Part shown: positions 1 through 64,000 of the stretch, piece by piece | Numbering within the stretch: position 1 is the first letter of the stretch | Layout of the letters: each line of letters starts with the position of its first letter | NCBI GenBank assembly: GCA_016789455.1 | Contig: JAEUQU010000002.1 | Location: forward strand, 744,001-808,000 | Length of the DNA stretch: 64,000 bases | Reading direction: 5' to 3' | Origin: Candidatus Saccharibacteria bacterium | GTDB taxonomy: Bacteria; Patescibacteriota; Saccharimonadia; Saccharimonadales; Saccharimonadaceae | Position numbers and translations under genes: made by a program | The notes under the pieces: model-generated | What the model was told of the DNA's origin: nothing | Seen by the model: the letters and a program-made list of their open reading frames with translations, nothing else | The model's database searches: none

Positions 1-29
1 TTATCTCGTTACAAAAAAGATGGGTATTT

Positions 30-200
30 TTAGTGTGAAGTCGGATAAGCCATAGTGCTGGTGCCGGTGATACCGTCGGTGCCGGCCTGGATACGCGCGA
101 GGGCGCCCACGGCTACGGCTGACGGCATTGCAAAGATGACGCTCTGGTGAGCGCCCCACTGGGTGGCAATGCTGGCATATGGCTTACAGTAGTCCATCAT
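30..200 (-). CDS. small hypothetical protein, 56 aa, probably leaderless
   Basis: An open frame of 57 codons including a TAA stop starts with two consecutive ATG codons (198-200 and 195-197). The product has one cysteine and a hydrophobic, alanine-rich middle (around residues 21-36), but no domain I recognise. It is supported by a near-consensus promoter directly in front: TTGACT, 17-bp spacer, TATAAT. The -10 box lies 6 bases before the second ATG, so the transcript would begin on or next to the start codon. The -35 box lies in the last codons of the neighbouring methyltransferase gene. The promoter is clear; the coding claim rests on the intact frame only. Confidence 0.5.
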   Translation of the reverse strand: MMDYCKPYASIATQWGAHQSVIFAMPSAVAVGALARIQAGTDGITGTSTMAYPTSH

Positions 201-203
201 TCT

Positions 204-232
204 ATTATATCACATGTATAAAAATTAGTCAA
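204..232 (-). promoter_or_regulatory. sigma70-type promoter of the 56-aa ORF
   Basis: On the minus strand, TTGACT (227-232) and TATAAT (204-209) are separated by 17 bp. The first ATG is 3 nt and the second 6 nt beyond the -10 box, which leaves no room for a Shine-Dalgarno leader. Confidence 0.7.
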
Positions 233-719
233 ATATGTAGAGGCTGCACCCCTGTCCTTCCGCCTGTGAGGTGCGGCCAGGCAGCTGCGCCCCGTATGTC
301 ACCACCTTGAGCGGATGACCGAGACGCTCGTGCTCGGCCTGGAGCCAAGCGGCCAGGCGCTCGGTGAATACTTCCGCACTGAAGATGAAGACACCCCGGG
401 TCTCCGCCGGCAGTTGCCAGCGCCAAAGGTTGCCCAGCTCTACCTGCACGTTCTGGCCATGACGCAGGCTCAGCAGCCGGCTACACCACCACAGCACCGG
501 GTTCAGTTCGATACCGACCGCGCGATAACCGTGCTCGGCGGCAAAGCGCAGCACCCTTCCGTCGCCGCTGCCGATATCGACGATGGTACTGCCCTTGGGC
601 AGATCAAGCAGTTTCAGGGCCTGCGCCATGCCCTGGCGCTTGGTGGGCACGTACGGCGCCCCCTGCTTCAGGCTGTAGAGCAAGGCGATGCCCAGGAGGA
701 ATACGGCTACTTCGGGCAT
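225..719 (-). CDS. class I SAM-dependent methyltransferase, membrane-anchored
   Basis: A 164-aa protein with one N-terminal hydrophobic segment (about residues 3-19) followed by a Rossmann methyltransferase core. Motif I reads VDIGSGDGRV and is followed by the acidic end of strand 2 (VGIEL), typical of SAM binding. The rest of the fold is short, so this is a minimal methyltransferase; the substrate cannot be read from sequence. It follows xseB with a 1-nt gap and is the last gene of a four-gene minus-strand operon (flippase-like protein, xseA, xseB, this gene). Function beyond methyl transfer is unknown. Confidence 0.75.
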   Translation of the reverse strand: MPEVAVFLLGIALLYSLKQGAPYVPTKRQGMAQALKLLDLPKGSTIVDIGSGDGRVLRFAAEHGYRAVGIELNPVLWWCSRLLSLRHGQNVQVELGNLWRWQLPAETRGVFIFSAEVFTERLAAWLQAEHERLGHPLKVVTYGAQLPGRTSQAEGQGCSLYIFD

Positions 720-720
720 A

Positions 721-939
721 TCACGAGGACACGGAGTTATTCAGCTGCTGCTCGGCCTGGTCGAGGCGCTTGTGGAGTTCGGTGAGCAGCTCGGCACCGC
801 GTTTGTGCAGGCTGACGGCAGTCTCGATGTCGAGCTCGGGATCGTCGAACTGGCTGGTGATGTCTTCGAACTCGGTCATCAGGTCGCGGAAAGAAACCGC
901 TTCATGGGCGTTGTTACCGGGATCGGTTGGCTTTGACAT
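721..939 (-). CDS. xseB: exodeoxyribonuclease VII small subunit
   Basis: A 72-aa protein matching the usual XseB size, with the family's helical hairpin: FEDITSQFDDPELDIETAVS followed by a charged coiled-coil helix. XseB subunits decorate the XseA C-terminal helices to form ExoVII, which degrades single-stranded DNA in repair. The ATG at 937-939 is preceded by a GAGG ribosome-binding site 6 nt upstream. The start lies inside the 3' end of xseA (26-bp overlap), so translational coupling is likely. Confidence 0.9.
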   Translation of the reverse strand: MSKPTDPGNNAHEAVSFRDLMTEFEDITSQFDDPELDIETAVSLHKRGAELLTELHKRLDQAEQQLNNSVSS

Positions 940-2062
940 GGCGTACCTCGCTTTCTATCAGGTGGTCTTTGAGTTGGGTCTGGATGATGGTGCCGGGTTG
1001 CAGCGTCGTGGCGTCGCGCAGTGCCCTGCCCTCGGCCCGGACGATGGCGTAGCCGCGGGCCAGCACGGTGGCGGGATCCAGCTGGCGCAGCAGCAGCCGG
1101 GCCCGTTCCAATACATCGTGGTGATGGCGGAGCAGGCGCCGGATGGCTTCATCAAGCGCTTCCCCTTCGCGCTTCAGATCGGTGCGGTGCCCGCGCAGCA
1201 GGCCGCCGGCAGCATCCTGCATGGCCTTGCCGCCACTACGCAGATACTGGCGGACCTGCGCCTGGTCGGGCAGCAGCAGTTCGGCGGCGTTACTGGGCGT
1301 ACTGGCCGTCCTGTCGGCAGCCAGGCTGGCCAGCGTCTCGTCGACCTCATGGCCGATACCGGCAATGACCGGCACGCGGCTGGCGGCGATGGCCCGCACT
1401 AATGGCTCGTCGTTAAAGCAGGCCAGATCGTCGGCGCTGCCGCCGCCGCGGACCAGGGCGATGGCTTCGGGCGGATGGGCGGCACTGTTGATGGTCTCGA
1501 GCGCGGCGATGATATCATCAGCCGCTCCCACGCCCTGGACGCGCACATGCTCCACGGTGATGTCGGCCAGCGGCCAGCGTGCGGCTGCAATCTTCATGAA
1601 ATCGGCGAAGCCGGCCGCCTGCCGCGAGGAGATGACGGCGATACGCTCCGGATACTCCGGCAGCGGCCGCTTGCGCTCGGCGGCGAACAGCCCTTCTTTT
1701 TCCAGCCGCTGCTTCAAAAGCTGATACGCCCGGGCCAGACTGCCGGCGCCCACCGGCACCACCACCTTGACCGTCAGGCTGAACTTGCCCCACGGCGTGA
1801 TGCGCGGCACGGCTACCACCCGTACCCGCATGCCGTCCTCGAGGGGTACGCGCAGCTGGTGGGCCATCATGAAACAGCCTAAGGTACCCTCGCTATCCTT
1901 CAGGTCGAAAAAGACGTACTTATACTGGTTGATTTTGAAACTGGCTACTTCACCCTCGACCATCAGGGCCGGCGCCGCAGCTTCGAGCACTTCATTCAGC
2001 AGGCTGATACAACCGCTGACGCTCAGCGGCTGGTCGGTCAGGTTGTCGAGCGGACCCATCAT
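914..2062 (-). CDS. xseA: exodeoxyribonuclease VII large subunit
   Basis: A 382-aa protein, slightly shorter than the E. coli subunit (about 450 aa). An N-terminal OB fold (residues 12-100, with VEGEVASFK and YVFFDLKD) precedes the catalytic domain, where RIAVISS, ALVRGGGS, VIAGIGHEVDETL and ADRTASTPSNAAELL are all conserved. The C-terminal part is the helical XseB-binding region. With XseB it forms ExoVII, a cytoplasmic single-strand exonuclease. The start overlaps the stop of the upstream membrane-protein gene (ATGA type) and the 3' end overlaps xseB, so the three genes are one transcription unit. Confidence 0.93.
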   Translation of the reverse strand: MMGPLDNLTDQPLSVSGCISLLNEVLEAAAPALMVEGEVASFKINQYKYVFFDLKDSEGTLGCFMMAHQLRVPLEDGMRVRVVAVPRITPWGKFSLTVKVVVPVGAGSLARAYQLLKQRLEKEGLFAAERKRPLPEYPERIAVISSRQAAGFADFMKIAAARWPLADITVEHVRVQGVGAADDIIAALETINSAAHPPEAIALVRGGGSADDLACFNDEPLVRAIAASRVPVIAGIGHEVDETLASLAADRTASTPSNAAELLLPDQAQVRQYLRSGGKAMQDAAGGLLRGHRTDLKREGEALDEAIRRLLRHHHDVLERARLLLRQLDPATVLARGYAIVRAEGRALRDATTLQPGTIIQTQLKDHLIESEVRHVKANRSR

Positions 2063-3114
2063 GAGGCTGGCGGTTTTACCTCGGTCAGTTGCCGGCCCTT
2101 GCCATACTTCATCAAGGCCAGCTGGTAGAAGATGTAGCCGCTGACGATGGTGACGACGATGAGGATGACGCGCGTCAGCAGTACGCCGGCGATAGCTGTT
2201 CCCTGCGGTATGCCGGCACCGCTTAGGAAGCTGATCATCACCGCCTCGTACGCCCCTGCCCCGCCCGGCGTCGCCACAAAGACGGCGGCAAAGCCGGCAA
2301 AGCCATAGGCGATCAGCACGGCCGCCGGGTTGACGAAGGTCTGCAGCGACGCGAACGTCACCAGGAACATGCTTACCTCAAGCAGCGTGAAGATGACCGC
2401 CCACATGAACGGTGCCTGCAGCTGGGCCGGGCTCTTGCGTACTTCCACGTAATCCTGGTGCATCAAGCCCAGAAAATGGTGCACCCGCTCCTCCGAGACG
2501 ACCGGGCGGCTGCGGCGAAGCAGGCGGCGCGTCAGGCCATTGACCGTCCGGGTGAACCAGCTGCCGCAGCCGCGCAGGCGCGGCAACGAGCTGACGACGA
2601 AGACCAGAAAGAACGAGCCGGCGATGATAAGCGTCGAGAGCGTGCTGGCAAACACCAGCGTCACGCGGTTGACGTTGCCGTCCAGCGCCAGGATGAAGAC
2701 GGCGATGAACAGGAAGATGATGAAGACGCCGAACGTCACCAGAAAACGCAGCAGGTTGGCCAGCGTCACCCGCGCCACCGGTACGCCCATATGCTTGAAG
2801 CGCCAGTTGGCGTACGAGGCGCCCGAAAGGCCGCCCGTGGGCAGGATGTGGTTGACGAAGTTGAACTCCAGCGAGAAACGCGCCACCTCCATGCGCGAGA
2901 CATCCTTCAGCTCGCCCTTGCTGCGCAGGAAGCTGGCCAGGATCTCGCCCGAGGCGTAGTAGCTGGCGAATTGCAGCGGGATCAGCAGTGACAGGATCAG
3001 CAGATTGACCTGCTCCAGCAAACGCCAGGCATGCAGGATATCTTTCCATGACGCGACCAGCAATATGATGATTGCCGCGAACGAGATAATACTGACCCAT
3101 CTTCTAAAAGACAT
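2059..3114 (-). CDS. flippase-like membrane protein (LPG synthase TM / UPF0104 family)
   Basis: A 351-aa integral membrane protein with about eight hydrophobic helices. The pattern fits the lysylphosphatidylglycerol-synthase transmembrane domain family (PF03706): an early helix ending in YYASGEIL, the FNFVNHILPTGGLSG segment, and a late GGAGAYEAVMISFL segment. Members without the soluble aminoacyl-transfer domain, like this one, are predicted lipid or glycolipid flippases or glycosylation partners; the substrate is unknown. It is the first gene of the operon with xseA and xseB. A TATACT box 7 nt before the ATG suggests a leaderless transcript. Confidence 0.8.
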   Translation of the reverse strand: MSFRRWVSIISFAAIIILLVASWKDILHAWRLLEQVNLLILSLLIPLQFASYYASGEILASFLRSKGELKDVSRMEVARFSLEFNFVNHILPTGGLSGASYANWRFKHMGVPVARVTLANLLRFLVTFGVFIIFLFIAVFILALDGNVNRVTLVFASTLSTLIIAGSFFLVFVVSSLPRLRGCGSWFTRTVNGLTRRLLRRSRPVVSEERVHHFLGLMHQDYVEVRKSPAQLQAPFMWAVIFTLLEVSMFLVTFASLQTFVNPAAVLIAYGFAGFAAVFVATPGGAGAYEAVMISFLSGAGIPQGTAIAGVLLTRVILIVVTIVSGYIFYQLALMKYGKGRQLTEVKPPAS

Positions 3115-3121
3115 AACAACT

Positions 3122-3136
3122 AGTATAAAGTATAAT
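3122..3136. promoter_or_regulatory. divergent -10 boxes between the flippase-like gene and the RNA methyltransferase
   Basis: The minus-strand TATACT (3122-3127) is 7 nt before the ATG at 3114. The plus-strand TATAAT (3131-3136) is 13 nt before the ATG at 3150. The two core promoters sit back to back within a 35-bp intergenic gap. Confidence 0.6.
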
Positions 3137-3149
3137 ACACATCGAACCT

Positions 3150-4415
3150 ATGAGTAGCACGTATATCCACATTCTTGGCCGCCAACCAGCCCTCGGCCTG
3201 GCTGAGCTTGAAGCCGCCTACGGATCGGCACAGGTCGCTCCGGCGGGCCGTTCGGCCGCCCTGCTGACGCTGCCCGCAGCACCGGAAGACGAAGTGGAAG
3301 CGCTTGGCTTCCACCGTCTCGGCGGCAGCATCAAGGTCGGCCGGCTGCTGGACCGGACAAGCGCCACGGCCTGGCCGCAGATCATACGCCACCTGGAGCA
3401 GCATCTGGACGCATACCTGGCAGACATACCCGAAGGCAAGCTCAAATTCGGCATCAGCCTTTACGGGCTGCCCGTGGCACCGCGCAAGCTTGGCGCTACC
3501 GCCCTCGACCTCAAGAAACAGATCCGCAGCGGCGGCCGCTCCGTCCGTATCATCCCCAACCAGGACACCGCCCTGTCCAGCGCCCAGGTGCTGCACAACA
3601 ACCTGACCGGACCGCTCGGCTTTGAGCTGCTGGTGGTCAACACCGGCCGGGAGACGCTGATCGGCCGTACGCTTAATTGCCAGTACATCGAAGCCTACGC
3701 CGCCCGTGATTATGGCCGCCCCAAGCGCGATGCCTTCGTCGGCATGCTGCCGCCCAAACTGGCTCAGATTATGATCAACCTGGCCGCCGGCCCCTTGCTG
3801 CGCCAGCGCCAGACCGACGAGCCGGAAGCCGCCCCGCGCCTGCTGGACCCGTTCTGCGGCACCGGCGTCGTCCTGCAGGAAGCGCTGCTGATGGGCCTCT
3901 CGGCCTATGGCACCGATGTGTCCGAGCGCATGATCGACTTCAGCCGGACCAACCTGCAGTGGCTGCCCGAGCAGTTCCCTGCCGCCGGCATCGAGGCCGA
4001 AGACGTGCGTCTGGAACCCGGCGACGCCACTACCCACCAGTGGCAGCCGCCCATCAACTGCGTCGCGGCCGAGACCTACCTGGGCCAGCCGATGCAGCAA
4101 CTGCCCGCCCCGGCCAGGTTCGACCGGATCGTCGCCGACGTCGACGAGCTGCACCGCCGCTTCTTCGTCAATCTGGCCGCCCAGCTGCCCGCCGGCACGC
4201 CGCTGTGCGTGGCCGTCCCCGCCTGGCGCCTTACTCCTGCCGCCAGCGCCAAGGCCCCTGGCTACGAGCAATTCCGGCACCTCCCCGTTATTGACGAACT
4301 GGCCTCACTGGGGTATAATCAAACAGATTTCAGTTACGTGGCACGACGGGACATGCTCTATTTCAGGGAAGATCAGGTTGTTGCCCGGGAATTGTTAGTG
4401 CTCGAAAAACGATAA
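3150..4415 (+). CDS. TRM11-like RNA methyltransferase
   Basis: A 421-aa protein. The first 190 residues resemble a THUMP/NFLD-type RNA-binding half (LKFGISLYGLPV, RSVRIIPNQDTALSSAQVLHN). The second half is a Rossmann methyltransferase with motif I as LLDPFCGTGVVLQEAL and the GTDVSERM acidic loop, as in the Trm11/TrmG10 (UPF0020) enzymes that make N2-methylguanosine in tRNA. The motif IV position reads AAETYLGQP instead of the usual [DN]PPY, so target-base recognition may differ. The C-terminal REDQVVARELLVL is a typical closing strand for the family. rpmA follows 44 nt downstream. Assignment to the family is firm; the target RNA is not known. Confidence 0.8.
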   Translation: MSSTYIHILGRQPALGLAELEAAYGSAQVAPAGRSAALLTLPAAPEDEVEALGFHRLGGSIKVGRLLDRTSATAWPQIIRHLEQHLDAYLADIPEGKLKFGISLYGLPVAPRKLGATALDLKKQIRSGGRSVRIIPNQDTALSSAQVLHNNLTGPLGFELLVVNTGRETLIGRTLNCQYIEAYAARDYGRPKRDAFVGMLPPKLAQIMINLAAGPLLRQRQTDEPEAAPRLLDPFCGTGVVLQEALLMGLSAYGTDVSERMIDFSRTNLQWLPEQFPAAGIEAEDVRLEPGDATTHQWQPPINCVAAETYLGQPMQQLPAPARFDRIVADVDELHRRFFVNLAAQLPAGTPLCVAVPAWRLTPAASAKAPGYEQFRHLPVIDELASLGYNQTDFSYVARRDMLYFREDQVVARELLVLEKR

Positions 4416-4459
4416 GTCAGAGCGATACCAGTAGATTATAAAATAAGGATGTAACGAAT

Positions 4460-4732
4460 ATGTCACATGTCAAAGCGGGTGGTTCCGCCAAAAACGTCCG
4501 TGATTCACCCGGCCAGCGCCTCGGCGTCAAGCGTTTCGGTGGTCAAAAAGTCAGTACCGGTGAAGTCCTGGTCCGCCAGGTAGGCCAAACCAAGACCGCT
4601 GGTCCTGGCACCTTCGTAAGCCGCAACTACACCATCCACGCCGCAAAAGATGGCATCGTCGGCTTCAAAAAAGTCAAAGTCCGCCGCTTCAGTGGCAAGA
4701 CTGAGACGCGTACGCAGGTCGTGGTCGAGTAG
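4460..4732 (+). CDS. rpmA: 50S ribosomal protein L27
   Basis: A 90-aa protein with the L27 signature near the N terminus (GGSAKNVRDSPGQRLGVKRF) and the GTFVSRNYTIHAAKDG core. L27 sits at the peptidyl-transferase centre, with its N-terminal tail near the P-site tRNA. The protein begins MSHVKAGG with no long cleavable N-terminal extension of the Firmicutes type. The start is preceded by AAGGATGT about 7 nt upstream. A strong hairpin terminator follows the stop codon. Confidence 0.96.
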   Translation: MSHVKAGGSAKNVRDSPGQRLGVKRFGGQKVSTGEVLVRQVGQTKTAGPGTFVSRNYTIHAAKDGIVGFKKVKVRRFSGKTETRTQVVVE

Positions 4733-4755
4733 ACCGCCCCATCTTTATACGAAAG

Positions 4756-4777
4756 GCCGCCCTCTAGGCGGCTTTTT
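4756..4777 (+). terminator. intrinsic terminator after rpmA
   Basis: GCCGCC-CTCTA-GGCGGC forms a 6-bp GC stem followed by five T residues. The hairpin overlaps the last codons of the convergent nucleotidyltransferase gene. Confidence 0.85.
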
Positions 4778-5528
4778 CGCGTATCCCATCCGTACCATTA
4801 TAGTGCTCGATCGCTTCGCCAAGCGTCCGGGGCATGGTGCGGTGGTCCGGCCGCGAGCTGGTTGCATCAGTTTTGCGGCGCTCAAAGCCTTCAACGAAGT
4901 GGCTGATCATCATCCAGACTTTTTCGCCGTGCTCGGAATCGACAAGGCGGGCCAGCACCTTGTCGCGATACCCTTTCAGTCCCTCGTCCTGCACTGGCGC
5001 GTGGAACAGGCCGCGGACATTGCGCGGGCACTTCTTGTCGGCCGTCTTCAGGTCTTCCATGTCGAACGCGGCGGCATAGTCCAGCATCTCATCAACCTGA
5101 GAGGTTATGATTTCGTCGTTGATCGGTGCCAGGACGATATCGGATTTCGGTATGCCCCGCTCTTTCAGGTCGGTGTAGAACTTCCACTTATAATTCATGG
5201 CAATGGCAGGATTGAACTCATACGTGCCCTCCAGGCTGCCGCTGTCACGCCTTTGCACTGCCTCCATGCCCGGTTTGACAGTCTGGTACGGTGCGGTATC
5301 TGATGTCTCGACGTACAAATACACATCGGCGTCACTTTCCGGGCCTGCCTCGCCGCGTACCGTCGAACCAAACGCCGTCAGCCCGATAACTTCGGGCATT
5401 TCTCTGCGCATGGCTTCAAACGCATCAGCAGCGGCATCCAGATAGCGGGCCGAGCGTTCGCGTGTTTCAGGGGTGCTTTTTGTTTCGGGCCGGCGCTCAT
5501 ACTCGGCGCCGGCATGAGCGGTACTCAT
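4764..5528 (-). CDS. nucleotidyltransferase-fold protein
   Basis: A 254-aa protein with the polymerase-beta superfamily signature: TAFGSTVRGEAGPESDADVY gives GS and the first two catalytic aspartates. A candidate third carboxylate is in KSDIVLAP (about residue 130). The C-terminal half is helical and unlike the classical MNT antitoxins, KNTases or CCA enzymes I know, so the donor and acceptor are unclear. It stands alone, convergent with rpmA, and no HEPN partner gene is next to it. All catalytic residues appear intact. Confidence 0.7.
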   Translation of the reverse strand: MSTAHAGAEYERRPETKSTPETRERSARYLDAAADAFEAMRREMPEVIGLTAFGSTVRGEAGPESDADVYLYVETSDTAPYQTVKPGMEAVQRRDSGSLEGTYEFNPAIAMNYKWKFYTDLKERGIPKSDIVLAPINDEIITSQVDEMLDYAAAFDMEDLKTADKKCPRNVRGLFHAPVQDEGLKGYRDKVLARLVDSEHGEKVWMMISHFVEGFERRKTDATSSRPDHRTMPRTLGEAIEHYNGTDGIREKAA

Positions 5529-5612
5529 GACAAAACATTAGCATAATATTGCTATTTCGTCAATTAGCGTATGCTCTTGCTTTGCCGGCGGGACTGCCTT
5601 TGGCCCCACCTG

Positions 5613-6017
5613 CTACTGCTGGGCAATACCGAGGTGGTGCTTAATCCGCGCCACCACATCACCAATCACTACCTGGGACTTCACCAGATATTCATCAACG
5701 CCAAGCTTCTCGGCGCGCTCCTTGTCCTTGGCCTGGCTGAGGGCGGTCAGCATGATGACACGGACGTTAGCGGTCTCCGGCGTGTTGCGCAGGATATCCA
5801 ATACGTCAAAACCGGTAATTTTGGGCATCATGGCGTCCAGGACGATCAGGCTGGGGTGATATTCGATAGCGGCCGCCAGGGCTTCTTCGCCGTTGGGGAC
5901 GTGTTTGACCTCGAAGCCTTCAAGCGTCAGGCGTGACAGGTATACGTTTGCCAGGACATCGTCGTCCTCTACCAGTAATATCTTGTGTGCGGATGTAGGA
6001 GTGCCAGATGGATTCAT
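5613..6017 (-). CDS. single-domain response regulator
   Basis: A 134-aa receiver domain with no output domain. The acidic pocket (LLVEDDD), the phospho-acceptor aspartate (LIVLDAMMP), the switch threonine (VIMLTALS) and the conserved lysine (EYLVKS) are all present, so it should be phosphorylated. No histidine kinase gene is adjacent, so it is an orphan in this window. The ATG at 6015-6017 was chosen because TATTAT lies 7 nt upstream, giving a leaderless arrangement; a longer TTG-initiated frame to 6053 would put the promoter inside the gene. CheY-like or Spo0F-like signalling by protein contact is likely. Confidence 0.88.
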   Translation of the reverse strand: MNPSGTPTSAHKILLVEDDDVLANVYLSRLTLEGFEVKHVPNGEEALAAAIEYHPSLIVLDAMMPKITGFDVLDILRNTPETANVRVIMLTALSQAKDKERAEKLGVDEYLVKSQVVIGDVVARIKHHLGIAQQ

Positions 6018-6116
6018 AAGCACTATAATACCCTGCCGCCAGCGGCCGGGCAAGTCAGCGCAAAGACAGGCCGCGGGCGGAGTGCTCGCGGCCTGTCGTT
6101 CATTGCAAGACTGGCG

Positions 6117-7400
6117 CTACTGCTGCAGAAGCTGCAGGGCGCGATCCTTCTGCGGGTCGCTGCCGGCTGGCGTATTGGCGTCGGCGCTGACTTTTTCGGC
6201 CGGCTCGATACCTTCGCCGTTGATGTTCTTGCCCTTGGGTGTGTACCACTTGGCGATCGTCACCTTCAGCTGGCCGCCGCCAGGCACATTCTTGATGTCC
6301 TGGACGGAGCCCTTACCGTAGGTCTTCTCGCCGACGAGCTTGGCGACACCGTAGTCATTGAAGGCGCCGGCGATGATCTCGCTGGCACTGGCGCTGCCGC
6401 CGTCGACCAGTACGACCGTCGGGATGCCGGCCAGGATGGCGCGGCCGCCATCGGTGGTAACTTTCTCTATGACACGGCTGCCCTGCCGCTCTTCAACCAC
6501 CACCTTGCCGTCGAGCCAGAGGCCGGCCAGGCCGCGGGCCGCTTCGACATACCCGCCGCCGTTGCCGCGCAGGTCGAGGATGATGCCGCGGACATTCTTG
6601 TCCTTGAATTCGCGGGCGGTCTTTTCGGCCAGGGCGACGGTGTCGGACTCGCTGAAGCGCGAGAGGCGCATGTAACCGATGTTATCGCCGACGATTTCGC
6701 TCTTGAGGCTCGGGTCGACAATGTCGTCGCGGGTGATGGTAAATTCTTTGACATCGCTGCCGCGGACGATGGTCAGCTTGACGCTGGTGCCCTTTACGCC
6801 GCGGATATTGGAAACAGCTTTCTCGACGGACCAGGAGATAGAGTCGTCGCCGTTGACCTTGGCGATGATATCACCAGCCAGCAGGCCTGCTTTTTGGGCC
6901 GGGGCGTTATCGATGGTCGAGATGATGGTGAGCTGCTCGTCCTTCTTGCCCAGCTCGGCACCGATGCCGCTGAACTTGCCTTCCAGGTCACTCAGGAATT
7001 CCTTGGCTTCCTCGTCGGTGAAGTAGACGGTATACGGGTCACCGGTGGCTTCGGTCATGCCCTTCTTGGCGCCCTCAAGCAGTTTGTTGGCGTCGAGCTT
7101 GCCGTCGTAGCGGTTCTTGAGCTGGCCGTACACCTCATTCAGCTCGCCGAATTCCAGCTCTGAAGGCAAGGTGGTGTTCTGCCGGCTGTTGCTGGGGTTG
7201 AGGCTGGCCAGAAGCTGCGGGTTGCGCGAACCCAGCACGAAACCGGCGACGGCGACCAGGATCGATACGAAAATCAGGGTCGGCAGCGTGATGGTGGTCT
7301 GCTTTTTTAGTGGCGTCTGGATGGGCGCTGGGTTGGTAGTGCTACCGGATTGGGTAGGCGACGGTGGGGGGCCGTCTGGATGTCTTTGAGTTCTCGTCAT
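6117..7400 (-). CDS. ctpA: C-terminal processing protease, S41 family
   Basis: A 427-aa membrane-anchored protease. After a proline-rich cytoplasmic tail there is one transmembrane helix (about residues 36-58). A PDZ domain follows (FSGIGAELGKKD to about 225), then the S41 catalytic domain. The catalytic serine is in GGSASASEIIAGA and the lysine in GEKTYGKGSVQ. The enzyme would act outside the membrane, trimming or degrading envelope proteins. The neighbouring upstream genes are envelope hydrolases, which fits a role in controlling wall enzymes, though that link is inferred. Confidence 0.92.
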   Translation of the reverse strand: MTRTQRHPDGPPPSPTQSGSTTNPAPIQTPLKKQTTITLPTLIFVSILVAVAGFVLGSRNPQLLASLNPSNSRQNTTLPSELEFGELNEVYGQLKNRYDGKLDANKLLEGAKKGMTEATGDPYTVYFTDEEAKEFLSDLEGKFSGIGAELGKKDEQLTIISTIDNAPAQKAGLLAGDIIAKVNGDDSISWSVEKAVSNIRGVKGTSVKLTIVRGSDVKEFTITRDDIVDPSLKSEIVGDNIGYMRLSRFSESDTVALAEKTAREFKDKNVRGIILDLRGNGGGYVEAARGLAGLWLDGKVVVEERQGSRVIEKVTTDGGRAILAGIPTVVLVDGGSASASEIIAGAFNDYGVAKLVGEKTYGKGSVQDIKNVPGGGQLKVTIAKWYTPKGKNINGEGIEPAEKVSADANTPAGSDPQKDRALQLLQQ

Positions 7401-7479
7401 ATATCCCGCTTATGGTAACAAATTTGGCGGCGTTTGGAAATTGAGCGGGGGTTCAGGTTTATCTCAGTCGGTGGTTATT

Positions 7480-7595
7480 GGAAAATATTTCCCTTCATTC
7501 CAAAAAGCTCTCTCAGCGACGATGATGGGGGTACGCTTCGCTAGCAAATCCGTGCTAGACGCGTTTACATTTTGGAATGAAGGGAAATATTTTCC
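7480..7595 (+). ncRNA. structured element E1: long outer stem with conserved three-way-junction core
   Basis: The outer arms 7480-7505 and 7570-7595 are perfectly complementary over 26 bp. Inside lie P2 (7507-7512 with 7527-7532, including U-G pairs if transcribed on the plus strand) and P3, a nested hairpin: ACGC (7533-7536) with GCGT (7561-7564), and CTAGC (7541-7545) with GCTAG (7554-7558). The 44-bp core 7530-7573 recurs, inverted, at 7714-7757 with one difference. The outer stem sequence is unrelated to that of the second copy. RNA is favoured over DNA by the wobble pattern, but transcription is not shown. Confidence 0.6.
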
Positions 7596-7690
7596 TCCGC
7601 AGCCGGTGGGTAAAAGTGAGGGTCGCTCAATTGCCAAACTTTGACAAATGCGTTGCCGGCCGCTTCCGTCACCCTGGCACAGACGTTGGT

Positions 7691-7808
7691 GGGGATTGTT
7701 TTAGTCATTTTGTAAAATGTAAACGCGCCTAGCACGGATTTGCTAGCGAAGCGTACCTCCCCCGCTGACCATGAGGAGGCTTTTTACAAAAAGACTAAAA
7801 CAACCCCC
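7691..7808 (-). ncRNA. structured element E2: second copy with a different outer stem
   Basis: On the minus strand the 5' arm (7808 down to 7782) pairs with the 3' arm (7717 down to 7691) at 25 of 27 positions identical to a perfect complement; one exception is a G-U pair. P2 is 7780-7775 with 7760-7755, where a T-A pair replaces a C-G pair of E1. P3 is identical to E1 in both stems and in the TTCG and AAATCCGT loops. The element starts about 10 nt after the stop codon of the CHAP hydrolase gene at 7819, so it may also serve as the 3' end of that mRNA. Confidence 0.6.
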
Positions 7809-7818
7809 GGCGCACCGA

Positions 7819-8994
7819 CTAAAAATAGATGAACGTAAGATTGCCGGGCGAAATGATGCGTTCAGTGTAGGTGCCATTGACGAAGTAATTGAACTCCGAA
7901 ATACGGATTTTACCCCCATCCAGCACTTCTTCAACATACATAGCATGCCCATACGGCCCAATCATCGCGATCGCCACCACTCCCTTCCGCGGCTCAGTGC
8001 CTGTAGAGATACCGTCATCACGGGCACTGGTCGGCCACTGGTTGGCATTTCCCCGCCCGCCCCAGTACGGCATGCGCTTGCCTGATTGATGGACCTTCCA
8101 AGCGGTATAACTGACGCATTCGCGGTTATACATGCCCCAATCGTCCACCAGACTGTCCTGCGGAGCATCGGCCCAATGCGCCGGATAACCACCCTTGGCC
8201 GGATCACCCTCGATCAGTTTGCCGCCACTAAAAGTGGCTTGGTTGGCGCTGAGCTGTTGGGCGCGCATCTCGGCGATATTGCGGTTGCGCTCGGCGATAA
8301 GCTGGGTGTACATCTCCTGCTGGCCGCGGGTCTGGATGAGCAGGTCCTCCTGCTCCTTGCGCTTGACCTCAAGCGTGGTGCGCATGGCCTTGCCGTCACG
8401 CAGCAACCGGGCCACCTCGTCCCGTTGGGCCTCTACCTGCTTCTGGGCGCGGGTCAGACGGGTCAGGTCGCGCTGCAGCTGGCTGCGTAGCCGGTCGCGG
8501 TACTCAAAGCGGTCAACATAAGCGCTCAGGTTCTGACTGGAGGCCAGGAGCTCCAACGGTGTCACATCCCCGTCGACATAGTTGGCGCGCAGCACACTGC
8601 CCACCTGGCGGCTCTTGGCGGCCACATCGGCCTCGCGGAACTCGAGCTCGCTGGTCAGAGCGTCGAACTGAGCCTCATTAAGGGCGATCTGTGACTGGAC
8701 GGCGGCAAGCTGGGCATTGCTATCGATGAGGGCTGTCTGCAGTGAGTTGGCGTACTCGCCAAGGCGGACCTGGGCCTGCTCGTAGCTTTTTATCTCGCTT
8801 TCCACGGATTCTACCTGCGTGTTGTAATCAAGCGCCAGTACCGGGGCGATCGGCGTCAGTGCCATCAGGGCGATGAGGAGGAATTTGACCAGGCGGGAAC
8901 GGCCATGGGCATCGCGGCTGGCAAGGATATGAGCCACCCTGCCCTGGCGGGCTGACCGATCTGTCTTGCTGGTGTTTGTGTCCTGGGGAGGCAT
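7819..8994 (-). CDS. secreted coiled-coil CHAP peptidoglycan hydrolase (PcsB-like), copy 1
   Basis: A 391-aa protein with a long basic N-region, a signal or anchor helix (about residues 36-54), a coiled coil (about 60-245) and a C-terminal CHAP domain. The catalytic cysteine is in NRECVSYTAW and the histidine in GHAMYVE. This layout matches PcsB and its relatives, whose CHAP domain cleaves peptidoglycan only when the coiled coil is released by the FtsEX complex. A paralogue, ftsX and ftsE lie directly upstream on the same strand, which supports that mechanism. The mature enzyme would act in the wall at division sites. Confidence 0.85.
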   Translation of the reverse strand: MPPQDTNTSKTDRSARQGRVAHILASRDAHGRSRLVKFLLIALMALTPIAPVLALDYNTQVESVESEIKSYEQAQVRLGEYANSLQTALIDSNAQLAAVQSQIALNEAQFDALTSELEFREADVAAKSRQVGSVLRANYVDGDVTPLELLASSQNLSAYVDRFEYRDRLRSQLQRDLTRLTRAQKQVEAQRDEVARLLRDGKAMRTTLEVKRKEQEDLLIQTRGQQEMYTQLIAERNRNIAEMRAQQLSANQATFSGGKLIEGDPAKGGYPAHWADAPQDSLVDDWGMYNRECVSYTAWKVHQSGKRMPYWGGRGNANQWPTSARDDGISTGTEPRKGVVAIAMIGPYGHAMYVEEVLDGGKIRISEFNYFVNGTYTERIISPGNLTFIYF

Positions 8995-9065
8995 TTTTGT
9001 TTTTAAAGCTTATTAGTATAGATTATATCATAAAGCTAATGTTTTTACAATGTCTCGCGGAAGGG

Positions 9066-10175
9066 CTAGAAGTAAATGTACGTCAGGCCACTGCTGCTGA
9101 TGACCATTTCGGAGTAATGACCCTGCCAGTCATAGTTGAACTGGCTGACGTGGATCATACCATTCGGCAACACCCGCTCTACCCACATGGCGTGGCCATA
9201 GTAACCGGCCATAGAAATAGCGACGGAGCCAGCGCGAGGCGTAGAGCCAGTCGGGATGCCATCGGCGCGGGCGCTGGACGGCCATTCGTTAGCATTACCC
9301 CGTCCACCCCAGTAGGGCATGCGGCCGGTCTTCTGATGGACCTTCCAGGCGGTATAGCTGACGCATTCGCGGTTGTACATGCCCCACGGGTCAACTAAAG
9401 CATCTTTGGGTGCAGCCGCCAGATAGGACGGATAGCCGCCTTTACCTGGGTCGCCAGCTACGACATTGGCGCCTCCGCTCAGGGCGCGGTTGGCGGCCAC
9501 CTGGGCAGCCTGCAGACCGGTGATCTGTTCACGCTTATCGGCAATCTGCTTCTGATACTCAGCCTCCTGGCCACGGGTTTGGCTGAGCAGCTGGGCCTGA
9601 GCGGCCTGCTGGTTGGCAATCTGGCCGCGCAGCGTCTCGTCGTCCTTGATAAGTTGCTCGACCTTCTTTTTCTGCTCTTCAAGCTGGGCCTTCAGTTCGC
9701 GGATTTGCTTCATGGCCTGCTGGACGCGGTCACGCATCTTATTGCGGTATTCTTCTTTATCGATGAATTCGGAAATGCTCTTGCTGGAAGCGACCTTCTC
9801 GAGGTCGGTGACGTCGCTGTCGACGTACATCGACTTGAGGTTCTGGCCCAGAATTTCGGTGCGCTTGATAATGTCGGCCTGGGCCTGCTCGATATTGCGG
9901 TTCAGCTCATCACGCTTCTGCTGGTTGGCGACGATGCGCCCCTGCAGGTCGGCGATCTGGGCATTCAGGCGGTCGATGGCTTCCTGGAGGCTGCTGGCGC
10001 GGGCAATGGTCTCCTGCAGCGGCCCGTCCAGCTGGTTGATCTCGCCTTGCAGCTGGTTGATTTCGGCCTGGAAATCAATGGCATTCACCGGCAACGGCGC
10101 ACAAGCAATAAGCATGGCCATGGCAGCCAGGCCAAACTTTTGTACATGCTGTGACGGATTATTGCGACGTTTCAA
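9066..10175 (-). CDS. secreted coiled-coil CHAP peptidoglycan hydrolase (PcsB-like), copy 2
   Basis: A 369-aa paralogue of the preceding protein with the same order: signal peptide (basic KRR, hydrophobic core, cut near PVNA), coiled coil (about residues 33-250) and CHAP domain. Catalytic motifs are NRECVSYTAW and GHAMWVER. The start is a TTG at 10175; the next in-frame ATG would remove the positive N-region of the signal peptide, so TTG is preferred. The CHAP domains of the two copies are close while the coiled coils differ, suggesting different regulation or partners. Confidence 0.85.
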   Translation of the reverse strand: MKRRNNPSQHVQKFGLAAMAMLIACAPLPVNAIDFQAEINQLQGEINQLDGPLQETIARASSLQEAIDRLNAQIADLQGRIVANQQKRDELNRNIEQAQADIIKRTEILGQNLKSMYVDSDVTDLEKVASSKSISEFIDKEEYRNKMRDRVQQAMKQIRELKAQLEEQKKKVEQLIKDDETLRGQIANQQAAQAQLLSQTRGQEAEYQKQIADKREQITGLQAAQVAANRALSGGANVVAGDPGKGGYPSYLAAAPKDALVDPWGMYNRECVSYTAWKVHQKTGRMPYWGGRGNANEWPSSARADGIPTGSTPRAGSVAISMAGYYGHAMWVERVLPNGMIHVSQFNYDWQGHYSEMVISSSGLTYIYF

Positions 10176-10374
10176 GTATCGGATGCCCTTTTGAACTAGT
10201 GCTAGTAATGATATTAGTAGCGTATCTGGTCTAATTTTTATATGTTCTGCTTTTTTATTATTTGTAAGCGAGTCTCATTATGCGCCCAAAGCAAGAATTG
10301 GTCAAATACACTGTGGAAATTCTTACACCGCCTACCCCTGTGGGATGAAATTTGTTTAATGAAATCTTGGCGGA

Positions 10375-11328
10375 TTATTTATCTTTGAGGTACCGTTGGA
10401 TTGCCAGCGTTGAGGAGAAGAAGCCGATGGCGACACCGACGGCGATCAACGCTGGGATCACCACGAACGGCCAGTGCTGGAAGATGGCGAAGGTCTGCTC
10501 GATCAGGATGCCCTTCTGGGCGTAATCGCCAAGTATCTTGGGCTGCGCCAGGATGAAGGCGTACAGCAGGGCTGAACAGATCAGGGCGGCCAGCGTGCCA
10601 TACAAGGTGGCTTCGACGATGAACGGACCGCGAATGAAGCTGGGGTTGGCGCCGATCAGCCTCATCATCTCGATCTCATCCTTGCGGTTGTAGATGGCCA
10701 TGCGGATGGTGTTGAAGATGATCAGCACCGAGATGACGATGAAGATGATGGATGCTATCAGGCTGAGATTCTGAAACGTGACTGACCATTGGGCGATGTT
10801 GTCGATGGCGGCACGGCGTTCGCCGGCATTGGATGGCGGGATGTCTGGCGCAATCAGGCTTTTGAACTGGTTGCTAGTGGCCAGGTCACTGATTTCCTTG
10901 AGACGGCTTGGGTCGTTGTTCTTGACACGCAGCGATGCTGGCAAGGGATTGTTCTGTAGCTCCTGCAACTCCTTGATGGCGTTGAGCTGCTCAACGTTCT
11001 CGCGGTTGCCCTCACGGAAATTATCGAGCGCCTGGTCTTTGCTGACGTACTCGACATCAGTCACGATCGGCAGTTTGCGCAAGGCGGTCTCGAGCTTTTG
11101 GCGTTCCGCATCGGTGATGTCATCCTTGAGGTAGATAGAGACGTCGATGCGCTTGCGGATATCGCCGATGGTGTCTTCAAAAATCATCCGCAGCATGATG
11201 GAACTGACGATGACCAGCAGGGTGATAGTCATGACGATAGTAGCCGCCGTCGTCAACCAGGTGTTGCGCATGAAGTTGTAAAAACCGTACTGCATGACGC
11301 GGCGCAGGGTGATCATCTGACGGTTCAT
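10375..11328 (-). CDS. ftsX: cell-division ABC transporter permease FtsX
   Basis: A 317-aa FtsX with the normal topology: one transmembrane helix near residues 22-46, a large extracellular loop (about 47-190), then three helices. The loop contains RIDVSIYLKDDITDAE and the FtsX-ECD region that contacts the hydrolase. The cytoplasmic coupling segment reads NRKDEIEMMRLIGA. With FtsE it converts ATP hydrolysis into activation of wall hydrolases outside the cell. It overlaps ftsE by 4 nt and is followed by the two CHAP hydrolase genes. Confidence 0.93.
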   Translation of the reverse strand: MNRQMITLRRVMQYGFYNFMRNTWLTTAATIVMTITLLVIVSSIMLRMIFEDTIGDIRKRIDVSIYLKDDITDAERQKLETALRKLPIVTDVEYVSKDQALDNFREGNRENVEQLNAIKELQELQNNPLPASLRVKNNDPSRLKEISDLATSNQFKSLIAPDIPPSNAGERRAAIDNIAQWSVTFQNLSLIASIIFIVISVLIIFNTIRMAIYNRKDEIEMMRLIGANPSFIRGPFIVEATLYGTLAALICSALLYAFILAQPKILGDYAQKGILIEQTFAIFQHWPFVVIPALIAVGVAIGFFSSTLAIQRYLKDK

Positions 11329-12077
11329 ACGCGTGGCTGTCCTCCTGCTGGCGGTGCCTGCGGTGCAGACGCGGCCTCATCGGTCGGAGCGACACCCTGC
11401 TGATAGGTACCGACCGCCTGGTCGCCGACCAGCTTGCCATGGTCGATGGTAATGACGCGGCGTTGCAGCTTGTTGACGATCTCCTGGTTGTGGGTGGTCA
11501 GCAGGACGGTGGTGCCGTAGCGGTTAATCTTCTCCAGCAGGCGGACAATATCCCAGCTGTGCTTGGGATCGAGGTTGCCGGTCGGCTCGTCAGCGATCAG
11601 AATCTTCGGCTGACGGGCAACGGCACGGGCAATGGCCACGCGCTGCTTCTCACCGCCGGACAGCTGGTGCGGGAACTTCTTGGCCTTGCCTTCCAGTCCC
11701 ACCAGTTCAATGACGCGGGGCACGGTACTGGCAATCTCGCGGTTGCTCATGCCGACGATTTCCATGGCGAAAGCGACATTTTCGTATACGGTGCGGTTAG
11801 GCAGCAATTTGAAGTCCTGGAAGACGGTGCCGATTTTGCGGCGCAGCAACGGGATGTGCTTGTCCTTGAGTGTGTCGTAATCGATACCGCCGACGACGAT
11901 CTTGCCACTGGTCGGCTTCTCTTCCCTGGTCAGCAGCTTCAGCAGCGTCGACTTGCCAGCACCGCTGGTACCTACCAGAATGACGAACTCTTTCGGCCCA
12001 ATATGAAGACTGACGCGGTTAAGCGCCGGGTTCGCTTCCTTACCGTATACTTTGGTAACCCTGTCGAGAAGAATCAT
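11325..12077 (-). CDS. ftsE: cell-division ATP-binding protein FtsE
   Basis: A 250-aa ABC ATPase. Walker A is GTSGAGKST, the signature is LSGGEKQRVAIARA, Walker B is ILIADEPTGNLD and the H-loop is LLTTHNQEIV. The protein carries about 30 extra C-terminal residues rich in Ala, Pro and Gly compared with typical FtsE (about 220 aa). It partners FtsX, encoded directly downstream with a 4-nt overlap. TACAAT lies 8 nt before the ATG, so the ftsEX mRNA may be nearly leaderless. Confidence 0.93.
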   Translation of the reverse strand: MILLDRVTKVYGKEANPALNRVSLHIGPKEFVILVGTSGAGKSTLLKLLTREEKPTSGKIVVGGIDYDTLKDKHIPLLRRKIGTVFQDFKLLPNRTVYENVAFAMEIVGMSNREIASTVPRVIELVGLEGKAKKFPHQLSGGEKQRVAIARAVARQPKILIADEPTGNLDPKHSWDIVRLLEKINRYGTTVLLTTHNQEIVNKLQRRVITIDHGKLVGDQAVGTYQQGVAPTDEAASAPQAPPAGGQPRV

Positions 12078-12138
12078 TATCGCTTATTGTACCACTAGTT
12101 ATGCTGCTATGTAATGCTTAAAACGTAAGTATTTTGGA

Positions 12139-12876
12139 CTATTCTAGGCGCAAGGACTGAAGGACTGCTTTGATATACGCGGCGTCGTCGGAGTTAAGGA
12201 AGGCCGGGTCGTGGCTTTCGGCGCGTGCCGACAACTGATACGGACTCTCCTGCCCCGGCACGCGGAGGCTGACACTGAAATCGGGGTCATCGCCCATGAC
12301 GGGCGTATCTACCGGCGGCTCCGTCTTGGATTGCAGCAGACCGACAGTGTAGCCGGTCTCGGTCTTGCCGTAGCCACTCAGTTTTGCCATGACGATGTAC
12401 GCACCCGTGCTCCCGATTTTCTTGCGCACGGAAGTGTCGAGCTTCTCGACGACAGAATACGTCATGGAGACGCAGTTGTTGCCGGCGGTGTGCGGGCGGT
12501 CATCGGCGTCGGGCGTGCAGGCTTCCGGCGGCGGGCCTTCTGGGGCCAGGGTGATGCGCAGCACGTTGCCGTCACTGCTCGTGATGGAGATGTTCGACAC
12601 CGGTTTGCCACCCACCTGCTCCTGCCGGTCATCGGTGCGCAACCGCCAATCCTGCGGATACTCCAGGCTATACCAGCCATGCGCCTCTTTGAAAGCAGCG
12701 AGTTTCCTGGGCGGCAACTGCCGGGCCGGCTTGATAGTCGCAGCATCATCGGCCTGGCTCCGTGCCAGATTGATGCCGTCATAGACCCGCCAGCCGATAA
12801 AGCCGATGACGGCAATGACGATCGCCACCAGCAGCCCGTCGATCGCCGTGAATCCGCCACGCCTGTCAATTGCCAT
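12139..12876 (-). CDS. pilin-like membrane-anchored protein, unknown function
   Basis: A 245-aa protein. Its N terminus, RRGGFTAIDGLLVAIVIAVI, looks like a type III (prepilin) signal: short basic leader, G before F, then a hydrophobic helix. Position +5 is aspartate instead of the usual glutamate. The remaining 200 residues form an exported domain with conserved-looking YPQDWRLR and several cysteines, but no family I recognise. The ATG at 12874-12876 has an AAAGGAGC ribosome-binding site; an upstream extension lacks one. It could be a minor pilin or simply a signal-anchored exported protein. Confidence 0.6.
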   Translation of the reverse strand: MAIDRRGGFTAIDGLLVAIVIAVIGFIGWRVYDGINLARSQADDAATIKPARQLPPRKLAAFKEAHGWYSLEYPQDWRLRTDDRQEQVGGKPVSNISITSSDGNVLRITLAPEGPPPEACTPDADDRPHTAGNNCVSMTYSVVEKLDTSVRKKIGSTGAYIVMAKLSGYGKTETGYTVGLLQSKTEPPVDTPVMGDDPDFSVSLRVPGQESPYQLSARAESHDPAFLNSDDAAYIKAVLQSLRLE

Positions 12877-12929
12877 GCCGCTCCTTTTTTGCTTATGCTT
12901 AATTGTAGCGTATATGTCATCAGACATGC

Positions 12930-12997
12930 AAAAAGACGCCAGTTCCGGCGGGGTGGGCCGCGCACTGGGCGCTCCCTTCCCCACCGGAACGGCGTCT
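12930..12997 (-). terminator. intrinsic terminator of the 174-aa protein gene
   Basis: On the minus strand a long GC-rich hairpin (AGACGCC...GGCGTCT, with further pairing inside) ends in TTTTT, immediately after the stop codon at 12999. Confidence 0.85.
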
Positions 12998-12998
12998 G

Positions 12999-13523
12999 TC
13001 AGGCCTTCCGCCCAGCGCCCGCTTCACGGGCTTTGCGGGCGGCACTGATCATCTGCAGGTGTTCATCGCAGTTGACCATGCCGAGCAGCGTGAAGTACGC
13101 CAGCCCGTAGCCGGTGCAGGGGTTGCGCCGATCGTAGATCAGCGTCAACCGTCCGTCCGTCGGCGACTGCCGGGCGTAGGTGATGACCCCGGCCCCACCG
13201 CCAGGAGCCGGCTCCCAGCGTGCCTCCTGCACTGTTGCCGGCAGGAAGCCGTGGAACAGCCCGTTCTTGAAGGCCGGTTCACTGACGACGACGTGCAGCG
13301 CGCCGTTATCCACCTTCCAGCTGCGGGCACCCCGCGTGTGGTCGGCGAACCAGACCAGGCGCTTGACGCTGGTGCGGGCCTTCTCGCAGGCTTCCACCCG
13401 GTTCGTGCCGCGCTTGGGCGGGTTCGAGAGCCGCAGCAGCAGCTCGCTGGGGTGGATGGTGGTGATGATGGTGACAAGGTCACCGTTACGGGTGACCTGC
13501 AAGCGGTATGGCGCCGTGGCCAT
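12999..13523 (-). CDS. hypothetical protein, member of a new paralogous pair (A)
   Basis: A 174-aa soluble protein with no signal peptide or membrane helix and no family I recognise. It is a paralogue of the next gene upstream (13636-14175). Both share an early [EA]LL/LFR..PP..GTN block, KRL.W (VKRLVWF), a GAL.V.V strand and the C-terminal PCTGYGLAYFTLL versus PCLGYGTTFFSML block, so they form one family. The ATG has GGAGG 5 nt upstream. It has its own strong terminator, so the gene is a single-gene transcription unit. Confidence 0.65.
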   Translation of the reverse strand: MATAPYRLQVTRNGDLVTIITTIHPSELLLRLSNPPKRGTNRVEACEKARTSVKRLVWFADHTRGARSWKVDNGALHVVVSEPAFKNGLFHGFLPATVQEARWEPAPGGGAGVITYARQSPTDGRLTLIYDRRNPCTGYGLAYFTLLGMVNCDEHLQMISAARKAREAGAGRKA

Positions 13524-13584
13524 GATGCCTCCGTTGCTTCAGACCAGTCCGGTCTCTCCGAACCATAACGACATACTATATCAT

Positions 13585-13630
13585 AAATTTAAATTCCCGC
13601 CAATGCCGCGATGTCGGCGGCATTGGCGGG
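13585..13630 (-). terminator. intrinsic terminator of the 179-aa protein gene
   Basis: CCCGCCAATGCCGC pairs with GCGGCATTGGCGGG on the minus strand around a 7-nt loop (14-bp perfect stem), followed by the A/T tract AATTTAAATTT. Confidence 0.88.
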
Positions 13631-13635
13631 ATCTT

Positions 13636-14175
13636 TCACGGGGCGTCAGCGACCACCTGGTGCGGCGACGCCCTGCCGGTGCGCCGCGCTTCCTCGGCGC
13701 AAGCCCTGAAGGCATCACTCTCGGCACTCCCTGACATGCGCAGCATGGAGAAGAAGGTGGTGCCGTAGCCCAGGCAAGGATCCTGGGGATCATACGTGAG
13801 CAGCAGCCATTCCCTGCCCATCGCGACGCGCACGTAGTGGATTGCCGCCTTGCCACACCCATCGGGCGGCGTCCACATGACGCTTCGGAGTGATTCCGGC
13901 CGATAGCCGAGGTACACGACACCAGTTACCCGATGGTGCACCCGCACCTTCAGCGCACCGGGGTCGGCACGCCACCGGCAGTAGCCCTGCAGATTTTTAC
14001 TGAGCCATATCAGGTGGCGCTTGGGCACGCTGGCGCGGGTAAGGGCCGTTAGCAGGTTCGTCCCCTCTGCGGGCGGACTGGGCGCCCTGAAACGGAACAG
14101 CGCCTCCGGCCTGGCGCGGCCAAGCACGATCGTACTGCAGCTATTGGAGGCCGAGTGCAACGACCACATGTTCAT
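13636..14175 (-). CDS. hypothetical protein, member of a new paralogous pair (B)
   Basis: A 179-aa protein homologous to the product of 12999-13523 (shared blocks GTN, W, GALKVRV and PCLGYG). It is cytoplasmic by appearance and its role is unknown. The ATG at 14173-14175 was chosen for its AGGAGG site 4 nt upstream; a longer frame exists but covers the leader and promoter. The leader contains the octamer ACCTGTCG (14239-14246), also found around promoters of the 16-18 kb family. It ends in a strong terminator. Confidence 0.65.
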   Translation of the reverse strand: MNMWSLHSASNSCSTIVLGRARPEALFRFRAPSPPAEGTNLLTALTRASVPKRHLIWLSKNLQGYCRWRADPGALKVRVHHRVTGVVYLGYRPESLRSVMWTPPDGCGKAAIHYVRVAMGREWLLLTYDPQDPCLGYGTTFFSMLRMSGSAESDAFRACAEEARRTGRASPHQVVADAP

Positions 14176-14290
14176 GGTTCCTCCTGGAACTCCAAAAGCG
14201 ATCCACCCGGTGCGGATCAGCGCTACCACTGTAATACAACCTGTCGAAAAAATAAAAAGATAATAAGTTTCACCACTCACATCCTGCCCC

Positions 14291-14334
14291 AAAAGCGGAA
14301 CACCCCGCCACCACCATCCTTGAAGGACGGGGTG
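14291..14334 (-). terminator. probable terminator of the 158-aa protein gene
   Basis: CACCCCG and CGGGGTG arms (with additional GC pairing around a TTCAA loop) are followed on the minus strand by TTCCGCTTTT. Confidence 0.6.
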
Positions 14335-14359
14335 ACGGGGCTTGGACATCCCGCGAGAT

Positions 14360-14836
14360 TCAGGCCGCAGCAGCGGCCATCCTCAACGACGCGACGGTCC
14401 GGGTGACCTGGGCGCGAAGCTCCTCCTTCTCGGTGGCGTCGAACGCGTTTCCGACCAGCTGGTCGTAGTCGCGCTCGAGCTTCTCGATCTGGATGAGGGC
14501 TTCACTGTCCGAGCAGGTGGCGTACTTGCAGAGGTTAACTGCCAGCACGACCCGGAGCCGCATGGGCACGGACGCGTACTCCAGTCCGTCGATCAGCTCC
14601 TTGGCCTGCAGCAGGTGCTGCATGGCGAGGGGCGAACGGCCCAGCATTCGGCCGGCGGCGATGGCGGCGTAGACGTGCACCGCGGCGATTGCCACGGGGT
14701 GCCGCTCACGCTCCAGGCGAGCCTTGGCGAGCCGCATGATGCCGGCGACGTCCTGCTTGGCGACCAGGTCGGCGAACATGCCACGGACCTTGGTGAACTG
14801 GGTGTGGTTGATGACAACGTTGCTGGAGGTGCTCAT
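14360..14836 (-). CDS. hypothetical helical protein, 158 aa
   Basis: A 158-aa, mostly alpha-helical protein (alternating charged and hydrophobic residues, alanine-rich ending) that could form helical hairpins like TPR-type repeats, though no consensus repeat is visible. It has no signal peptide or membrane segment. The ATG at 14834-14836 has AAGGAAC 5 nt upstream. It lies between the 13-kb pair and prfB and has its own terminator, like the other small-protein genes here. I do not recognise it. Confidence 0.6.
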   Translation of the reverse strand: MSTSSNVVINHTQFTKVRGMFADLVAKQDVAGIMRLAKARLERERHPVAIAAVHVYAAIAAGRMLGRSPLAMQHLLQAKELIDGLEYASVPMRLRVVLAVNLCKYATCSDSEALIQIEKLERDYDQLVGNAFDATEKEELRAQVTRTVASLRMAAAAA

Positions 14837-14926
14837 AGAAGTTCCTTTGGTAGAAGGAGCGGGATGCCTATTTTTAATTATAGCATAAGCGTGATAAAAA
14901 ATCAATGTAGTGTCTTGAGTGTAAAA

Positions 14927-16015
14927 CTACTGCTCACCCGCCTGCGCCTCAAGATACGCATCGATAAACCCATCCAATCGGCCATCAAGCACCCCGGCAG
15001 CATCATGCTCCTCGTACTTGGTGCGGGCATCTTTGACCAAAGTGTAGGGGTGAAGCACGTAATTTCTGATCTGGCTCCCCCACTCTGCCGATTTGCTCGG
15101 CCCGCGCAGCTGTTCCAGCGTCTCGGCGTGCTGCTCCATCTGTGCAGCCGCTAGCCGGGCGCGCAGGATACCCATGGCCGTGGCCTTGTTCTGCAACTGG
15201 CTGCGCTCGTTCTGGATGGCGACGACGATGCCGGTCGGCATATGGGTGATACGCACGGCGGAATCCGTGGTGTTGACGCTCTGGCCGCCGTGGCCGCCGG
15301 CGCGGAAGACATCGATGCGCAGGTCCTTATCGTCGATGGCGACTTCCTCGGGCGAATCGATGGCCGGCAGCACCTCCACCAGGGCAAAGCTGGTCTGGCG
15401 CAGATTATCGGAGTTGAACGGACTGAGGCGCACCAGGCGGTGGACGCCATGTTCGCTGCGCAGACGGCCGTAGGCAAAGGCGCCGCGGATGGCCAGCGTG
15501 ACGCTTTTGATGCCGGCTTCTTCCCCGTTGGACTGCTCGATGACTTCGGTCTTAAAGTCTTTATCCTCGGCCCAGCGCACGTACATGCGCAGCAGCATGC
15601 CGGTCCAGTCCATGGCGTCGACGCCACCGGCGCCGGCGTGCAGGCTGAGGATGGCGTCGTGGTCATCGTAGGGGCCGCTGAACAGCAGGTCGCGGCGGAG
15701 GCCGGCGTAGCGGGTTTCGGCCTGGACTAGCTCGGCTGTGATGTCGTCAGCCAGAGAGGCGTCATTCAGCCCAAGCAGATCACGCAGGCCGGCCGCGTGC
15801 TCCGCCAGCTCCTGCCACGGCGTAATGCGGGCGCGGAGCTTGGCCAGGTCCTGCGAGCGGCGGGTGGCGGTGTCGGGGTCGTTCCAGGCTTCGGGCTTGG
15901 CGAGTTCGGCTTCGAGCGCTTCTGCCTGAGCAGTTAATGCCGGCACGTCAAGGCTGGCCATGTCTTTGGCAAGGCCATCGATGAGGGCGGTGGTACGGTC
16001 GGTGAGGTTGTGCAT
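14927..16015 (-). CDS. prfB: peptide chain release factor 2
   Basis: A 362-aa class I release factor. The anticodon-like tripeptide region reads RLSPFNSDN, the SPF version diagnostic of RF2 (UAA and UGA). The catalytic GGQ is in [12 protein letters not shown]. The gene is one uninterrupted frame, so the programmed +1 frameshift known from E. coli prfB is absent. Together with many TGA-terminated genes nearby this shows that UGA is a stop in this organism. TATACT lies 8 nt before the ATG, consistent with a short or absent leader. Confidence 0.95.
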
Positions 16016-16058
16016 TGCCGTTTAGTATATACGAAGCGGCGGGCACGTTCATGATTAT

Positions 16059-16087
16059 TTGACTTTTTTATTTTTTTGTTATATAAA
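16059..16087 (+). promoter_or_regulatory. promoter of the 192-aa two-helix membrane protein
   Basis: TTGACT (16059-16064), 17-bp T-rich spacer, TATAAA (16082-16087), about 35 nt before the ATG. It belongs to the TTKACTTTT type shared by this gene family. Confidence 0.8.
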
Positions 16088-16122
16088 AGTATAGTCCACA
16101 CACCCCTGAGGAACGAGGAACC

Positions 16123-16701
16123 ATGCGACACCACGAGCACGTCGTCCTGCTCACCCACCCCGAGGACCGCACGCTGCCGACGAGCGGGACCACCGCGCCG
16201 TCGTCGATGTCGTTCCTGCGGTATGTGAGCGTGGGCCTCCTGGCCGCTGTCTGCCTGGTACTGAGCTTCATCGCCGTCATCGCACTGCTGTACGGCGACG
16301 ATCGCACCAGCTTGATCATGGCTTTCAGCGGCTGGGGTCTGGCCGCCGGCCTGGGCACGGGGCTGATTATCGCCACCCAGCCCCGGCCCCAGCAGCAGCT
16401 GCCCCGCACCATCCAGGTGCCCCGCGAGCTGTTCTGCGGCTGGGAGGGCCTGCGCGGCGAGACCGAGGTCGACCCGCTCCGGGAGTTCACGCTCCTGGCC
16501 AAGGCATCCGAGCTGTGGCGGACCGACGGCACCGACAGTGAACGGGCGGAGGTGCAGACGGCGGTGCTGGGCATCCTGGCGCAGCGCCTGGACCACATCC
16601 AGGAGGACGCCGGGTCGTTCGACGCCGCAGCCTTCGCCGGCGAGCTGGCCGAGCGCCGGACTGCACTGGCGGCGAAGCTGGCAGAGCTGGAGGAGGCCTG
16701 A
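16123..16701 (+). CDS. two-helix membrane protein, VP-W-RL-G family, member 1
   Basis: A 192-aa protein: short cytoplasmic N terminus, two transmembrane helices (about residues 31-55 and 65-85), then a cytoplasmic helical domain. That domain begins IQVPRELFCGWEGLRG, and the same LxVPxxI.xEWxRLxG block recurs in three nearby proteins (16858, 17624, 19068), so this is a local gene family. The last 40 residues look like a coiled coil. The ATG follows a GAGGAACGAGGAACC stretch that can serve as ribosome-binding site. It has its own promoter and terminator. I know of no characterised relative. Confidence 0.7.
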   Translation: MRHHEHVVLLTHPEDRTLPTSGTTAPSSMSFLRYVSVGLLAAVCLVLSFIAVIALLYGDDRTSLIMAFSGWGLAAGLGTGLIIATQPRPQQQLPRTIQVPRELFCGWEGLRGETEVDPLREFTLLAKASELWRTDGTDSERAEVQTAVLGILAQRLDHIQEDAGSFDAAAFAGELAERRTALAAKLAELEEA

Positions 16702-16716
16702 GCCTCTACCCGCCAC

Positions 16717-16748
16717 GGGCGGGGCGTCGCACTGACGCCCCGCCCTTT
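16717..16748 (+). terminator. intrinsic terminator of family member 1
   Basis: GGGCGGGGCGTC pairs perfectly with GACGCCCCGCCC (12 bp) around a 5-nt loop and is followed by TTT. Confidence 0.8.
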
Positions 16749-16761
16749 CCACTTTCTGCGC

Positions 16762-16778
16762 ACCTGTCAGTGGCAGGT
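16762..16778. promoter_or_regulatory. candidate operator, 17-bp near-palindrome
   Basis: ACCTGTCA-G-TGGCAGGT (7 of 8 arm positions symmetric) lies just upstream of the -35 box of family member 2. Its half-site ACCTGTC recurs around the member-3 promoter and in the leader of the 13636-14175 gene. Confidence 0.45.
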
Positions 16779-16783
16779 AGCTA

Positions 16784-16812
16784 TTTACTTTTTATATAAA
16801 ATGTGCTATAAT
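16784..16812 (+). promoter_or_regulatory. promoter of family member 2
   Basis: TTTACT (16784-16789), 17-bp spacer, TATAAT (16807-16812); start codon 45 nt downstream. Confidence 0.85.
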
Positions 16813-16857
16813 ACAACAGTCAGAGCACTGCAGTTCCCCGACATCCGGAGGCTCACC

Positions 16858-17478
16858 ATGAGCGACACCGCCAAGACGACCCCGGCCGAGGCCACGACGG
16901 AGCCGACCGCAAAGAAGCGGCAGTCCACCCATCCGCGTGATGCGGTGGCCGGCGCCTTCGCCGCCCTCGGCTTCGGCGGTAGCGGCATTCTGGCGCTGCT
17001 GCTCGTCATCGAGATCGTGTTCATCGGCACTGCGCTGGCAGACGGCAAGAGCTTCCAGGCCTGGGAGTTCTTCAACTTCTTCGCGCCGCTGTACAAGTGG
17101 CCGTTCCTGGCAGCATGCGTCGGCCTGTCGGCAGCGCTGATGCTGCAGACGCCGGAGAAGAAGGCACAGGCCACCACCAAGCACAACCTACAGGTGCCCA
17201 AGGCCATTCTCAGTGAATGGCGGCGGCTGCAGGGTCACCTGGCCTTCGACGAGGCCCGGGCGACCATCATCCTGGCGGACGCTACGGCGCTCTTCAACGA
17301 GGCCACGGCTGCCGGCAAGCTGGACGAGTACCTTCCCGTGATCCTCGAGACGCTGCAGCGCAAGATCGCGGCAGCCAGCGAGGCGAAGGGCCTCGTTCAG
17401 GAAGGTGATGAAGCGGTGGAGGCCAGTCGCCAGGACGTGCGCCTGGCCGACCTTCTGACCCAGCTGGAGAACAGCTGA
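16858..17478 (+). CDS. two-helix membrane protein, VP-W-RL-G family, member 2
   Basis: A 206-aa protein with a hydrophilic N terminus, two transmembrane helices (about residues 33-59 and 74-93) and a cytoplasmic helical domain starting LQVPKAILSEWRRLQG. The ATG at 16858 has GGAGG 6 nt upstream; the longer open frame runs back into the promoter and is rejected. The C-terminal domain aligns without large gaps with members 1, 3 and 4. The gene is monocistronic. The family's membrane position and soluble helical domain would suit a scaffold or sensor, but nothing visible proves either. Confidence 0.7.
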   Translation: MSDTAKTTPAEATTEPTAKKRQSTHPRDAVAGAFAALGFGGSGILALLLVIEIVFIGTALADGKSFQAWEFFNFFAPLYKWPFLAACVGLSAALMLQTPEKKAQATTKHNLQVPKAILSEWRRLQGHLAFDEARATIILADATALFNEATAAGKLDEYLPVILETLQRKIAAASEAKGLVQEGDEAVEASRQDVRLADLLTQLENS

Positions 17479-17484
17479 CCACCC

Positions 17485-17525
17485 GGGCGGGGTGCTCATC
17501 GCGAGCGCCCCGCCCCTTCCTTTTT
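17485..17525 (+). terminator. intrinsic terminator of family member 2
   Basis: A 13-bp stem beginning GGGCGGGG with an ATCGC loop, then CCTTCCTTTTT. Positions 17485-17515 are identical to 18205-18235, the terminator of member 3. Confidence 0.85.
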
Positions 17526-17543
17526 AATAATCACGTACAGGGC

Positions 17544-17592
17544 ACCTGTCGTTTACTTTTCACGTGAAAGATTGTATTTTATAGCGACAGGT
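17544..17592. repeat. inverted octamers flanking the member-3 promoter
   Basis: ACCTGTCG (17544-17551) directly before the -35 box and CGACAGGT (17585-17592) directly after the -10 region form an exact inverted pair around the promoter. This could allow looping by a regulator. Confidence 0.45.
17552..17580 (+). promoter_or_regulatory. promoter of family member 3 with TTTCACGTGAAA in its spacer
   Basis: TTTACT (17552-17557), 17-bp spacer, TATTTT (17575-17580). The perfect palindrome TTTCACGTGAAA occupies 17558-17569, exactly between the two boxes, where a bound repressor would exclude RNA polymerase. Confidence 0.75.
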
Positions 17593-17623
17593 TCGACTGG
17601 ATCACGACGTCTCAGGAGTGAGC

Positions 17624-18202
17624 ATGAGCGAGGAGCAGGACGACCGGCCGGATGAGGCCGGCACCGGACTGGTGCCCTTTACGCACCGGAGTGACCGGGT
17701 GGCGCCGCGGCAGCGCGGCAAGATCGACGACACCACGTCAAACGCCACGCTGGTCTTTGGGTTCATCTTCGGCTTCATCGGCTTGCAGATGGAGAGTGGC
17801 AGCTTCGCGATGTGGGCGATGTACGCCCTCTCGGGGCTTTTCATCCTGGTCTCGACGACCCACACCCTGCGGGACATGCTCAGCCGGGGTGGCGGTGAAC
17901 ACGGCCGGCGCCTGATGGTACCGGGCGTCATTCTGCAGGACTGGGAGCGACTGCGCGGCGACACGCACGTGGACGCCGACCGGGAGTTCTCCATCCTGGA
18001 GGCAGCCGCGGCAGCCTACGGCCATGCAGTCGACGACCAGCAGCGGCACGAGTGCCGGCTGCAGCTGGAGCGGCTGTTCGGGGCCAAGCTCGACCAGATC
18101 CGCAGCGAGCGGACGACCCGGGCCGAACTGGAAGCGCCGGTGGGCCGGGCTGTCGCCGAGGGCGAGATCGGCGACAAGCTGCGCCGCATCGAGGATCTGT
18201 GA
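17624..18202 (+). CDS. two-helix membrane protein, VP-W-RL-G family, member 3
   Basis: A 192-aa protein with a charged N terminus, two transmembrane helices (about residues 41-58 and 62-82, with a short connection) and the family's cytoplasmic domain starting LMVPGVILQDWERLRG. The ATG at 17624 sits 5 nt after AGGAG; a GTG two codons earlier overlaps that site and is less likely. Its promoter carries the palindrome TTTCACGTGAAA, so unlike the other members it may be controlled by that operator. No characterised homologue is known to me. Confidence 0.7.
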   Translation: MSEEQDDRPDEAGTGLVPFTHRSDRVAPRQRGKIDDTTSNATLVFGFIFGFIGLQMESGSFAMWAMYALSGLFILVSTTHTLRDMLSRGGGEHGRRLMVPGVILQDWERLRGDTHVDADREFSILEAAAAAYGHAVDDQQRHECRLQLERLFGAKLDQIRSERTTRAELEAPVGRAVAEGEIGDKLRRIEDL

Positions 18203-18204
18203 AC

Positions 18205-18245
18205 GGGCGGGGTGCTCATCGCGAGCGCCCCGCCCTTTTCCTTTT
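18205..18245 (+). terminator. intrinsic terminator of family member 3
   Basis: The same 31-nt hairpin as at 17485-17515, followed by TTTTCCTTTT. Confidence 0.85.
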
Positions 18246-18290
18246 GCTTCAGGTCCCGGATCCGGGTCGTTTTTCTGCTACGATAAGAGT

Positions 18291-18962
18291 ATGAAGATCG
18301 GCGTTTTCGATTCCGGCATCGGGGGCGCGGCAATCGCCGCGAGCCTGCGCATGGAATTTCCGGACGCCATCGTGGTGGTGGCCAGTGACGGCAGCAGTAC
18401 GCCGATCAGCACCCGCAGCCACACGGAGGTTATTGAGCTGACGGAAAAGGCCGTACAGGTGCTACTCAAAGCAGAGTGCGATGTCATCGTCATCGCCTGC
18501 AATACGGCGACGGCGGCAGCCATCGAGGAGCTGCAGGCCCTGCACCCCGAAGTCTCGTTCATCGGCCTGGATCCATTGATGAAGATTGCCGCGCAGCAGA
18601 CGGTCAGCGGCACCATCGCCGTCTGCGCCACCCGCCTGACGCTGGTCAGCAAACACTACCAGGCCCTGAAGCGCTATTGGGCGCACGACCTGACGGTGCT
18701 GGAGCCGGATTGCTCGGAATGGCCCTATATGAAGGACCCGGTGCTCTCCAACCGCTACCGGGTCAGCGACCTGATCAGCGAGGTGATTACAAAAGGTGCC
18801 GACATCATCGTGCTGGGGTCGACGCAGTATGGCTGGATAAAAGAGACCATCAGCCTGGCGGCACGGGGGCGCGCCACCGTGCTGGATCCGGCGATGGGCA
18901 TTGGGCAGCGGGTGCGGGAGTTGCTGGAGTTCAAAGGGGTGTTGCCGGCGCGGCGGCGGTAA
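18291..18962 (+). CDS. degenerate Asp/Glu racemase-family protein (MurI-like)
   Basis: A 223-aa protein of the glutamate/aspartate racemase fold. It retains FDSGIGG at the N terminus and the first cysteine motif (IACNTATAAA). The second catalytic motif, normally GCTHYP, reads LGSTQYGW, so the second cysteine is serine and the following histidine is glutamine. The usual ADxxxxPYGxKS region is replaced by ASDGSSTPISTRS. It is also shorter than MurI (about 260 aa). It is therefore unlikely to be an ordinary two-cysteine racemase. The ATG is 6 nt after TACGAT, a leaderless arrangement. MurL and MurD are encoded 0.8 kb downstream. Confidence 0.75.
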   Translation: MKIGVFDSGIGGAAIAASLRMEFPDAIVVVASDGSSTPISTRSHTEVIELTEKAVQVLLKAECDVIVIACNTATAAAIEELQALHPEVSFIGLDPLMKIAAQQTVSGTIAVCATRLTLVSKHYQALKRYWAHDLTVLEPDCSEWPYMKDPVLSNRYRVSDLISEVITKGADIIVLGSTQYGWIKETISLAARGRATVLDPAMGIGQRVRELLEFKGVLPARRR

Positions 18963-18988
18963 ACTTTGGCGCCGACCGCTCCCTCTAT

Positions 18989-19017
18989 TTACTTTTACTG
19001 TTTATTATTATATAATT
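18989..19017 (+). promoter_or_regulatory. promoter of family member 4
   Basis: TTTACT (18989-18994), 17-bp spacer, TATAAT (19012-19017). The leader then contains an 8-bp perfect hairpin GCGTGCCG-CC-CGGCACGC (19034-19051) before the ribosome-binding site. Confidence 0.85.
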
Positions 19018-19067
19018 TGTTAGTCAGTCCTTGCGTGCCGCCCGGCACGCCAAACAGAGAGGTTACC

Positions 19068-19724
19068 GTGCATTCCTTGGACGAACGCGTACTCATTGCC
19101 TTTCCCGACATCATCGTATCGGGCGGGCCACAGGAGGAGCCGAAGGCGTTCCAGTGGGACGCCCGCCGCACCCTCTGGCTGCTGGAGCTGGTCTGTCTGC
19201 TGATCGGTGGCGAGGCGCTACTGCTGTTCTCGGTGCTGATCAACTTCTACAACCTGTACGACGACGAGCTGCAGCTGGCGAATTCGGCCTTCGAAGGTGA
19301 CGTCCGGCAGCTCCTGCCCTGGCTTCTGGGCATCGGAGTGCTCTGCCTGAGCCTGTCGCTGCTGCTGTTGGCGCGGCGGATACGGACAGACTCCCCCAAG
19401 AAGGAGTCGGTGGCCGACTTACCGGAACAGTACCTGCTGGTGCCACGGCTGATCATGTGCGAATGGGTGCGGCTGGACGGCCTGCGACGCCTCGGCAGTG
19501 AACGCAGCTACCTCATTCTGAGCGTGGCTACATCGGCTCACGATGCTGCTCTGGCCGCTGGGCGGCTCGAGCTCTGCCTGCCGCTGATCGTAGAGGCGCT
19601 GCATCGCCACGCGCAGCAGGACGCGGCAGGGCTGCGCCCGGCCACTGCCGGTCCGGAGCAAGCGCCAAGCATCCCGCTCGACACCGAGGCCAGCAGGCAG
19701 CTGCAACGGCTGCACCTCGCCTGA
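19068..19724 (+). CDS. two-helix membrane protein, VP-W-RL-G family, member 4
   Basis: A 218-aa protein. GTG at 19068 is chosen because AGAGAGG lies 5 nt upstream and because earlier codons fall in the leader hairpin and promoter. Two transmembrane helices (about residues 35-60 and 83-101) are followed by a cytoplasmic domain starting LLVPRLIMCEWVRLDG, which places it in the same family as the genes at 16123, 16858 and 17624. It is separated from member 3 only by the racemase-like gene. Function unknown. Confidence 0.7.
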   Translation: MHSLDERVLIAFPDIIVSGGPQEEPKAFQWDARRTLWLLELVCLLIGGEALLLFSVLINFYNLYDDELQLANSAFEGDVRQLLPWLLGIGVLCLSLSLLLLARRIRTDSPKKESVADLPEQYLLVPRLIMCEWVRLDGLRRLGSERSYLILSVATSAHDAALAAGRLELCLPLIVEALHRHAQQDAAGLRPATAGPEQAPSIPLDTEASRQLQRLHLA

Positions 19725-19729
19725 CACCT

Positions 19730-19779
19730 GGCGGGGCGCGGCGGACACCATGTCTGCCGCGCCCCGCCCTTCGCTTTTA
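19730..19779 (+). terminator. intrinsic terminator of family member 4
   Basis: A long GC hairpin (GGCGGGGCGCGGC...GCCGCGCCCCGCC) followed by CTTCGCTTTT. Confidence 0.82.
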
Positions 19780-19795
19780 TGGCGGACTTTTTAAT

Positions 19796-21091
19796 TTAGG
19801 CCTGCGGCGCGTACTGGCGGGTCCAGGTCTGCTGCGGCTGTTTGGCGCGGTAATCAAAATTGGAAGCGGGCACTTCAAACGGCAAAGCATAGGCTGCCTC
19901 GCCCCAACGCTGGCGAGCCATGTGGTAAGCCAGGCGCAGCTCTTCGGTCTCGCCGACACATTCGAAGGGCTTCATGACGCCGTCGATGCCCAACAGGCCG
20001 CGGAACGTATCATGCAGCGCCGGGTTAGCAAACAAGTTGCCACCGATGACGCCGGCCAGCTCGGACGGCTCGATGAACGGCGCGAACAGCAGGAAGGCAT
20101 TAGCGCATTTGGGACAGGTGCCGTCCCACAACAGCCGGCGGTTGTCGCCGCCCTGGCGGTAATTGGCCTGGTTGCAGGAGGAGAAATCATGGCCGAAACG
20201 CGGCCAGGCAAGCTGTGAGAACAGCTCGACGATGCGCAGCTCGCTAAGGGCGCGCAGCGGCGAACCGACCCTGATGTCCGGCGAGACGGCATGGGTGATA
20301 TAGCTCGAGAACAACAGTTCGGCCTCCCAGGTCTTTGACCATTGATGATTGACCGGAATATCGCCGATATGGCCGTGCGGCTCAGCACCCTCTGCCCCAT
20401 TGGATACCAGGATGGTGTTTTCGCCGTGCAGAATGGCGTCGATGACCGCCAGTGCCATGACCATGAACGTGATTGGCACGTGGCCATTAAGGCCGCCTTC
20501 GGACTGGGCCTCGCGCAGGGCGTCCAGATCGAGCTTGCGGCTGACGGTGCGGAGCACGTAATGGAGCGTATCCAATACGCCAGGATGGGTGGCGCCATAG
20601 GTCATGTACCACGGCGTATAGGCGATGCCCTGACGCTCCAGCAGCGTGGCAGTCAGCAAGGAATCTTTGCCGCCGCTCTGCAGGGCGACAGTCCCCTGCC
20701 CGGCGTACGGGTGCGGTGCGGTAGTCGGTGCCTGGGCGGCAAAGACCGGCAGGCGCGAGAGCGGCACATCGTTTTCATACAGGAACTGGCTGAGGCCGTG
20801 GGTGTAGACATTATTGAGGAGCGTGGCGGCATTGCCATCCGGCGGTGCCGTAGTGAACACGACGTTCGGTGTCGGATACAACTTGAAATATGAGACGCCG
20901 GCCAGGTAAAAGTACAACTTTAGGGCTGCATCCAGAACCTGTGCATCATAGTTGCTTTTGATGGCTGTGAAGCTGACTTCTTCAGTGAAGTGGAAGGTAC
21001 CGTTGAAGCTGTAGCGGAATGTCGCTGTGGCGGCAGCCGGGTTGAAATCGTACGATTCGTAGACGAAATTGTCGGTTGGCTGGTCGTTCAT
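19796..21091 (-). CDS. murL: UDP-MurNAc-L-Ala-L-Glu epimerase MurL
   Basis: A 431-aa cytoplasmic protein. The ATP-pyrophosphatase signature LQSGGKDSLLTATLL (about residue 138) and CNQANYRQGG...DGTCPKCANAFLLFAPF match the MurL family first described in Xanthomonas. That enzyme uses ATP to invert the terminal L-Glu of UDP-MurNAc-L-Ala-L-Glu to D-Glu. The start codon overlaps the stop of murD by 4 nt, the classical murD-murL pairing, so the two enzymes probably act in sequence: MurD adds L-Glu, MurL epimerises it. The context and length make this a confident family call; activity is inferred. Confidence 0.85.
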   Translation of the reverse strand: MNDQPTDNFVYESYDFNPAAATATFRYSFNGTFHFTEEVSFTAIKSNYDAQVLDAALKLYFYLAGVSYFKLYPTPNVVFTTAPPDGNAATLLNNVYTHGLSQFLYENDVPLSRLPVFAAQAPTTAPHPYAGQGTVALQSGGKDSLLTATLLERQGIAYTPWYMTYGATHPGVLDTLHYVLRTVSRKLDLDALREAQSEGGLNGHVPITFMVMALAVIDAILHGENTILVSNGAEGAEPHGHIGDIPVNHQWSKTWEAELLFSSYITHAVSPDIRVGSPLRALSELRIVELFSQLAWPRFGHDFSSCNQANYRQGGDNRRLLWDGTCPKCANAFLLFAPFIEPSELAGVIGGNLFANPALHDTFRGLLGIDGVMKPFECVGETEELRLAYHMARQRWGEAAYALPFEVPASNFDYRAKQPQQTWTRQYAPQA

Positions 21092-22392
21092 AGCATCTCC
21101 TGCACGCATTGTTTGAATTGTTGGCCGCGGTCGTAAAAGTTCTTAAACATATCAAAGCTGGCACAGCCGGGACTGAGCAGGACGACATCACCGGGCCGGG
21201 CCAGGGCGGCGGCGCGGCTGACGATGGCCGGCATGGTCGCGTCATCCAGGATTTCGTAGCTGCTGAAGCCGGCAGCCGCCAATGCTTCGGCGAGTCGGTG
21301 TCGGGTCTGACCTATCAGCAGCGCCGTCTTGACGCTGCCGTCGGCGGCTATGGCGGTTGCCAACTTACTGAAATCGAGACCGCGGTCGTAGCCGCCCACT
21401 ATCAGTAGCTTTGGTTCTGTGAAGGCGGCGATGGCCACTTCCGTGGCGCCAGGCATGGATGAAAAACTATCGTCGTAGTAGAGGATGCCGTTCACGGTGG
21501 CGACCAGTTCAAGACGGTGTTCCAGGCCTTTAAAGTTTCTTAAAGTGTCTGCAAAAACACTAGGATTGTTCACGAAGCGGCTGGCAGCAGTCAGGGCGGC
21601 GCATATGTTCTCTACGTTGTGTTTTCCTGGCAATAACACCTCTGAAATTGAACAAATTTTTTGTTCGTTGATATATATTGCCTGGTCTTTGACGTGGGCC
21701 GCAGGCGCTTGACCGTACGGGATCCGTATCCCTTTTGACAACTCGGCGATGCTGCGCGAGAGCGGATTATGCGGGTGGAATATGACCGTATCCCCTGCCG
21801 TCTGCCACCGCGCAATGTTGGCTTTGGCGGCGACATAGTCATCCATGTCGCCATGGACTTCGAGGTGATCCGGCTCGATCATCAGCACGATGGCAACCGA
21901 CGGGCTCACGGTCATATCCCACAGCTGGAAGCTACTGAGCTCGTAGATGACGACACCGTCAGCGGCCGCATTGACCTCATCAAGCACATCCAGGGCGGGC
22001 GTGCCGATATTGCCGACAAGCCAGCTTTTGACGCCGGCGGCTGACAGCAAGGCATGGGTCAGTGAGGCGGTCGTGCCCTTCCCCTTGGTGCCGGTGATGC
22101 CGATGATCGGGCGTGTGCAGTGCTCAAAGAAAAGTTTGGTGACGGAGGTGACGGTGCCATCCGTGATAATCCGGGCAGGGCTGATCTGCGGCGTACGCAC
22201 TACCACGCCGAAGCCGGCGAGCCGATCAAAGCTATCCGTACCACCGACGAATCGCACCCCGGCCGGCAGCGGGCGCTTCGGCTCGTCAGCCTCATCGAAG
22301 ACGGTGAAATCAGCGGGTGCCACTCCGCGCTTACGATAATAGTTGAACGCTGACTCCCCCTCGAGCCCGTATCCCAAAATTGCAACTTTCAT
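21088..22392 (-). CDS. murD: UDP-N-acetylmuramoyl-alanine-glutamate ligase (MurD2 type, inferred)
   Basis: A 434-aa Mur ligase. It has an N-terminal NAD-like domain (VAILGYGLEGESAFNYY), the ATP loop GITGTKGKGTTASLTHA, the central VIYELSSFQLWD motif and the C-terminal FKGLEHRLE and DSFSSMPGAT motifs. Coupling with murL suggests it is the MurD2 type that accepts L-Glu rather than D-Glu; the sequence alone does not prove that. TATACT is 7 nt before the ATG, so the murD-murL mRNA is probably leaderless. Confidence 0.9.
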   Translation of the reverse strand: MKVAILGYGLEGESAFNYYRKRGVAPADFTVFDEADEPKRPLPAGVRFVGGTDSFDRLAGFGVVVRTPQISPARIITDGTVTSVTKLFFEHCTRPIIGITGTKGKGTTASLTHALLSAAGVKSWLVGNIGTPALDVLDEVNAAADGVVIYELSSFQLWDMTVSPSVAIVLMIEPDHLEVHGDMDDYVAAKANIARWQTAGDTVIFHPHNPLSRSIAELSKGIRIPYGQAPAAHVKDQAIYINEQKICSISEVLLPGKHNVENICAALTAASRFVNNPSVFADTLRNFKGLEHRLELVATVNGILYYDDSFSSMPGATEVAIAAFTEPKLLIVGGYDRGLDFSKLATAIAADGSVKTALLIGQTRHRLAEALAAAGFSSYEILDDATMPAIVSRAAALARPGDVVLLSPGCASFDMFKNFYDRGQQFKQCVQEML

Positions 22393-22417
22393 ACGTCCCA
22401 GTATAGCTTGTCCGCCC

Positions 22418-23697
22418 CTAAGCGAACAGCGTGGCCAGCTTGTCGTTGAGCCGGTTCACATCGTCAAGCTTGACGCTGCCGACAGCGCCCAGCACCCAGC
22501 GGTTGGCGCTGGCGAACTCGCGGACGGTCTCAACCATGGCCGATTTGGTGATGGCGCGGATGGCGGCCGGACGCTTGCTGAAGTCTTCGATGGTGCCATC
22601 AAAGAAGTAGCGATCGGCGTACCAGCTGTTGATGTGGCCGACGGTCTGGCAGCCCATCTGGTGCTTGCCGAGGGCATATTGTTTGGCAGCTTCAATATCA
22701 TCATCATCGATTTTGCCGTCGAGGATGGCACGGACTTCATCGACCATGATGTCGAACAAGCGGTCGGCAGTGTCGATGTTGACCTGGCCGCCGAACTCCC
22801 AGGCACTGTCGTACTGATACGCCGAAGCGTCAGAGAACATGCCGTAGGCCAAGCCGGCCTTGCGGGCCTTGCCCAGGATCTTGGAGTGCAACGTGCCGGT
22901 GAGGATATGGTCGACGCAGGCCATGGCCTCCAGCTGCGGGTCTTCCAGGCGGCGCGGTGCCACCATTGCCCAGCCGAAGGTGATGTTGGAAGCTTCTTTG
23001 CGGCGGATGATGAACGGCTTATTGCCGCTAAGTTCCTCGTGCGGGATCTGCATACGCTGGCCTTCGCCCAGGTCCCAGCGCTCCAGGGCAGCGCGGACAT
23101 CATCCAGGCGGCTGCCGAACTTGCCGGCGACGACGAAGCGCATGTTCTGGCGGGTATGCGTCTCTTTGTAGTGGCGCATGATGTCTTGCAGTGTGACGTT
23201 ATCGAGGCGCTTGAGGCGCTCGTCAAAAGTCAGGATCTGCTCGCCCAGCGCCTGCTGGACGCGCGGCCAGAGCAGCCGGCCGTGCTGGTTGAGGTAGCCG
23301 GTCAGCTCGTTGCGGACGTTGCCGCGCTCGGCTTCGAGTTCTTCCGCGTTGAAGCGCGGCGAACAGATAGCCACACGCTTGAGGTCGAGGATGCGTTCCC
23401 ATTCGAAATCGGCGCAATCGGCCACATACACCATGCTGATGTCGCTGGTGTAGGCATTGTGGTAGGCGCCGTTCTTGGTGAAGTCGGCTTCGTAGGCATG
23501 CGTGTCGCTGAACTGGGCATTGGCGCCGAAGGCCATGTGCTCCATGACGTGTGCGGCCTCGTAGGCGTCGTGCCGGGCGACATAGCGGTTGCCGGCCCGG
23601 AAATGTATCTGGTAGCTGGCGACGGTAGCGCCCGGCACGTCAATGACCAGACCCTCGGTACCGTTACCGAGTTTAAGCTCGTGGACAGTATGTTTCA

Positions 23698-23698
<1 letters not shown>
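22418..23698 (-). CDS. M16 family zinc protease
   Basis: A 426-aa pitrilysin-family protein. The inverted zinc motif is AAHVMEHMAFG (HxxEH), with the downstream glutamate in EAERGNVRNEL. A second, non-catalytic M16 lobe follows (FGWAMVAPRR...GGQVNIDTADRL). It resembles processing-peptidase-like M16B proteins; there is no signal peptide, so it is likely cytoplasmic. It overlaps the secA stop codon by one base (ATGA type) and is translationally coupled to it. Possibly it clears peptides linked to secretion, but that is inference from the pairing. Confidence 0.85.
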
Positions 23699-26328
<2,630 letters not shown>

Positions 26329-26409
26329 GCTTGTACTCCTCGCTCGTCACTAAGGCATATGTAATGCGGCATACCGCATTTTTCGGACGCTATGAATTAA
26401 CTATTGCAT

Positions 26410-26438
26410 AGTATAGCGGTTTTACGGTCGACAGTCAC
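26410..26438 (-). promoter_or_regulatory. promoter of secA
   Basis: GTGACT (26433-26438), 17-bp spacer, TATACT (26410-26415). The leader of about 75 nt contains the hairpin AATGCGG-TATG-CCGCATT (26363-26380). Confidence 0.65.
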
Positions 26439-26452
26439 GGGTAATAAAGAGG

Positions 26453-26471
26453 AAAAAGCGTCAAATGACGT
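26453..26471 (-). terminator. probable terminator of hpf
   Basis: A small hairpin, CGTC-ATTT-GACG, is followed by CTTTTT on the minus strand. The stem is short, so termination may be partial and could let transcripts run into secA. Confidence 0.5.
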
Positions 26472-26500
26472 TTATACGTGCTCTGGAGCGGCAGATGTGG

Positions 26501-26911
26501 CTATTCGACTTCGGCCATTTCAGTCCCCACCCCTGAATCACTCTGTTCGCGTTGGCGCTTGAAGCGGCCAAAGATACCGCCGCCCTGGATGCGCGGCCGG
26601 TTGCTGTGCTTGTCCTTGTACTTATGTAGGCAGTTCTTGAGCTTCTCCTCGACGATATCAAGGGCGGCGAACATGTTCATGGTACTGTCTTGGACGGAAA
26701 TCTGTTCATCAGGGAGATGCAGGATGACTTCGACGCGGTATTTGTTGCCGTGGCTCTCGTTCACCTCTTTAACACGTATTTCGGCGCGGTTATCGCCGCG
26801 GTTCTGGCGCGGGATGAGGCGTTCCAGGCGGCCAATCTTACGGGTAGCATACCGCTTGAAATCGTCCCCGAGGTCGAGATTGATACCGGTGATGTCGATC
26901 TGTCTTATCAT
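26501..26911 (-). CDS. hpf: ribosome hibernation promoting factor / RaiA family
   Basis: A 136-aa protein with the S30AE fold: IDITGINLDLGDDFKRYATR at the start, the middle strand YRVEVILHLPDEQISVQ and a helix MFAALDIVEEKLKNCLHKYK. It is the short type, without the dimerisation domain of long HPF, but with a 30-residue charged tail. It binds the 30S decoding region to store inactive ribosomes. TATAAT lies 6 nt before the ATG, so the mRNA is probably leaderless. Confidence 0.92.
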   Translation of the reverse strand: MIRQIDITGINLDLGDDFKRYATRKIGRLERLIPRQNRGDNRAEIRVKEVNESHGNKYRVEVILHLPDEQISVQDSTMNMFAALDIVEEKLKNCLHKYKDKHSNRPRIQGGGIFGRFKRQREQSDSGVGTEMAEVE

Positions 26912-26959
26912 GCTTCCATTATACTATCGGGACATTAAAGAAGTATGAAATAAGTCACA

Positions 26960-27002
26960 CTCAACCTCGCCGCTCGTCACAGCGACAAGCATCGGGGTTG
27001 AG
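26960..27002 (-). terminator. possible terminator of the 59-aa protein gene
   Basis: CTCAACC and GGTTGAG arms with GC-rich inner pairing lie 63 nt after the stop codon; the T tract is poor (TGTGACTTATTTC). Confidence 0.4.
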
Positions 27003-27065
27003 CGACAAAGAACATCGCTCGGCCGTACCGCCCCTTTTGCAGCGGACTGCTCGACGAATGCCGGC

Positions 27066-27245
27066 CTAGACAGGCAGACAGCGGTACAGAAAGTACCCGG
27101 GGATTCCGTCGTACCAGGAACCGCTGAACCACTCCTGGCGCGGTGGCCGGTCAGTACCTTCGGGGGGGATGCCGCGCCCCTCGGCATCGATGATGATGGC
27201 ACGGGAGACATCGGGATCCAGGTCGCAGAGAGCAAGGAGGTGCAT
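27066..27245 (-). CDS. hypothetical protein, 59 aa
   Basis: A short acidic protein ending GIPGYFLYRCLPV, with an aromatic-rich second half (EWFSGSWYDGIPGYF). The ATG at 27245 is preceded by a weak AGGACA site. A plausible promoter, TTGACG (27371-27376), 16-bp spacer, TATACG (27349-27354), would give a leader of about 100 nt. It resembles the surrounding small-protein genes in GC content and style. Not recognised; a longer frame to 27389 crosses the promoter and is rejected. Confidence 0.45.
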   Translation of the reverse strand: MHLLALCDLDPDVSRAIIIDAEGRGIPPEGTDRPPRQEWFSGSWYDGIPGYFLYRCLPV

Positions 27246-27419
27246 TGTCTGTCCTGTTCTGTCGGTGTTCTTTGTCAAAACATCCTGACTACCTACTGGT
27301 GCGCCAAGCAATGCCCATGAAGTGGTCAGAATACCCTGCCATGGCGCTCGTATATCACATAATAGACCAGCGTCAAGGTAGGGCGACAAGGTAGCCGCCG
27401 CCCGTCCCGCATGTTCAGA

Positions 27420-27920
27420 TCACTCTGCGACGCCAGCGTCCCATGCTAGGTCGTAGCTGCCGCCGACGAAGCGGAAGGCGAAGCCACACAGGTCCCGGTT
27501 GGCGAGGATGTTGCCGTACCACTCGACGTGGTCCCGCCCGTCCTTCTCGGCGAGTGCGGCCAGGACCATGGTGGCCAGGGCCAGCTCACAGAACGGTTCG
27601 CCCTGCAGCACCAGCCGCGACGGACAGTCGCACGACGCCTCGCCTTCACCGTGGTGGTAGGGCGAGAGCAGGCCGTACAGCGCGCCCAGGTCGTCGACGG
27701 CGGCCAGCGAGCGCGCCATCTCGGCGATCGGGAGCCGCGAAAGGTACGCCTCGTCGCCGGTCTCAGCGACGAAGCCTTCGATCTTGCGCGCCATGGCGGC
27801 GATGCGCTCGCTGTCGAGCACTTCCACCACCAGCGTGATGCCCTCAGTGGCTGCGTGGTGGCGCACAGCCTCCACCATGCGATCGGGGGCTGCCTCGATG
27901 ACGACCAACTTCTTGATCAT
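27420..27920 (-). CDS. hypothetical protein, 166 aa
   Basis: A 166-aa soluble, acidic protein starting MIKKLVVIEAAPDRM. Hydrophobic-charged alternation suggests an alpha/beta fold at the N terminus and helices after residue 40. Three cysteines cluster at CDCPSRLVLQGEPFC. GTGGAG precedes the ATG. A TATAAT box lies about 90 nt upstream with TTGACA a little too far from it (22 bp), so the promoter is uncertain. No family recognised. Confidence 0.55.
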   Translation of the reverse strand: MIKKLVVIEAAPDRMVEAVRHHAATEGITLVVEVLDSERIAAMARKIEGFVAETGDEAYLSRLPIAEMARSLAAVDDLGALYGLLSPYHHGEGEASCDCPSRLVLQGEPFCELALATMVLAALAEKDGRDHVEWYGNILANRDLCGFAFRFVGGSYDLAWDAGVAE

Positions 27921-28065
27921 GATGCTCCACTTTCGTGTGATGCGGGGTAGTTGCCGGGTGGCGAGCTACCTTGTCCACTCCCAAACTCAGTAAATAGTCA
28001 GGAGAATTATTATACTATGCATAATTTTGTATTAAATGTCAATAGCAGAGTTATTCCGTATTGAT

Positions 28066-28710
28066 TCAAAGCTCAGTCTGCAGCAGATGCCTGGACGACA
28101 ACCGGGACAGTTCGGCGCGCACCGCAATCAGCTCCTCGTACTCCGGGTACTTTGCCGTAAGCCGCTTGGCATTCGTACTGATATTATTCTTAAGCTCGCC
28201 ACTAGACGCATACTCTTTCAAAGTCTTGCCGCCGTCGGAAAAATGCACTAGGATAGGCATCCATTTATCAATGATTCTGACGAAGCGGGCCTCCGGTATT
28301 TCCTGGGCCTCGTACTGTTCGACAAGCCGCGTAAAATTAGACAACCAGCTATATTCTATCAACAACTGCTCCAAGCCTTTCGCTTCACGCTCCTGCTTGA
28401 GCTTCAGCTCTTCTTCTGTGATCTTGTGGGTCGTCGTATCACCGACATACGCCTCGACCACATCATGCACGGTGGCAAAACGGGACACCAGGCCGGCGTC
28501 AAGTTGAGGATAGAACGCCTCCGCGATGGCCGGCGCCACCAGCGCTAACATATGCGAATGCTCCGCGACGTTCTCGGCGCGGCCGGTCGGATGATTCACC
28601 AGGGTGCGCTCCTCAAGGGCAAGCCGCGAAGAAAGGCGCGCCAGCTGCAAAGCCATATGCGCCATATCCGAACAGTCCTCATAGCGCGGTGGCAACTCAA
28701 ACTGGTACAT
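28066..28710 (-). CDS. HD-domain phosphohydrolase (YfbR/HDDC2-like)
   Basis: A 214-aa protein with HD-superfamily metal ligands: first histidine in ENVAEHSHMLALVAP, the HD doublet in FATVHDVVEAYVGDT, and the distal aspartate in RIIDKWMP. The order and spacing resemble YfbR-type 5'-deoxynucleotidases, which clean up dNMP pools; substrate is inferred only. The gene starts 3 nt after the serS stop and shares its transcript. Confidence 0.8.
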   Translation of the reverse strand: MYQFELPPRYEDCSDMAHMALQLARLSSRLALEERTLVNHPTGRAENVAEHSHMLALVAPAIAEAFYPQLDAGLVSRFATVHDVVEAYVGDTTTHKITEEELKLKQEREAKGLEQLLIEYSWLSNFTRLVEQYEAQEIPEARFVRIIDKWMPILVHFSDGGKTLKEYASSGELKNNISTNAKRLTAKYPEYEELIAVRAELSRLSSRHLLQTEL

Positions 28711-28712
28711 GA

Positions 28713-30008
28713 CTACAATACTTCGCGGCCACCCAGGAACGGCCGCAGCACCTCCGGCACGGTCACGGTGCCGTCTTCGTTCTGGAAGTTCTCAAGAATT
28801 CCGATGAGCGGACGCTGAGAGAAGGCGGTGGCGTCATTTGTGTGCGCCAGCTCGACTTCTCCGCCAGTGCGGCGGACGCGCGTCTGCAGACTGCGGGTTT
28901 GATAGTCAGTAATCAGGTCGGCAGTGTGCGTCTCGCGGTACTTGCCCTGGCTTGGCAGCCAGACCTCGATGTCGACACCACGGGCGTTGGGTTTGCCGAT
29001 GTCGGCGGTGCACTTGTTGAGCACCTGGTATGGCAGGCCAAGCTGGCTCATGAGGTATTCCTGGATGGCAATCATCAGGAAGTGCTCCTGCAGGGATGTG
29101 TCACCCGTCGTAAAGCTCTCCATCTCAAGCTTATCGAACTGGTGCAGGCGGAAGATGCCTTCGGTGTCCTTGCCATAGGTGCCGGCTTCTCGGCGGAAGG
29201 CCGTGGTGTAGCCGACATAGCGCAGCGGCAGCTGGGCCTCATCGAGAATCTCTTTGTAGTACATGGCGCAGAGGGTGTGCTCGGCGCTGGCGTTCAGCCA
29301 GAGGTCATCATCGGCCAGCTTGTACGTCTGCTCCTCTTTGTTGAGACGGCCGGTGGCCTCATACACATCCGTTTTGGCGACGGCCGGCGGGAAGACCAGA
29401 CGGAATGGCGTGCTTGGTACGTCAATGCCGGCATCGGCGATGATTTTCTTTAACGTCTCTTCATTGGTCAGAACGCTGACGCCGAAGTTGACGACCGCCA
29501 GCCACAGCAAGGCCAGCTCGCCCTTTACGTAGGCGAAGCGGGCACCTGCCACCTTGGCGGCACGTTCCTTATCGATCCAGTCACGGGCTTCTGCTAATTG
29601 CCAGTGGCTCTTGGGCTCAAAGGCGAACTCAGGCTTATCGCCCACCGTCTTGACGACGACGTTTTCATCTTCGCTGGCACCGACCGGCACGTCAGGCATC
29701 GGCATGTTCGGGACTTGTTTCAATAGTTTCAAGAATTGCTCGTCAATGGCGCGCAGTTCCTCTTCCTGCGTCGCCAGTTCAGCTTTGATACGCTTCCCTT
29801 CTTCAACAAGTTCCGCAGATGGTTTGCCACCCTTCATGGAGCCCGCAATCTCATTGCGCTTCTGACGGAGCGATTCAACCGAAGCCAACAGGTCGCGGCG
29901 ACTGTCGTCGATACTCAGCAGTTCGGCGATATTGACCTTATACCCTTTTTGCTCACTGGCTTCTTGCACGCGCGTGGCGTTGTCGTGGATGAATCGTATG
30001 TCTAACAT
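28713..30008 (-). CDS. serS: serine-tRNA ligase
   Basis: A 431-aa class II synthetase of normal length. The N-terminal arm is the expected long coiled coil (residues about 27-105). Motif 2 is seen in YVGYTTAFRREAGTYGKDTEGIFRLHQFDK and motif 3 in HTNDATAFSQRPLIGILENFQ (here quoted in shorter parts: FRREAGTYGKD and RPLIGILENFQ). It charges tRNA-Ser. TATAAT is 7 nt before the ATG, implying a leaderless mRNA. Confidence 0.95.
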   Translation of the reverse strand: MLDIRFIHDNATRVQEASEQKGYKVNIAELLSIDDSRRDLLASVESLRQKRNEIAGSMKGGKPSAELVEEGKRIKAELATQEEELRAIDEQFLKLLKQVPNMPMPDVPVGASEDENVVVKTVGDKPEFAFEPKSHWQLAEARDWIDKERAAKVAGARFAYVKGELALLWLAVVNFGVSVLTNEETLKKIIADAGIDVPSTPFRLVFPPAVAKTDVYEATGRLNKEEQTYKLADDDLWLNASAEHTLCAMYYKEILDEAQLPLRYVGYTTAFRREAGTYGKDTEGIFRLHQFDKLEMESFTTGDTSLQEHFLMIAIQEYLMSQLGLPYQVLNKCTADIGKPNARGVDIEVWLPSQGKYRETHTADLITDYQTRSLQTRVRRTGGEVELAHTNDATAFSQRPLIGILENFQNEDGTVTVPEVLRPFLGGREVL

Positions 30009-30044
30009 GCGACTGATTATACAACGGGGGTGTGGATTTTGGCA

Positions 30045-30596
30045 CTAGTTGAAGTATAGATAGCAGACCGTCGTGTCGTCACTCTGGGCGCGGCCAGTAT
30101 CGGAGACGCCGCCGAGCTTGGAGCACGGCACATTAGTCTTCTGATAAAAAGTAATCTGACCGCTAGTGCCTGTGGCAGTGCTTTCGTAGTATCCGGCGGC
30201 AAACATCGATCCGCCGCAGTTCATCTGCTGATTACTGATTTCAGGCTTGGTGCTGCCAAGGTACGGTTGCACCAGAGCGTCAAAGGCTGCATTGACACCG
30301 GTGCCACCGGCGCCAAAACATGTGGTGGCGCCGCTAATGCGGGCACAGTCGTTGATGGCGTTGGCGCCGATACACGGCCAGGTGTTGAAGGCGATCGGGT
30401 ACGTGCCATTATCGGCCTTGTACGCCTGGATGGCTTTGATATACGATTTGACCGCTTCGGCGGTCTTGGTGTTCTCAGCCCGGACCTGGGCGCTGCCGAA
30501 GGTACTAATGGCAATGACCGCCAAGATACCGATGACCACAATAACGATGAGCAGCTCCACGATAGTAAACCCTCGTGCGTTTTTCATCTTGCCCAT
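30045..30596 (-). CDS. type IV prepilin
   Basis: A 183-aa pilin precursor. The leader MGKMKNARG is followed by the cleavage site G|FTIVELLIV with glutamate at +5 and the hydrophobic helix typical of type IVa pilins. The globular part contains cysteines that could form the D-region disulphide (near WPCIG and the C terminus). An inner ATG three codons later has a better ribosome-binding site (AGGATGGG) and may be the true start. It follows the 299-aa pilin gene directly (1-nt gap). It would be exported, cut by PilD and assembled into a pilus or pseudopilus. Confidence 0.88.
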   Translation of the reverse strand: MGKMKNARGFTIVELLIVIVVIGILAVIAISTFGSAQVRAENTKTAEAVKSYIKAIQAYKADNGTYPIAFNTWPCIGANAINDCARISGATTCFGAGGTGVNAAFDALVQPYLGSTKPEISNQQMNCGGSMFAAGYYESTATGTSGQITFYQKTNVPCSKLGGVSDTGRAQSDDTTVCYLYFN

Positions 30597-30597
30597 C

Positions 30598-31497
30598 CTA
30601 TTGCTTATTCACCTGTATATCCTGGAATTCCAATGTCCAGCCCGTGGCGGTGAATGATCCGGTATTCATCGACAGATAGACGTTGTTGCCGCTAGTAGCA
30701 TTGCGCTGGGCCGTGGCAGTGCCGGAGACCTTTGTCCAGGTAGTGTTGGTATTCAGATGGGAGCCATTTGAGATCGTCGTATTGGTGCCGTTGCTGTCCA
30801 TGATACCGAAGATACTAGTGCCGCCAGTAAAGCCGCCAATCTTGCGGACGTAGTAGGAACGCTCTATCTGGTCGCCATTCAGGATTGATGAGTGGAGCAA
30901 TTGCGGGGTGCTCAATATCGCCCAGCTTACCGTCTTGGACGTGGTATTGGTGACGGTCAGCACTGGACGCGAGGGGTCGGGATCGCCCGCCTGGCCCGGC
31001 CGGGTCGCCAACGTGACGCCCGCTGTGCCACCTTGGATGTTCAGCCACCAGCCGGACGCACTCAGATTAGTGAAGTTGGAGTCTGTCACCAGGTTGGCAG
31101 GAATGCCTTTCTCGCTCAGTGGGATGGTGCTGCCGGTGCAACTACCCGCTTTAGCGCCCTGCCCTTTCTGATAGAACCAGCGCACATTCGCATTGGTAAT
31201 GTCGTGGCCGTTGATACAGAAACTGTCGCTACTACCGGTAGTGCTGAGCGACAGGCCGACATTCGGTGAAGTATTAACGGTACTTGGGAGTTGCGTCGGG
31301 AATGAACCGGTGTCGGCGTAGACCGTCTCCATCGCCTTGGCGGCACCCTGCACGTCGGATCTCACTGCGGTGTCCTGGGCTTGTTTTTGGGAGTTGCTGA
31401 AGGCGCCGATGGCGATGACCGCTAAGATACCAAGCACCACGATGACAATTAGAAGTTCAACTATAGTGAAGCCCGACTTGAGAGAACGTACGCGCAT
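30598..31497 (-). CDS. type IV prepilin with a C-terminal carbohydrate-binding-like domain
   Basis: A 299-aa protein with prepilin signal MRVRSLKSG|FTIVELLIV, a pilin core to about residue 135 (INGHDITNANVRWFYQK and the cysteines at CINGH and SCTGS), then an added beta-rich domain (about 140-299). That domain (GWWLNIQGG, RSYYVRKIGG, GWTLEFQDIQV) resembles CBM4/9-type jelly rolls that bind sugars. A similar layout occurs in the broken pilin at 38616-39467. It could be an adhesive minor pilin. First gene of a two-pilin operon. Confidence 0.8.
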   Translation of the reverse strand: MRVRSLKSGFTIVELLIVIVVLGILAVIAIGAFSNSQKQAQDTAVRSDVQGAAKAMETVYADTGSFPTQLPSTVNTSPNVGLSLSTTGSSDSFCINGHDITNANVRWFYQKGQGAKAGSCTGSTIPLSEKGIPANLVTDSNFTNLSASGWWLNIQGGTAGVTLATRPGQAGDPDPSRPVLTVTNTTSKTVSWAILSTPQLLHSSILNGDQIERSYYVRKIGGFTGGTSIFGIMDSNGTNTTISNGSHLNTNTTWTKVSGTATAQRNATSGNNVYLSMNTGSFTATGWTLEFQDIQVNKQ

Positions 31498-31540
31498 GAT
31501 TAGCCCTAGCTTACCATAAGCATAATGAAGTATTCACGCA

Positions 31541-31570
31541 TTGCTTTTCACGTGAAATAGTTCGTAATAC
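31541..31570 (+). promoter_or_regulatory. second promoter-like site before the ABC-F gene with TTTCACGTGAAA
   Basis: TTGCTT (31541-31546), 18-bp spacer, TAATAC (31565-31570), with the palindrome TTTCACGTGAAA at 31546-31557. It would give a 30-nt leader to the ABC-F gene, in addition to the leaderless -10 box TACAAT at 31597-31602. Confidence 0.5.
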
Positions 31571-31608
31571 TTGTGCCGTTCCCCACCCTCATCTGTTACA
31601 ATGGTGCA

Positions 31609-33264
31609 ATGCTACTCTCCATCGACATCGAAAAAAAGACCATCGGCAACAAGGAACTGTTCGCCGGGCTTGGTTTTACGGTGGAGGCCAATGAGAAGAC
31701 GGCCATCATCGGCCGTAACGGCGTCGGCAAGACGACCCTGTTCCGGTTGCTGACCGGTGAGGACGGTGATTTTGAGGGTGATATCAGTTTTAAGCGCGGC
31801 ATCCGCATCGCCATTACCAAGCAGGAACACCATGACGTGGGCGAGCAGTCGGCCGTAGAATATATTCTGCAGAACCTGCCGGATTACAGCCGCCTGAAGC
31901 ACATCATCGATACCTATCCTGAACATATGGGCGAGGATATGCGCAAGATCGAGGCTTACACCAACGCCCTGGAGCACTTTTCCAGCCTGGGCTACTACAC
32001 CATCGAGACGGACGTGCTGCTCAGCCTGGACGCCTACCAGATTGATGAGGCCAAGGCCCGCATGCCGATGCGTCTGCTCTCCGGCGGCCAGAAGCGGTTT
32101 GTGGAGCTGGTGCGGATCGAGCATGCCGATGCCGACATCGCACTGATTGATGAGCCGACCAACCATATGGATTACATTGCCAAAGAAGCTTTTATTGAGT
32201 GGCTGAAGGCCGTCCGCCATGCCGTGGTGGTCATCAGCCATGACCGGGACGTGTTGCGCCACGTGGATAAGATAATTGAGATGAAGGATGGCGGCGCCCT
32301 TTCCTTCCGCGGCAATTACGACGCGTACCTCAAACAGAATGCCGTCTCGACCACCACCAAGATGCATGATTACGAGGTGACCAGCCGGCAGATCACCAAC
32401 ACGAAAGCCAAGATCATCCAGTTCCGGCGGTTGAAGGAGCGTGCCCGCGACCCCGACACCATCAAGCAGTTCAAGCGGCGCGAGCAGCAGGCCATGGCCG
32501 AGCTGGAGGAGCTGGAGAAGATTGAGAAGCCGAGCTTCTGGATTGACCGGGAATCTGCTGCCGGGCTCAAGAAGGGCGCCAGCGAAAATTACGAAAAGTA
32601 CAAGGCTAAGAATATACGGATTACTAAGCCGGAGGCCGGCGAGGATGCGCGGGAGCTGCTGAAAGTTGAAGATTTAACATTGAGTTACGGCGATGCACCG
32701 CTCTTCATGCCGCTTTCCTTCCGTCTGGGGCATGGCGACCGGCTGCAACTGGTGGGGCGCAACGGTGCCGGCAAATCGACCTTAGTGCGGGCCATCGTAG
32801 CGGCGGCCGGCGGACGGCGGGCTGACACGTGGCGCGGCGGCAGTATTTTTAATGATTCCAAGCTGCGCCTGAGCGTCTACGACCAGGAGATCAACCCTGC
32901 CCTGCTGGATATGCGGCTGCATGATGCCATCGAGCATATCCATACGGAGCTGGGCATTGCGATTACTGACGAGAAGATCAAGGCGTTGTTGAGCAACTAT
33001 TTGTTCAACCCACATAGCGACGGCGAACTGCCGGTCAACCAGCTATCCGGTGGGCAGAAGGCGCGGTTGCAGCTGATGCGGATGCTGGCCAATGACCCGA
33101 ACCTGCTGATTTTGGATGAGCCGACGAACCACTTGGACTTGCCTTCGATTGAGGAGCTGGAGAATGCGCTGGGCGATTATCATGGGGCGTTGTTGTATGT
33201 GAGTCATGATAGTTATTTTGCGGGGAGGATTGGTGGGGAGTCAGTGACGCTGCAATCACATTAG
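31609..33264 (+). CDS. ABC-F family ATPase
   Basis: A 551-aa soluble protein with two ABC domains and no membrane domain. Walker A motifs are IIGRNGVGKTT and LVGRNGAGKST; signatures LSGGQKRF and LSGGQKARL; Walker B IALIDEPTNHMD and LLILDEPTNHLD. A charged linker (about residues 230-330) joins the domains, as in ABC-F translation factors such as EttA and Uup that act on the ribosomal E site. TACAAT is 6 nt before the ATG, giving a leaderless start. It overlaps the convergent gene by 9 nt. Confidence 0.9.
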   Translation: MLLSIDIEKKTIGNKELFAGLGFTVEANEKTAIIGRNGVGKTTLFRLLTGEDGDFEGDISFKRGIRIAITKQEHHDVGEQSAVEYILQNLPDYSRLKHIIDTYPEHMGEDMRKIEAYTNALEHFSSLGYYTIETDVLLSLDAYQIDEAKARMPMRLLSGGQKRFVELVRIEHADADIALIDEPTNHMDYIAKEAFIEWLKAVRHAVVVISHDRDVLRHVDKIIEMKDGGALSFRGNYDAYLKQNAVSTTTKMHDYEVTSRQITNTKAKIIQFRRLKERARDPDTIKQFKRREQQAMAELEELEKIEKPSFWIDRESAAGLKKGASENYEKYKAKNIRITKPEAGEDARELLKVEDLTLSYGDAPLFMPLSFRLGHGDRLQLVGRNGAGKSTLVRAIVAAAGGRRADTWRGGSIFNDSKLRLSVYDQEINPALLDMRLHDAIEHIHTELGIAITDEKIKALLSNYLFNPHSDGELPVNQLSGGQKARLQLMRMLANDPNLLILDEPTNHLDLPSIEELENALGDYHGALLYVSHDSYFAGRIGGESVTLQSH

Positions 33265-34335
33265 TTCTTCAACTTTTTTGCACGCACTTCCTATTTCATG
33301 TGCCAGTGCCATCTCTGTCATATAGTCATTTTCGTACACTTTGAGCATTTCTTGGCAGAACTGCCACCTATTAAACGTGCCTTTAAACATAAACTTTTCG
33401 ATATCTTTATATGTTTTTTTACCCTCATCAGTCAACAAATAGTTACTGAATATAAGCACCCTGACGGTCTGATTATTCTTGCCGGGTGCAGTCATAATGT
33501 AGTGGTCATCACCCTCAAGGTCGTACAGCATATAGGCAGCGTCGTTATTGGTCATTACATCAAACACAAAGTTAGGAATCGGCGTATACGGATCGGAGTA
33601 ATAATATTCACCGCCGTAAATGCATTCAGCGCCAGATTGACTTACCAACTTGCAACTATATTTGTTATTTATAACTCTAAAATTTTCTGCAGCTTCACTT
33701 TTGCGTGAAAAATATCCCTTGCTTAGTTCATACATCCATGCATAATGTCCAAGTTTTTTAGTACGGAAACCATTATCCTGCATCTTCTCCAGAATAAAAG
33801 TATTCGGGTATGGCTTAGCTGCTTCGTAGTTCAATGGCTTAAGCATAGGATCTTGATGGCCCTTATAAAAGTCGGGCAAGTTAACCCATATTTTTTGTTT
33901 TGCGTCATCCACTCTTCTTCTGATGTCTCTAACGTCCATGTTATAAGCTGGTAGCTGCAGCATTATAAGTGCCACCTCTGCAGCTCGTAGCTCCGGCATA
34001 GTCAAAACATAGTAGTAATTGTGCAGAGGACTCGAACGCCTAAGCCAAGCATATGGCCTGCCGTGATACTTATTGAGCAGCTCGGTGCAGCACTGACGAT
34101 TAAAGCCGCTTTGTCTCATATCGAGTACAAGGCGCTCTATATCGCTTGCTTCCACCTCTAGCCTGTCGATAATTTGTTTTACACTGTAGTAACTATAGTC
34201 ATCGGGGCAGTCGTACAGCACAAGCAAATAGTTTTCCTTATGACCAACTATATACTCTGGCGCATATGCAGCGTTGCAAGGAAGAATCAGGTCTAGGTCT
34301 AAAGGACGTTTTGACATACTGCTCGAAGAGTTCAT
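33256..34335 (-). CDS. hypothetical protein, 359 aa, with AT-richer composition
   Basis: A soluble 359-aa protein rich in Tyr and Asn with no domain I recognise. Its bases and codons (many ATA, TTT, TAT) are clearly more AT-rich than those of neighbouring genes, which hints at recent transfer. Recognisable local features are a tyrosine-dense YGGEYYYSDPY segment and a charged C-terminal helix. The ATG at 34335 lies 6 nt after TATAGT, so leaderless initiation is likely; upstream in-frame codons lie in the previous gene's terminator. Confidence 0.6.
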   Translation of the reverse strand: MNSSSSMSKRPLDLDLILPCNAAYAPEYIVGHKENYLLVLYDCPDDYSYYSVKQIIDRLEVEASDIERLVLDMRQSGFNRQCCTELLNKYHGRPYAWLRRSSPLHNYYYVLTMPELRAAEVALIMLQLPAYNMDVRDIRRRVDDAKQKIWVNLPDFYKGHQDPMLKPLNYEAAKPYPNTFILEKMQDNGFRTKKLGHYAWMYELSKGYFSRKSEAAENFRVINNKYSCKLVSQSGAECIYGGEYYYSDPYTPIPNFVFDVMTNNDAAYMLYDLEGDDHYIMTAPGKNNQTVRVLIFSNYLLTDEGKKTYKDIEKFMFKGTFNRWQFCQEMLKVYENDYMTEMALAHEIGSACKKVEELM

Positions 34336-34364
34336 AAGGGCACTATACAACATAGTCCGAGTAT

Positions 34365-34400
34365 GAGAAAAGCCCGCCCCGGGATCGCCGGAAACGGGCT
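34365..34400 (-). terminator. terminator of the helicase operon
   Basis: AGCCCG...CCGG-CGAT-CCCGG...GGGCT forms an interrupted GC stem followed by TTTTCTC on the minus strand, 22 nt after the last gene of the operon. Confidence 0.75.
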
Positions 34401-34421
34401 CTTCTTCATAGACTTGTCGCG

Positions 34422-35312
34422 TCAACTGGTCGGGCGCGGTCGGCGCCCTCGTTGACGTTGATCCTCACGGCGGGGTGGACGCTCCTGCGGCTTCTGCGTC
34501 GGCTTGGCACGGTAGTGCCGCCACCAGAAGACCTGCGGAGCCAGCGGATCGGCCAGCTCGTAGTAGCCCTGGCCAGCCAAGTGCTCCAGAATGGCACGCT
34601 GCTGCGGCTCGACATCGCGCAGGGCTTGCAGAATGTCGTGCGACTTGATGCGCGACAGCTCTTCGAACAGCTCACGGTTCGGCAGGCCGATGACCGGCGC
34701 GTGGGCCGTGATGGCGGTGGCGCGGGCTTTCTCGAGGCCCCAGTTGAAGCAGAGGAGGCGTTCGGCGAGGGAGAAGGGGCGGTCGAATTGCTCTTGTTCA
34801 GCCCATGCCTCACCTTCCATCCAATCCTCTTCATCAATCTCCCTCGGAACATAAAAGCTGAGTGGCAAGGATGCGGTTTCGCGCATCCTTGCCACCATCT
34901 CCCCCAGATGCTCCAGGATGAGGTCGACAACGCGCTGAGGGTCGGCCCGTGCGACTTCAAGGAAGCCGGATTCCATGTCGGCGAGCGGCTGGTCGAAGTC
35001 TTCGCGCGTCATCAGGAAGCCAGCATCATGCCAGCGCTGCATCTCTTCAGCTTGGACTACGATGGGCGGCTGCCAATCGCGAAGCTGATAGCAGAGACGC
35101 CCGAAAGCACCCAGGGGTTGCATGGGGTCGGGCGTGGCACCACCGCCAGCAAGCCAGTCCTCGAGGAAGTCCAGGACTGTTTGCACCTCGTGAGGGGCAG
35201 TCTCCATCATAACCCATCGAAGAATGCGGTCTTGCACCTCCCAGCTCACTCCAGGATGAGCACGACGCCATTCATCGAGCAGTTCGCTTTGCTTCGTATC
35301 CTGATCTTTCAC
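34422..35312 (-). CDS. hypothetical protein, 296 aa, third gene of the helicase operon
   Basis: A 296-aa soluble, helix-rich protein, acidic in the first 260 residues and with a very basic, disordered-looking tail (RPPRREDQRQRGRRPRPTS) that could bind nucleic acid. The block FNWGLEKARATAITAHAPVI is the most conserved-looking part. The GTG start has GGAAGG 5 nt upstream. It follows the zinc-ribbon gene by 17 nt, so the three proteins are co-expressed. No family recognised. Confidence 0.6.
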   Translation of the reverse strand: MKDQDTKQSELLDEWRRAHPGVSWEVQDRILRWVMMETAPHEVQTVLDFLEDWLAGGGATPDPMQPLGAFGRLCYQLRDWQPPIVVQAEEMQRWHDAGFLMTREDFDQPLADMESGFLEVARADPQRVVDLILEHLGEMVARMRETASLPLSFYVPREIDEEDWMEGEAWAEQEQFDRPFSLAERLLCFNWGLEKARATAITAHAPVIGLPNRELFEELSRIKSHDILQALRDVEPQQRAILEHLAGQGYYELADPLAPQVFWWRHYRAKPTQKPQERPPRREDQRQRGRRPRPTS

Positions 35313-35329
35313 GGGAGCCTTCCTTTCTT

Positions 35330-36139
35330 CTATAGGTTGGGCCTGTGGCCTCGCGCCAGATTGCGTACTGCCTGCAAGGTGTTATTGTCGTAAGATGACA
35401 CAACTTCATACTTGCCGTCCGGGCGAGGATCCAAGAATGTAACCTCTATGGAATCATCCACCAGGAACACTCTTGCAATTCTACCACGTGGCAGCAAGTA
35501 TTCACGCGTCACATCGGCACCCACCTCTCTAACGGCAACCTCGACCCTCTTCAGCGCATCAGGTACGCTTCGGATATCCGCGAACAAAGCACTCTCGGAG
35601 GTAGCGGTAGTCCTGCCGGGCTCTATCTGCCCCACCTTTGAGCCAGGAGCCAACAGTATATGGCGTTCGATATGCTCTTCCCGAGTTTCGCCGCGAGACA
35701 GTCGGTGCTGATATTGACTAATATCAGTTTCTACCGGCAACGGCTGCGGAGGTCTGCCTTCCGGCAAACCTCCAAACCGATCCTGTTGCAAATCGACCGC
35801 CCTACGGCGCAGCTCTCGCTTTGGACGAGAACCGCGCCGTACACGTTTCGCCTTGCCTTCTTTGCATGGCACGCACTGCTCGGGAATTTTGTACACACCC
35901 ACGTGCTTGTGGTACGTGATCATGTACTTGCCGTTGAGCGGGATCGGGTCTTGGCAACTCACGCATGCAATCGTGCGATCGCGGTGATTGCCCATGATCT
36001 GCCTGCAGTGCCCGCAGTACTTCGGAGTGCTCAGGCCCTTGGCCGTGAACCACTCTTTGGGTGCGGCATCAAAGTCTCTGCTGGGCATCAGGTGCCCGGC
36101 AGCCACGCATTGGTACACTTGCACCGGCCGGTCGGTCAC
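35330..36139 (-). CDS. zinc-ribbon protein, second gene of the helicase operon
   Basis: A 269-aa protein. The N-terminal half holds three CxxC knuckles (YCGHCRQI, ACVSCQDP, QCVPCKEG) plus an early C...H (QCVAAGHL), enough for two zinc sites. A basic stretch follows (KAKRVRRGSRPKRELRRR), then a C-terminal alpha/beta domain (about 195-269). GTG at 36139 is chosen because AAGGGAG lies just upstream and the helicase stop is 15 nt before it; the longer frame overlaps the helicase gene. The layout suggests a nucleic-acid-binding partner of the helicase. Confidence 0.65.
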   Translation of the reverse strand: MTDRPVQVYQCVAAGHLMPSRDFDAAPKEWFTAKGLSTPKYCGHCRQIMGNHRDRTIACVSCQDPIPLNGKYMITYHKHVGVYKIPEQCVPCKEGKAKRVRRGSRPKRELRRRAVDLQQDRFGGLPEGRPPQPLPVETDISQYQHRLSRGETREEHIERHILLAPGSKVGQIEPGRTTATSESALFADIRSVPDALKRVEVAVREVGADVTREYLLPRGRIARVFLVDDSIEVTFLDPRPDGKYEVVSSYDNNTLQAVRNLARGHRPNL

Positions 36140-36153
36140 GATGCGGCTCCCTT

Positions 36154-38499
36154 CTAGTCGGCGGTGCGGCGAAAACGGAACAGCCGTCCGGCGCGTGCCA
36201 GCAAGCCTGTTGGCTCTGGTTCGGCGACGGGTTGTGGCGGCTGGGCACCGAGGTGTGACAACCGCCAGGATGTCTCGCCCGAATCGCGGTCGCGACCGGG
36301 AACGAGCCTGGCCAGCACTTCGCCGTCGGCGAGTCGGATAGGCGAATCCTCTTGTGAGACAATTCCCTGCCGTTCGCCGTCCAACTCTTGCCACTCGAAA
36401 GCACCGAGGCTTTCGTTGAATGCCAGCGCGACTCGCGTCACACCTGGCAATTCAGCCAGCTGCCGATGAGCCGACGCTACATCGAGCAAGCTCAGGCACT
36501 CAGCCCAATCGACCGCCGACGGCGAGAACGAACGAATCGTCTCATTGCCGTCATTCGCAGTTCGCAGCACCTGCCACATCTCCTGAATAGCCCTGGCGGC
36601 CTTCAGCAGCTTGCGGCCGTCCACGCCAGAGGCATTGCACAGACCGATCAGACGGAGTTCGTCGTCAGGATCTGCCGCTTTGCCGCTGTTCCAAAAGTGG
36701 CCCGGCATCAGCGCCGACACCTTCGCCAGCATGGCAAATAGTGCCAGGTCTTCATGGTCGTGGCCACTCCAAACGTCCACGGCATGTGGAAGTTCGGCAT
36801 GCTGGCCATCGTAGTCCACGAAGTAGCTGTGCTGGGGACACAGTGTGGCAACCGGCGTGGTACTGAAAGTGGTTGCCACCAGCCAGAACAAAAGTTCCGC
36901 CTGACTGGCACCTTCTTCGAGCCGGCGCTGTAGCGTGGTGGCATAGGCCAGGTCGGCCCGTCCGATCCACTGCTCCATCCGCCGGCCGAATTCCGTCAGC
37001 GAGCCGCCCTCGGCAATGCCAAGCGATTCCAGCATGGTAATCTGCTCAAGCAGATAAGCCATACGGTCAGGCATGACATGTAGCCCGGAGGGTAGACGCA
37101 GGCGCGCCACCTCTCCGGTCACGTCAGTCCAGCCCTGCTTGCAGGCGTAGAACGCCAGCGGCAGCATGGAAGCACTGGCCATCGGGAAACGGATTGCCTC
37201 GTAGCGCAAGGCTCCGGGCCGGTTCAGCTCGTCATCTTCCAGTTCGGCATAGTCCGCCCCCACCTCGTGAGTGATGTAGGCGATACCGGGCCGACGGCGG
37301 CCGACGCGACCAATCCGCTGCAGGAGCGAATTGACACCGAGCGGCGCCACGACCGGGAAGGTCGTTTCACCGATGGTCTCCTGGTCGTACCCGCTGTCCA
37401 TCGTCACCACGAAGTCGAGGGTCGGGAAGGTTATCCCCATCTCGACGACGCTAGTGGCAATAATGACGTAGTTCTGCTGGCGTGCCTCAATGGCGGCCAG
37501 CTCGGCCTTGAATGCCTCCAGTCGGCGGTCGTCGCGGACGACTTCGCCAGCCAAAAGCAGCACGGGCAGTTGCGGAAACGCCTGGTTCAGCAGCTTGGCG
37601 ATCTTACGTGCATCGCTATGGCTGCCGGCAAACGAGTTGATGACCGCCAGCATGCCATGCGATCGCCCCGTCTCGAAGACGGCGGCATGCACGGCAGCAG
37701 CATCGGCATACTCTGGCGTCGGAAAGTACCGGCTCGTCGGATCTGGGTTGATGAGCGTTGCCTCGACCAATGGGACAATGGCCTTGTCCATCGGTTCCAG
37801 CAGATTGCTCTTCCAGACATTGAAGCGTGACTTGTCGGCGCGGATGATATTGGTAACACCAAGCGCGTCCGACAGATTTGACGTGTCGACGGTAGCCGAC
37901 ATGTAGTCAACTGTCACGCCCGCCGCACGAGCCAGGGCGATGCCCAGCTCGACGCCGGGATTCTGCTCGACCGTCACGTGTGCCTCATCGATGATGACGC
38001 GGTCACGCTGTGGGTCGAGTTCTCCGTTTTTGGCAAGCATCTCGAAGATGCCAGTCGTGACGAACTTGATGGGCGCATCACGGTTGACGTTACCGCTGAC
38101 CGATGTGATGCACCCGAACAGCGCCAGCTTCCCCTGTCGGCGTTTATGCTGCCGGTAGGATTGCCAGAGCGAATTCATGAACGCCTGCTGGTCGACCGCG
38201 ATAGGAATACGCGGTTCAACCACCCAGACGGCAACCGGATCGTCGGCAGTTGCACCAGAGCGCTGCAGCTGCCGGAGCAGCGCATGCACTGGCACACCAA
38301 CAGTCTTCCCGAGGCCAGTCGCGGCCACAAGGAAGAATGGGTCCTGGCCCATCTGCTGGAAGTAGTCGGCAATCTCCAGGCGGTCACGCTTGATGACCCA
38401 TTTGAGAAAGTCGACTATCTCGAGCATGTGGACACTTCGACCCCTTCCCATCTGTAGCCGTGGGTACTCAGGCACGTCGTAGTGCGGAATCCGCAGCAC
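36154..38499 (-). CDS. DEAH-box superfamily 2 helicase
   Basis: A 781-aa helicase. Motif I is AATGLGKTVGVP, motif II VIIDEAHVT, motif III DYMSATVD, motif V region ATSVVEMGITFPTLDFVV and motif VI LLQRIGRVGRRRPG. The order matches DEAH/HrpA-HrpB type RNA helicases, but the 330-residue C-terminal half has no recognised accessory domain, and the C terminus is basic. The start is GTG with GGGGAG upstream. Its promoter is of the TTTACT/17/TATAAT type. With the zinc-ribbon and 296-aa proteins it forms a three-gene operon. Confidence 0.85.
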   Translation of the reverse strand: MLRIPHYDVPEYPRLQMGRGRSVHMLEIVDFLKWVIKRDRLEIADYFQQMGQDPFFLVAATGLGKTVGVPVHALLRQLQRSGATADDPVAVWVVEPRIPIAVDQQAFMNSLWQSYRQHKRRQGKLALFGCITSVSGNVNRDAPIKFVTTGIFEMLAKNGELDPQRDRVIIDEAHVTVEQNPGVELGIALARAAGVTVDYMSATVDTSNLSDALGVTNIIRADKSRFNVWKSNLLEPMDKAIVPLVEATLINPDPTSRYFPTPEYADAAAVHAAVFETGRSHGMLAVINSFAGSHSDARKIAKLLNQAFPQLPVLLLAGEVVRDDRRLEAFKAELAAIEARQQNYVIIATSVVEMGITFPTLDFVVTMDSGYDQETIGETTFPVVAPLGVNSLLQRIGRVGRRRPGIAYITHEVGADYAELEDDELNRPGALRYEAIRFPMASASMLPLAFYACKQGWTDVTGEVARLRLPSGLHVMPDRMAYLLEQITMLESLGIAEGGSLTEFGRRMEQWIGRADLAYATTLQRRLEEGASQAELLFWLVATTFSTTPVATLCPQHSYFVDYDGQHAELPHAVDVWSGHDHEDLALFAMLAKVSALMPGHFWNSGKAADPDDELRLIGLCNASGVDGRKLLKAARAIQEMWQVLRTANDGNETIRSFSPSAVDWAECLSLLDVASAHRQLAELPGVTRVALAFNESLGAFEWQELDGERQGIVSQEDSPIRLADGEVLARLVPGRDRDSGETSWRLSHLGAQPPQPVAEPEPTGLLARAGRLFRFRRTAD

Positions 38500-38561
38500 G
38501 TCTCTCCCCTTTCATGAGGATAGTCTATGAAGGTTCACGCCTTTTGAGCGCATGGATAACA

Positions 38562-38590
38562 ATTATAAAATTTTATTGCAAAATAGTAAA
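38562..38590 (-). promoter_or_regulatory. promoter of the helicase operon
   Basis: TTTACT (38585-38590), 17-bp spacer, TATAAT (38562-38567), about 60 nt before the GTG start. Confidence 0.85.
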
Positions 38591-38615
38591 TTTACTATAA
38601 TGAATATTTAATAAA

Positions 38616-39467
38616 CTACAGCGCCGGCCCCGTCGAAGTCGAACTCCCCGCCGTCCCATTCCATATCCAGTTGGCGGCGTTGCCGTCAGCATAGCCGTGT
38701 ACCGTCACGCCTTCGGTCAGCATGACACCGGTCATGCTGAGGACGCCGGTCGCAGCAGCTTGCTGACGGACGGCGATGCGCCAGCTGCCCGCATTAGCCG
38801 TGAACGTGACTGAGAGCCGTTGCCAGCCGCCTGTCGAGTTAACATTGCTAGAGGTGAGATAGTTGGTGCCGGCAGAATCTGCGGCCTGCAAAGCTATCGG
38901 GACACCCACTGCCGACAGCTTGGCCCAGACACTAGCAGTATACTGCTGGCCGGTGGTCAGGCCAGAGCCGGACGAATGATAGATACGGTCGGCGGAAGCC
39001 GTGGTGTTGGTCTGCCAGGCCCAGGGCAAAGCCAGGCAGGTCACCGACCGCCACACGGTTGGAGCCGGATACCGAGCCGGCTGAGTTGTAGTTGCCACTG
39101 GTGTTAGCAAGTGCCGGATTGATCGCCAGGTTAGTAATCGGCGGAACGCCACCGATGCCGTGTCCCGGACAACTACCAGTGGCGGCACTGCGGTTCTCAC
39201 TAGTGACCTTGTAGGTCGATGAGCCGTTGTTGGCGGTCAGGCAATACGCATCCGTAGATACGTGCCCGTGTCGGCCTTGGCTTGCTCCAGTTGCTTGGCT
39301 GATGCCTTCAGGTCAGACTGGACGGTTGCCGCCCGGGCTTGTTCCTGGGAGCGGCTGAAAGCGCCGATGGCCAGCACTGCCAGAATACCGATGATAACGA
39401 TGACAATCAAAAGCTCGACAATGGTAAACCCCTGCCGCGACCCTCTCCCCACCCTGGATATATACAT
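38616..39467 (-). pseudogene. frameshifted type IV pilin with C-terminal binding-like domain
   Basis: The N terminus (SRQG|FTIVELLIV with pilin helix) runs in frame from 39467 to a TGA at 39237. Pilin-like sequence then continues in the -1 frame (YCLTANNGSSTYKVTSENR to about 39030). From there the original frame resumes with a beta-rich domain (YTASVWAKLSAVG, WQRLSVTFTANAGSW) to 38616. The two shifts cancel. The domain order matches the intact 299-aa pilin at 30598-31497. It is either a decayed gene, a pair of sequencing errors, or an unusual recoding event; decay or error is most likely. Confidence 0.75.
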
Positions 39468-39533
39468 GTGCCCGTATTCCGTATATGCTTAGTTGCCTCA
39501 ATTTTATCACATGGCACAGCACCGCAGTATTAT

Positions 39534-39562
39534 TTGACAAAAGTTATTATTTTTGATATAAT
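39534..39562 (+). promoter_or_regulatory. promoter of the 39.6-40.5 kb pair
   Basis: TTGACA (39534-39539), 17-bp spacer, TATAAT (39557-39562). The leader holds AAAGGAGG inside an AGCCT/AGGCT hairpin, so ribosome access may be modulated. Confidence 0.85.
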
Positions 39563-39600
39563 ATAAGAGTACGTACTGTCGAGCCTAAAGGAGGCTTGTT

Positions 39601-40038
39601 ATGAACACCCAGCGTACATGGGCCGAGTTCATCATCCCGTTGTACTTCGACGGGACTGATCCGCTGCTGGATGCGGCAATCGGTAACGTCCGGGCCCGAG
39701 TGGCCCAAGGCCGCACCGACGCCCTGCAGTCCCCCGTCCTGGTGGGCCTGGGCCTGGACGAGTCGCCGTACAGCCGCAGCTGGCTGCTGTGCCTCGTGCC
39801 GCTGCTGGACCAGAGCGATTCAGGACTGGATTGCCTGTCCCTGATGGCCTGGCTCGAGCCGCCCGACGAGGACGGTGGCGACATGCGGCTCCGCGTCAGC
39901 GTGGACCGGCCCGGCGACGGCACGGTGATGATGGAGACGGTGCCACAAAGCGCCACCCCCATCGTCTCCGGCCTGCTCGACGAGCTGGAGGCCGGCCTGC
40001 GCCCCATCCTCATGCGTCTGACCGAGCGTGAATCATGA
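39601..40038 (+). CDS. hypothetical protein of a tandem paralogous pair (first)
   Basis: A 145-aa soluble acidic protein. It aligns with the next gene product over a central SWLLCLVPL / LSLMAWLEP / MRLRVSV core and a C-terminal LLDELEAGLRPILMRLT helix. The ATG has AAAGGAGG upstream. It overlaps the next gene by 4 nt, so both are made together, perhaps as a heterodimer. I do not recognise the family. Confidence 0.65.
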   Translation: MNTQRTWAEFIIPLYFDGTDPLLDAAIGNVRARVAQGRTDALQSPVLVGLGLDESPYSRSWLLCLVPLLDQSDSGLDCLSLMAWLEPPDEDGGDMRLRVSVDRPGDGTVMMETVPQSATPIVSGLLDELEAGLRPILMRLTERES

Positions 40039-40472
40039 CCGACCACCGCATCTACGACCCCGCAGAGTGGGCTGCGCGGAGCATCGATCTGCCCGGCCTC
40101 GGCGACGAGCTGGCACCCGATGACGAGCGCTGGGCCCGCGTCCGCGAACGGCTGGGGCGCAACCACGACGATGGCCTCACAGGCATCGTCAAGGTGGCCG
40201 GGAACCTGCACCTGGAGACGTACAGCGAGATCTGGCAGCTCTGCCTGATTCCGCTCGGCAGTGATGAGCACCCGGAGCGCTGGGGGCTGGTCCTGTCGGC
40301 CTTCGTCGAGGCGGACAGCACCGCAGCCTGGCTTCGGCTGAGCGTCCACTACTGCGACACTTCGTCGGTACTGCTGGCGATGCTGCCGCCAGAGCTGGCC
40401 AGCTACATCAGCGATCTGCTCTCCGAGCTGGAGGCCGACCTACGGCCACTGCTGGGCGATCTGACCGGCTGA
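40035..40472 (+). CDS. hypothetical protein of a tandem paralogous pair (second)
   Basis: A 145-aa paralogue of the preceding gene: IWQLCLIPL, LVLSAFVEAD, WLRLSVHY and LLSELEADLRPLLGDLT match the same positions. No signal peptide or membrane helix. A perfect 13-bp hairpin follows the stop codon. Function unknown. Confidence 0.65.
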   Translation: MTDHRIYDPAEWAARSIDLPGLGDELAPDDERWARVRERLGRNHDDGLTGIVKVAGNLHLETYSEIWQLCLIPLGSDEHPERWGLVLSAFVEADSTAAWLRLSVHYCDTSSVLLAMLPPELASYISDLLSELEADLRPLLGDLTG

Positions 40473-40478
40473 TACCAT

Positions 40479-40516
40479 CCGGACCATGCGCTGCATCCAA
40501 GCGGCGCATGGTCCGG
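40479..40516 (+). terminator. 13-bp perfect hairpin after the paralogous pair
   Basis: CCGGACCATGCGC pairs with GCGCATGGTCCGG around a 12-nt loop. There is no T tract, so it may be a 3'-end stabiliser rather than a classical terminator. Confidence 0.55.
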
Positions 40517-40588
40517 GCACCACCGATGCGCTTGAACACGATTCGAGCGTGGCGGCGGTAGGGCTACAGAGCCACATGGTGCCGATCC

Positions 40589-41983
40589 CTACTCGGTACG
40601 CAACGCCTCAATCGGATCCAGCTTGGCTGCCTTGCGCGCCGGCAACAGCCCGGCAATGACGGCAATCAGCATCAGGGCCGCCAGCAACACCGCTATCGGC
40701 TCCCATTGGAATACCAGCAGGTTGACACCCTCGCCAAGATCAAGCGCCTCATTGATAAGCGGATTGCCAAAGTACCCTGCCGCCAAAGCCAGACCGATAC
40801 CGATGGCGCCACCCAGCAGCCCGATGAACGCCGCCTCAAAACGGAACAGGCTGCCGACATCGAACTTCCGCATGCCCAGCGCCTTCATCAAGCCGATCTG
40901 GCTGGTACGCTCCAGCACACTGATGTACTGTGTATTGATAATGCCAAAGACCGAAGCGATGACCGCCAGCACGGCAAAGCCGGCCACGATGCCCTGCAAA
41001 ATATTGACGAACTGGAACAGCACCGCCTGGGCATCCTTGGCACTCTGGACGTTATAGCCTTTATCTATCAGTTCCTGTTTGACGTCGGCGACTTTCTGCG
41101 GGTTGTCGCGGCCACCTTCGACGCGGGCGTTGGCGACGATGTATTTGCGATAGTTCTCGGTGCCCTCTGTGGTGAAGTCGGCCATGTCACGGGCATCGGC
41201 GGACGAGACATAGAGTGTCGGCGTGGCAATCAACGAGGTTGACGACTTCTTAGTGACTGCCTTGATGCTGAGACGGAACTGTCTGGTCTCGAAGGGCTGC
41301 AGCTCGTTCAGGGCTTCAGGGCCTTTCTCGCGCAGAAACTCCTGGACGCGCTCCGGCGTCAGGTCGACGGCACGGCGCAGCTGGACGACTACCTCGCGCC
41401 CGACCGCCTGCTCGGCCGAGCCGAAGCCCAGACCCTGCACGTAGCTATCCGGAATCAGCACGGCACCGCGCGGCAGGCTGCTGGTATCGCCCAGGCTGCC
41501 GGCCGCCAGTTCTGGCCGCAGGCCGGGATTGTATGACTCGACGGTAGTGGTGAACTTTTTGAACTCCTCCGTGCTGCCGCCCTCTTCCGCCGGAGCCCGG
41601 GTGACGAACTGCGGCGTGACGTTATAACGCGGTGAGACGGACTCGATGCCATCCACCTGGCGCAGCCTGGTCAGGTCGGCCTCGGTCAACTGCTTGAGGG
41701 TCAGGCCGCCGGTCTGACGGGCGTTCTCATCGTACTCCTGCGGCTCCGTGAAGCCGCTGGTATCGGTGCCGAAGATCTTGCGGTCAATGGCCACAAAGAG
41801 CTCGGCCGGGTCAGTATTGGAGCTGATGAGCCGCTCGGCGTACTGGCGGGCACCTTCGCCGGCAGCAAGCGAGAGGGTCAAGGTGAAAGCACCGACGGCG
41901 ATGGCCAGGGCAGTCAGGAAGGTGCGGATCTTGGCCTGCCCCAGGGCGCGGCCGGCGCGGCGGGCGATGTCGAGTGTTTTCAT
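40589..41983 (-). CDS. MacB-like ABC transporter permease
   Basis: A 464-aa protein: one transmembrane helix near residues 20-40, a large periplasm-facing MacB_PCD-type domain (about 41-320), then three helices with the FtsX fold (FVNILQGIVAGFAVLAVIAS...). The ending LLPARKAAKLDPIEALRTE is the typical C-terminal motif of this transporter class. It works with the ATPase encoded directly upstream (4-nt overlap). Such systems export lipoproteins, peptides or drugs by mechanotransmission; the cargo here is unknown. Confidence 0.88.
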   Translation of the reverse strand: MKTLDIARRAGRALGQAKIRTFLTALAIAVGAFTLTLSLAAGEGARQYAERLISSNTDPAELFVAIDRKIFGTDTSGFTEPQEYDENARQTGGLTLKQLTEADLTRLRQVDGIESVSPRYNVTPQFVTRAPAEEGGSTEEFKKFTTTVESYNPGLRPELAAGSLGDTSSLPRGAVLIPDSYVQGLGFGSAEQAVGREVVVQLRRAVDLTPERVQEFLREKGPEALNELQPFETRQFRLSIKAVTKKSSTSLIATPTLYVSSADARDMADFTTEGTENYRKYIVANARVEGGRDNPQKVADVKQELIDKGYNVQSAKDAQAVLFQFVNILQGIVAGFAVLAVIASVFGIINTQYISVLERTSQIGLMKALGMRKFDVGSLFRFEAAFIGLLGGAIGIGLALAAGYFGNPLINEALDLGEGVNLLVFQWEPIAVLLAALMLIAVIAGLLPARKAAKLDPIEALRTE

Positions 41984-42843
41984 AGTTGGATCTTCCTTGC
42001 GGGTTTGTGGTCATCGTGATGTGCCGGTTCGTGGCCGCTGACTGTGATGCGATGGACGACGGGCCGCGGAGTGGGCGCCGGCGCGTCCGGCGGCAGCTGT
42101 CTCATGGGTGGCACATGTGGCTTGGGCCTGGGTTTCGGCTTCGGCTTCGCAGCTTCGGGCAGCTCATCCCGATAGGTGATGCGCTCCACCTCGCCATCCT
42201 TGACGAATATCTGCATGTCGCACTTAGCCGCCAGTTCGGGGTCATGCGTGACGATGATCAGCGTGACGCCCTCGCGCCGGTTATATCCGAACAGCATCTT
42301 CTCTACCAGCTCACCGGTAGCGGAGTCGAGGTTGCCGGTCGGCTCGTCGGCAAAGATGATGCCCGGACTGTTGACGATGGCCCGGGCGATAGCCAGGCGC
42401 TGCTTCTGGCCGCCGGAGAGGTTGCGGGCTTTGTTCTTGATCTTGTCGGCCAGGTCGACCTTGGCCAGGGCCTCCTCGATCATGGCACGGCGCTTGCGGC
42501 GCGGCACGCCGGCGATCTCCAGCGGCAGGCTGACGTTGTCGTAGCAGGTCTCGTTGCCCTGCACAAAGAAGGACTGGAAGATGAAACCGATCTCTTTGGC
42601 CCGGAACTCATCAACCTTACGGTGCCGCAGGCGCAGGATATCCCGCTCATTGATGATGACCCGGCCGCTGTCCGGACGGTCAAGGCCGCTCATGGCGTGC
42701 ATCAGGGTCGATTTGCCAGAGCCGGACTTGCCGACGATGGCTACGCTCGCCCCGTCTTCGACCACGAAACTGACCCCTTTGAGCGCCTGGAAGGCGTTCT
42801 GCCGCTTGCCGTAGGTCTTTACCAGATTGTCTATTTCGATCAT
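41980..42843 (-). CDS. MacB-like ABC transporter ATP-binding protein
   Basis: A 287-aa ATPase of the LolD/MacB type. Walker A is IVGKSGSGKST, the signature LSGGQKQRLAIARA, Walker B IIFADEPTGNLD, H-loop IVTHDPELA. About 60 extra C-terminal residues (PKPKPRPKPHVPP...HHDDHK) form a proline- and lysine-rich tail not seen in LolD. The ATG at 42843 has GGGGAG 5 nt upstream; earlier in-frame codons lack such a site. Confidence 0.9.
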   Translation of the reverse strand: MIEIDNLVKTYGKRQNAFQALKGVSFVVEDGASVAIVGKSGSGKSTLMHAMSGLDRPDSGRVIINERDILRLRHRKVDEFRAKEIGFIFQSFFVQGNETCYDNVSLPLEIAGVPRRKRRAMIEEALAKVDLADKIKNKARNLSGGQKQRLAIARAIVNSPGIIFADEPTGNLDSATGELVEKMLFGYNRREGVTLIIVTHDPELAAKCDMQIFVKDGEVERITYRDELPEAAKPKPKPRPKPHVPPMRQLPPDAPAPTPRPVVHRITVSGHEPAHHDDHKPARKIQL

Positions 42844-42880
42844 GCCCACTCCCCTATTCGTTGTTGACTGTTGCCATAGA

Positions 42881-43186
42881 TTACTGCGGACTGACGGTGA
42901 CGCCACGCCAGAAAGCGACATAATTGCCAAAGTCCTGGCCGACACGGGTCAGCGCACCGGCTTTGGGCTCCGGATAATACCAGGCGCCGCCCTGACTGGT
43001 CTGGCCGCCAGCGGAAACATCATAATAACTGGCCTCGCCCTTCCAGGGGCAGATGGTGTGCAGGTCGCTCGGCGCGAAGTACTCGCGGGTGATGCGGTCG
43101 GGCGGAAAATACCAGTTTCCCTCAATGTATATCAGTTCTTCCTTGGGTGCCTGGGCGATGACGGTTCCGTTGAATTCAGCTTTCAT
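42881..43186 (-). CDS. DUF427 family protein
   Basis: A 101-aa protein. It matches the DUF427 (PF04248) pattern: NWYFPPDRI, the CPWKGEASYYDV motif and the closing YVAFWRGVTV strand. Members are small beta-rich proteins of unknown function. The ATG at 43186 overlaps the end of the bactofilin-like gene by 11 nt, so they are likely co-translated. Confidence 0.82.
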   Translation of the reverse strand: MKAEFNGTVIAQAPKEELIYIEGNWYFPPDRITREYFAPSDLHTICPWKGEASYYDVSAGGQTSQGGAWYYPEPKAGALTRVGQDFGNYVAFWRGVTVSPQ

Positions 43187-44468
43187 CCGATGTGTCCTTT
43201 CGTGACTTACGCTTCTGTTTACTGGTCGATGTGGCGGGCTTGGTGGACGACTCCACAGGCGGGTGCTTCGGTGGATCATGCGGCGCCAGCCGGCCGGCAT
43301 AGGTGTGTGGCTGGTCAAGCAGAGTATAGCGCGGCGGCGGGAAGCGGCGCATAAGCTCGCCGGCCAGCATGCCGCTGCCGTAGACGAAACCGATCAGCGT
43401 GACAATTACACCGAGCCCCGGGGTCAGTATCAGTACCACCAGGACGCCCGCGCCGACCAGGGCATACTGGAAGACGTTCTGAGTAACCCGCCCCATCAGC
43501 AACCGGCCGATGAAAAACGCGAAGGCCGGCAGGCTCAAAAATATCATCAGCAGCCAGCCGGCCAGAATGGTCCAGCCCAGCCCGGCACCGATGAGCGACG
43601 ATAGCAGCAGCATCGGTATGAAGAAGCCGGCCGCCAGTGCCACTACGCCCCACAGTACGGTCCAGCCCGGCTGCTCACGGCCGTACGTGGAAAGACTGTA
43701 GAAAAAGCGCGGCAACAACAGCACCAGTAGCAGGGTTGCCACGAGTATATTGAGCGCGAAGAACAACGCCACGCCAGCCAGCAGACCGGCTGTGTTGAAC
43801 GGCCTGCGGCCATCAGTGGCCTGCTCGTACTTAACGGTGCCGACGGTGGCGGTTTCGGCGCGGTTGTACTCGCTGGCACTGCGGTAGGCCAGGTTGCCGG
43901 TGACGACGGCGCCAGGGCCCAGATACAGGTTACCGACGTCGGCGCGGACATTGCGGCCGATAGTACCGGTAATATCGGCCGAACCGGCGGAAACGGCCGC
44001 ATCGCGGCGGACGGTGCCCTCGAGATAGACCTCGTTACCGGCGGCGTGGACGTCGGTCGCCTGGGCTGCTTTTTTGAGCGTGAAACGTTCTGAGACACTG
44101 CTGACATTACCGCCGACCACAGCGTCGACCGCCACCTCACTCCCCGCCAGGCGCACATCGCCCTCGATGGTGCCACGGATGTCCAGGCGCTGGCCGGCAC
44201 ACAGCACGTCACCCCGGATGGTGCCGGTGATGACGACTGACTCACCGGCGCAGAACAGGTCGCCATTGACCGTACCGCGGATCTCCAGCTTGCTGCCGGC
44301 CATGAACAGGGTCGAGTCGACGGTCTGGCCGGAATCGACGGTGGTGTTGTTGCCGCCGGCGCGGAATTCGATGGCCCGCGCGGCCGGTGCCAAGGCGGCA
44401 CCCAGCAGTGCCGTCAGGGTGACGGCCAGAATGGTAATAGGGATGATGCGGGCGCGGGCAAATTTCAC
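43176..44468 (-). CDS. bactofilin-like polymer-forming membrane protein
   Basis: A 430-aa protein: signal peptide (about residues 1-32, ending APAARA), a right-handed beta-helix-like domain with repeating GTxxGDxxxAG units (LEIRGTVNGDLFCAG, VVITGTIRGDVLCAG, LDIRGTIEGDVRLAG; residues 36-200), then five or six transmembrane helices (from about 228) and a basic C-terminal tail. The repeats match the polymer-forming cytoskeletal (bactofilin) fold but here face outside. GTG at 44468 follows GGAGGAG. It may organise the envelope surface. Confidence 0.8.
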   Translation of the reverse strand: MKFARARIIPITILAVTLTALLGAALAPAARAIEFRAGGNNTTVDSGQTVDSTLFMAGSKLEIRGTVNGDLFCAGESVVITGTIRGDVLCAGQRLDIRGTIEGDVRLAGSEVAVDAVVGGNVSSVSERFTLKKAAQATDVHAAGNEVYLEGTVRRDAAVSAGSADITGTIGRNVRADVGNLYLGPGAVVTGNLAYRSASEYNRAETATVGTVKYEQATDGRRPFNTAGLLAGVALFFALNILVATLLLVLLLPRFFYSLSTYGREQPGWTVLWGVVALAAGFFIPMLLLSSLIGAGLGWTILAGWLLMIFLSLPAFAFFIGRLLMGRVTQNVFQYALVGAGVLVVLILTPGLGVIVTLIGFVYGSGMLAGELMRRFPPPRYTLLDQPHTYAGRLAPHDPPKHPPVESSTKPATSTSKQKRKSRKDTSDES

Positions 44469-44499
44469 TCTACGCTCCTCCTTCTGCCCCCAGTATAAG

Positions 44500-46335
44500 C
44501 TACTTCTGGCGTTTGCGCATGTTCGGGTCAAGCTCGCGCTTGCGGAGACGGAGGTTCTTAGGAGTGACCTCAAGCAGTTCGTCATTTTCGAGGAAGTCGA
44601 GGCACTGTTCCAGGCTGAAGATGGTCGGCGGCGTCAGCTGGATGACCCCGTCGCTGCTGGAGCTGCGCATGTTGGTCAGGTGCTTTGCCTTGCAGACATT
44701 GATTTCCATATCTTCGCCGCGGCGGTTCAGCCCGACGATCTGGCCGGCATACACCTTGGCGCCCGGCCCGACAAAACAGGTACCGCGGGCTTCGGCATTC
44801 TCCAGCGAGTAGGCCGTGGTCACGCCGTTCTCATAGGCAATCAGCACGCCGTTGCGCAGCTGCTGCAGGGCTGCGCCCAGCGGCTGGTAGCCGGTGACCA
44901 GGCTGTTCATGATGATGGTGCCCTTGGTATTGGTGATAAGCACGCTGCGCATGCCCAAGAGCGCGCGGGTCGGCATTTCATACACCAGCTTGGTGACGCC
45001 CTTGCCGGCAGCGTTGAACTGCTCCTTGAGGATGGCGCGGCGGGTGCCCAGTTCCATCTGGACGCTGCCGACGTGCTCGGCCGGCACTTCGATGATGACT
45101 TCTTCGACCGGCTCCATGACTTGGCCGTCTTTTTCGATGGTGACGACCTGCGGGCGGCCGACTTCGAATTCATAGCCTTCGCGGCGCATGGTCTCAATCA
45201 GCACGCTCAGGTGCAGCTCGCCGCGGCCGGAGACAAGGAAACCGATCTCGCTCTGCTCGACGCGCAGCCCGACATTCGTCTCCAGCTCTTTCTCCAGGCG
45301 GTCGCCGATCTGGCGGCCAGTGGTAAAGTCACCCTCTTGCCCCTTGAACGGCGAGGTGTTCGGCCCAAGATAAATCTGCAGCGTCGGGGCCTCTACCTCA
45401 AGGACGGGCAAGGCTTCCGGCTGGTTGACATCAGCGATGGTCTCACCGATACCTGCCCCGGCAATGCCGGTCAGCTGGACGATATCGCCGGCGATGCCGC
45501 CCGGAACCTCGAACTTGCTGACGCCGTGGCTCATGTAGACGGCCTCGACTTTGGCGCGCACCTGGCTGCCATCCTTCTTACAGAGCATGACGGGGTCGCC
45601 AGCGCGGATCTGCCCGCGGGTGATGCGTCCCACAGCGTACTTGCCCTTGAAGCTATCCCAGGACAAGGCGGTCACCAGCATCTGGAAGGGTTTGTCGAGT
45701 TCGACCTGTGGGGCCGGGACCTTGTTGATAATAGCGTCAAAGATGGGTGCCAGGTCTGCATCAGACTCAGGATTTTCCGGTACCTCGGTCCAAGCTTTGC
45801 CGGCGCGGCCGATGGCGTAATACACCGGGTAGTGCAGCTGGTCCTCGTGTACGGCCAACTCCAGGAACAGGTCGGCCAGCTCATCCTCGACTTCCTGGAT
45901 ACGGCTGCCCGGTTTGTCAATCTTGTTGATGACGACGATAGGTTTGAGTTCGGCGGCCAGCGCCTTGCCCAGCACGAACTTGGTCTGCGGCATCGGGCCT
46001 TCCTGGGCGTCGACGATCAACAGGCAGCCATCGGCCATGTTCAGCGTGCGCTCGACCTCACCGGAGAAATCGGCGTGGCCCGGGGTGTCGATGATGTTGA
46101 TGCGGTACTCACCATGCTGTACTGCAGTCACTTTTGCAGTAATGGTGATGCCGCGCTCGCGCTCCTGGTCGCCAGAGTCCATGATGAGATCCTGGCTCAT
46201 CTCGGCCTGGTTGTCGCGGAAGGTGTGCGACTGCTTCAGCAGCCCGTCCACCAGCGTCGTCTTGCCATGGTCGACGTGGGCGATAATGGCGATATTGCGG
46301 ATCTGCTGCGGATCCTGGGTGTTGTTAGTGCTCAT
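44500..46335 (-). CDS. typA: ribosome-associated GTPase TypA/BipA
   Basis: A 611-aa translational GTPase of the normal length. G1 is AHVDHGKTTL, switch II/G3 DTPGHADFSGEVER and G4 VINKIDKPG. EF-G-like domains III and V and the BipA-specific C-terminal domain (ISSPRRF-like region VGLNRRGEDMEINVCKAKH) follow. It binds the ribosomal A site and assists assembly and stress adaptation. The ATG at 46335 has AAGGAAC 3 nt upstream; a longer frame starting at 46365 is less likely. Confidence 0.95.
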   Translation of the reverse strand: MSTNNTQDPQQIRNIAIIAHVDHGKTTLVDGLLKQSHTFRDNQAEMSQDLIMDSGDQERERGITITAKVTAVQHGEYRINIIDTPGHADFSGEVERTLNMADGCLLIVDAQEGPMPQTKFVLGKALAAELKPIVVINKIDKPGSRIQEVEDELADLFLELAVHEDQLHYPVYYAIGRAGKAWTEVPENPESDADLAPIFDAIINKVPAPQVELDKPFQMLVTALSWDSFKGKYAVGRITRGQIRAGDPVMLCKKDGSQVRAKVEAVYMSHGVSKFEVPGGIAGDIVQLTGIAGAGIGETIADVNQPEALPVLEVEAPTLQIYLGPNTSPFKGQEGDFTTGRQIGDRLEKELETNVGLRVEQSEIGFLVSGRGELHLSVLIETMRREGYEFEVGRPQVVTIEKDGQVMEPVEEVIIEVPAEHVGSVQMELGTRRAILKEQFNAAGKGVTKLVYEMPTRALLGMRSVLITNTKGTIIMNSLVTGYQPLGAALQQLRNGVLIAYENGVTTAYSLENAEARGTCFVGPGAKVYAGQIVGLNRRGEDMEINVCKAKHLTNMRSSSSDGVIQLTPPTIFSLEQCLDFLENDELLEVTPKNLRLRKRELDPNMRKRQK

Positions 46336-46560
46336 GATGTTCCTTGATGACTTCCCCACCGACATGCGGCCCGCGCCACCGATATGGCGTGCAGGCGTGC
46401 CCGAGGCTGTTGCTATTGGGGTTGATTATACTGCATCTGACGCTTGAATGACAGCGTTTTATTGATTAAAACTCAATATTGTGATGTAGTTGTAAGCTGG
46501 CTACCGGGAAACCGTTCGCCGACACAGTATCCGGATCCCACCGATGAGACAGAGGTTCCT

Positions 46561-46806
46561 GTGCCCCTCGCACTGCGCATCCTGCTCATGCTCGTCCTGG
46601 CCGCCGTCGCGGTCGTGGGCGGCATCAACCTGCTGTTCGCCGTCTTGAGCGTCGACCACTCCCTCAAGGGTGCCGGCTCGTTCCTGACGCTGATCCGCAC
46701 CAGTGAAGAGAATCTGGGCGACTTCGCCCTCGGCTCGTTCGCCATGGTGGTGGTCAGCCTGACCGGCTTCGGCGTGATGTTGCTGCCGGTCTGGGAGAGG
46801 CGGTAG
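46561..46806 (+). CDS. tiny two-helix membrane protein (pair, first)
   Basis: An 81-aa protein with two transmembrane helices (about residues 6-28 and 54-75) joined by a short DHSLKG...LIRT loop. The GTG start has an AGAGG site. The loop motif D[HS][ST][LF]KG and the spacing of helices match the product of the gene at 46990, so the two are paralogues. No known family; possibly a membrane-regulating microprotein. Confidence 0.55.
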   Translation: MPLALRILLMLVLAAVAVVGGINLLFAVLSVDHSLKGAGSFLTLIRTSEENLGDFALGSFAMVVVSLTGFGVMLLPVWERR

Positions 46807-46812
46807 CCAATG

Positions 46813-46845
46813 CTGGTGGCGCCGGGCAAGTACCGGCGCCACCAG
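46813..46845 (+). terminator. 13-bp perfect hairpin after the first tiny membrane protein
   Basis: CTGGTGGCGCCGG pairs with CCGGCGCCACCAG around a 7-nt loop; followed by GGCAAATTCTTT. Confidence 0.65.
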
Positions 46846-46883
46846 GGCAAATTCTTTGTACTGCACCTTCTTTCAATGTGTTA

Positions 46884-46912
46884 TTGCTTTTTTAACAATT
46901 TTGTGATATAAT
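46884..46912 (+). promoter_or_regulatory. promoter of the second tiny membrane protein
   Basis: TTGCTT (46884-46889), 17-bp spacer, TATAAT (46907-46912), with a second TATAAT directly behind (46913-46918). The leader starts with the hairpin AAGAGCA-CTCACC-TGCTCTT. Confidence 0.8.
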
Positions 46913-46989
46913 TATAATATAAGAGCACTCACCTGCTCTTTGTTGCCGTGTCGCCTGACGCGGCCACAATTCGAGACAGAGGAGTCGCC

Positions 46990-47238
46990 GTGATCCCCGC
47001 CTTCGTATCGATGGCCATCGCCGAGCTGGTCCTGGCCTGCGGCTTCATCGGCTTCAGCCTGCAGCTGTTCATCATCCACAAGGACTCCACGTTCAAGGGA
47101 GACTACTTGTCGATGATCGGCACCGTACTGGACGGCGGCAACGTCATGATATTTCTCGGCGCCGCCGGGTCGCTGGCCAGCATGTTCGTTGTTGCGGTGC
47201 TGGGGCTCGTGCTCATCGCGACCCAGGCATACAAATGA
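46990..47238 (+). CDS. tiny two-helix membrane protein (pair, second)
   Basis: An 82-aa protein with two transmembrane helices (about residues 6-27 and 51-76) and the connecting loop HKDSTFKGDYLSMIGT. The GTG start has GAGGAG 5 nt upstream. It is a paralogue of the gene at 46561 and has its own strong promoter and 3' hairpin. Function unknown. Confidence 0.6.
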   Translation: MIPAFVSMAIAELVLACGFIGFSLQLFIIHKDSTFKGDYLSMIGTVLDGGNVMIFLGAAGSLASMFVVAVLGLVLIATQAYK

Positions 47239-47244
47239 ATACAG

Positions 47245-47266
47245 GGGGCGTCAACGACGACGCCCC
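47245..47266 (+). terminator. 3' hairpin of the second tiny membrane protein
   Basis: GGGGCGTC-AACGAC-GACGCCCC, an 8-bp GC stem just after the stop codon; no T tract. Confidence 0.5.
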
Positions 47267-47401
47267 GGGAGATGCACCTCTGTCTCCCACCCCCAGAGCC
47301 GCTCACCGTATATCCAGCATGGTGAGCGATTGTGGCGGTGGCATGCCCTGATGCAACCCGTAGTCGCAACCGCGGCAATATTCTCCAATGGTCCGCAAGA
47401 C

Positions 47402-47430
47402 TTTACCCGGCAATCCAAAACGGTTATGAT
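47402..47430 (+). promoter_or_regulatory. promoter of minor-pilin unit A
   Basis: TTTACC (47402-47407), 17-bp spacer, TATGAT (47425-47430). The 3' half of the spacer and the -10 box (AAAACGGTTATGATT) are identical to the promoter at 53142-53170. Confidence 0.8.
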
Positions 47431-47453
47431 TGAGGGGACACTTGAGGGCAAAC

Positions 47454-47873
47454 ATGGAACAATCCAAACAAGACGGTTTTTCGTTGGTGGAGGCGATTAT
47501 CACGATGGTGCTAGGCAGTATCGTCATCTTCGCTTTTTATGACCTATACACCCAGACGGTCCGCATTTCGCAGGACACCTTGGAGCGGGCCTACGCTCTG
47601 AACATGGCCGCCCGTTACCTCGATGAAGGGCGCTACACCGCCAGTCTGCGCTACTACGACACGGACACGGAGACGGCCTCCAACCAGGCAGAGCTGGCCC
47701 AGATGCAGTACATGCCCGAAGCCCGCGGCAAGTTCCGCGAGCAATCCTGGACCACCAACTACACGCCCACGCTGCAACTGCGCACTACCACCATCACATA
47801 CGGGCCGCCGAACGCCCGTAAGACGGTGACGCTCAAAGCATTCATCCGGTATGACGGGGGGATGTACTTCTGA
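47454..47873 (+). CDS. minor prepilin, unit A first gene
   Basis: A 139-aa prepilin-like protein: MEQSKQDG|FSLVEAIITMV with glutamate at +5 and a typical hydrophobic helix, then a short globular part (residues 35-139). The ATG has TTGAGGG 5 nt upstream. Its homologue is the 53197 gene. It overlaps the next gene by one base. The three genes of unit A resemble a PulI/PulJ/PulK-type tip set; that comparison is by layout only. Confidence 0.82.
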   Translation: MEQSKQDGFSLVEAIITMVLGSIVIFAFYDLYTQTVRISQDTLERAYALNMAARYLDEGRYTASLRYYDTDTETASNQAELAQMQYMPEARGKFREQSWTTNYTPTLQLRTTTITYGPPNARKTVTLKAFIRYDGGMYF

Positions 47874-48712
47874 TGCGACGGCAGCAAGGCCAGCAGCGGC
47901 GGGATGGCGGCTTCACGCTGTCGGAGCTGATGATTGTCATTCCTATCAGCGCCATCGTCATGGGAACGTTGTACATGTTCATGGTGACCTTGTACATGAA
48001 TAACCTCAAGCATATCGGGCGGCTGGACGTCGTCAGTCAGGTCAATGCTTCGCTGAACATCATGCGGGAAGATATTGCGTTAAGCATGGGGCCGTCAGCC
48101 AACCTTGGCGGCGATGTCACCGATTCGTACGGGCCTCCCGGGGGTGGTAGCTGGGCCGGGAGCAGCAGCACTCCCTTCTCAACCCTGATCGTCAAGATGC
48201 CGACCACGACGGCACCGACCGTCAACCCCAACCGCGAGCTGGTGCGTATCAACCAGAACGGCTGCACGGCGGCAGCCATGGCATCCAACCCAGTATATTC
48301 GTACCGGGCGGTCTACTATGTGCACGAAAATAACCTTTACCGCCGCAATGTCATGGACTCGACACCGCCGTCACTCTGCCAGACGCCCATCCAGACCATG
48401 ACCTGCCCTACCTACGTAACGGCACCGGCAAACTGCGTCAAGGATACGCTGCTCGCCACCCACGTCACGAAGTTTGAAGCCCGCTACCAGGTAGGTACCG
48501 TCGGCAATGCCCCGAGTGAGAGCTGCCCGGCAGGCTCCACCTTCAATCAGAACACTGCGGAAGATGTGCTATACCTCTGTGATTCCGACACGATTGCCGG
48601 CGCGTCCGTAGTGACGGTCGTACTTGAGCAGGCGCGGCGGATCGATGGCAAAGACTTCGCATATGCACACCGTTTCACCGTTGGCAACTTTACTGGAGAT
48701 GAGGACGAATAG
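47873..48712 (+). CDS. minor prepilin (PulJ-like), unit A second gene
   Basis: A 279-aa prepilin-like protein. The leader MRRQQGQQRRDGG precedes FTLSELMIVI with glutamate at +5. The exported part contains several cysteine pairs (MTCPTYVTAPANC, ESCPAG, YLCDSD). It is translationally coupled to the genes on both sides. The paralogue at 53609 keeps the same cysteines. Longer than most pilins, as is usual for PulJ/PilW-type minor pilins. Confidence 0.82.
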   Translation: MRRQQGQQRRDGGFTLSELMIVIPISAIVMGTLYMFMVTLYMNNLKHIGRLDVVSQVNASLNIMREDIALSMGPSANLGGDVTDSYGPPGGGSWAGSSSTPFSTLIVKMPTTTAPTVNPNRELVRINQNGCTAAAMASNPVYSYRAVYYVHENNLYRRNVMDSTPPSLCQTPIQTMTCPTYVTAPANCVKDTLLATHVTKFEARYQVGTVGNAPSESCPAGSTFNQNTAEDVLYLCDSDTIAGASVVTVVLEQARRIDGKDFAYAHRFTVGNFTGDEDE

Positions 48713-50905
48713 ATGCGGACACTTACTGGAGGCGACGACGAGCGTGGATACCTTTTGGCATCAGTATTGATGCTGACCACGGCCATGACCATCCTCAGCT
48801 TCGCCGTGTTTGATGCGGCCAGCAACTCTCGCAACTCGCTGGAGCGGGAGCTGTATAAGCGGATGGCCAATGACGCGGCACAGTCAGGCATTGAATTCGC
48901 CTACGACCAGGTAGCTTCAACGCCAGGCTACACCGGCACCAACGCTCCGACCGACTGTAACAACTCCAACAACACACTCGCGCCCTACCTGATCAATGCA
49001 GGAGGCGTCTGCTCGACCTTCAAGGTCGAAGAGACGGCCGATGGCAAGTTTGTCAGCACCGGCTACGTATACCGGGCCGGCAGCGGTGCTAATCTTGGGC
49101 TTGTCCAGCAGCAGTATGTGGCCCACATTGATGCAGCACTGGCGGCAGCACCTGGTGGTGGCGGTGGCGGCGGCCCACTGACGCGGACTGAAGTCCTGTA
49201 CGCCGACACCGGTGGCAATAGCGAGTTCGGTTCAGGCGCGTACACCCCAAGCAGTACCTTCACGCCGACCGGGGGCAGTCTATTGATAGCCAACGTCTTA
49301 GTCGACGAGGGCTGCTACAGTAACTACACCTTCACTTCAGGTGCTACCGAGGTCACCTTCAGCGGCGGCGGCCTGACCTGGACGGCGCTGACAGGCCGGG
49401 CACGCACCTCTGATGATGCACCCTGCGATACTGCCGTCCGCACGTTCTATGCCATCGTGCCCAGCACGCCCCCGAGCAATATGACCGTCACGGCCGATAC
49501 GACCGGAGGCCGCATATGGGCCTATACCATCTACATCAACCAGTACACGAATTACAATACGACGACACCGATCACCGGTGCTGCCTCTAGTGGCCGTTCA
49601 GCCGCCTCTGGTGCCACTTGGGCACTGTCCTTGCCTGACACGCCAGCCCAATGTGACGTGGTGATGGGCGTGGCGGGCATACAGGCTCAGGACATAGGCG
49701 ATTCCAACAGCAGCGGGTTTGGCATGCGCGCCGGCTGGACGCAGTATAAGGCGACGACGGCGACGCCGGCCTATAGTGTCACCAGCCAGTTGATCGGGCG
49801 GACCGGCACGACGGCAGCGACCGTTGAATGGCGCTATGCCAACCCGCTCTGGGATGAGCCGCAGGATACGGTCTATAGCGGCTACATCATCAAGCATGAT
49901 GGCTCGACGACCAACTGCGGTGGTGGTAGCAGCGGCCCCGTGAGCGGTGACAACGGTGCCTGGCTCTCTACCAATGCCCCGCTGGCACGTGAAGGTATCT
50001 CCGGGCTGGTCCATAACGGCTATATGTATATGATCGGTGGCTGTAACAGCAGTATGAACAACACCAATACCGTCTACTACGCTCCCATCAACGCCAATGG
50101 CACGGTTGGGACTTGGACGGCAACCACTGTGCTGCCCTTCTCTACCTGCCATCAGGCTGCCACCATTTACAACGGCCGGCTATATGTCCAAGGTGGCGAA
50201 ATCGGCTATGCAAACACGGCCTATGCCACCCTCAATGCCAACGGTACGGTCGGCAGCTGGTCCACCAGTTCTTCCAGCACCCAGTCCTGGCTGGCAGGGC
50301 ACGCCATGGTGGCTCACAACGGCTGGATGTATTACCTCGCCGGCACCTGGGATAATGCAGCCTACGACAATTACAACGTCTACCGCCGCCCTATCGACCC
50401 CTCGACCGGAGCGCTTGGGGGTGTGACCGCACAGATAGACTGGTTCGTTCCCCAGGTAACCGCCGAAGGCCAGGACGGAGGCATGTACTGCGCCACTGCG
50501 TTCGTTACTGGCAATAAGATTGTCATTCAGAGCCCTTGGCGCATCCGGGTAGCGACCATCAATGGTGACGGATCGCTCGGTACGCCATCGTATGAAAGTC
50601 TGCCACCGGTAACGGGCGGCAGGTCCGAGTGCGCCGGTTTCCTGATGGCCACCAACAACAAGGTCTACTACTGGGGCGGCGCTCACAATTCAAGCGTATC
50701 CGACACTGGCTACCGCGCCGACATTGATCCCGTCACCGGCGACATCGGTGCCTGGACCGCACTGAATACGGAGCCGATGATCGGCCCGCGCACGGCTGGT
50801 GCGTTGCTGTTCAACAATGGGTACCTGTATTACATGAATGGCTCATCGACAGCAGTCCATTCCAACGCCTTGAGTAACCTGTGGTACAGCCCACTACAAC
50901 CGTAA
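48713..50905 (+). CDS. large pilus-tip protein: PilX-like N terminus, beta domain and Kelch-type propeller (copy 1)
   Basis: A 730-aa protein. Residues 1-60 (GYLLASVLMLTTAMTILSF, then RELYKRMANDAAQSGIEFAY) resemble PilX/PulK-type minor pilins that cap the pilus. A glycine linker (about 147-155) leads to a beta-sandwich-like domain (about 155-395). Six repeats of the HNGYMYMIGG / YNGRLYVQGG / HNGWMYYLAG kind (about 415-725) follow, as expected for a six-bladed Kelch-type propeller. Such propellers commonly bind ligands, so a host-adhesion role is plausible but unproven. It starts directly after the PulJ-like gene. Confidence 0.75.
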   Translation: MRTLTGGDDERGYLLASVLMLTTAMTILSFAVFDAASNSRNSLERELYKRMANDAAQSGIEFAYDQVASTPGYTGTNAPTDCNNSNNTLAPYLINAGGVCSTFKVEETADGKFVSTGYVYRAGSGANLGLVQQQYVAHIDAALAAAPGGGGGGGPLTRTEVLYADTGGNSEFGSGAYTPSSTFTPTGGSLLIANVLVDEGCYSNYTFTSGATEVTFSGGGLTWTALTGRARTSDDAPCDTAVRTFYAIVPSTPPSNMTVTADTTGGRIWAYTIYINQYTNYNTTTPITGAASSGRSAASGATWALSLPDTPAQCDVVMGVAGIQAQDIGDSNSSGFGMRAGWTQYKATTATPAYSVTSQLIGRTGTTAATVEWRYANPLWDEPQDTVYSGYIIKHDGSTTNCGGGSSGPVSGDNGAWLSTNAPLAREGISGLVHNGYMYMIGGCNSSMNNTNTVYYAPINANGTVGTWTATTVLPFSTCHQAATIYNGRLYVQGGEIGYANTAYATLNANGTVGSWSTSSSSTQSWLAGHAMVAHNGWMYYLAGTWDNAAYDNYNVYRRPIDPSTGALGGVTAQIDWFVPQVTAEGQDGGMYCATAFVTGNKIVIQSPWRIRVATINGDGSLGTPSYESLPPVTGGRSECAGFLMATNNKVYYWGGAHNSSVSDTGYRADIDPVTGDIGAWTALNTEPMIGPRTAGALLFNNGYLYYMNGSSTAVHSNALSNLWYSPLQP

Positions 50906-50918
50906 ACAACAGACACGA

Positions 50919-53108
50919 ATGAAATCCTTATCTCGCACCACCACCCCTACTACCGGCGGCTACCTGCTCGCCTCCGCCCTGATGCTGACGACCGCCCTGA
51001 CCATTCTCAGTTTTGCCGTCTTTGATGCCGCCAACACTTCGAGGCGGTCCGTGGAGACGCAGCTATACAAGCGGATGGCCAGCGACGCCGCTCAATCCGG
51101 CATTGAGTTTGCCTACGACCGGGTGGCTTCCACGCCTGGTTATACCGGTACCACCGCCCCCACCACCTGCAGCAACAGTAATGTCTCGCTTTCGCCCTAC
51201 CTCATCAATGCGTCGGGTATCTGCTCGACATTCACCGTACAGGAGACATCCGATGGTAAGTTCGTCAGCACCGGCTATGTCCTGCGCGTCACCGGCGCTA
51301 CGGCCATCCCTGTCGTCCAGCAGCAGTATGTCGCTTTCATCGATGCCGCCCTGGCGGGCGGTGGCGGTGGTGGCGGTGGCGGTGGTGGCGGCGGTCCGCT
51401 GACCCGCACCGAGGTCCTCTACGCTGATTCCGGCGGCTCCACCGAGTGGGGCACGGGACCCTGGACCACCGGCGGCACCTTCACGCCGGCCGGCAGCAGC
51501 CTGTTGGTTGCCAATGTCATCGTCGATGATAACTGCTCCGCCTACACCCTGACCTCAGGCGCCACTGAGGTGACGATCGCCGGCGGCGGCCTCACTTGGA
51601 CGGCCATCACCGGCCGCTCCCGCAACTCAGACGATGCCCCGTGCGACACCGCTACCCGTTCGTTCTACGCCATCGTGCCCAGCACGGCGCCGGCCAACAT
51701 GAATATCACCGTCGATGCGGGCAGCAGCCGCGTCTGGGCGTATACCGTCTACGTCAACCAGTTCATCAATTACGACCCGACGACGCCGGTGTTCGGCGCT
51801 GCCTCCAGTGGCCGGTCGTCAGCACCTGGCGCTACCTGGGCGCTTGCCCTGCCGCAGGCGCCGGCAGCGGGAGACTATGTCATGGGTGTAAGCGCCATGC
51901 AGTCCCAGGATGTCATCGATTCCGGCAGCAGCGGCTTTGATGTCCGTACAGGCTGGACGCAACTGCGGGCCACCACCAGCACGCCGGCCTGGGGTGTGAC
52001 AAGCCAGCTGATCGGCCGCACTGGATCGACGGCGGCGACCGTCGAATGGCGTTTTGCCAATCCGCTTTGGGACGACCCGCAGGATACGGTCTATAGTGGC
52101 TATATCGTCAAACATGACGGCTCGGTTGCCAGCGGTCCGCAATCCGGCGACAACAACCCCTGGCTGTCCACTAATGCCCCACCCGCGCGTGAAGGCCACG
52201 CCGCCCTCATTCACAATGGCTACATGTATATGATCAGCGGCTGTGATGACGATGATATGACGCGCAGCAACGTCTACTACGCTCCCATCAACGCCAACGG
52301 TACCATGGGTACCTGGAACGCTACCACCTCTATTCCTTTCAACTCCTGTCACCCTGGCGCCGCCATTTACAACGGCCGTATCTATGTCCAGGGCGGCGTC
52401 ACTACTTCTGATAAGACGGCCTATGCCACTATCAATGCCAATGGCACACTTGGTTCCTGGACTTCTCAGACGACGATTCATGAAACCGAGCTTGAGGGCC
52501 ACACCATGATTGCCCACAATGGCTGGTTGTACTACATGGCCGGCAGTTGGCAGTATGACGACTTTGATAATGACAGTGTCTTCCGCCGCTCCATCAACTC
52601 ATCGACGGGCGCGCTAGGCAGTGTCGTCGAGCAGGTGGGTTGGTTCGTCCCGCAGTCGGTAGCCGAAGGTGATGAGATGGGGCTATACTGTGCATCTTCC
52701 TTCATTACCAACAACAAGATGGTCGTCCTGACGCCGTACTCTATCCGGGTCGCCACCATCAACGCCGACGGCTCGCTGGGTACGCCATCCTACGAGAGCA
52801 TTCCGCCGGTCAGCGGCGGCGAGGCCACCTGTGCCAGCATCACCATGGCGAGTAACAACAAGGTGTATTTCTGGGGTGGCACCAACGGCTCTACCGTCTT
52901 TGACGGTGGCTACCGCGCCGACATCAACCCGACCACCGGCGACATTGGCGCCTGGACCAGCCTGAGCACCAACAAGCTGCCGGCACGGCGTATGGCCGGT
53001 GCCCTGCTCAACCACAACGGGTACCTGTACTTTATGAACGGCTCAATGGTAGCCGACCACTCCTACGACGCCCACAGTTCGATGTGGTACAGCCTGATTC
53101 AGCCGTAA
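50919..53108 (+). CDS. large pilus-tip protein, Kelch-type propeller (copy 2)
   Basis: A 729-aa close paralogue of the preceding protein in tandem (13-nt gap), with the same three parts. The glycine linker is longer, with 13 consecutive glycines encoded by GGY-type codons, versus seven in copy 1. The six propeller repeats are conserved (HNGYMYMISG, YNGRIYVQGG, HNGWLYYMAG, SNNKVYFWGG, HNGYLYFMNG). It has no own pilin partners in front, so it probably shares those of unit A. Confidence 0.75.
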   Translation: MKSLSRTTTPTTGGYLLASALMLTTALTILSFAVFDAANTSRRSVETQLYKRMASDAAQSGIEFAYDRVASTPGYTGTTAPTTCSNSNVSLSPYLINASGICSTFTVQETSDGKFVSTGYVLRVTGATAIPVVQQQYVAFIDAALAGGGGGGGGGGGGGPLTRTEVLYADSGGSTEWGTGPWTTGGTFTPAGSSLLVANVIVDDNCSAYTLTSGATEVTIAGGGLTWTAITGRSRNSDDAPCDTATRSFYAIVPSTAPANMNITVDAGSSRVWAYTVYVNQFINYDPTTPVFGAASSGRSSAPGATWALALPQAPAAGDYVMGVSAMQSQDVIDSGSSGFDVRTGWTQLRATTSTPAWGVTSQLIGRTGSTAATVEWRFANPLWDDPQDTVYSGYIVKHDGSVASGPQSGDNNPWLSTNAPPAREGHAALIHNGYMYMISGCDDDDMTRSNVYYAPINANGTMGTWNATTSIPFNSCHPGAAIYNGRIYVQGGVTTSDKTAYATINANGTLGSWTSQTTIHETELEGHTMIAHNGWLYYMAGSWQYDDFDNDSVFRRSINSSTGALGSVVEQVGWFVPQSVAEGDEMGLYCASSFITNNKMVVLTPYSIRVATINADGSLGTPSYESIPPVSGGEATCASITMASNNKVYFWGGTNGSTVFDGGYRADINPTTGDIGAWTSLSTNKLPARRMAGALLNHNGYLYFMNGSMVADHSYDAHSSMWYSLIQP

Positions 53109-53141
53109 CGTCCGCAGGCACCCGTCAGACTGTTGTACTTC

Positions 53142-53170
53142 TTTACTGCCGCCCCTAAAACGGTTATGAT
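53142..53170 (+). promoter_or_regulatory. promoter of minor-pilin unit B
   Basis: TTTACT (53142-53147), 17-bp spacer, TATGAT (53165-53170), sharing AAAACGGTTATGATT with the unit A promoter. Confidence 0.8.
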
Positions 53171-53196
53171 TAATGTAACGTTTGAAGCGGCACATT

Positions 53197-53613
53197 ATGG
53201 GACATACGCAAGCTGGTTTTTCATTAGTCGAGGCAATGATCACGCTGATTCTCGGCACGATTATGATTTTTGCCTTTTATGATTTATACAACCAGACGGT
53301 CCGCATCTCCCAGACGACGCTGGAGCGTGCCTACGCCATCAACATGGCGGCACGCTACCTTGACCAGGCACGCTTCACTGATGCGCAACGCTATGTCATC
53401 ATCGATTCCGACCTCAACGTCGCCGAGGGCGACCCCACCCCGTACTACACTCAGCCGGAAGCCCGCGGCACCTACCGCCGCCTCAGCTGGGTGACCACCC
53501 AGGCACCTGGGCTACAGAAAGCGAATGTCAGCATTTCGTATGGGCCGCCGAATGACCGCCAGACCGTGACGATGAGCGCCTTCGTGCGCTACTCGGGAGG
53601 GCTCTACTATTAA
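53197..53613 (+). CDS. minor prepilin, unit B first gene
   Basis: A 138-aa prepilin (MGHTQAG|FSLVEAMITLI) homologous to the 47454 product along its whole length (FAFYDLYNQTVRIS, LERAYAINMAARYLD). The ATG at 53197 is preferred over an upstream alternative in the leader. It overlaps the next gene by 5 nt if that gene starts at ATT. Confidence 0.82.
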   Translation: MGHTQAGFSLVEAMITLILGTIMIFAFYDLYNQTVRISQTTLERAYAINMAARYLDQARFTDAQRYVIIDSDLNVAEGDPTPYYTQPEARGTYRRLSWVTTQAPGLQKANVSISYGPPNDRQTVTMSAFVRYSGGLYY

Positions 53614-54436
53614 ACTTCCCTGGCGGCGTCGCCGGCAACGCGGCTTTACCCTCTCGGAGCTGATGATCGTCATTCCCATCAGCGCTATCATCATGGGAAC
53701 GCTCTATACCTTCATGGTGACGCTCTATATGAACAATCTCAAGCAGGTCGGACGCATGGACGTGGTCAGCGAAGTCAATGCCGGCCTGAACCAGATGCGC
53801 GAGGTCATCGGCACCGGGTACGGCCCGGTCATGGCTCTGAGTGACGGCGTGACTGATTCATCCGCGCCGCCCGGCGGCTGGGCAGCCACCAACGAGGAGC
53901 CCTACTCGACGCTCATCATGGCCATGCCGGCCACCTCGACCGTCAATGCCCTTGACCCCAACCGCACTATCATCCGGCTTGCCCAGAACGGCTGCGACGT
54001 CAACACCATGACCGGCAATCCCCCGTTCGTCTACAACTTCGTCTTCTTCGTGAAGGACGAAAAATTATACCGCCGCACCCTGACCGACACGACACCGCCC
54101 GACATCTGCGGCACCGCCGCCCAGGTGCCGACCTGTCCGGCGAGCCCGGGCCAGACCAGCTGTCCCAAGGACCGGCTGATCGCCGAGAATGTCAGCCGCT
54201 TTGAAGTACGCTACCAGACGCCGACTACCGGCTACCACCCCAACATGCTGTGTCCAGTCGGCACTGAACCGGAATCGACCGAAGATTACCTGCAGGCCTG
54301 CGAATACCCGGACGCCACTGCTGACGCGACCGTCCTGACCATTGTGCTTGGCATTACCCGCCTCGTCGACGGCGCAGACTACACGTACAGCCACCGTTTC
54401 TCAATCAAGCCGCTCGGCGGGGATGTTGACGACTGA
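53609..54436 (+). CDS. minor prepilin (PulJ-like), unit B second gene, probable ATT start
   Basis: A 275-aa paralogue of the 47873 product. The first ATG in this frame (53663) would cut into the prepilin signal (after GFTLSEL), so the real start must be upstream. The only fitting codon is ATT at 53609, with GGGAGG 8 nt before it and the stop of the previous gene overlapping (TATTAA). This gives the leader MKLPWRRRRQR before G|FTLSELMIVI. No ATG, GTG or TTG is present in frame between them and the upstream part. Cysteine pattern as in copy A. Confidence 0.75.
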   Translation: MKLPWRRRRQRGFTLSELMIVIPISAIIMGTLYTFMVTLYMNNLKQVGRMDVVSEVNAGLNQMREVIGTGYGPVMALSDGVTDSSAPPGGWAATNEEPYSTLIMAMPATSTVNALDPNRTIIRLAQNGCDVNTMTGNPPFVYNFVFFVKDEKLYRRTLTDTTPPDICGTAAQVPTCPASPGQTSCPKDRLIAENVSRFEVRYQTPTTGYHPNMLCPVGTEPESTEDYLQACEYPDATADATVLTIVLGITRLVDGADYTYSHRFSIKPLGGDVDD

Positions 54437-56559
54437 TGGGCCGTACACCTTCCCCTGCCACCCCTGCGAGCGGCTACCTGCTGGCCTCGATCCTGATGTT
54501 GACGACAGCCATGACCATCCTGAGCTTCGCCATTTTCGATACCGCCAACATCGCCCGCCGGGCCTTGGAAACCGAGTTATACAAGCGGCTGGCCAACGAC
54601 GCGGCGCAATCCGGCATCGAATATGCCTACAACCGCGTCGCCGCCTCCTATACCTACAGCGGCAGCGCCGCGCCCACGGACTGCGCCAACACCAGCCCCA
54701 CCCTGGCGCCGTACGTCCTGACCGAACCGGGCTATTGCACCACTTTCAGAGTGCAGGAAGTGTCGGAGGGCCGCTTTGTCAGTACGGGCTACGTCATCAT
54801 CAAACAGGGCTCCGCCACCCGCCGCATCGCCCAGAACCAGTACGTTGCCTTTATTGACGCCGCCACGCCTACCGGCATCACCAACACCTCGTCACTGACG
54901 CGCACCGGCCGCCTGCAGGTATCGACCGGCGGCAACAGCGCCTGGGGCACCGGACCGTACACGCCCCTCGACAGCTTTACTCCCCGACCCAGGACGCTGC
55001 TGATTGCCACGGTCGTTGTCGACGAGGACTGCGACGCCAGCCACAGCTTCGACTCATCCGCCAGTACCGTCACGCTGAGCGGAGGCGGCCTGTCATGGAG
55101 TACCGTCGAAGGCAGGGGTGTCTCGACCGAGAATGCGCCGTGCGACGTGGCCGTCAAAGCCTTCGCTGCCTTCGTCGGTGCCACTGCTCCCAATAACCTG
55201 CAGGTGACGGTCGATGCCGGCTCCGCCAGAGTCTGGGCCTACACCGTGTACGTCCATGAATACAAGAACTTCGATCCGGATGGTGCCATCGTCTCGCCTA
55301 AAAGCTCCTTTTACAGCGCCACCAGCGATGCCACTTTCTCATTTGCACTGGACAGCACTCCGGCCGCCGGCGACATCAAGGTGGGCGCGGCAGCGATGCA
55401 AGCCCAGGATCCGGGCGATACCGGCATCAGCGGCTGGCGGACACGGACTGATTGGACGACCGTCAACGAATCGACCGACATGGTCACGTTCGGGGCCACC
55501 AGCCAGATCAACGTCGCGCCCGGCCAGCTGACACCGCGCGTAGAATTCGGCACCACCACGCTCACCAACCCGCCGCAGGATGTCGCCATGATCGGGTACA
55601 TCATCAAGCAGGGCCAGGGCGGCAACAGCTCGCTGCCCTCCGGCAGCAACGACATCTGGTACGCCGGCAACAACACCAGCTACGCCCGCGAAGGCCTCAG
55701 TTCTCTGATTCATAATAATTACCTGTACTCTATCGGCGGCTGCAACAGCGCACAGGCCTCTACCGCCTCGATATCGTACTCACCGCTTAATGCCAACGGC
55801 ACCACCAGTGCCGCTACTGCCACCTTCGGTCTGCCGTTCGCATCCTGCCATGGCGCCGCGGCCGTGTACAATGGGCGCTTCTATGCCGGCGGCGGCAATA
55901 ACCGCGCCAACATCTATTATTCGACGCCGCAGGCCAATGGTGAAATGCCCAGCAGCTGGAACATTTCCCCCGCCACCAGCACGGTCACCAACCTCTACGG
56001 CGCCACCATGGAGGCCTACAACGGCTGGCTCTACCTGATCGGCGGCCTCTACTCCGTCAACGGCAACAGCACCAACAATACGGCAGTGACGCGCTATGCC
56101 ATCAATAGCGGCACAGGCGCGCTCAGCGGCGAGACCAGCCAGAACAACTGGTTCAACGGCGAAGATCCATACTGCCTGGACAGCGCCATCGTCAACGGCC
56201 GCATGTACGTGCTGACCTTCAACAAGCTGCTGCGGGCGACCATCAACGCCGACGGCTCGCTCGGCGCCTTCACCGCTTATCCGATACCCGCCAACCGTGA
56301 CTGCGGCCGCCTGGCCATGACCAACTCCTACGCCTACGTCCTCGGCGGCTCCGTCAGCCGCTCGATCTACTACGCTCCCATCGACAGTGGCACCGGCGCC
56401 ATCGGCACCTGGAGCAACGCCATCTATTCGTTGCCAAGCAAACGCGAAGCCGGTGCCGCCCACGCGTATAACGGCTTTTTGTACTACATCAGCGGCACTG
56501 ACGTTTCCGCCCATACCACCACTGGCAGCCAGGTGTGGTTCAGCGCGCTGCAGCCTTAA
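54436..56559 (+). CDS. large pilus-tip protein, Kelch-type propeller (copy 3)
   Basis: A 707-aa protein of the same family as the two at 48713 and 50919. It has the PilX-like start (GYLLASILMLTTAMTILSF and KRLANDAAQSGIEYAYN), the beta-sandwich-like domain and the C-terminal propeller (HNNYLYSIGG, YNGRFYAGGG, YNGWLYLIGG, YNGFLYYISG). The polyglycine linker is missing here and replaced by a short TNTSSLTRT segment. It is the most divergent copy. The start codon overlaps the previous stop, so it is translationally coupled. Confidence 0.75.
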   Translation: MGRTPSPATPASGYLLASILMLTTAMTILSFAIFDTANIARRALETELYKRLANDAAQSGIEYAYNRVAASYTYSGSAAPTDCANTSPTLAPYVLTEPGYCTTFRVQEVSEGRFVSTGYVIIKQGSATRRIAQNQYVAFIDAATPTGITNTSSLTRTGRLQVSTGGNSAWGTGPYTPLDSFTPRPRTLLIATVVVDEDCDASHSFDSSASTVTLSGGGLSWSTVEGRGVSTENAPCDVAVKAFAAFVGATAPNNLQVTVDAGSARVWAYTVYVHEYKNFDPDGAIVSPKSSFYSATSDATFSFALDSTPAAGDIKVGAAAMQAQDPGDTGISGWRTRTDWTTVNESTDMVTFGATSQINVAPGQLTPRVEFGTTTLTNPPQDVAMIGYIIKQGQGGNSSLPSGSNDIWYAGNNTSYAREGLSSLIHNNYLYSIGGCNSAQASTASISYSPLNANGTTSAATATFGLPFASCHGAAAVYNGRFYAGGGNNRANIYYSTPQANGEMPSSWNISPATSTVTNLYGATMEAYNGWLYLIGGLYSVNGNSTNNTAVTRYAINSGTGALSGETSQNNWFNGEDPYCLDSAIVNGRMYVLTFNKLLRATINADGSLGAFTAYPIPANRDCGRLAMTNSYAYVLGGSVSRSIYYAPIDSGTGAIGTWSNAIYSLPSKREAGAAHAYNGFLYYISGTDVSAHTTTGSQVWFSALQP

Positions 56560-57461
56560 CGGCGCAGCCGGTTACTGTTCAATACAGGCTTGATGGGCAA
56601 CACCCGGCGCACCCGGCCGGCATCAACCGGACGCCCTTCTACGGCGGCGTCTATTTCTTCGGCCACATAGCGCGCAAAGTTCTCACCCACATCATGCGGC
56701 TCGTACAACTTGACCAAAGTGATATTGTCGTGCCGGCGCGCCAAACGGGCCAGATGCCGCTGGATGATGAAGATATCGAGCCGCCCCACCAGCAGCCGCA
56801 CCGGCACCGACAGCCCCGAGAGGTCCTCATGGGTGGTCTGGCCGATGATGGTGTTGGCCAGACTCTGCTTAAAGGGATACCACTGCGTCTCGGTCAGCCC
56901 GAAACCAGGCGCCAGCTTGCCAGCCAGTCGCCGCACCTGCTCAAAGGTCTTGATAGTGAATTCCTGCCGCTGCATAATAAAGTTATAGAGGGCGACATAG
57001 GCGGCATCCTGCCGGGGCAGAATCCCGAGTAACTTATCGGTTCGATAGACAGGCATACTGCAAAGGATCAACTGCCTGAACAACTGCGGTTGCCGCCGGG
57101 CGACCTCGACGGCGATCAGCGCCCCCATGGAGTGGCCCACCAGGATGACATTCCGCTTTAGGCGCAGCTTGCGTAACGTATAGATGACCGCATCGGCATG
57201 ATCCTGCACAGTATAGCCGATATCCTGCGGCGCCGGCGAATCGCCAAAGCCCAACAGGTCTAGTGCGACTACCCGGCAGCGGCTTCTGATATGCGGATGA
57301 ACAAAATCCCAGGCCTTATGATTATTGGCGATGCCATGGAGCAGTACCACCGTCGGGCCGCGCCGAGGTCCACGGTCGAATGGCGCCGCCAGCCGGTAGC
57401 GCCGCGGAAAGATACCGCGCCACCAGCGGACAAGCCGGCCTTGCACGGCTGCAAAACTCAT
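56556..57461 (-). CDS. alpha/beta hydrolase
   Basis: A 301-aa hydrolase. The oxyanion region reads VVLLHGIANNHKAWD, the nucleophile elbow VGHSMGALIAVE, the acid VGRLDIFI and the catalytic histidine YEPHDVGEN, so the triad is complete. There is no signal peptide; the basic N terminus may touch the membrane. Substrate unknown (lipid or ester hydrolases are common in this class). Convergent with the last propeller gene, with a 4-nt overlap. Confidence 0.82.
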   Translation of the reverse strand: MSFAAVQGRLVRWWRGIFPRRYRLAAPFDRGPRRGPTVVLLHGIANNHKAWDFVHPHIRSRCRVVALDLLGFGDSPAPQDIGYTVQDHADAVIYTLRKLRLKRNVILVGHSMGALIAVEVARRQPQLFRQLILCSMPVYRTDKLLGILPRQDAAYVALYNFIMQRQEFTIKTFEQVRRLAGKLAPGFGLTETQWYPFKQSLANTIIGQTTHEDLSGLSVPVRLLVGRLDIFIIQRHLARLARRHDNITLVKLYEPHDVGENFARYVAEEIDAAVEGRPVDAGRVRRVLPIKPVLNSNRLRR

Positions 57462-57472
57462 GCCCGTGCCGT

Positions 57473-57988
57473 TTATCCCCGCCAACCGGTCTGACCTTTG
57501 ACGTGAATCCAGCGGACGATCTTGCCGTCCAGGAGCAGGTGGCTGAAGAAGCCGATGACGGCGGCGCCGTACACCAGCAGGGCCGTCGGCAGGACGTCGT
57601 CCTTGTACAGGTATGGAATGATGACGATCGGTGACGGCACCAGCATCATGGCCCACTTGCTATGGGTCCAGCCGCGGTGGTGGCTCAGGACCGGCATCAT
57701 ACAGAGCAGGCCGAAGTAGGCTGCCGCTTCGAACTGCCCGGCGAAGATCAGGAGCACATCAGCGCCAAAGGCCAGGCCATAAAAGATATCCTGGCCTTTG
57801 GAGTTGGTATCGATATCCGGCCACAGTCCGAACAGCACGGCCACGATGAACAGGCCTACTACCAGCTGCCAGTCGGTCAGCAAGCCGCTGGTATACGTTA
57901 GAAAAGCGAACGGCAATACTGTCAGCACCGCGACATAGATGGCGCAGGCCACAGCCGCGCCGATGGTATGACCCTTATACCCTGGCAT
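57473..57988 (-). CDS. YdjM-like membrane metal-dependent hydrolase family
   Basis: A 171-aa membrane protein with about four helices. The metal-binding set of the YdjM (PF04307) family is present: early GHTIGAA, PDIDTNSKGQD, SHHRGWTHSK and HLLLDGK. Family members are poorly characterised inner-membrane proteins, in E. coli linked to the SOS regulon. It lies 12 nt upstream of the alpha/beta hydrolase gene and probably shares its transcript. TTTCACGTGAAA lies about 36 nt upstream. Confidence 0.8.
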   Translation of the reverse strand: MPGYKGHTIGAAVACAIYVAVLTVLPFAFLTYTSGLLTDWQLVVGLFIVAVLFGLWPDIDTNSKGQDIFYGLAFGADVLLIFAGQFEAAAYFGLLCMMPVLSHHRGWTHSKWAMMLVPSPIVIIPYLYKDDVLPTALLVYGAAVIGFFSHLLLDGKIVRWIHVKGQTGWRG

Positions 57989-58023
57989 GTCCTGATTATA
58001 CCTTAATTTGACTTATGCTTACT

Positions 58024-58035
58024 TTTCACGTGAAA
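58024..58035. promoter_or_regulatory. palindrome TTTCACGTGAAA upstream of the YdjM-like gene
   Basis: Third copy of the palindrome, in the same CTTTTCACGTGAAA context as at 17556 and 31544. On the plus strand it sits in a promoter-like frame (CTTACT, 17 bp, CATTTT) with no gene behind it; on the minus strand it precedes the YdjM-like gene. Confidence 0.5.
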
Positions 58036-58055
58036 TATAACATTTTGGCGGCCGG

Positions 58056-59345
58056 CTACAGCAGATAGTACTGCGCCGCCCAGACGCCCATCCCGACTGC
58101 GAACCCGGCCAGCGCAGGCAGCGTACCGATGCGGAAGTATGTTCCAAAATCCAGCTGCTTCAGGCTTCCCATCGCCACGACGCCAGCAGCACTGGCAATG
58201 ATGAAAATGGACCCGCCCGTGCCGGCGGCCAGCGCCGTCAACGCCCACAGCTCCGGATCGGTCATCGGCAGGACGGTAATGGCCATGGCGACGAGAGACG
58301 AGTTATCGAGAATACTCGACATCAGGCCGATGGCAATGTTCACATAGATCAGATGCAGATCCGAAGGCGACTGCCCGACGGCTATATCCGAAAGGAACGC
58401 CAGCACACCGATAGTGCCAAGCGCCGAGACACTGAGCAGGATACCTATGATGAACTTGATTGATGAGATATCGATGGCCTGCATCAGTTTCTCGATGTTT
58501 GCCGTCATGTGCGTCTGGTGATCGTGGCGGCTTTTTGTCTTAGCGCCTTCAATCATCAGCCACGTGAGACCCAGTCCAAACAGCAATCCGAAATACGGCG
58601 GCAGACCGATAGTATTCATGCCGAGCGGTAGCAGGAAGCTGAGCAACGCAGTTGAGATGATCAGCCGCTCGCTCAATGAAAGCTTCACGACGTCACCTTC
58701 CTCGCGCTTCATGAAACTGGCATTATCCAGCTGGCGATACAGCAGGCCAAGCGCCGTCAGGAAGATGGCGAAGGCCGGCAGGAATGCGTAGCGGATCACT
58801 TCCGTTGCCGTGAACTTGTCCGCCAGCCAGAGCAGTACTGTCGTCACGTCACCGATCGGCGACCAGGCACCGCCGGCATTGGCAGCGATGACGATGCCCG
58901 CGCCGGCGACGAGCAGATTTTTGCCTTCGAAGAACCGGCGGGCAATCTGCAACATAACGATGGTGATGGCAATGTTATCCAGGATGGCCGAGAAAGAGAA
59001 GGTCAGGACCATAATAAGGATGAACTGTTGCTTGTCACCGACCTTCAGCTTAATAAGCTTTGAGCGGATCAGATCAAACAGACGGTAATGCACCAGTATC
59101 TCAATCAACGCCATGGCACCCAGCAAAAACGCGACAATGCCAAAAAGTTCGGCGCCAGTGTTATGCACCGCCGCCTCGAGTTGTTCGCTGTTTTTAGAGT
59201 GCAGCTGTACTGCTGCGATAATCCACAGGACGGTGCCCATGCAGAGGGCAATCGCCGATTTATGCGTACCGAGCCGCTGTTCCAAAGTAATGAGCGTATA
59301 CCCCGCCAAGAAGACGCCTGCCGCGCAAAAGCCGAAAATATCCAT
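58056..59345 (-). CDS. NhaD-type sodium/proton antiporter
   Basis: A 429-aa membrane protein with about 12 helices of the ion-transporter (IT) superfamily. The NhaD hallmarks are present: FSAILDNIAITIVML and NAGGAWSPIGDVTTVLLW in one half and LMSSILDNSSLVAMAIT in the other. It would exchange sodium or lithium for protons. A fermentative, host-attached cell would use it for pH and sodium balance (inference). Single gene; the upstream region has TGAGAGAAC before the ATG. Confidence 0.85.
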   Translation of the reverse strand: MDIFGFCAAGVFLAGYTLITLEQRLGTHKSAIALCMGTVLWIIAAVQLHSKNSEQLEAAVHNTGAELFGIVAFLLGAMALIEILVHYRLFDLIRSKLIKLKVGDKQQFILIMVLTFSFSAILDNIAITIVMLQIARRFFEGKNLLVAGAGIVIAANAGGAWSPIGDVTTVLLWLADKFTATEVIRYAFLPAFAIFLTALGLLYRQLDNASFMKREEGDVVKLSLSERLIISTALLSFLLPLGMNTIGLPPYFGLLFGLGLTWLMIEGAKTKSRHDHQTHMTANIEKLMQAIDISSIKFIIGILLSVSALGTIGVLAFLSDIAVGQSPSDLHLIYVNIAIGLMSSILDNSSLVAMAITVLPMTDPELWALTALAAGTGGSIFIIASAAGVVAMGSLKQLDFGTYFRIGTLPALAGFAVGMGVWAAQYYLL

Positions 59346-59418
59346 AGTGTTCTCTCAAGATTTTATTTGACGCTATGAATACACTACGCCTATCATAGCC
59401 GGAATTCAAGACTTACAT

Positions 59419-59829
59419 TCAGGCGGTCGCGGCATCGCCGAACGGCGACTGCCGCTGCCGCTCAATTTCGTGGATGCGGTGGTGCTCCAGGCCGAAGTGA
59501 TGTGCCAGTTCGTGCCAGAGCGTGTGCTTGACCTGGCCGCGCAGCTCTTCCATGGTACTGACAGCCGCCAGCATGGGCAGTTTGAAAATGGTGATCTTGT
59601 CGGGCAATACCAGGTTATAGCCAGCACCGCGATGAGTCTGTGGAATGCCTTCGTAGAGGCCGAACAGGGTCTGATCGCAGCGGAGCTTGAGCTGCTCGCG
59701 CTGGTGCGGCGTCGGCTCGTCGTCCCAGGTGATGGCGACGTTGTTCATCTCCTGCGCGTAGTGCTCGGGCAGCTCGTCCATGGCGTCTGCAATCATCTGT
59801 TCAAATTCTTTATCCGACACCTCGAGCAT
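59419..59829 (-). CDS. minimal zincin-type metallopeptidase (COG3824-like)
   Basis: A 136-aa protein with the zinc motif WHELAHHFGLEHHRI (HExxH plus a third ligand downstream) and the preceding ITIFKLPM strand and LRGQVKHTL helix. These small cytoplasmic zincins are widespread and uncharacterised. It starts 7 nt after the lysS stop, so both are on one transcript. Confidence 0.82.
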   Translation of the reverse strand: MLEVSDKEFEQMIADAMDELPEHYAQEMNNVAITWDDEPTPHQREQLKLRCDQTLFGLYEGIPQTHRGAGYNLVLPDKITIFKLPMLAAVSTMEELRGQVKHTLWHELAHHFGLEHHRIHEIERQRQSPFGDAATA

Positions 59830-59835
59830 CGATGC

Positions 59836-61365
59836 CTACCCTTCCGCCTTGAACACTTCAGGATAGATACCGCGCGTCACGTCATCGACACTGCGGCGCA
59901 GCTGCGGGAACGGCACGCCCTCACGGGCGGTGACGCCCTCTAGAATCCAAAAGAGACGCTCGGAATGGCCATAGCCGCAGGCTGGCGGCATACCATATTC
60001 GAGCATCTCCACGAAGTCGATGTCAAGCATCATGGCCTCATCGTCACCGGCGTCACGCAGTTGTTGCTGCTCCAGAAAACGGTTCAGCTGATCCACCGGG
60101 TCATTGAGTTCGCTATAGGCCTTGCAGGCTTCGGTGCCGCCCAGCAGCAGGTTGAACTGCTCGGTCAGCCGGCCATCGGCGGCCTGTAGCTTGGCAAGGG
60201 GCTGCAGGAAGGTCGGGATATCCACCAGAAAGGCCGGACCGGCCAGTTCGACGCGGACTTTCTTCCACAGCTTATCGATGCAGCGGCCGACGTTGTCGCC
60301 CTTCTCCAGTTCAATCTTGTGTTCTTTTATCTTGGCCTGGACTTCGGTGAGCGTACAGTTGAACACATCAATGCCGTAACGGTCGCGGATGACCTCGACG
60401 AAGCTGACACGCGGCCAATCAGTGCCGTCTTTGCCAAAGTCGACCGTCATGCCATTCGCCAATGTAAACTGGCGGGTGCCCCAGGTGGCATCGGCGATGC
60501 ACCGCAACATCCGCTGCGTGAGTTCCATGCCGAGGTCCCAGTTGGCGTAGGCCCAGTACCACTCCATGGCAACGTGCTCCGGCAGGTGTTCATCGGAGTA
60601 GTTCTCGTTGCGGAAGCGCGGGCCGATATCGAAGACTTTTTCGTAGCCGCCGCCGATCAGGCGTTTCAACGGCAGTTCGTGGCTGATGCGCAGGTAGAAC
60701 TCCTCGTCGAGCGCATCCATATGGGTGACGAAGGGATTGGCGTCAGCTCCGCCGGTGGTGTGCTCCAGGACGGGCACGTTGATTTCGATGAAGCCTTCGG
60801 CCAGCAAGAACTCACGGGCGGCCTGCCAAAAGCGGCTGCGGCGGATGAAGCGCTGGCGCACCTCTTCATTAATAGCGGTGTCGACATAGCGGCGGCGCAG
60901 GCGCTCCTCTTTGTCTTTGAGGCCGTCAAAGCTGGTCGGCAACGGGCGCAGGGCTTTGGTCAGCAGGCGCAGGCGCTGCACATCGACGGAGACTTCCCCG
61001 GTCTTGGTTTTGATGACCGGGCCGGCTGCCTCGATGAAATCACCGGTATCAAGCAGGGGCAGTTCAGCAAAACCGATAGTACCGGCCGCGACATCCAAGG
61101 GTGATACGTTGTCGGCCCGCAGGAACAGCTGCAGGCTGCCGCTGGCATCGCGGACGGCGATGAAAGCGATCTTGCCGAACTTACGGATAGCCGTGACGCG
61201 CCCCACCACGCTGACGTCCGTGTTCTCGAGCGTTGCAAAGTCAGCAGTAATAGCCCCCAGCTCGTGGCTGCGGTGTGCCTTGGCCGGGTACGGATCGATT
61301 CCCTTCGTCTTGAGTTCATCAAGCTTCCTCAGCCGTTCGTTGCGGTAGTCTTTCAGTGTTGCCAT
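59836..61365 (-). CDS. lysS: lysine-tRNA ligase, class II
   Basis: A 509-aa class II LysRS. The N-terminal OB fold (VVGRVTAIRKFGKIAF) binds the anticodon. Motif 2 is FDIGPRFRNENYSDEHLPEH (FRNE) and motif 3 is in the C-terminal glycine-arginine region, here PPACGYGHSERLFWILEG, where the usual GIGIDR core appears as GYGHSERL. Some CPR LysRS show such drift; activity is likely but the motif is unusual. GGAGG and a TATACT box precede the ATG. Confidence 0.93.
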   Translation of the reverse strand: MATLKDYRNERLRKLDELKTKGIDPYPAKAHRSHELGAITADFATLENTDVSVVGRVTAIRKFGKIAFIAVRDASGSLQLFLRADNVSPLDVAAGTIGFAELPLLDTGDFIEAAGPVIKTKTGEVSVDVQRLRLLTKALRPLPTSFDGLKDKEERLRRRYVDTAINEEVRQRFIRRSRFWQAAREFLLAEGFIEINVPVLEHTTGGADANPFVTHMDALDEEFYLRISHELPLKRLIGGGYEKVFDIGPRFRNENYSDEHLPEHVAMEWYWAYANWDLGMELTQRMLRCIADATWGTRQFTLANGMTVDFGKDGTDWPRVSFVEVIRDRYGIDVFNCTLTEVQAKIKEHKIELEKGDNVGRCIDKLWKKVRVELAGPAFLVDIPTFLQPLAKLQAADGRLTEQFNLLLGGTEACKAYSELNDPVDQLNRFLEQQQLRDAGDDEAMMLDIDFVEMLEYGMPPACGYGHSERLFWILEGVTAREGVPFPQLRRSVDDVTRGIYPEVFKAEG

Positions 61366-61419
61366 ATTCCTCCAGTATATCTGTTAGAAGCCGTATTTTC
61401 CAGTCGGGCCACCCGCCAC

Positions 61420-61454
61420 AAAAAAGAAACGGCACCGTGCATACGCCGGTACCG
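61420..61454 (-). terminator. intrinsic terminator of greA
   Basis: CGGTACCG and CGGTGCCG arms (one G-U pair) with a 9-nt loop, followed by TTTCTTTTTT on the minus strand. Confidence 0.78.
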
Positions 61455-61475
61455 CTCTTTCATATACACACTGGT

Positions 61476-61934
61476 TTAAGACAGATTGGTGATTTCGTAT
61501 TCCATCTTGCCTTTGGGGGTAGTGATGGTAATCTTGTCACTGATCTTCTTGCCGATCAGGGCGCTGCCGATAGGCGATTCGTTACTGATCTTGCCCTCGA
61601 GTGGATCAGCCTCGACCGAACCGACGATGGTGTAGGTGACGGTCTTGCCTTCGGTCTTCATCTCGACAGTGCTGCCGATGCCGACCTTGGTTCCCTTGCC
61701 GCCCTTGATGATGGTGGCGTGCTTGAGAATACTCTCAATCTCGGCGATACGGGTCTCTACCTGGGACTGTTCGTCCTTGGCGGCGCTGTACTCAGCGTTT
61801 TCGCTCAGGTCCCCAAAATCGCGGGCAGTAGCGATCTTGCTGGCAATGACGCCACGCTGGCCGATCAGTTCGTCTAATTCGTTCTCAAGCTCGAGCTTGC
61901 CGTCTTTGGTCAATTGGTAATCTTTTTTAATCAT
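61476..61934 (-). CDS. greA: transcription elongation factor GreA
   Basis: A 152-aa factor. The N-terminal coiled coil carries the acidic tip (ATARDFGDLSENAEYSAAKDEQ) that reaches the RNA polymerase active site to trigger transcript cleavage. The C-terminal FKBP-like domain contains YTIVGSVEADPLEGKISNES and IGSALIGKK. ATG at 61934 is chosen; a TTG four codons earlier is too close to the GGAAGG site. It has its own promoter and terminator. Confidence 0.95.
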   Translation of the reverse strand: MIKKDYQLTKDGKLELENELDELIGQRGVIASKIATARDFGDLSENAEYSAAKDEQSQVETRIAEIESILKHATIIKGGKGTKVGIGSTVEMKTEGKTVTYTIVGSVEADPLEGKISNESPIGSALIGKKISDKITITTPKGKMEYEITNLS

Positions 61935-62026
61935 GGTGTTATGCAACCTTCCTTTCTCCCCGGTCTCCGGAACTTTGGGGTAACCGGAGGCATCCTGTCG
62001 GGTGTCCGATAGGAGCTGGGAAACTT

Positions 62027-62055
62027 ATTCTATCTCTTTCTTTATTATTTTGCAA
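62027..62055 (-). promoter_or_regulatory. promoter of greA
   Basis: TTGCAA (62050-62055), 17-bp spacer, TAGAAT (62027-62032). The leader of about 85 nt contains CTCCGG and CCGGAG arms. Confidence 0.7.
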
Positions 62056-62064
62056 TGCTATGCG

Positions 62065-63777
62065 TCAGTGCTTCATGGGTGATCGTAGGCGCTTCTCTAG
62101 TTCTTTGGTGGTCAGCAGTTCGGGTTCGGCCTTGGTACGGTGCTTGTATTCAACTTTTCCGGCTGCTACAAGCTTTTCGCTGATGACGACCCGGTGCGGG
62201 ATACCGATGAGGTCGGCGTCGGCAAACTTCTCGCCGGCACGGGCGTCACGATCATCGTACAATACTGTGACGCCACTTGACTGTAATTTTTCATACAGCG
62301 CGTCGGCTTCGGCTGTGACCTCGTCACTGGCGCCCAGCCGCACCAGCACCACTTGGTACGGCGCGACGTTCTCCGGCCAGACGATGCCGCGCTCGTCGGC
62401 GAAATGCTCCACCAGCACGCCCATCAGCCGGGTGATGCCGATGCCGTACGATCCCAGCACGACCGGCCGCTCAGTGCCGTCCTCGTCCGAGAAGTACAGG
62501 CCAAGCTGCTCGCTCTTGGTAGTGCCGAAACTGAAGATGTTGCCCACCTCTGCTGCCTTATGCACTTCGTAGACCTCGCCGGTCTCCGGGTGCAGGTCGC
62601 CGCTTACCGCGATCTTGATGTCGTAGAACTGCTCGGGCTCGGGCAGGTCACGCCCCCAGTTGACGTTGCAGTTGTGGTAATTGGTCTTGTTGGCGCCCAT
62701 CTCGAAGTTCGTCAGGCCGGCGCAGGAATCGTCAACGATGATGCGGACATCGCTAGGCAGGTTCAGCAGGCCGGCGTAGCCGATCTCGGCACCAGTCACC
62801 CGCTTGACCGTGGCCTCGTCGGCCAGCTTGACTGATGAGCCGGCGATGGCCGCCAGTTTTTCTTCGTTGATCTTGCGGCCGCCACGGATAACCACGGCGA
62901 TGACGGCGCCATCAGCGGCCTGATACAGCATGGTCTTGGTGGTCTTCTCAGGCGCGATGCCCATCTGCTTGGCCAGCGCCTCGACGCCGATGACGCCCTT
63001 GCCCTCGATTGACTGCATCGGCAACAATTCCTTGTCGGCCTTGACAGCCGCCGCTTTGGCGGGAGCAATTTCTTCGTTGAAGGTCTCGCCGGTGGACGGC
63101 ACGCGGAAAACGATATCTTCACCGGCTTCACTGAGTGTCTGGAACTCATGGCTGTACTGCGTGAAGGCGCCGCCGGAGGCAAAGGTGACGAAGGTGACGT
63201 CGCCCAGACCGACCCGCTCAAAGACGCGCAGGTACGCCTCAGTGATGGCGTCGTAGATCTTCTGGTGCTCTTCGTCGCTGCGTGAGTAGGTGTAGGCATC
63301 CTTCATGACGAATTCGCGCCCGCGCATAATGCCGCTCTTGGCACGCAGCTCGTTGCGCAGCTTGGTCTGGAACTGGTAGACGTTGGCGGGCAGGTCGCGG
63401 TAACTGGTGATGTAATTCTTCATCATTTCGGTGATCTGCTCTTCGTGCGACCAGCCAAAACCGACCTCGGTGCCGTTCTTCAGGCTGGACTTGAACCAGA
63501 CATCCACCTTCTCGTCATCCCAGCGGTCGGTGGTTTCCCATAGTTCTTTGCGCTGCAGGCTGGTCATTATCAGTTCCTGGCCGCCGGTAGCGTTCATCTC
63601 TTCGCGGACGATGGCTTTGATGTTCTCGATGACCTTCAGACCGAGCGGCAGGTAGGCATAGACGCCAGCCATCTCCTTGTGGATGTAGCCGGCCTTGATA
63701 AGCAGCTGAGCATTGCGGGCCACCTCGTCGGCAGGAGCCTGCTTGCGCGTCTTAGTAAATAAGCGTGACATTTTCAT
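62065..63777 (-). CDS. proS: proline-tRNA ligase, bacterial type
   Basis: A 570-aa ProRS with the bacterial insertion (editing-type) domain between motifs 2 and 3 (about residues 225-385). The class II core shows YLPLGLKVIENIKAIVREEM, TKLRNELRAKSGIMRGREF (motif 2 RxE) and VVLGSYGIGITRLMG (motif 3). The C-terminal anticodon-binding domain follows. There is no SD site; TACAAT lies 8 nt before the second ATG (63771), which may be the leaderless start. A proline-rich mini-ORF and a hairpin lie upstream. Confidence 0.95.
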   Translation of the reverse strand: MKMSRLFTKTRKQAPADEVARNAQLLIKAGYIHKEMAGVYAYLPLGLKVIENIKAIVREEMNATGGQELIMTSLQRKELWETTDRWDDEKVDVWFKSSLKNGTEVGFGWSHEEQITEMMKNYITSYRDLPANVYQFQTKLRNELRAKSGIMRGREFVMKDAYTYSRSDEEHQKIYDAITEAYLRVFERVGLGDVTFVTFASGGAFTQYSHEFQTLSEAGEDIVFRVPSTGETFNEEIAPAKAAAVKADKELLPMQSIEGKGVIGVEALAKQMGIAPEKTTKTMLYQAADGAVIAVVIRGGRKINEEKLAAIAGSSVKLADEATVKRVTGAEIGYAGLLNLPSDVRIIVDDSCAGLTNFEMGANKTNYHNCNVNWGRDLPEPEQFYDIKIAVSGDLHPETGEVYEVHKAAEVGNIFSFGTTKSEQLGLYFSDEDGTERPVVLGSYGIGITRLMGVLVEHFADERGIVWPENVAPYQVVLVRLGASDEVTAEADALYEKLQSSGVTVLYDDRDARAGEKFADADLIGIPHRVVISEKLVAAGKVEYKHRTKAEPELLTTKELEKRLRSPMKH

Positions 63778-63817
63778 AGATTGTATCCTTGGTTGTCTGG
63801 TTTGTAGAAAAAATGCG

Positions 63818-63846
63818 GTGAAAAAAGAATTACGGCCGGCAGGCCG
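63818..63846 (-). terminator. possible attenuator hairpin in front of proS
   Basis: CGGCC-TGCC-GGCCG (5 bp) is followed by TAATTCTTTTTT on the minus strand. A second hairpin, CCGGC (63856-63852) with GCCGG (63840-63836), would exclude it. Confidence 0.4.
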
Positions 63847-63895
63847 GGATAGCCGGAATGATGGTCATTGCTGGTGGGGTGGTCATATCGCGCAT
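63830..63895 (-). CDS. possible proline-rich leader peptide of proS, 21 aa
   Basis: A 22-codon frame (stop included) reads MRDMTTPPAMTIIPAIPACRP, with five prolines including an adjacent pair encoded by CCA CCA. Its stop codon overlaps the hairpin region of the possible attenuator, and proS starts 53 nt further on. The arrangement is that of amino-acid attenuation leaders (his, trp, thr operons). No good ribosome-binding site is visible and GC-rich DNA favours proline codons by chance, so this is a hypothesis. Confidence 0.35.
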   Translation of the reverse strand: MRDMTTPPAMTIIPAIPACRP

Positions 63896-64000
63896 GTGAT
63901 ACTTGCTCTATGCTTATCGCACGGGACTGGCTAGCCCGCGGATATGTTCACTATAAACAATAACACAAAAGCCACCAGATTTTTCAAACTATGCAGCAGG
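63896..64000. other. upstream region of proS, no clear gene
   Basis: About 105 bp with a GGCTAGCC palindrome and an A/T-rich stretch that could hold a minus-strand promoter (TATAGT near 63951). No coding frame or RNA gene is evident before the window ends. Confidence 0.4.

Follow-up and report, generated by a model that had tools for sequence, protein, structure and literature searches.

Several kinds of small hairpin-forming repeats resemble the elements reported here in part. REPINs, the REP doublets associated with RAYT, are likewise short dispersed extragenic palindromes that form inverted doublets, carry compensatory changes and are foldable in single-stranded DNA or mRNA; their outer ends are conserved and their inner spacer varies (PMC3116915), whereas our elements conserve the core and vary in the outer stem. 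Rickettsia palindromic elements (RPEs; reviewed in PMC10969869) are similar in being palindromic, in forming multiple families, and in occurring in small-genome bacteria; they are also found in frame within coding genes, as are, among our elements, only copies of the FHI family described below. Double-hairpin and repetitive hairpin elements of mitochondrial DNA (e.g. PMC2800124) are also tiny, dispersed, intergenic multi-hairpin repeats. Integron attC sites share with our elements a position 3' of genes in fixed orientation and a structured site of variable sequence that folds preferentially on one strand; the outer R boxes of attC are conserved and the site depends on IntI, whereas our elements have free outer arms and housekeeping neighbours. 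To our knowledge, RPE copies within one family are alike over their whole length, in contrast to the locus-specific outer stem (P1) seen here, and we know of no long locus-specific enclosing stem in the mitochondrial double-hairpin elements. Finally, template switching is documented as generating hairpins, restoring their pairing and inverting them, with inversion and one-step re-pairing of arms as its footprints (PMC8794818); such quasipalindrome/template-switch events make and re-perfect long hairpins and invert loops, which fits the P1 turnover described below, but this is a mutational mechanism rather than an element family, and it leaves a conserved core and its dispersal unexplained.

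The locus studied here lies in a 64-kb stretch of DNA (the window) and contains two elements, A and B, as a pair between two co-directional genes (Table 1), with B sense and A antisense to its neighbours. A sequence-only reading had proposed two inverted elements with a 44-bp core and unrelated, self-pairing outer stems, and their coordinates, arms and folds were all reproduced; the size of about 117 nt given there corresponds to 116 and 118 nt. The two inverted cores (44 nt each) differ by a single substitution. P1 of A (26 bp) and P1 of B (27 bp) are unrelated in sequence and each is self-pairing, with 25/27 pairs plus one G.T and one mismatch in B. P2 differs between A and B by pair-preserving changes (one C-G to T-A and two C-G to U-G), just as had been described. 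The gap between the P1 5' arm and the core is equal in both copies and measures 24 nt, not the 35 nt stated earlier. Both elements fold as a three-way junction (z-scores of -7.4 to -8.9 against shuffles), the 42-nt core pattern has 0.00 expected occurrences in shuffled sequence, and the runner-up perfect inverted repeat in the window has arms of only 15 bp. P1 of B starts 10 nt past the stop codon of the CHAP gene. We note that positions 7819-10175 of the window hold two coiled-coil/CHAP hydrolase genes that are adjacent, co-directional paralogues.

Table 1. Elements A and B, their parts and neighbouring genes, and the flank motif (window positions unless a contig is named)
Feature	Positions	Strand	Remarks
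Element A	7480..7595	+	116 nt, own orientation +; covariance-model match 118.7 bits
A P1 5' arm	7480..7505	+	26 nt; no kinship to B/C/D except inner 6-8 nt
A P2 hairpin	7507..7532	+	GCTCTCTC...GGGGGT
A P3 hairpin	7533..7564	+	ACGC-TTCG-CTAGCA...TGCTAG-AC-GCGT
A conserved core	7530..7573	+	44 nt
A P1 3' arm	7570..7595	+	26/26 paired with 5' arm
A-B spacer	7596..7690	.	95 nt
Element B	7691..7808	-	118 nt, own orientation -; sense to CHAP gene
B P1 5' arm (own orientation)	7782..7808	-	
B P2 hairpin	7755..7780	-	GCCTCC...GGAGGT
B P3 hairpin	7723..7754	-	
B conserved core	7714..7757	-	44 nt
B P1 3' arm	7691..7717	-	
ctpA-like S41 peptidase gene	6117..7400	-	downstream neighbour of A/B
Coiled-coil/CHAP hydrolase gene	7819..8994	-	upstream neighbour of A/B
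Flank motif AGTCGGTG	7466..7473	+	6 nt outside A P1
Flank motif AGTCGGTG	7813..7820	-	4 nt outside B P1; overlaps CHAP stop codon
Flank motif AGTCGGTG near E4	L116:10118-10137		E4 = element of E family

The whole source genome (G000; 1.44 Mb in 2 contigs) was searched for the A/B core and contains exactly four copies, forming two convergent pairs, A/B and C/D. C and D are 93 nt apart between a gene for a 506-aa protein and a tRNA-Ala gene, likewise co-directional, with C sense and D antisense to its neighbours. Core identity to A and B is 81-90%; the P1 stems of C and D, 28 and 27 bp long, show no relationship either to one another or to those of the first pair. P3, which had been called invariant, has a G.G mismatch in both C and D. 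Compared globally with A matched to C and B to D, the A-B and C-D spacers are weakly similar (p=0.006). In the only congener (G001), both the CHAP-ctpA junction and the junction between the 506-aa gene and tRNA-Ala are about 45 nt long and empty. A covariance model of the four copies found nothing convincing among 393 genomes of the order or 394 of the family, some of which may be incomplete assemblies, and scans of viral, plasmid, phage and GTDB sequences gave no convincing match to the core.

Several candidate readings of the core were rejected. A plasmid or phage origin finds no DNA match, and no viral contig carries the core patterns; an 18-nt match in a Bdellovibrionota contig (L048) is without structure and attributed to chance, and a weak R1 match in G532 (22 bits) is without P3. 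Phase-variable inversion of A-B would pair the 5' arm of A with the 3' arm of B, breaking both P1 stems. One frame of the core (window 7533-7577; L005:3370-3410 and 3550-3600) reads VRFASK(S/L)V(L/V)(D/G)AFTFW, and a coding reading (VRFASKLVVGAFTFW) makes all five C/D core differences synonymous; the flanks of the core (14 and 13 nt) lack synonymous change, the genome contains no parent gene, phages gave no match, and this reading was judged coincidental.

With only four copies in the A/B core family, most of the evidence below comes from sister families of like architecture, and we infer that these share one mechanism with it. Wide distribution is a feature of the sister families (E and FHI); the exact core stays at four copies in one genome. 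In a 1.26-Mb sample of G000, nearly all inverted repeats with long arms and long loops hold a branched inner module. The plan common to the families is a conserved central module (P2, P3 and the junction, with two or three inner hairpins in all) enclosed in a long P1 of 23-31 bp that is locus-specific yet paired. The E family has 9 copies in G000, laid out as [P1]-CACTTTTT-[P2, 14 bp, tip CC-ACT-GG]-GCGTTAGGC-[P3 TGAAATC..GATTTCA]-CATACCCC-[P1']. FHI elements have the layout AAAGCGAAGTGCAGCC-[variable P2]-GCGCGAAACG enclosed by unrelated P1 stems, and element J is a lone additional example of the class.

Of the 394 family genomes, 26, from 12 genera, match the E model, and many of these hold multiple copies (counts per genome are lower bounds, as the best 8 candidates were scored in each); abutting convergent pairs recur in other genera (G297, G421). 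FHI elements lie between ftsA and ftsZ in G000 (F) and in G001 (H), which has one further site, and no FHI element was found in the ftsA-ftsZ gap of the remaining genomes checked; besides G001, the genera g2 and g35 also carry the FHI motif. Copies are scattered, patchy between species and often located just behind a stop codon; for E1 and E3, the orthologous tsf and rplJ sites of G001 are empty. The copies of core 1 (the A/B core) and of E that we examined are intergenic, and insertion in coding genes is seen in FHI only: FHI copies of g2 lie inside ORFs for valyl-tRNA synthetase (ValRS), exonuclease I and a gyrA-like protein, and PDB 1gax is about 30 residues shorter than the g2 ValRS at the FHI copy.

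Relative to PDB 1gax, the ValRS ORF (L245:686-3028) has a second low-complexity insertion of about 38 residues (SRLAPSRPSLRGSVAQSAPLRSR), possibly a further palindromic element lying within a coding region. On the reverse strand of the window core (7746-7757), GCGAAGCGTACC precedes P2, and FHI has GCGAAGTGCAGCC before P2, so that the two families are possibly distant relatives, judging from these motifs. A palindromic region downstream of ftsZ (L064:8205-8370), in which ATTTCATTAAATGTT is repeated and part of which recurs at two more places nearby, is possibly another palindromic repeat. Several E elements of G000 (L164:15421-17572, L160:2057-4861) surround genes for type IV pilin-like and secreted proteins, besides those at housekeeping genes. 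At L055:12850-13054, a tRNA-like sequence has a second, inverted copy of its 3' part, the two forming 26-bp perfect arms on either side of a strong terminator hairpin. A, B and E4, which belong to two different families, have the motif AGTCGGTG pointing towards the element at 4-6 nt from P1 (GTCGGTG is found at 3/30 element ends versus 0.07 expected, a post hoc observation), and this may possibly reflect an insertion preference.

The elements were not assigned to REPINs or RPEs because the defining features of REPINs were tested and not found: inverted pairs are present and their outer arms are unrelated. At the hairpin foot, the place of the GTAG/CGTC-type tag of REPs, GGAGGT stands before P3 in B, C and D and GGGGGT in A. 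No Y1/RAYT transposase (PF01797) was matched in G000 (controls were positive), and the copy number is in single digits per family. The in-frame coding insertion typical of RPEs is seen for FHI, and was not seen for core 1 or E. For attC, the boxes RYYYAAC/GTTRRRY are absent from the ends; GCGTTNGGC is internal, with N mostly C, T or G outside G000, and the resemblance to attC (GTTAGGC in the E core) finds no support outside G000. No Rfam family matched at gathering score; permissive scans gave only matches far below it, none of them convincing, and those to MIR2646 and other plant miRNAs reflected nothing but long pairing. The proposal, made from the sequence, of a structured nucleic acid with variable P1, conserved centre and no Rfam class is supported. 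The mark of intrinsic terminators, a G+C-rich stem followed by a U-tract, was not found for the elements in scans or in their flanks.

Covariation in the E family is overwhelming. Across 30 E elements from other genera, in an alignment fitted to the covariance model, 91.6% of cells are paired compared to 57.1% after shuffling, both sides have changed in 49/53 pairs, and the covariation score is 0.84 as against 0.19 for shuffled and <=0.14 for slid partners. A plain MAFFT alignment of 39 E elements gives 23/27 pairs in the inner helices (0.54 vs 0.17). Loops are strictly conserved while stems covary. The sequence-only reading had named, in advance, identical outer arms or lack of covariation in further copies as results that would tell against it; further copies exist, their outer arms are non-identical, and the sister E family covaries strongly.

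Two sites hold orthologous elements, identified via both neighbours or via rplU itself: the site behind rplU, in three species of g8 and one of g70, and the parB/lepB site, in three species of g8. Core identity is 68-80%. The two closest pairs retain a relationship over the outer 20 nt of P1 (p <= 0.005) that the more distant pairs lack, with 22-23 of 27-28 P1 pairs still Watson-Crick. At parB/lepB the core has opposite orientations in different species, as it has in F and H at ftsA-ftsZ. These sites look like descent with P1 rewritten, and not only like fresh insertion. G.T makes up only 2/468 P1 pairs (17 elements), a near-absence that fits arms being copied and not drifting through G-U. The inner 4-8 bp of P1 are the sole part common to copies. 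An origin of P1 as a copy of other genomic sequence was rejected, as its arms have no long match elsewhere in 1.26 Mb of the genome. Copying at the DNA level is favoured because core inversion and arm re-pairing are the documented footprints of template switching, and from this pattern we infer that template switching rewrites P1.

Many E copies begin close to a stop codon (about 15 nt or less), predominantly in sense orientation: among E copies with only one stop within 45 nt (ORFs called by a simple rule, table count), 16 are sense and 3 antisense. Where convergent pairs abut, each of the two elements is often sense to its respective gene (e.g. L210). P1 mismatches, counted over the outer 18 bp of 40 E elements, are asymmetric: on the element strand there are 39 A.C, 16 T.C/C.T and 4 C.C as against 7 G.T and 2 G.A (A.C vs G.T, p = 2e-6), and on the opposite strand these read G.T 39, G.A 16 and G.G 4 vs A.C 7, i.e. 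the mildest kinds. The lean is towards the antisense strand in 21 elements and the other way in 4; P2 and P3 show no strand bias of mismatches. Two causes would fit this spectrum: maintained foldability of the antisense strand, or preferential loss of G from the sense strand.

The explanation we prefer, to which we give an even chance, is a dispersed palindromic element whose core is spread by a trans-acting factor and whose P1 is rewritten by template switching; as part of it, A and B would be one unit, a convergent pair, of a non-autonomous element. The elements do behave like mobile repeats: they are dispersed, multi-copy and patchy, with congener sites empty and near-identical cores at unrelated loci. 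The earlier statement that they are unlike a transposon agrees with the outer ends, which differ between copies, and is not supported by dispersal, copy number, patchiness and absence from the congener sites checked. No target-site duplication was found (flanking direct repeats are no longer than random), and no terminal inverted repeats common to copies, the mark of MITEs and DNA transposons, were seen. In the preferred mechanism, a putative trans-acting factor would recognise and spread the central module; template switching between the two arms of P1, a DNA-level process also able to flip the core, would rewrite and re-pair that stem; P1 would be kept because one strand must fold; and, at a gene end, the hairpin is probably an incidental 3'-end barrier or insulator. 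The elements are best summarised as dispersed REPIN/RPE-like palindromes of inverted plan.

The strand asymmetry of P1 is not accounted for by template switching alone, and same-site retention across genera (rplU end, g8 and g70) is a better fit to host function than to selfish DNA. Another reading, which we would advance only tentatively, is a new class of strand-specific structured nucleic acid, comprising several families built alike and retained throughout a bacterial family where housekeeping genes end (3'), in which the core would be read by a putative machine and an obligatory outer helix of about 28 bp would be selected for pairing on one strand, its sequence being free.

It is rather unlikely, in our judgement, that the elements are cis-acting RNA at mRNA 3' ends, cotranscribed with the upstream gene and acting in termination, stabilisation or processing, with P1 as a long clamp selected for pairing only. 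The closeness to stop codons, the excess of sense copies, the convergent pairs and the strictly conserved loops among covarying stems would all suit such an RNA. The sequence-only reading had considered a structured nucleic acid, most likely RNA. The mismatches argue against an RNA helix on the sense strand, which should tolerate G.U and predicts the opposite spectrum. In addition, no U-tract follows P1, terminator scans gave about chance numbers, A and D are antisense to their neighbours, and FHI copies lie inside coding genes.

The same mismatches would favour the strand antisense to the adjacent gene as the functional molecule, either folded single-stranded DNA (an attC-like, strand-specific hairpin) or antisense RNA, which we regard as improbable: no integrase or other partner was identified, the outer stem lacks the conservation of attC outer boxes, in most copies GCGTTNGGC carries C, T or G at the position that must be a purine in attC, the bias does not extend to P2 and P3, and strand-biased G loss on the sense strand would give an equal spectrum. 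Ordinary long intrinsic terminators with loops invaded by a repeat, P1 being the old terminator stem, are very improbable, since uninterrupted hairpins in 464 kb of the genome have arms of at most 20 bp compared to 23-31 bp for P1, P1 is without T-tracts and virtually all long-arm, long-loop inverted repeats of the 1.26-Mb sample hold one of the cores, even though the tsf 3' end of the congener has an ordinary hairpin (TATATATTTAAAAGAAGCC-TGAT-GGCTTCTTTTAAATATATA) where G000 has E1.

The repeated DNA hairpins described here, found in at least 12 related genera, are apparently an undescribed group. If the preferred explanation is true, a whole bacterial family holds undescribed dispersed hairpins with conserved and variable parts swapped relative to REPINs. 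Whether such stems change by G-U drift or by copying between arms is an open question in RNA evolution, and the orthologous copies are a natural experiment on it, with long perfect hairpins staying paired while their sequence turns over. The strand-biased mismatches permit a direct test of whether these palindromes act as RNA or as single-stranded DNA.
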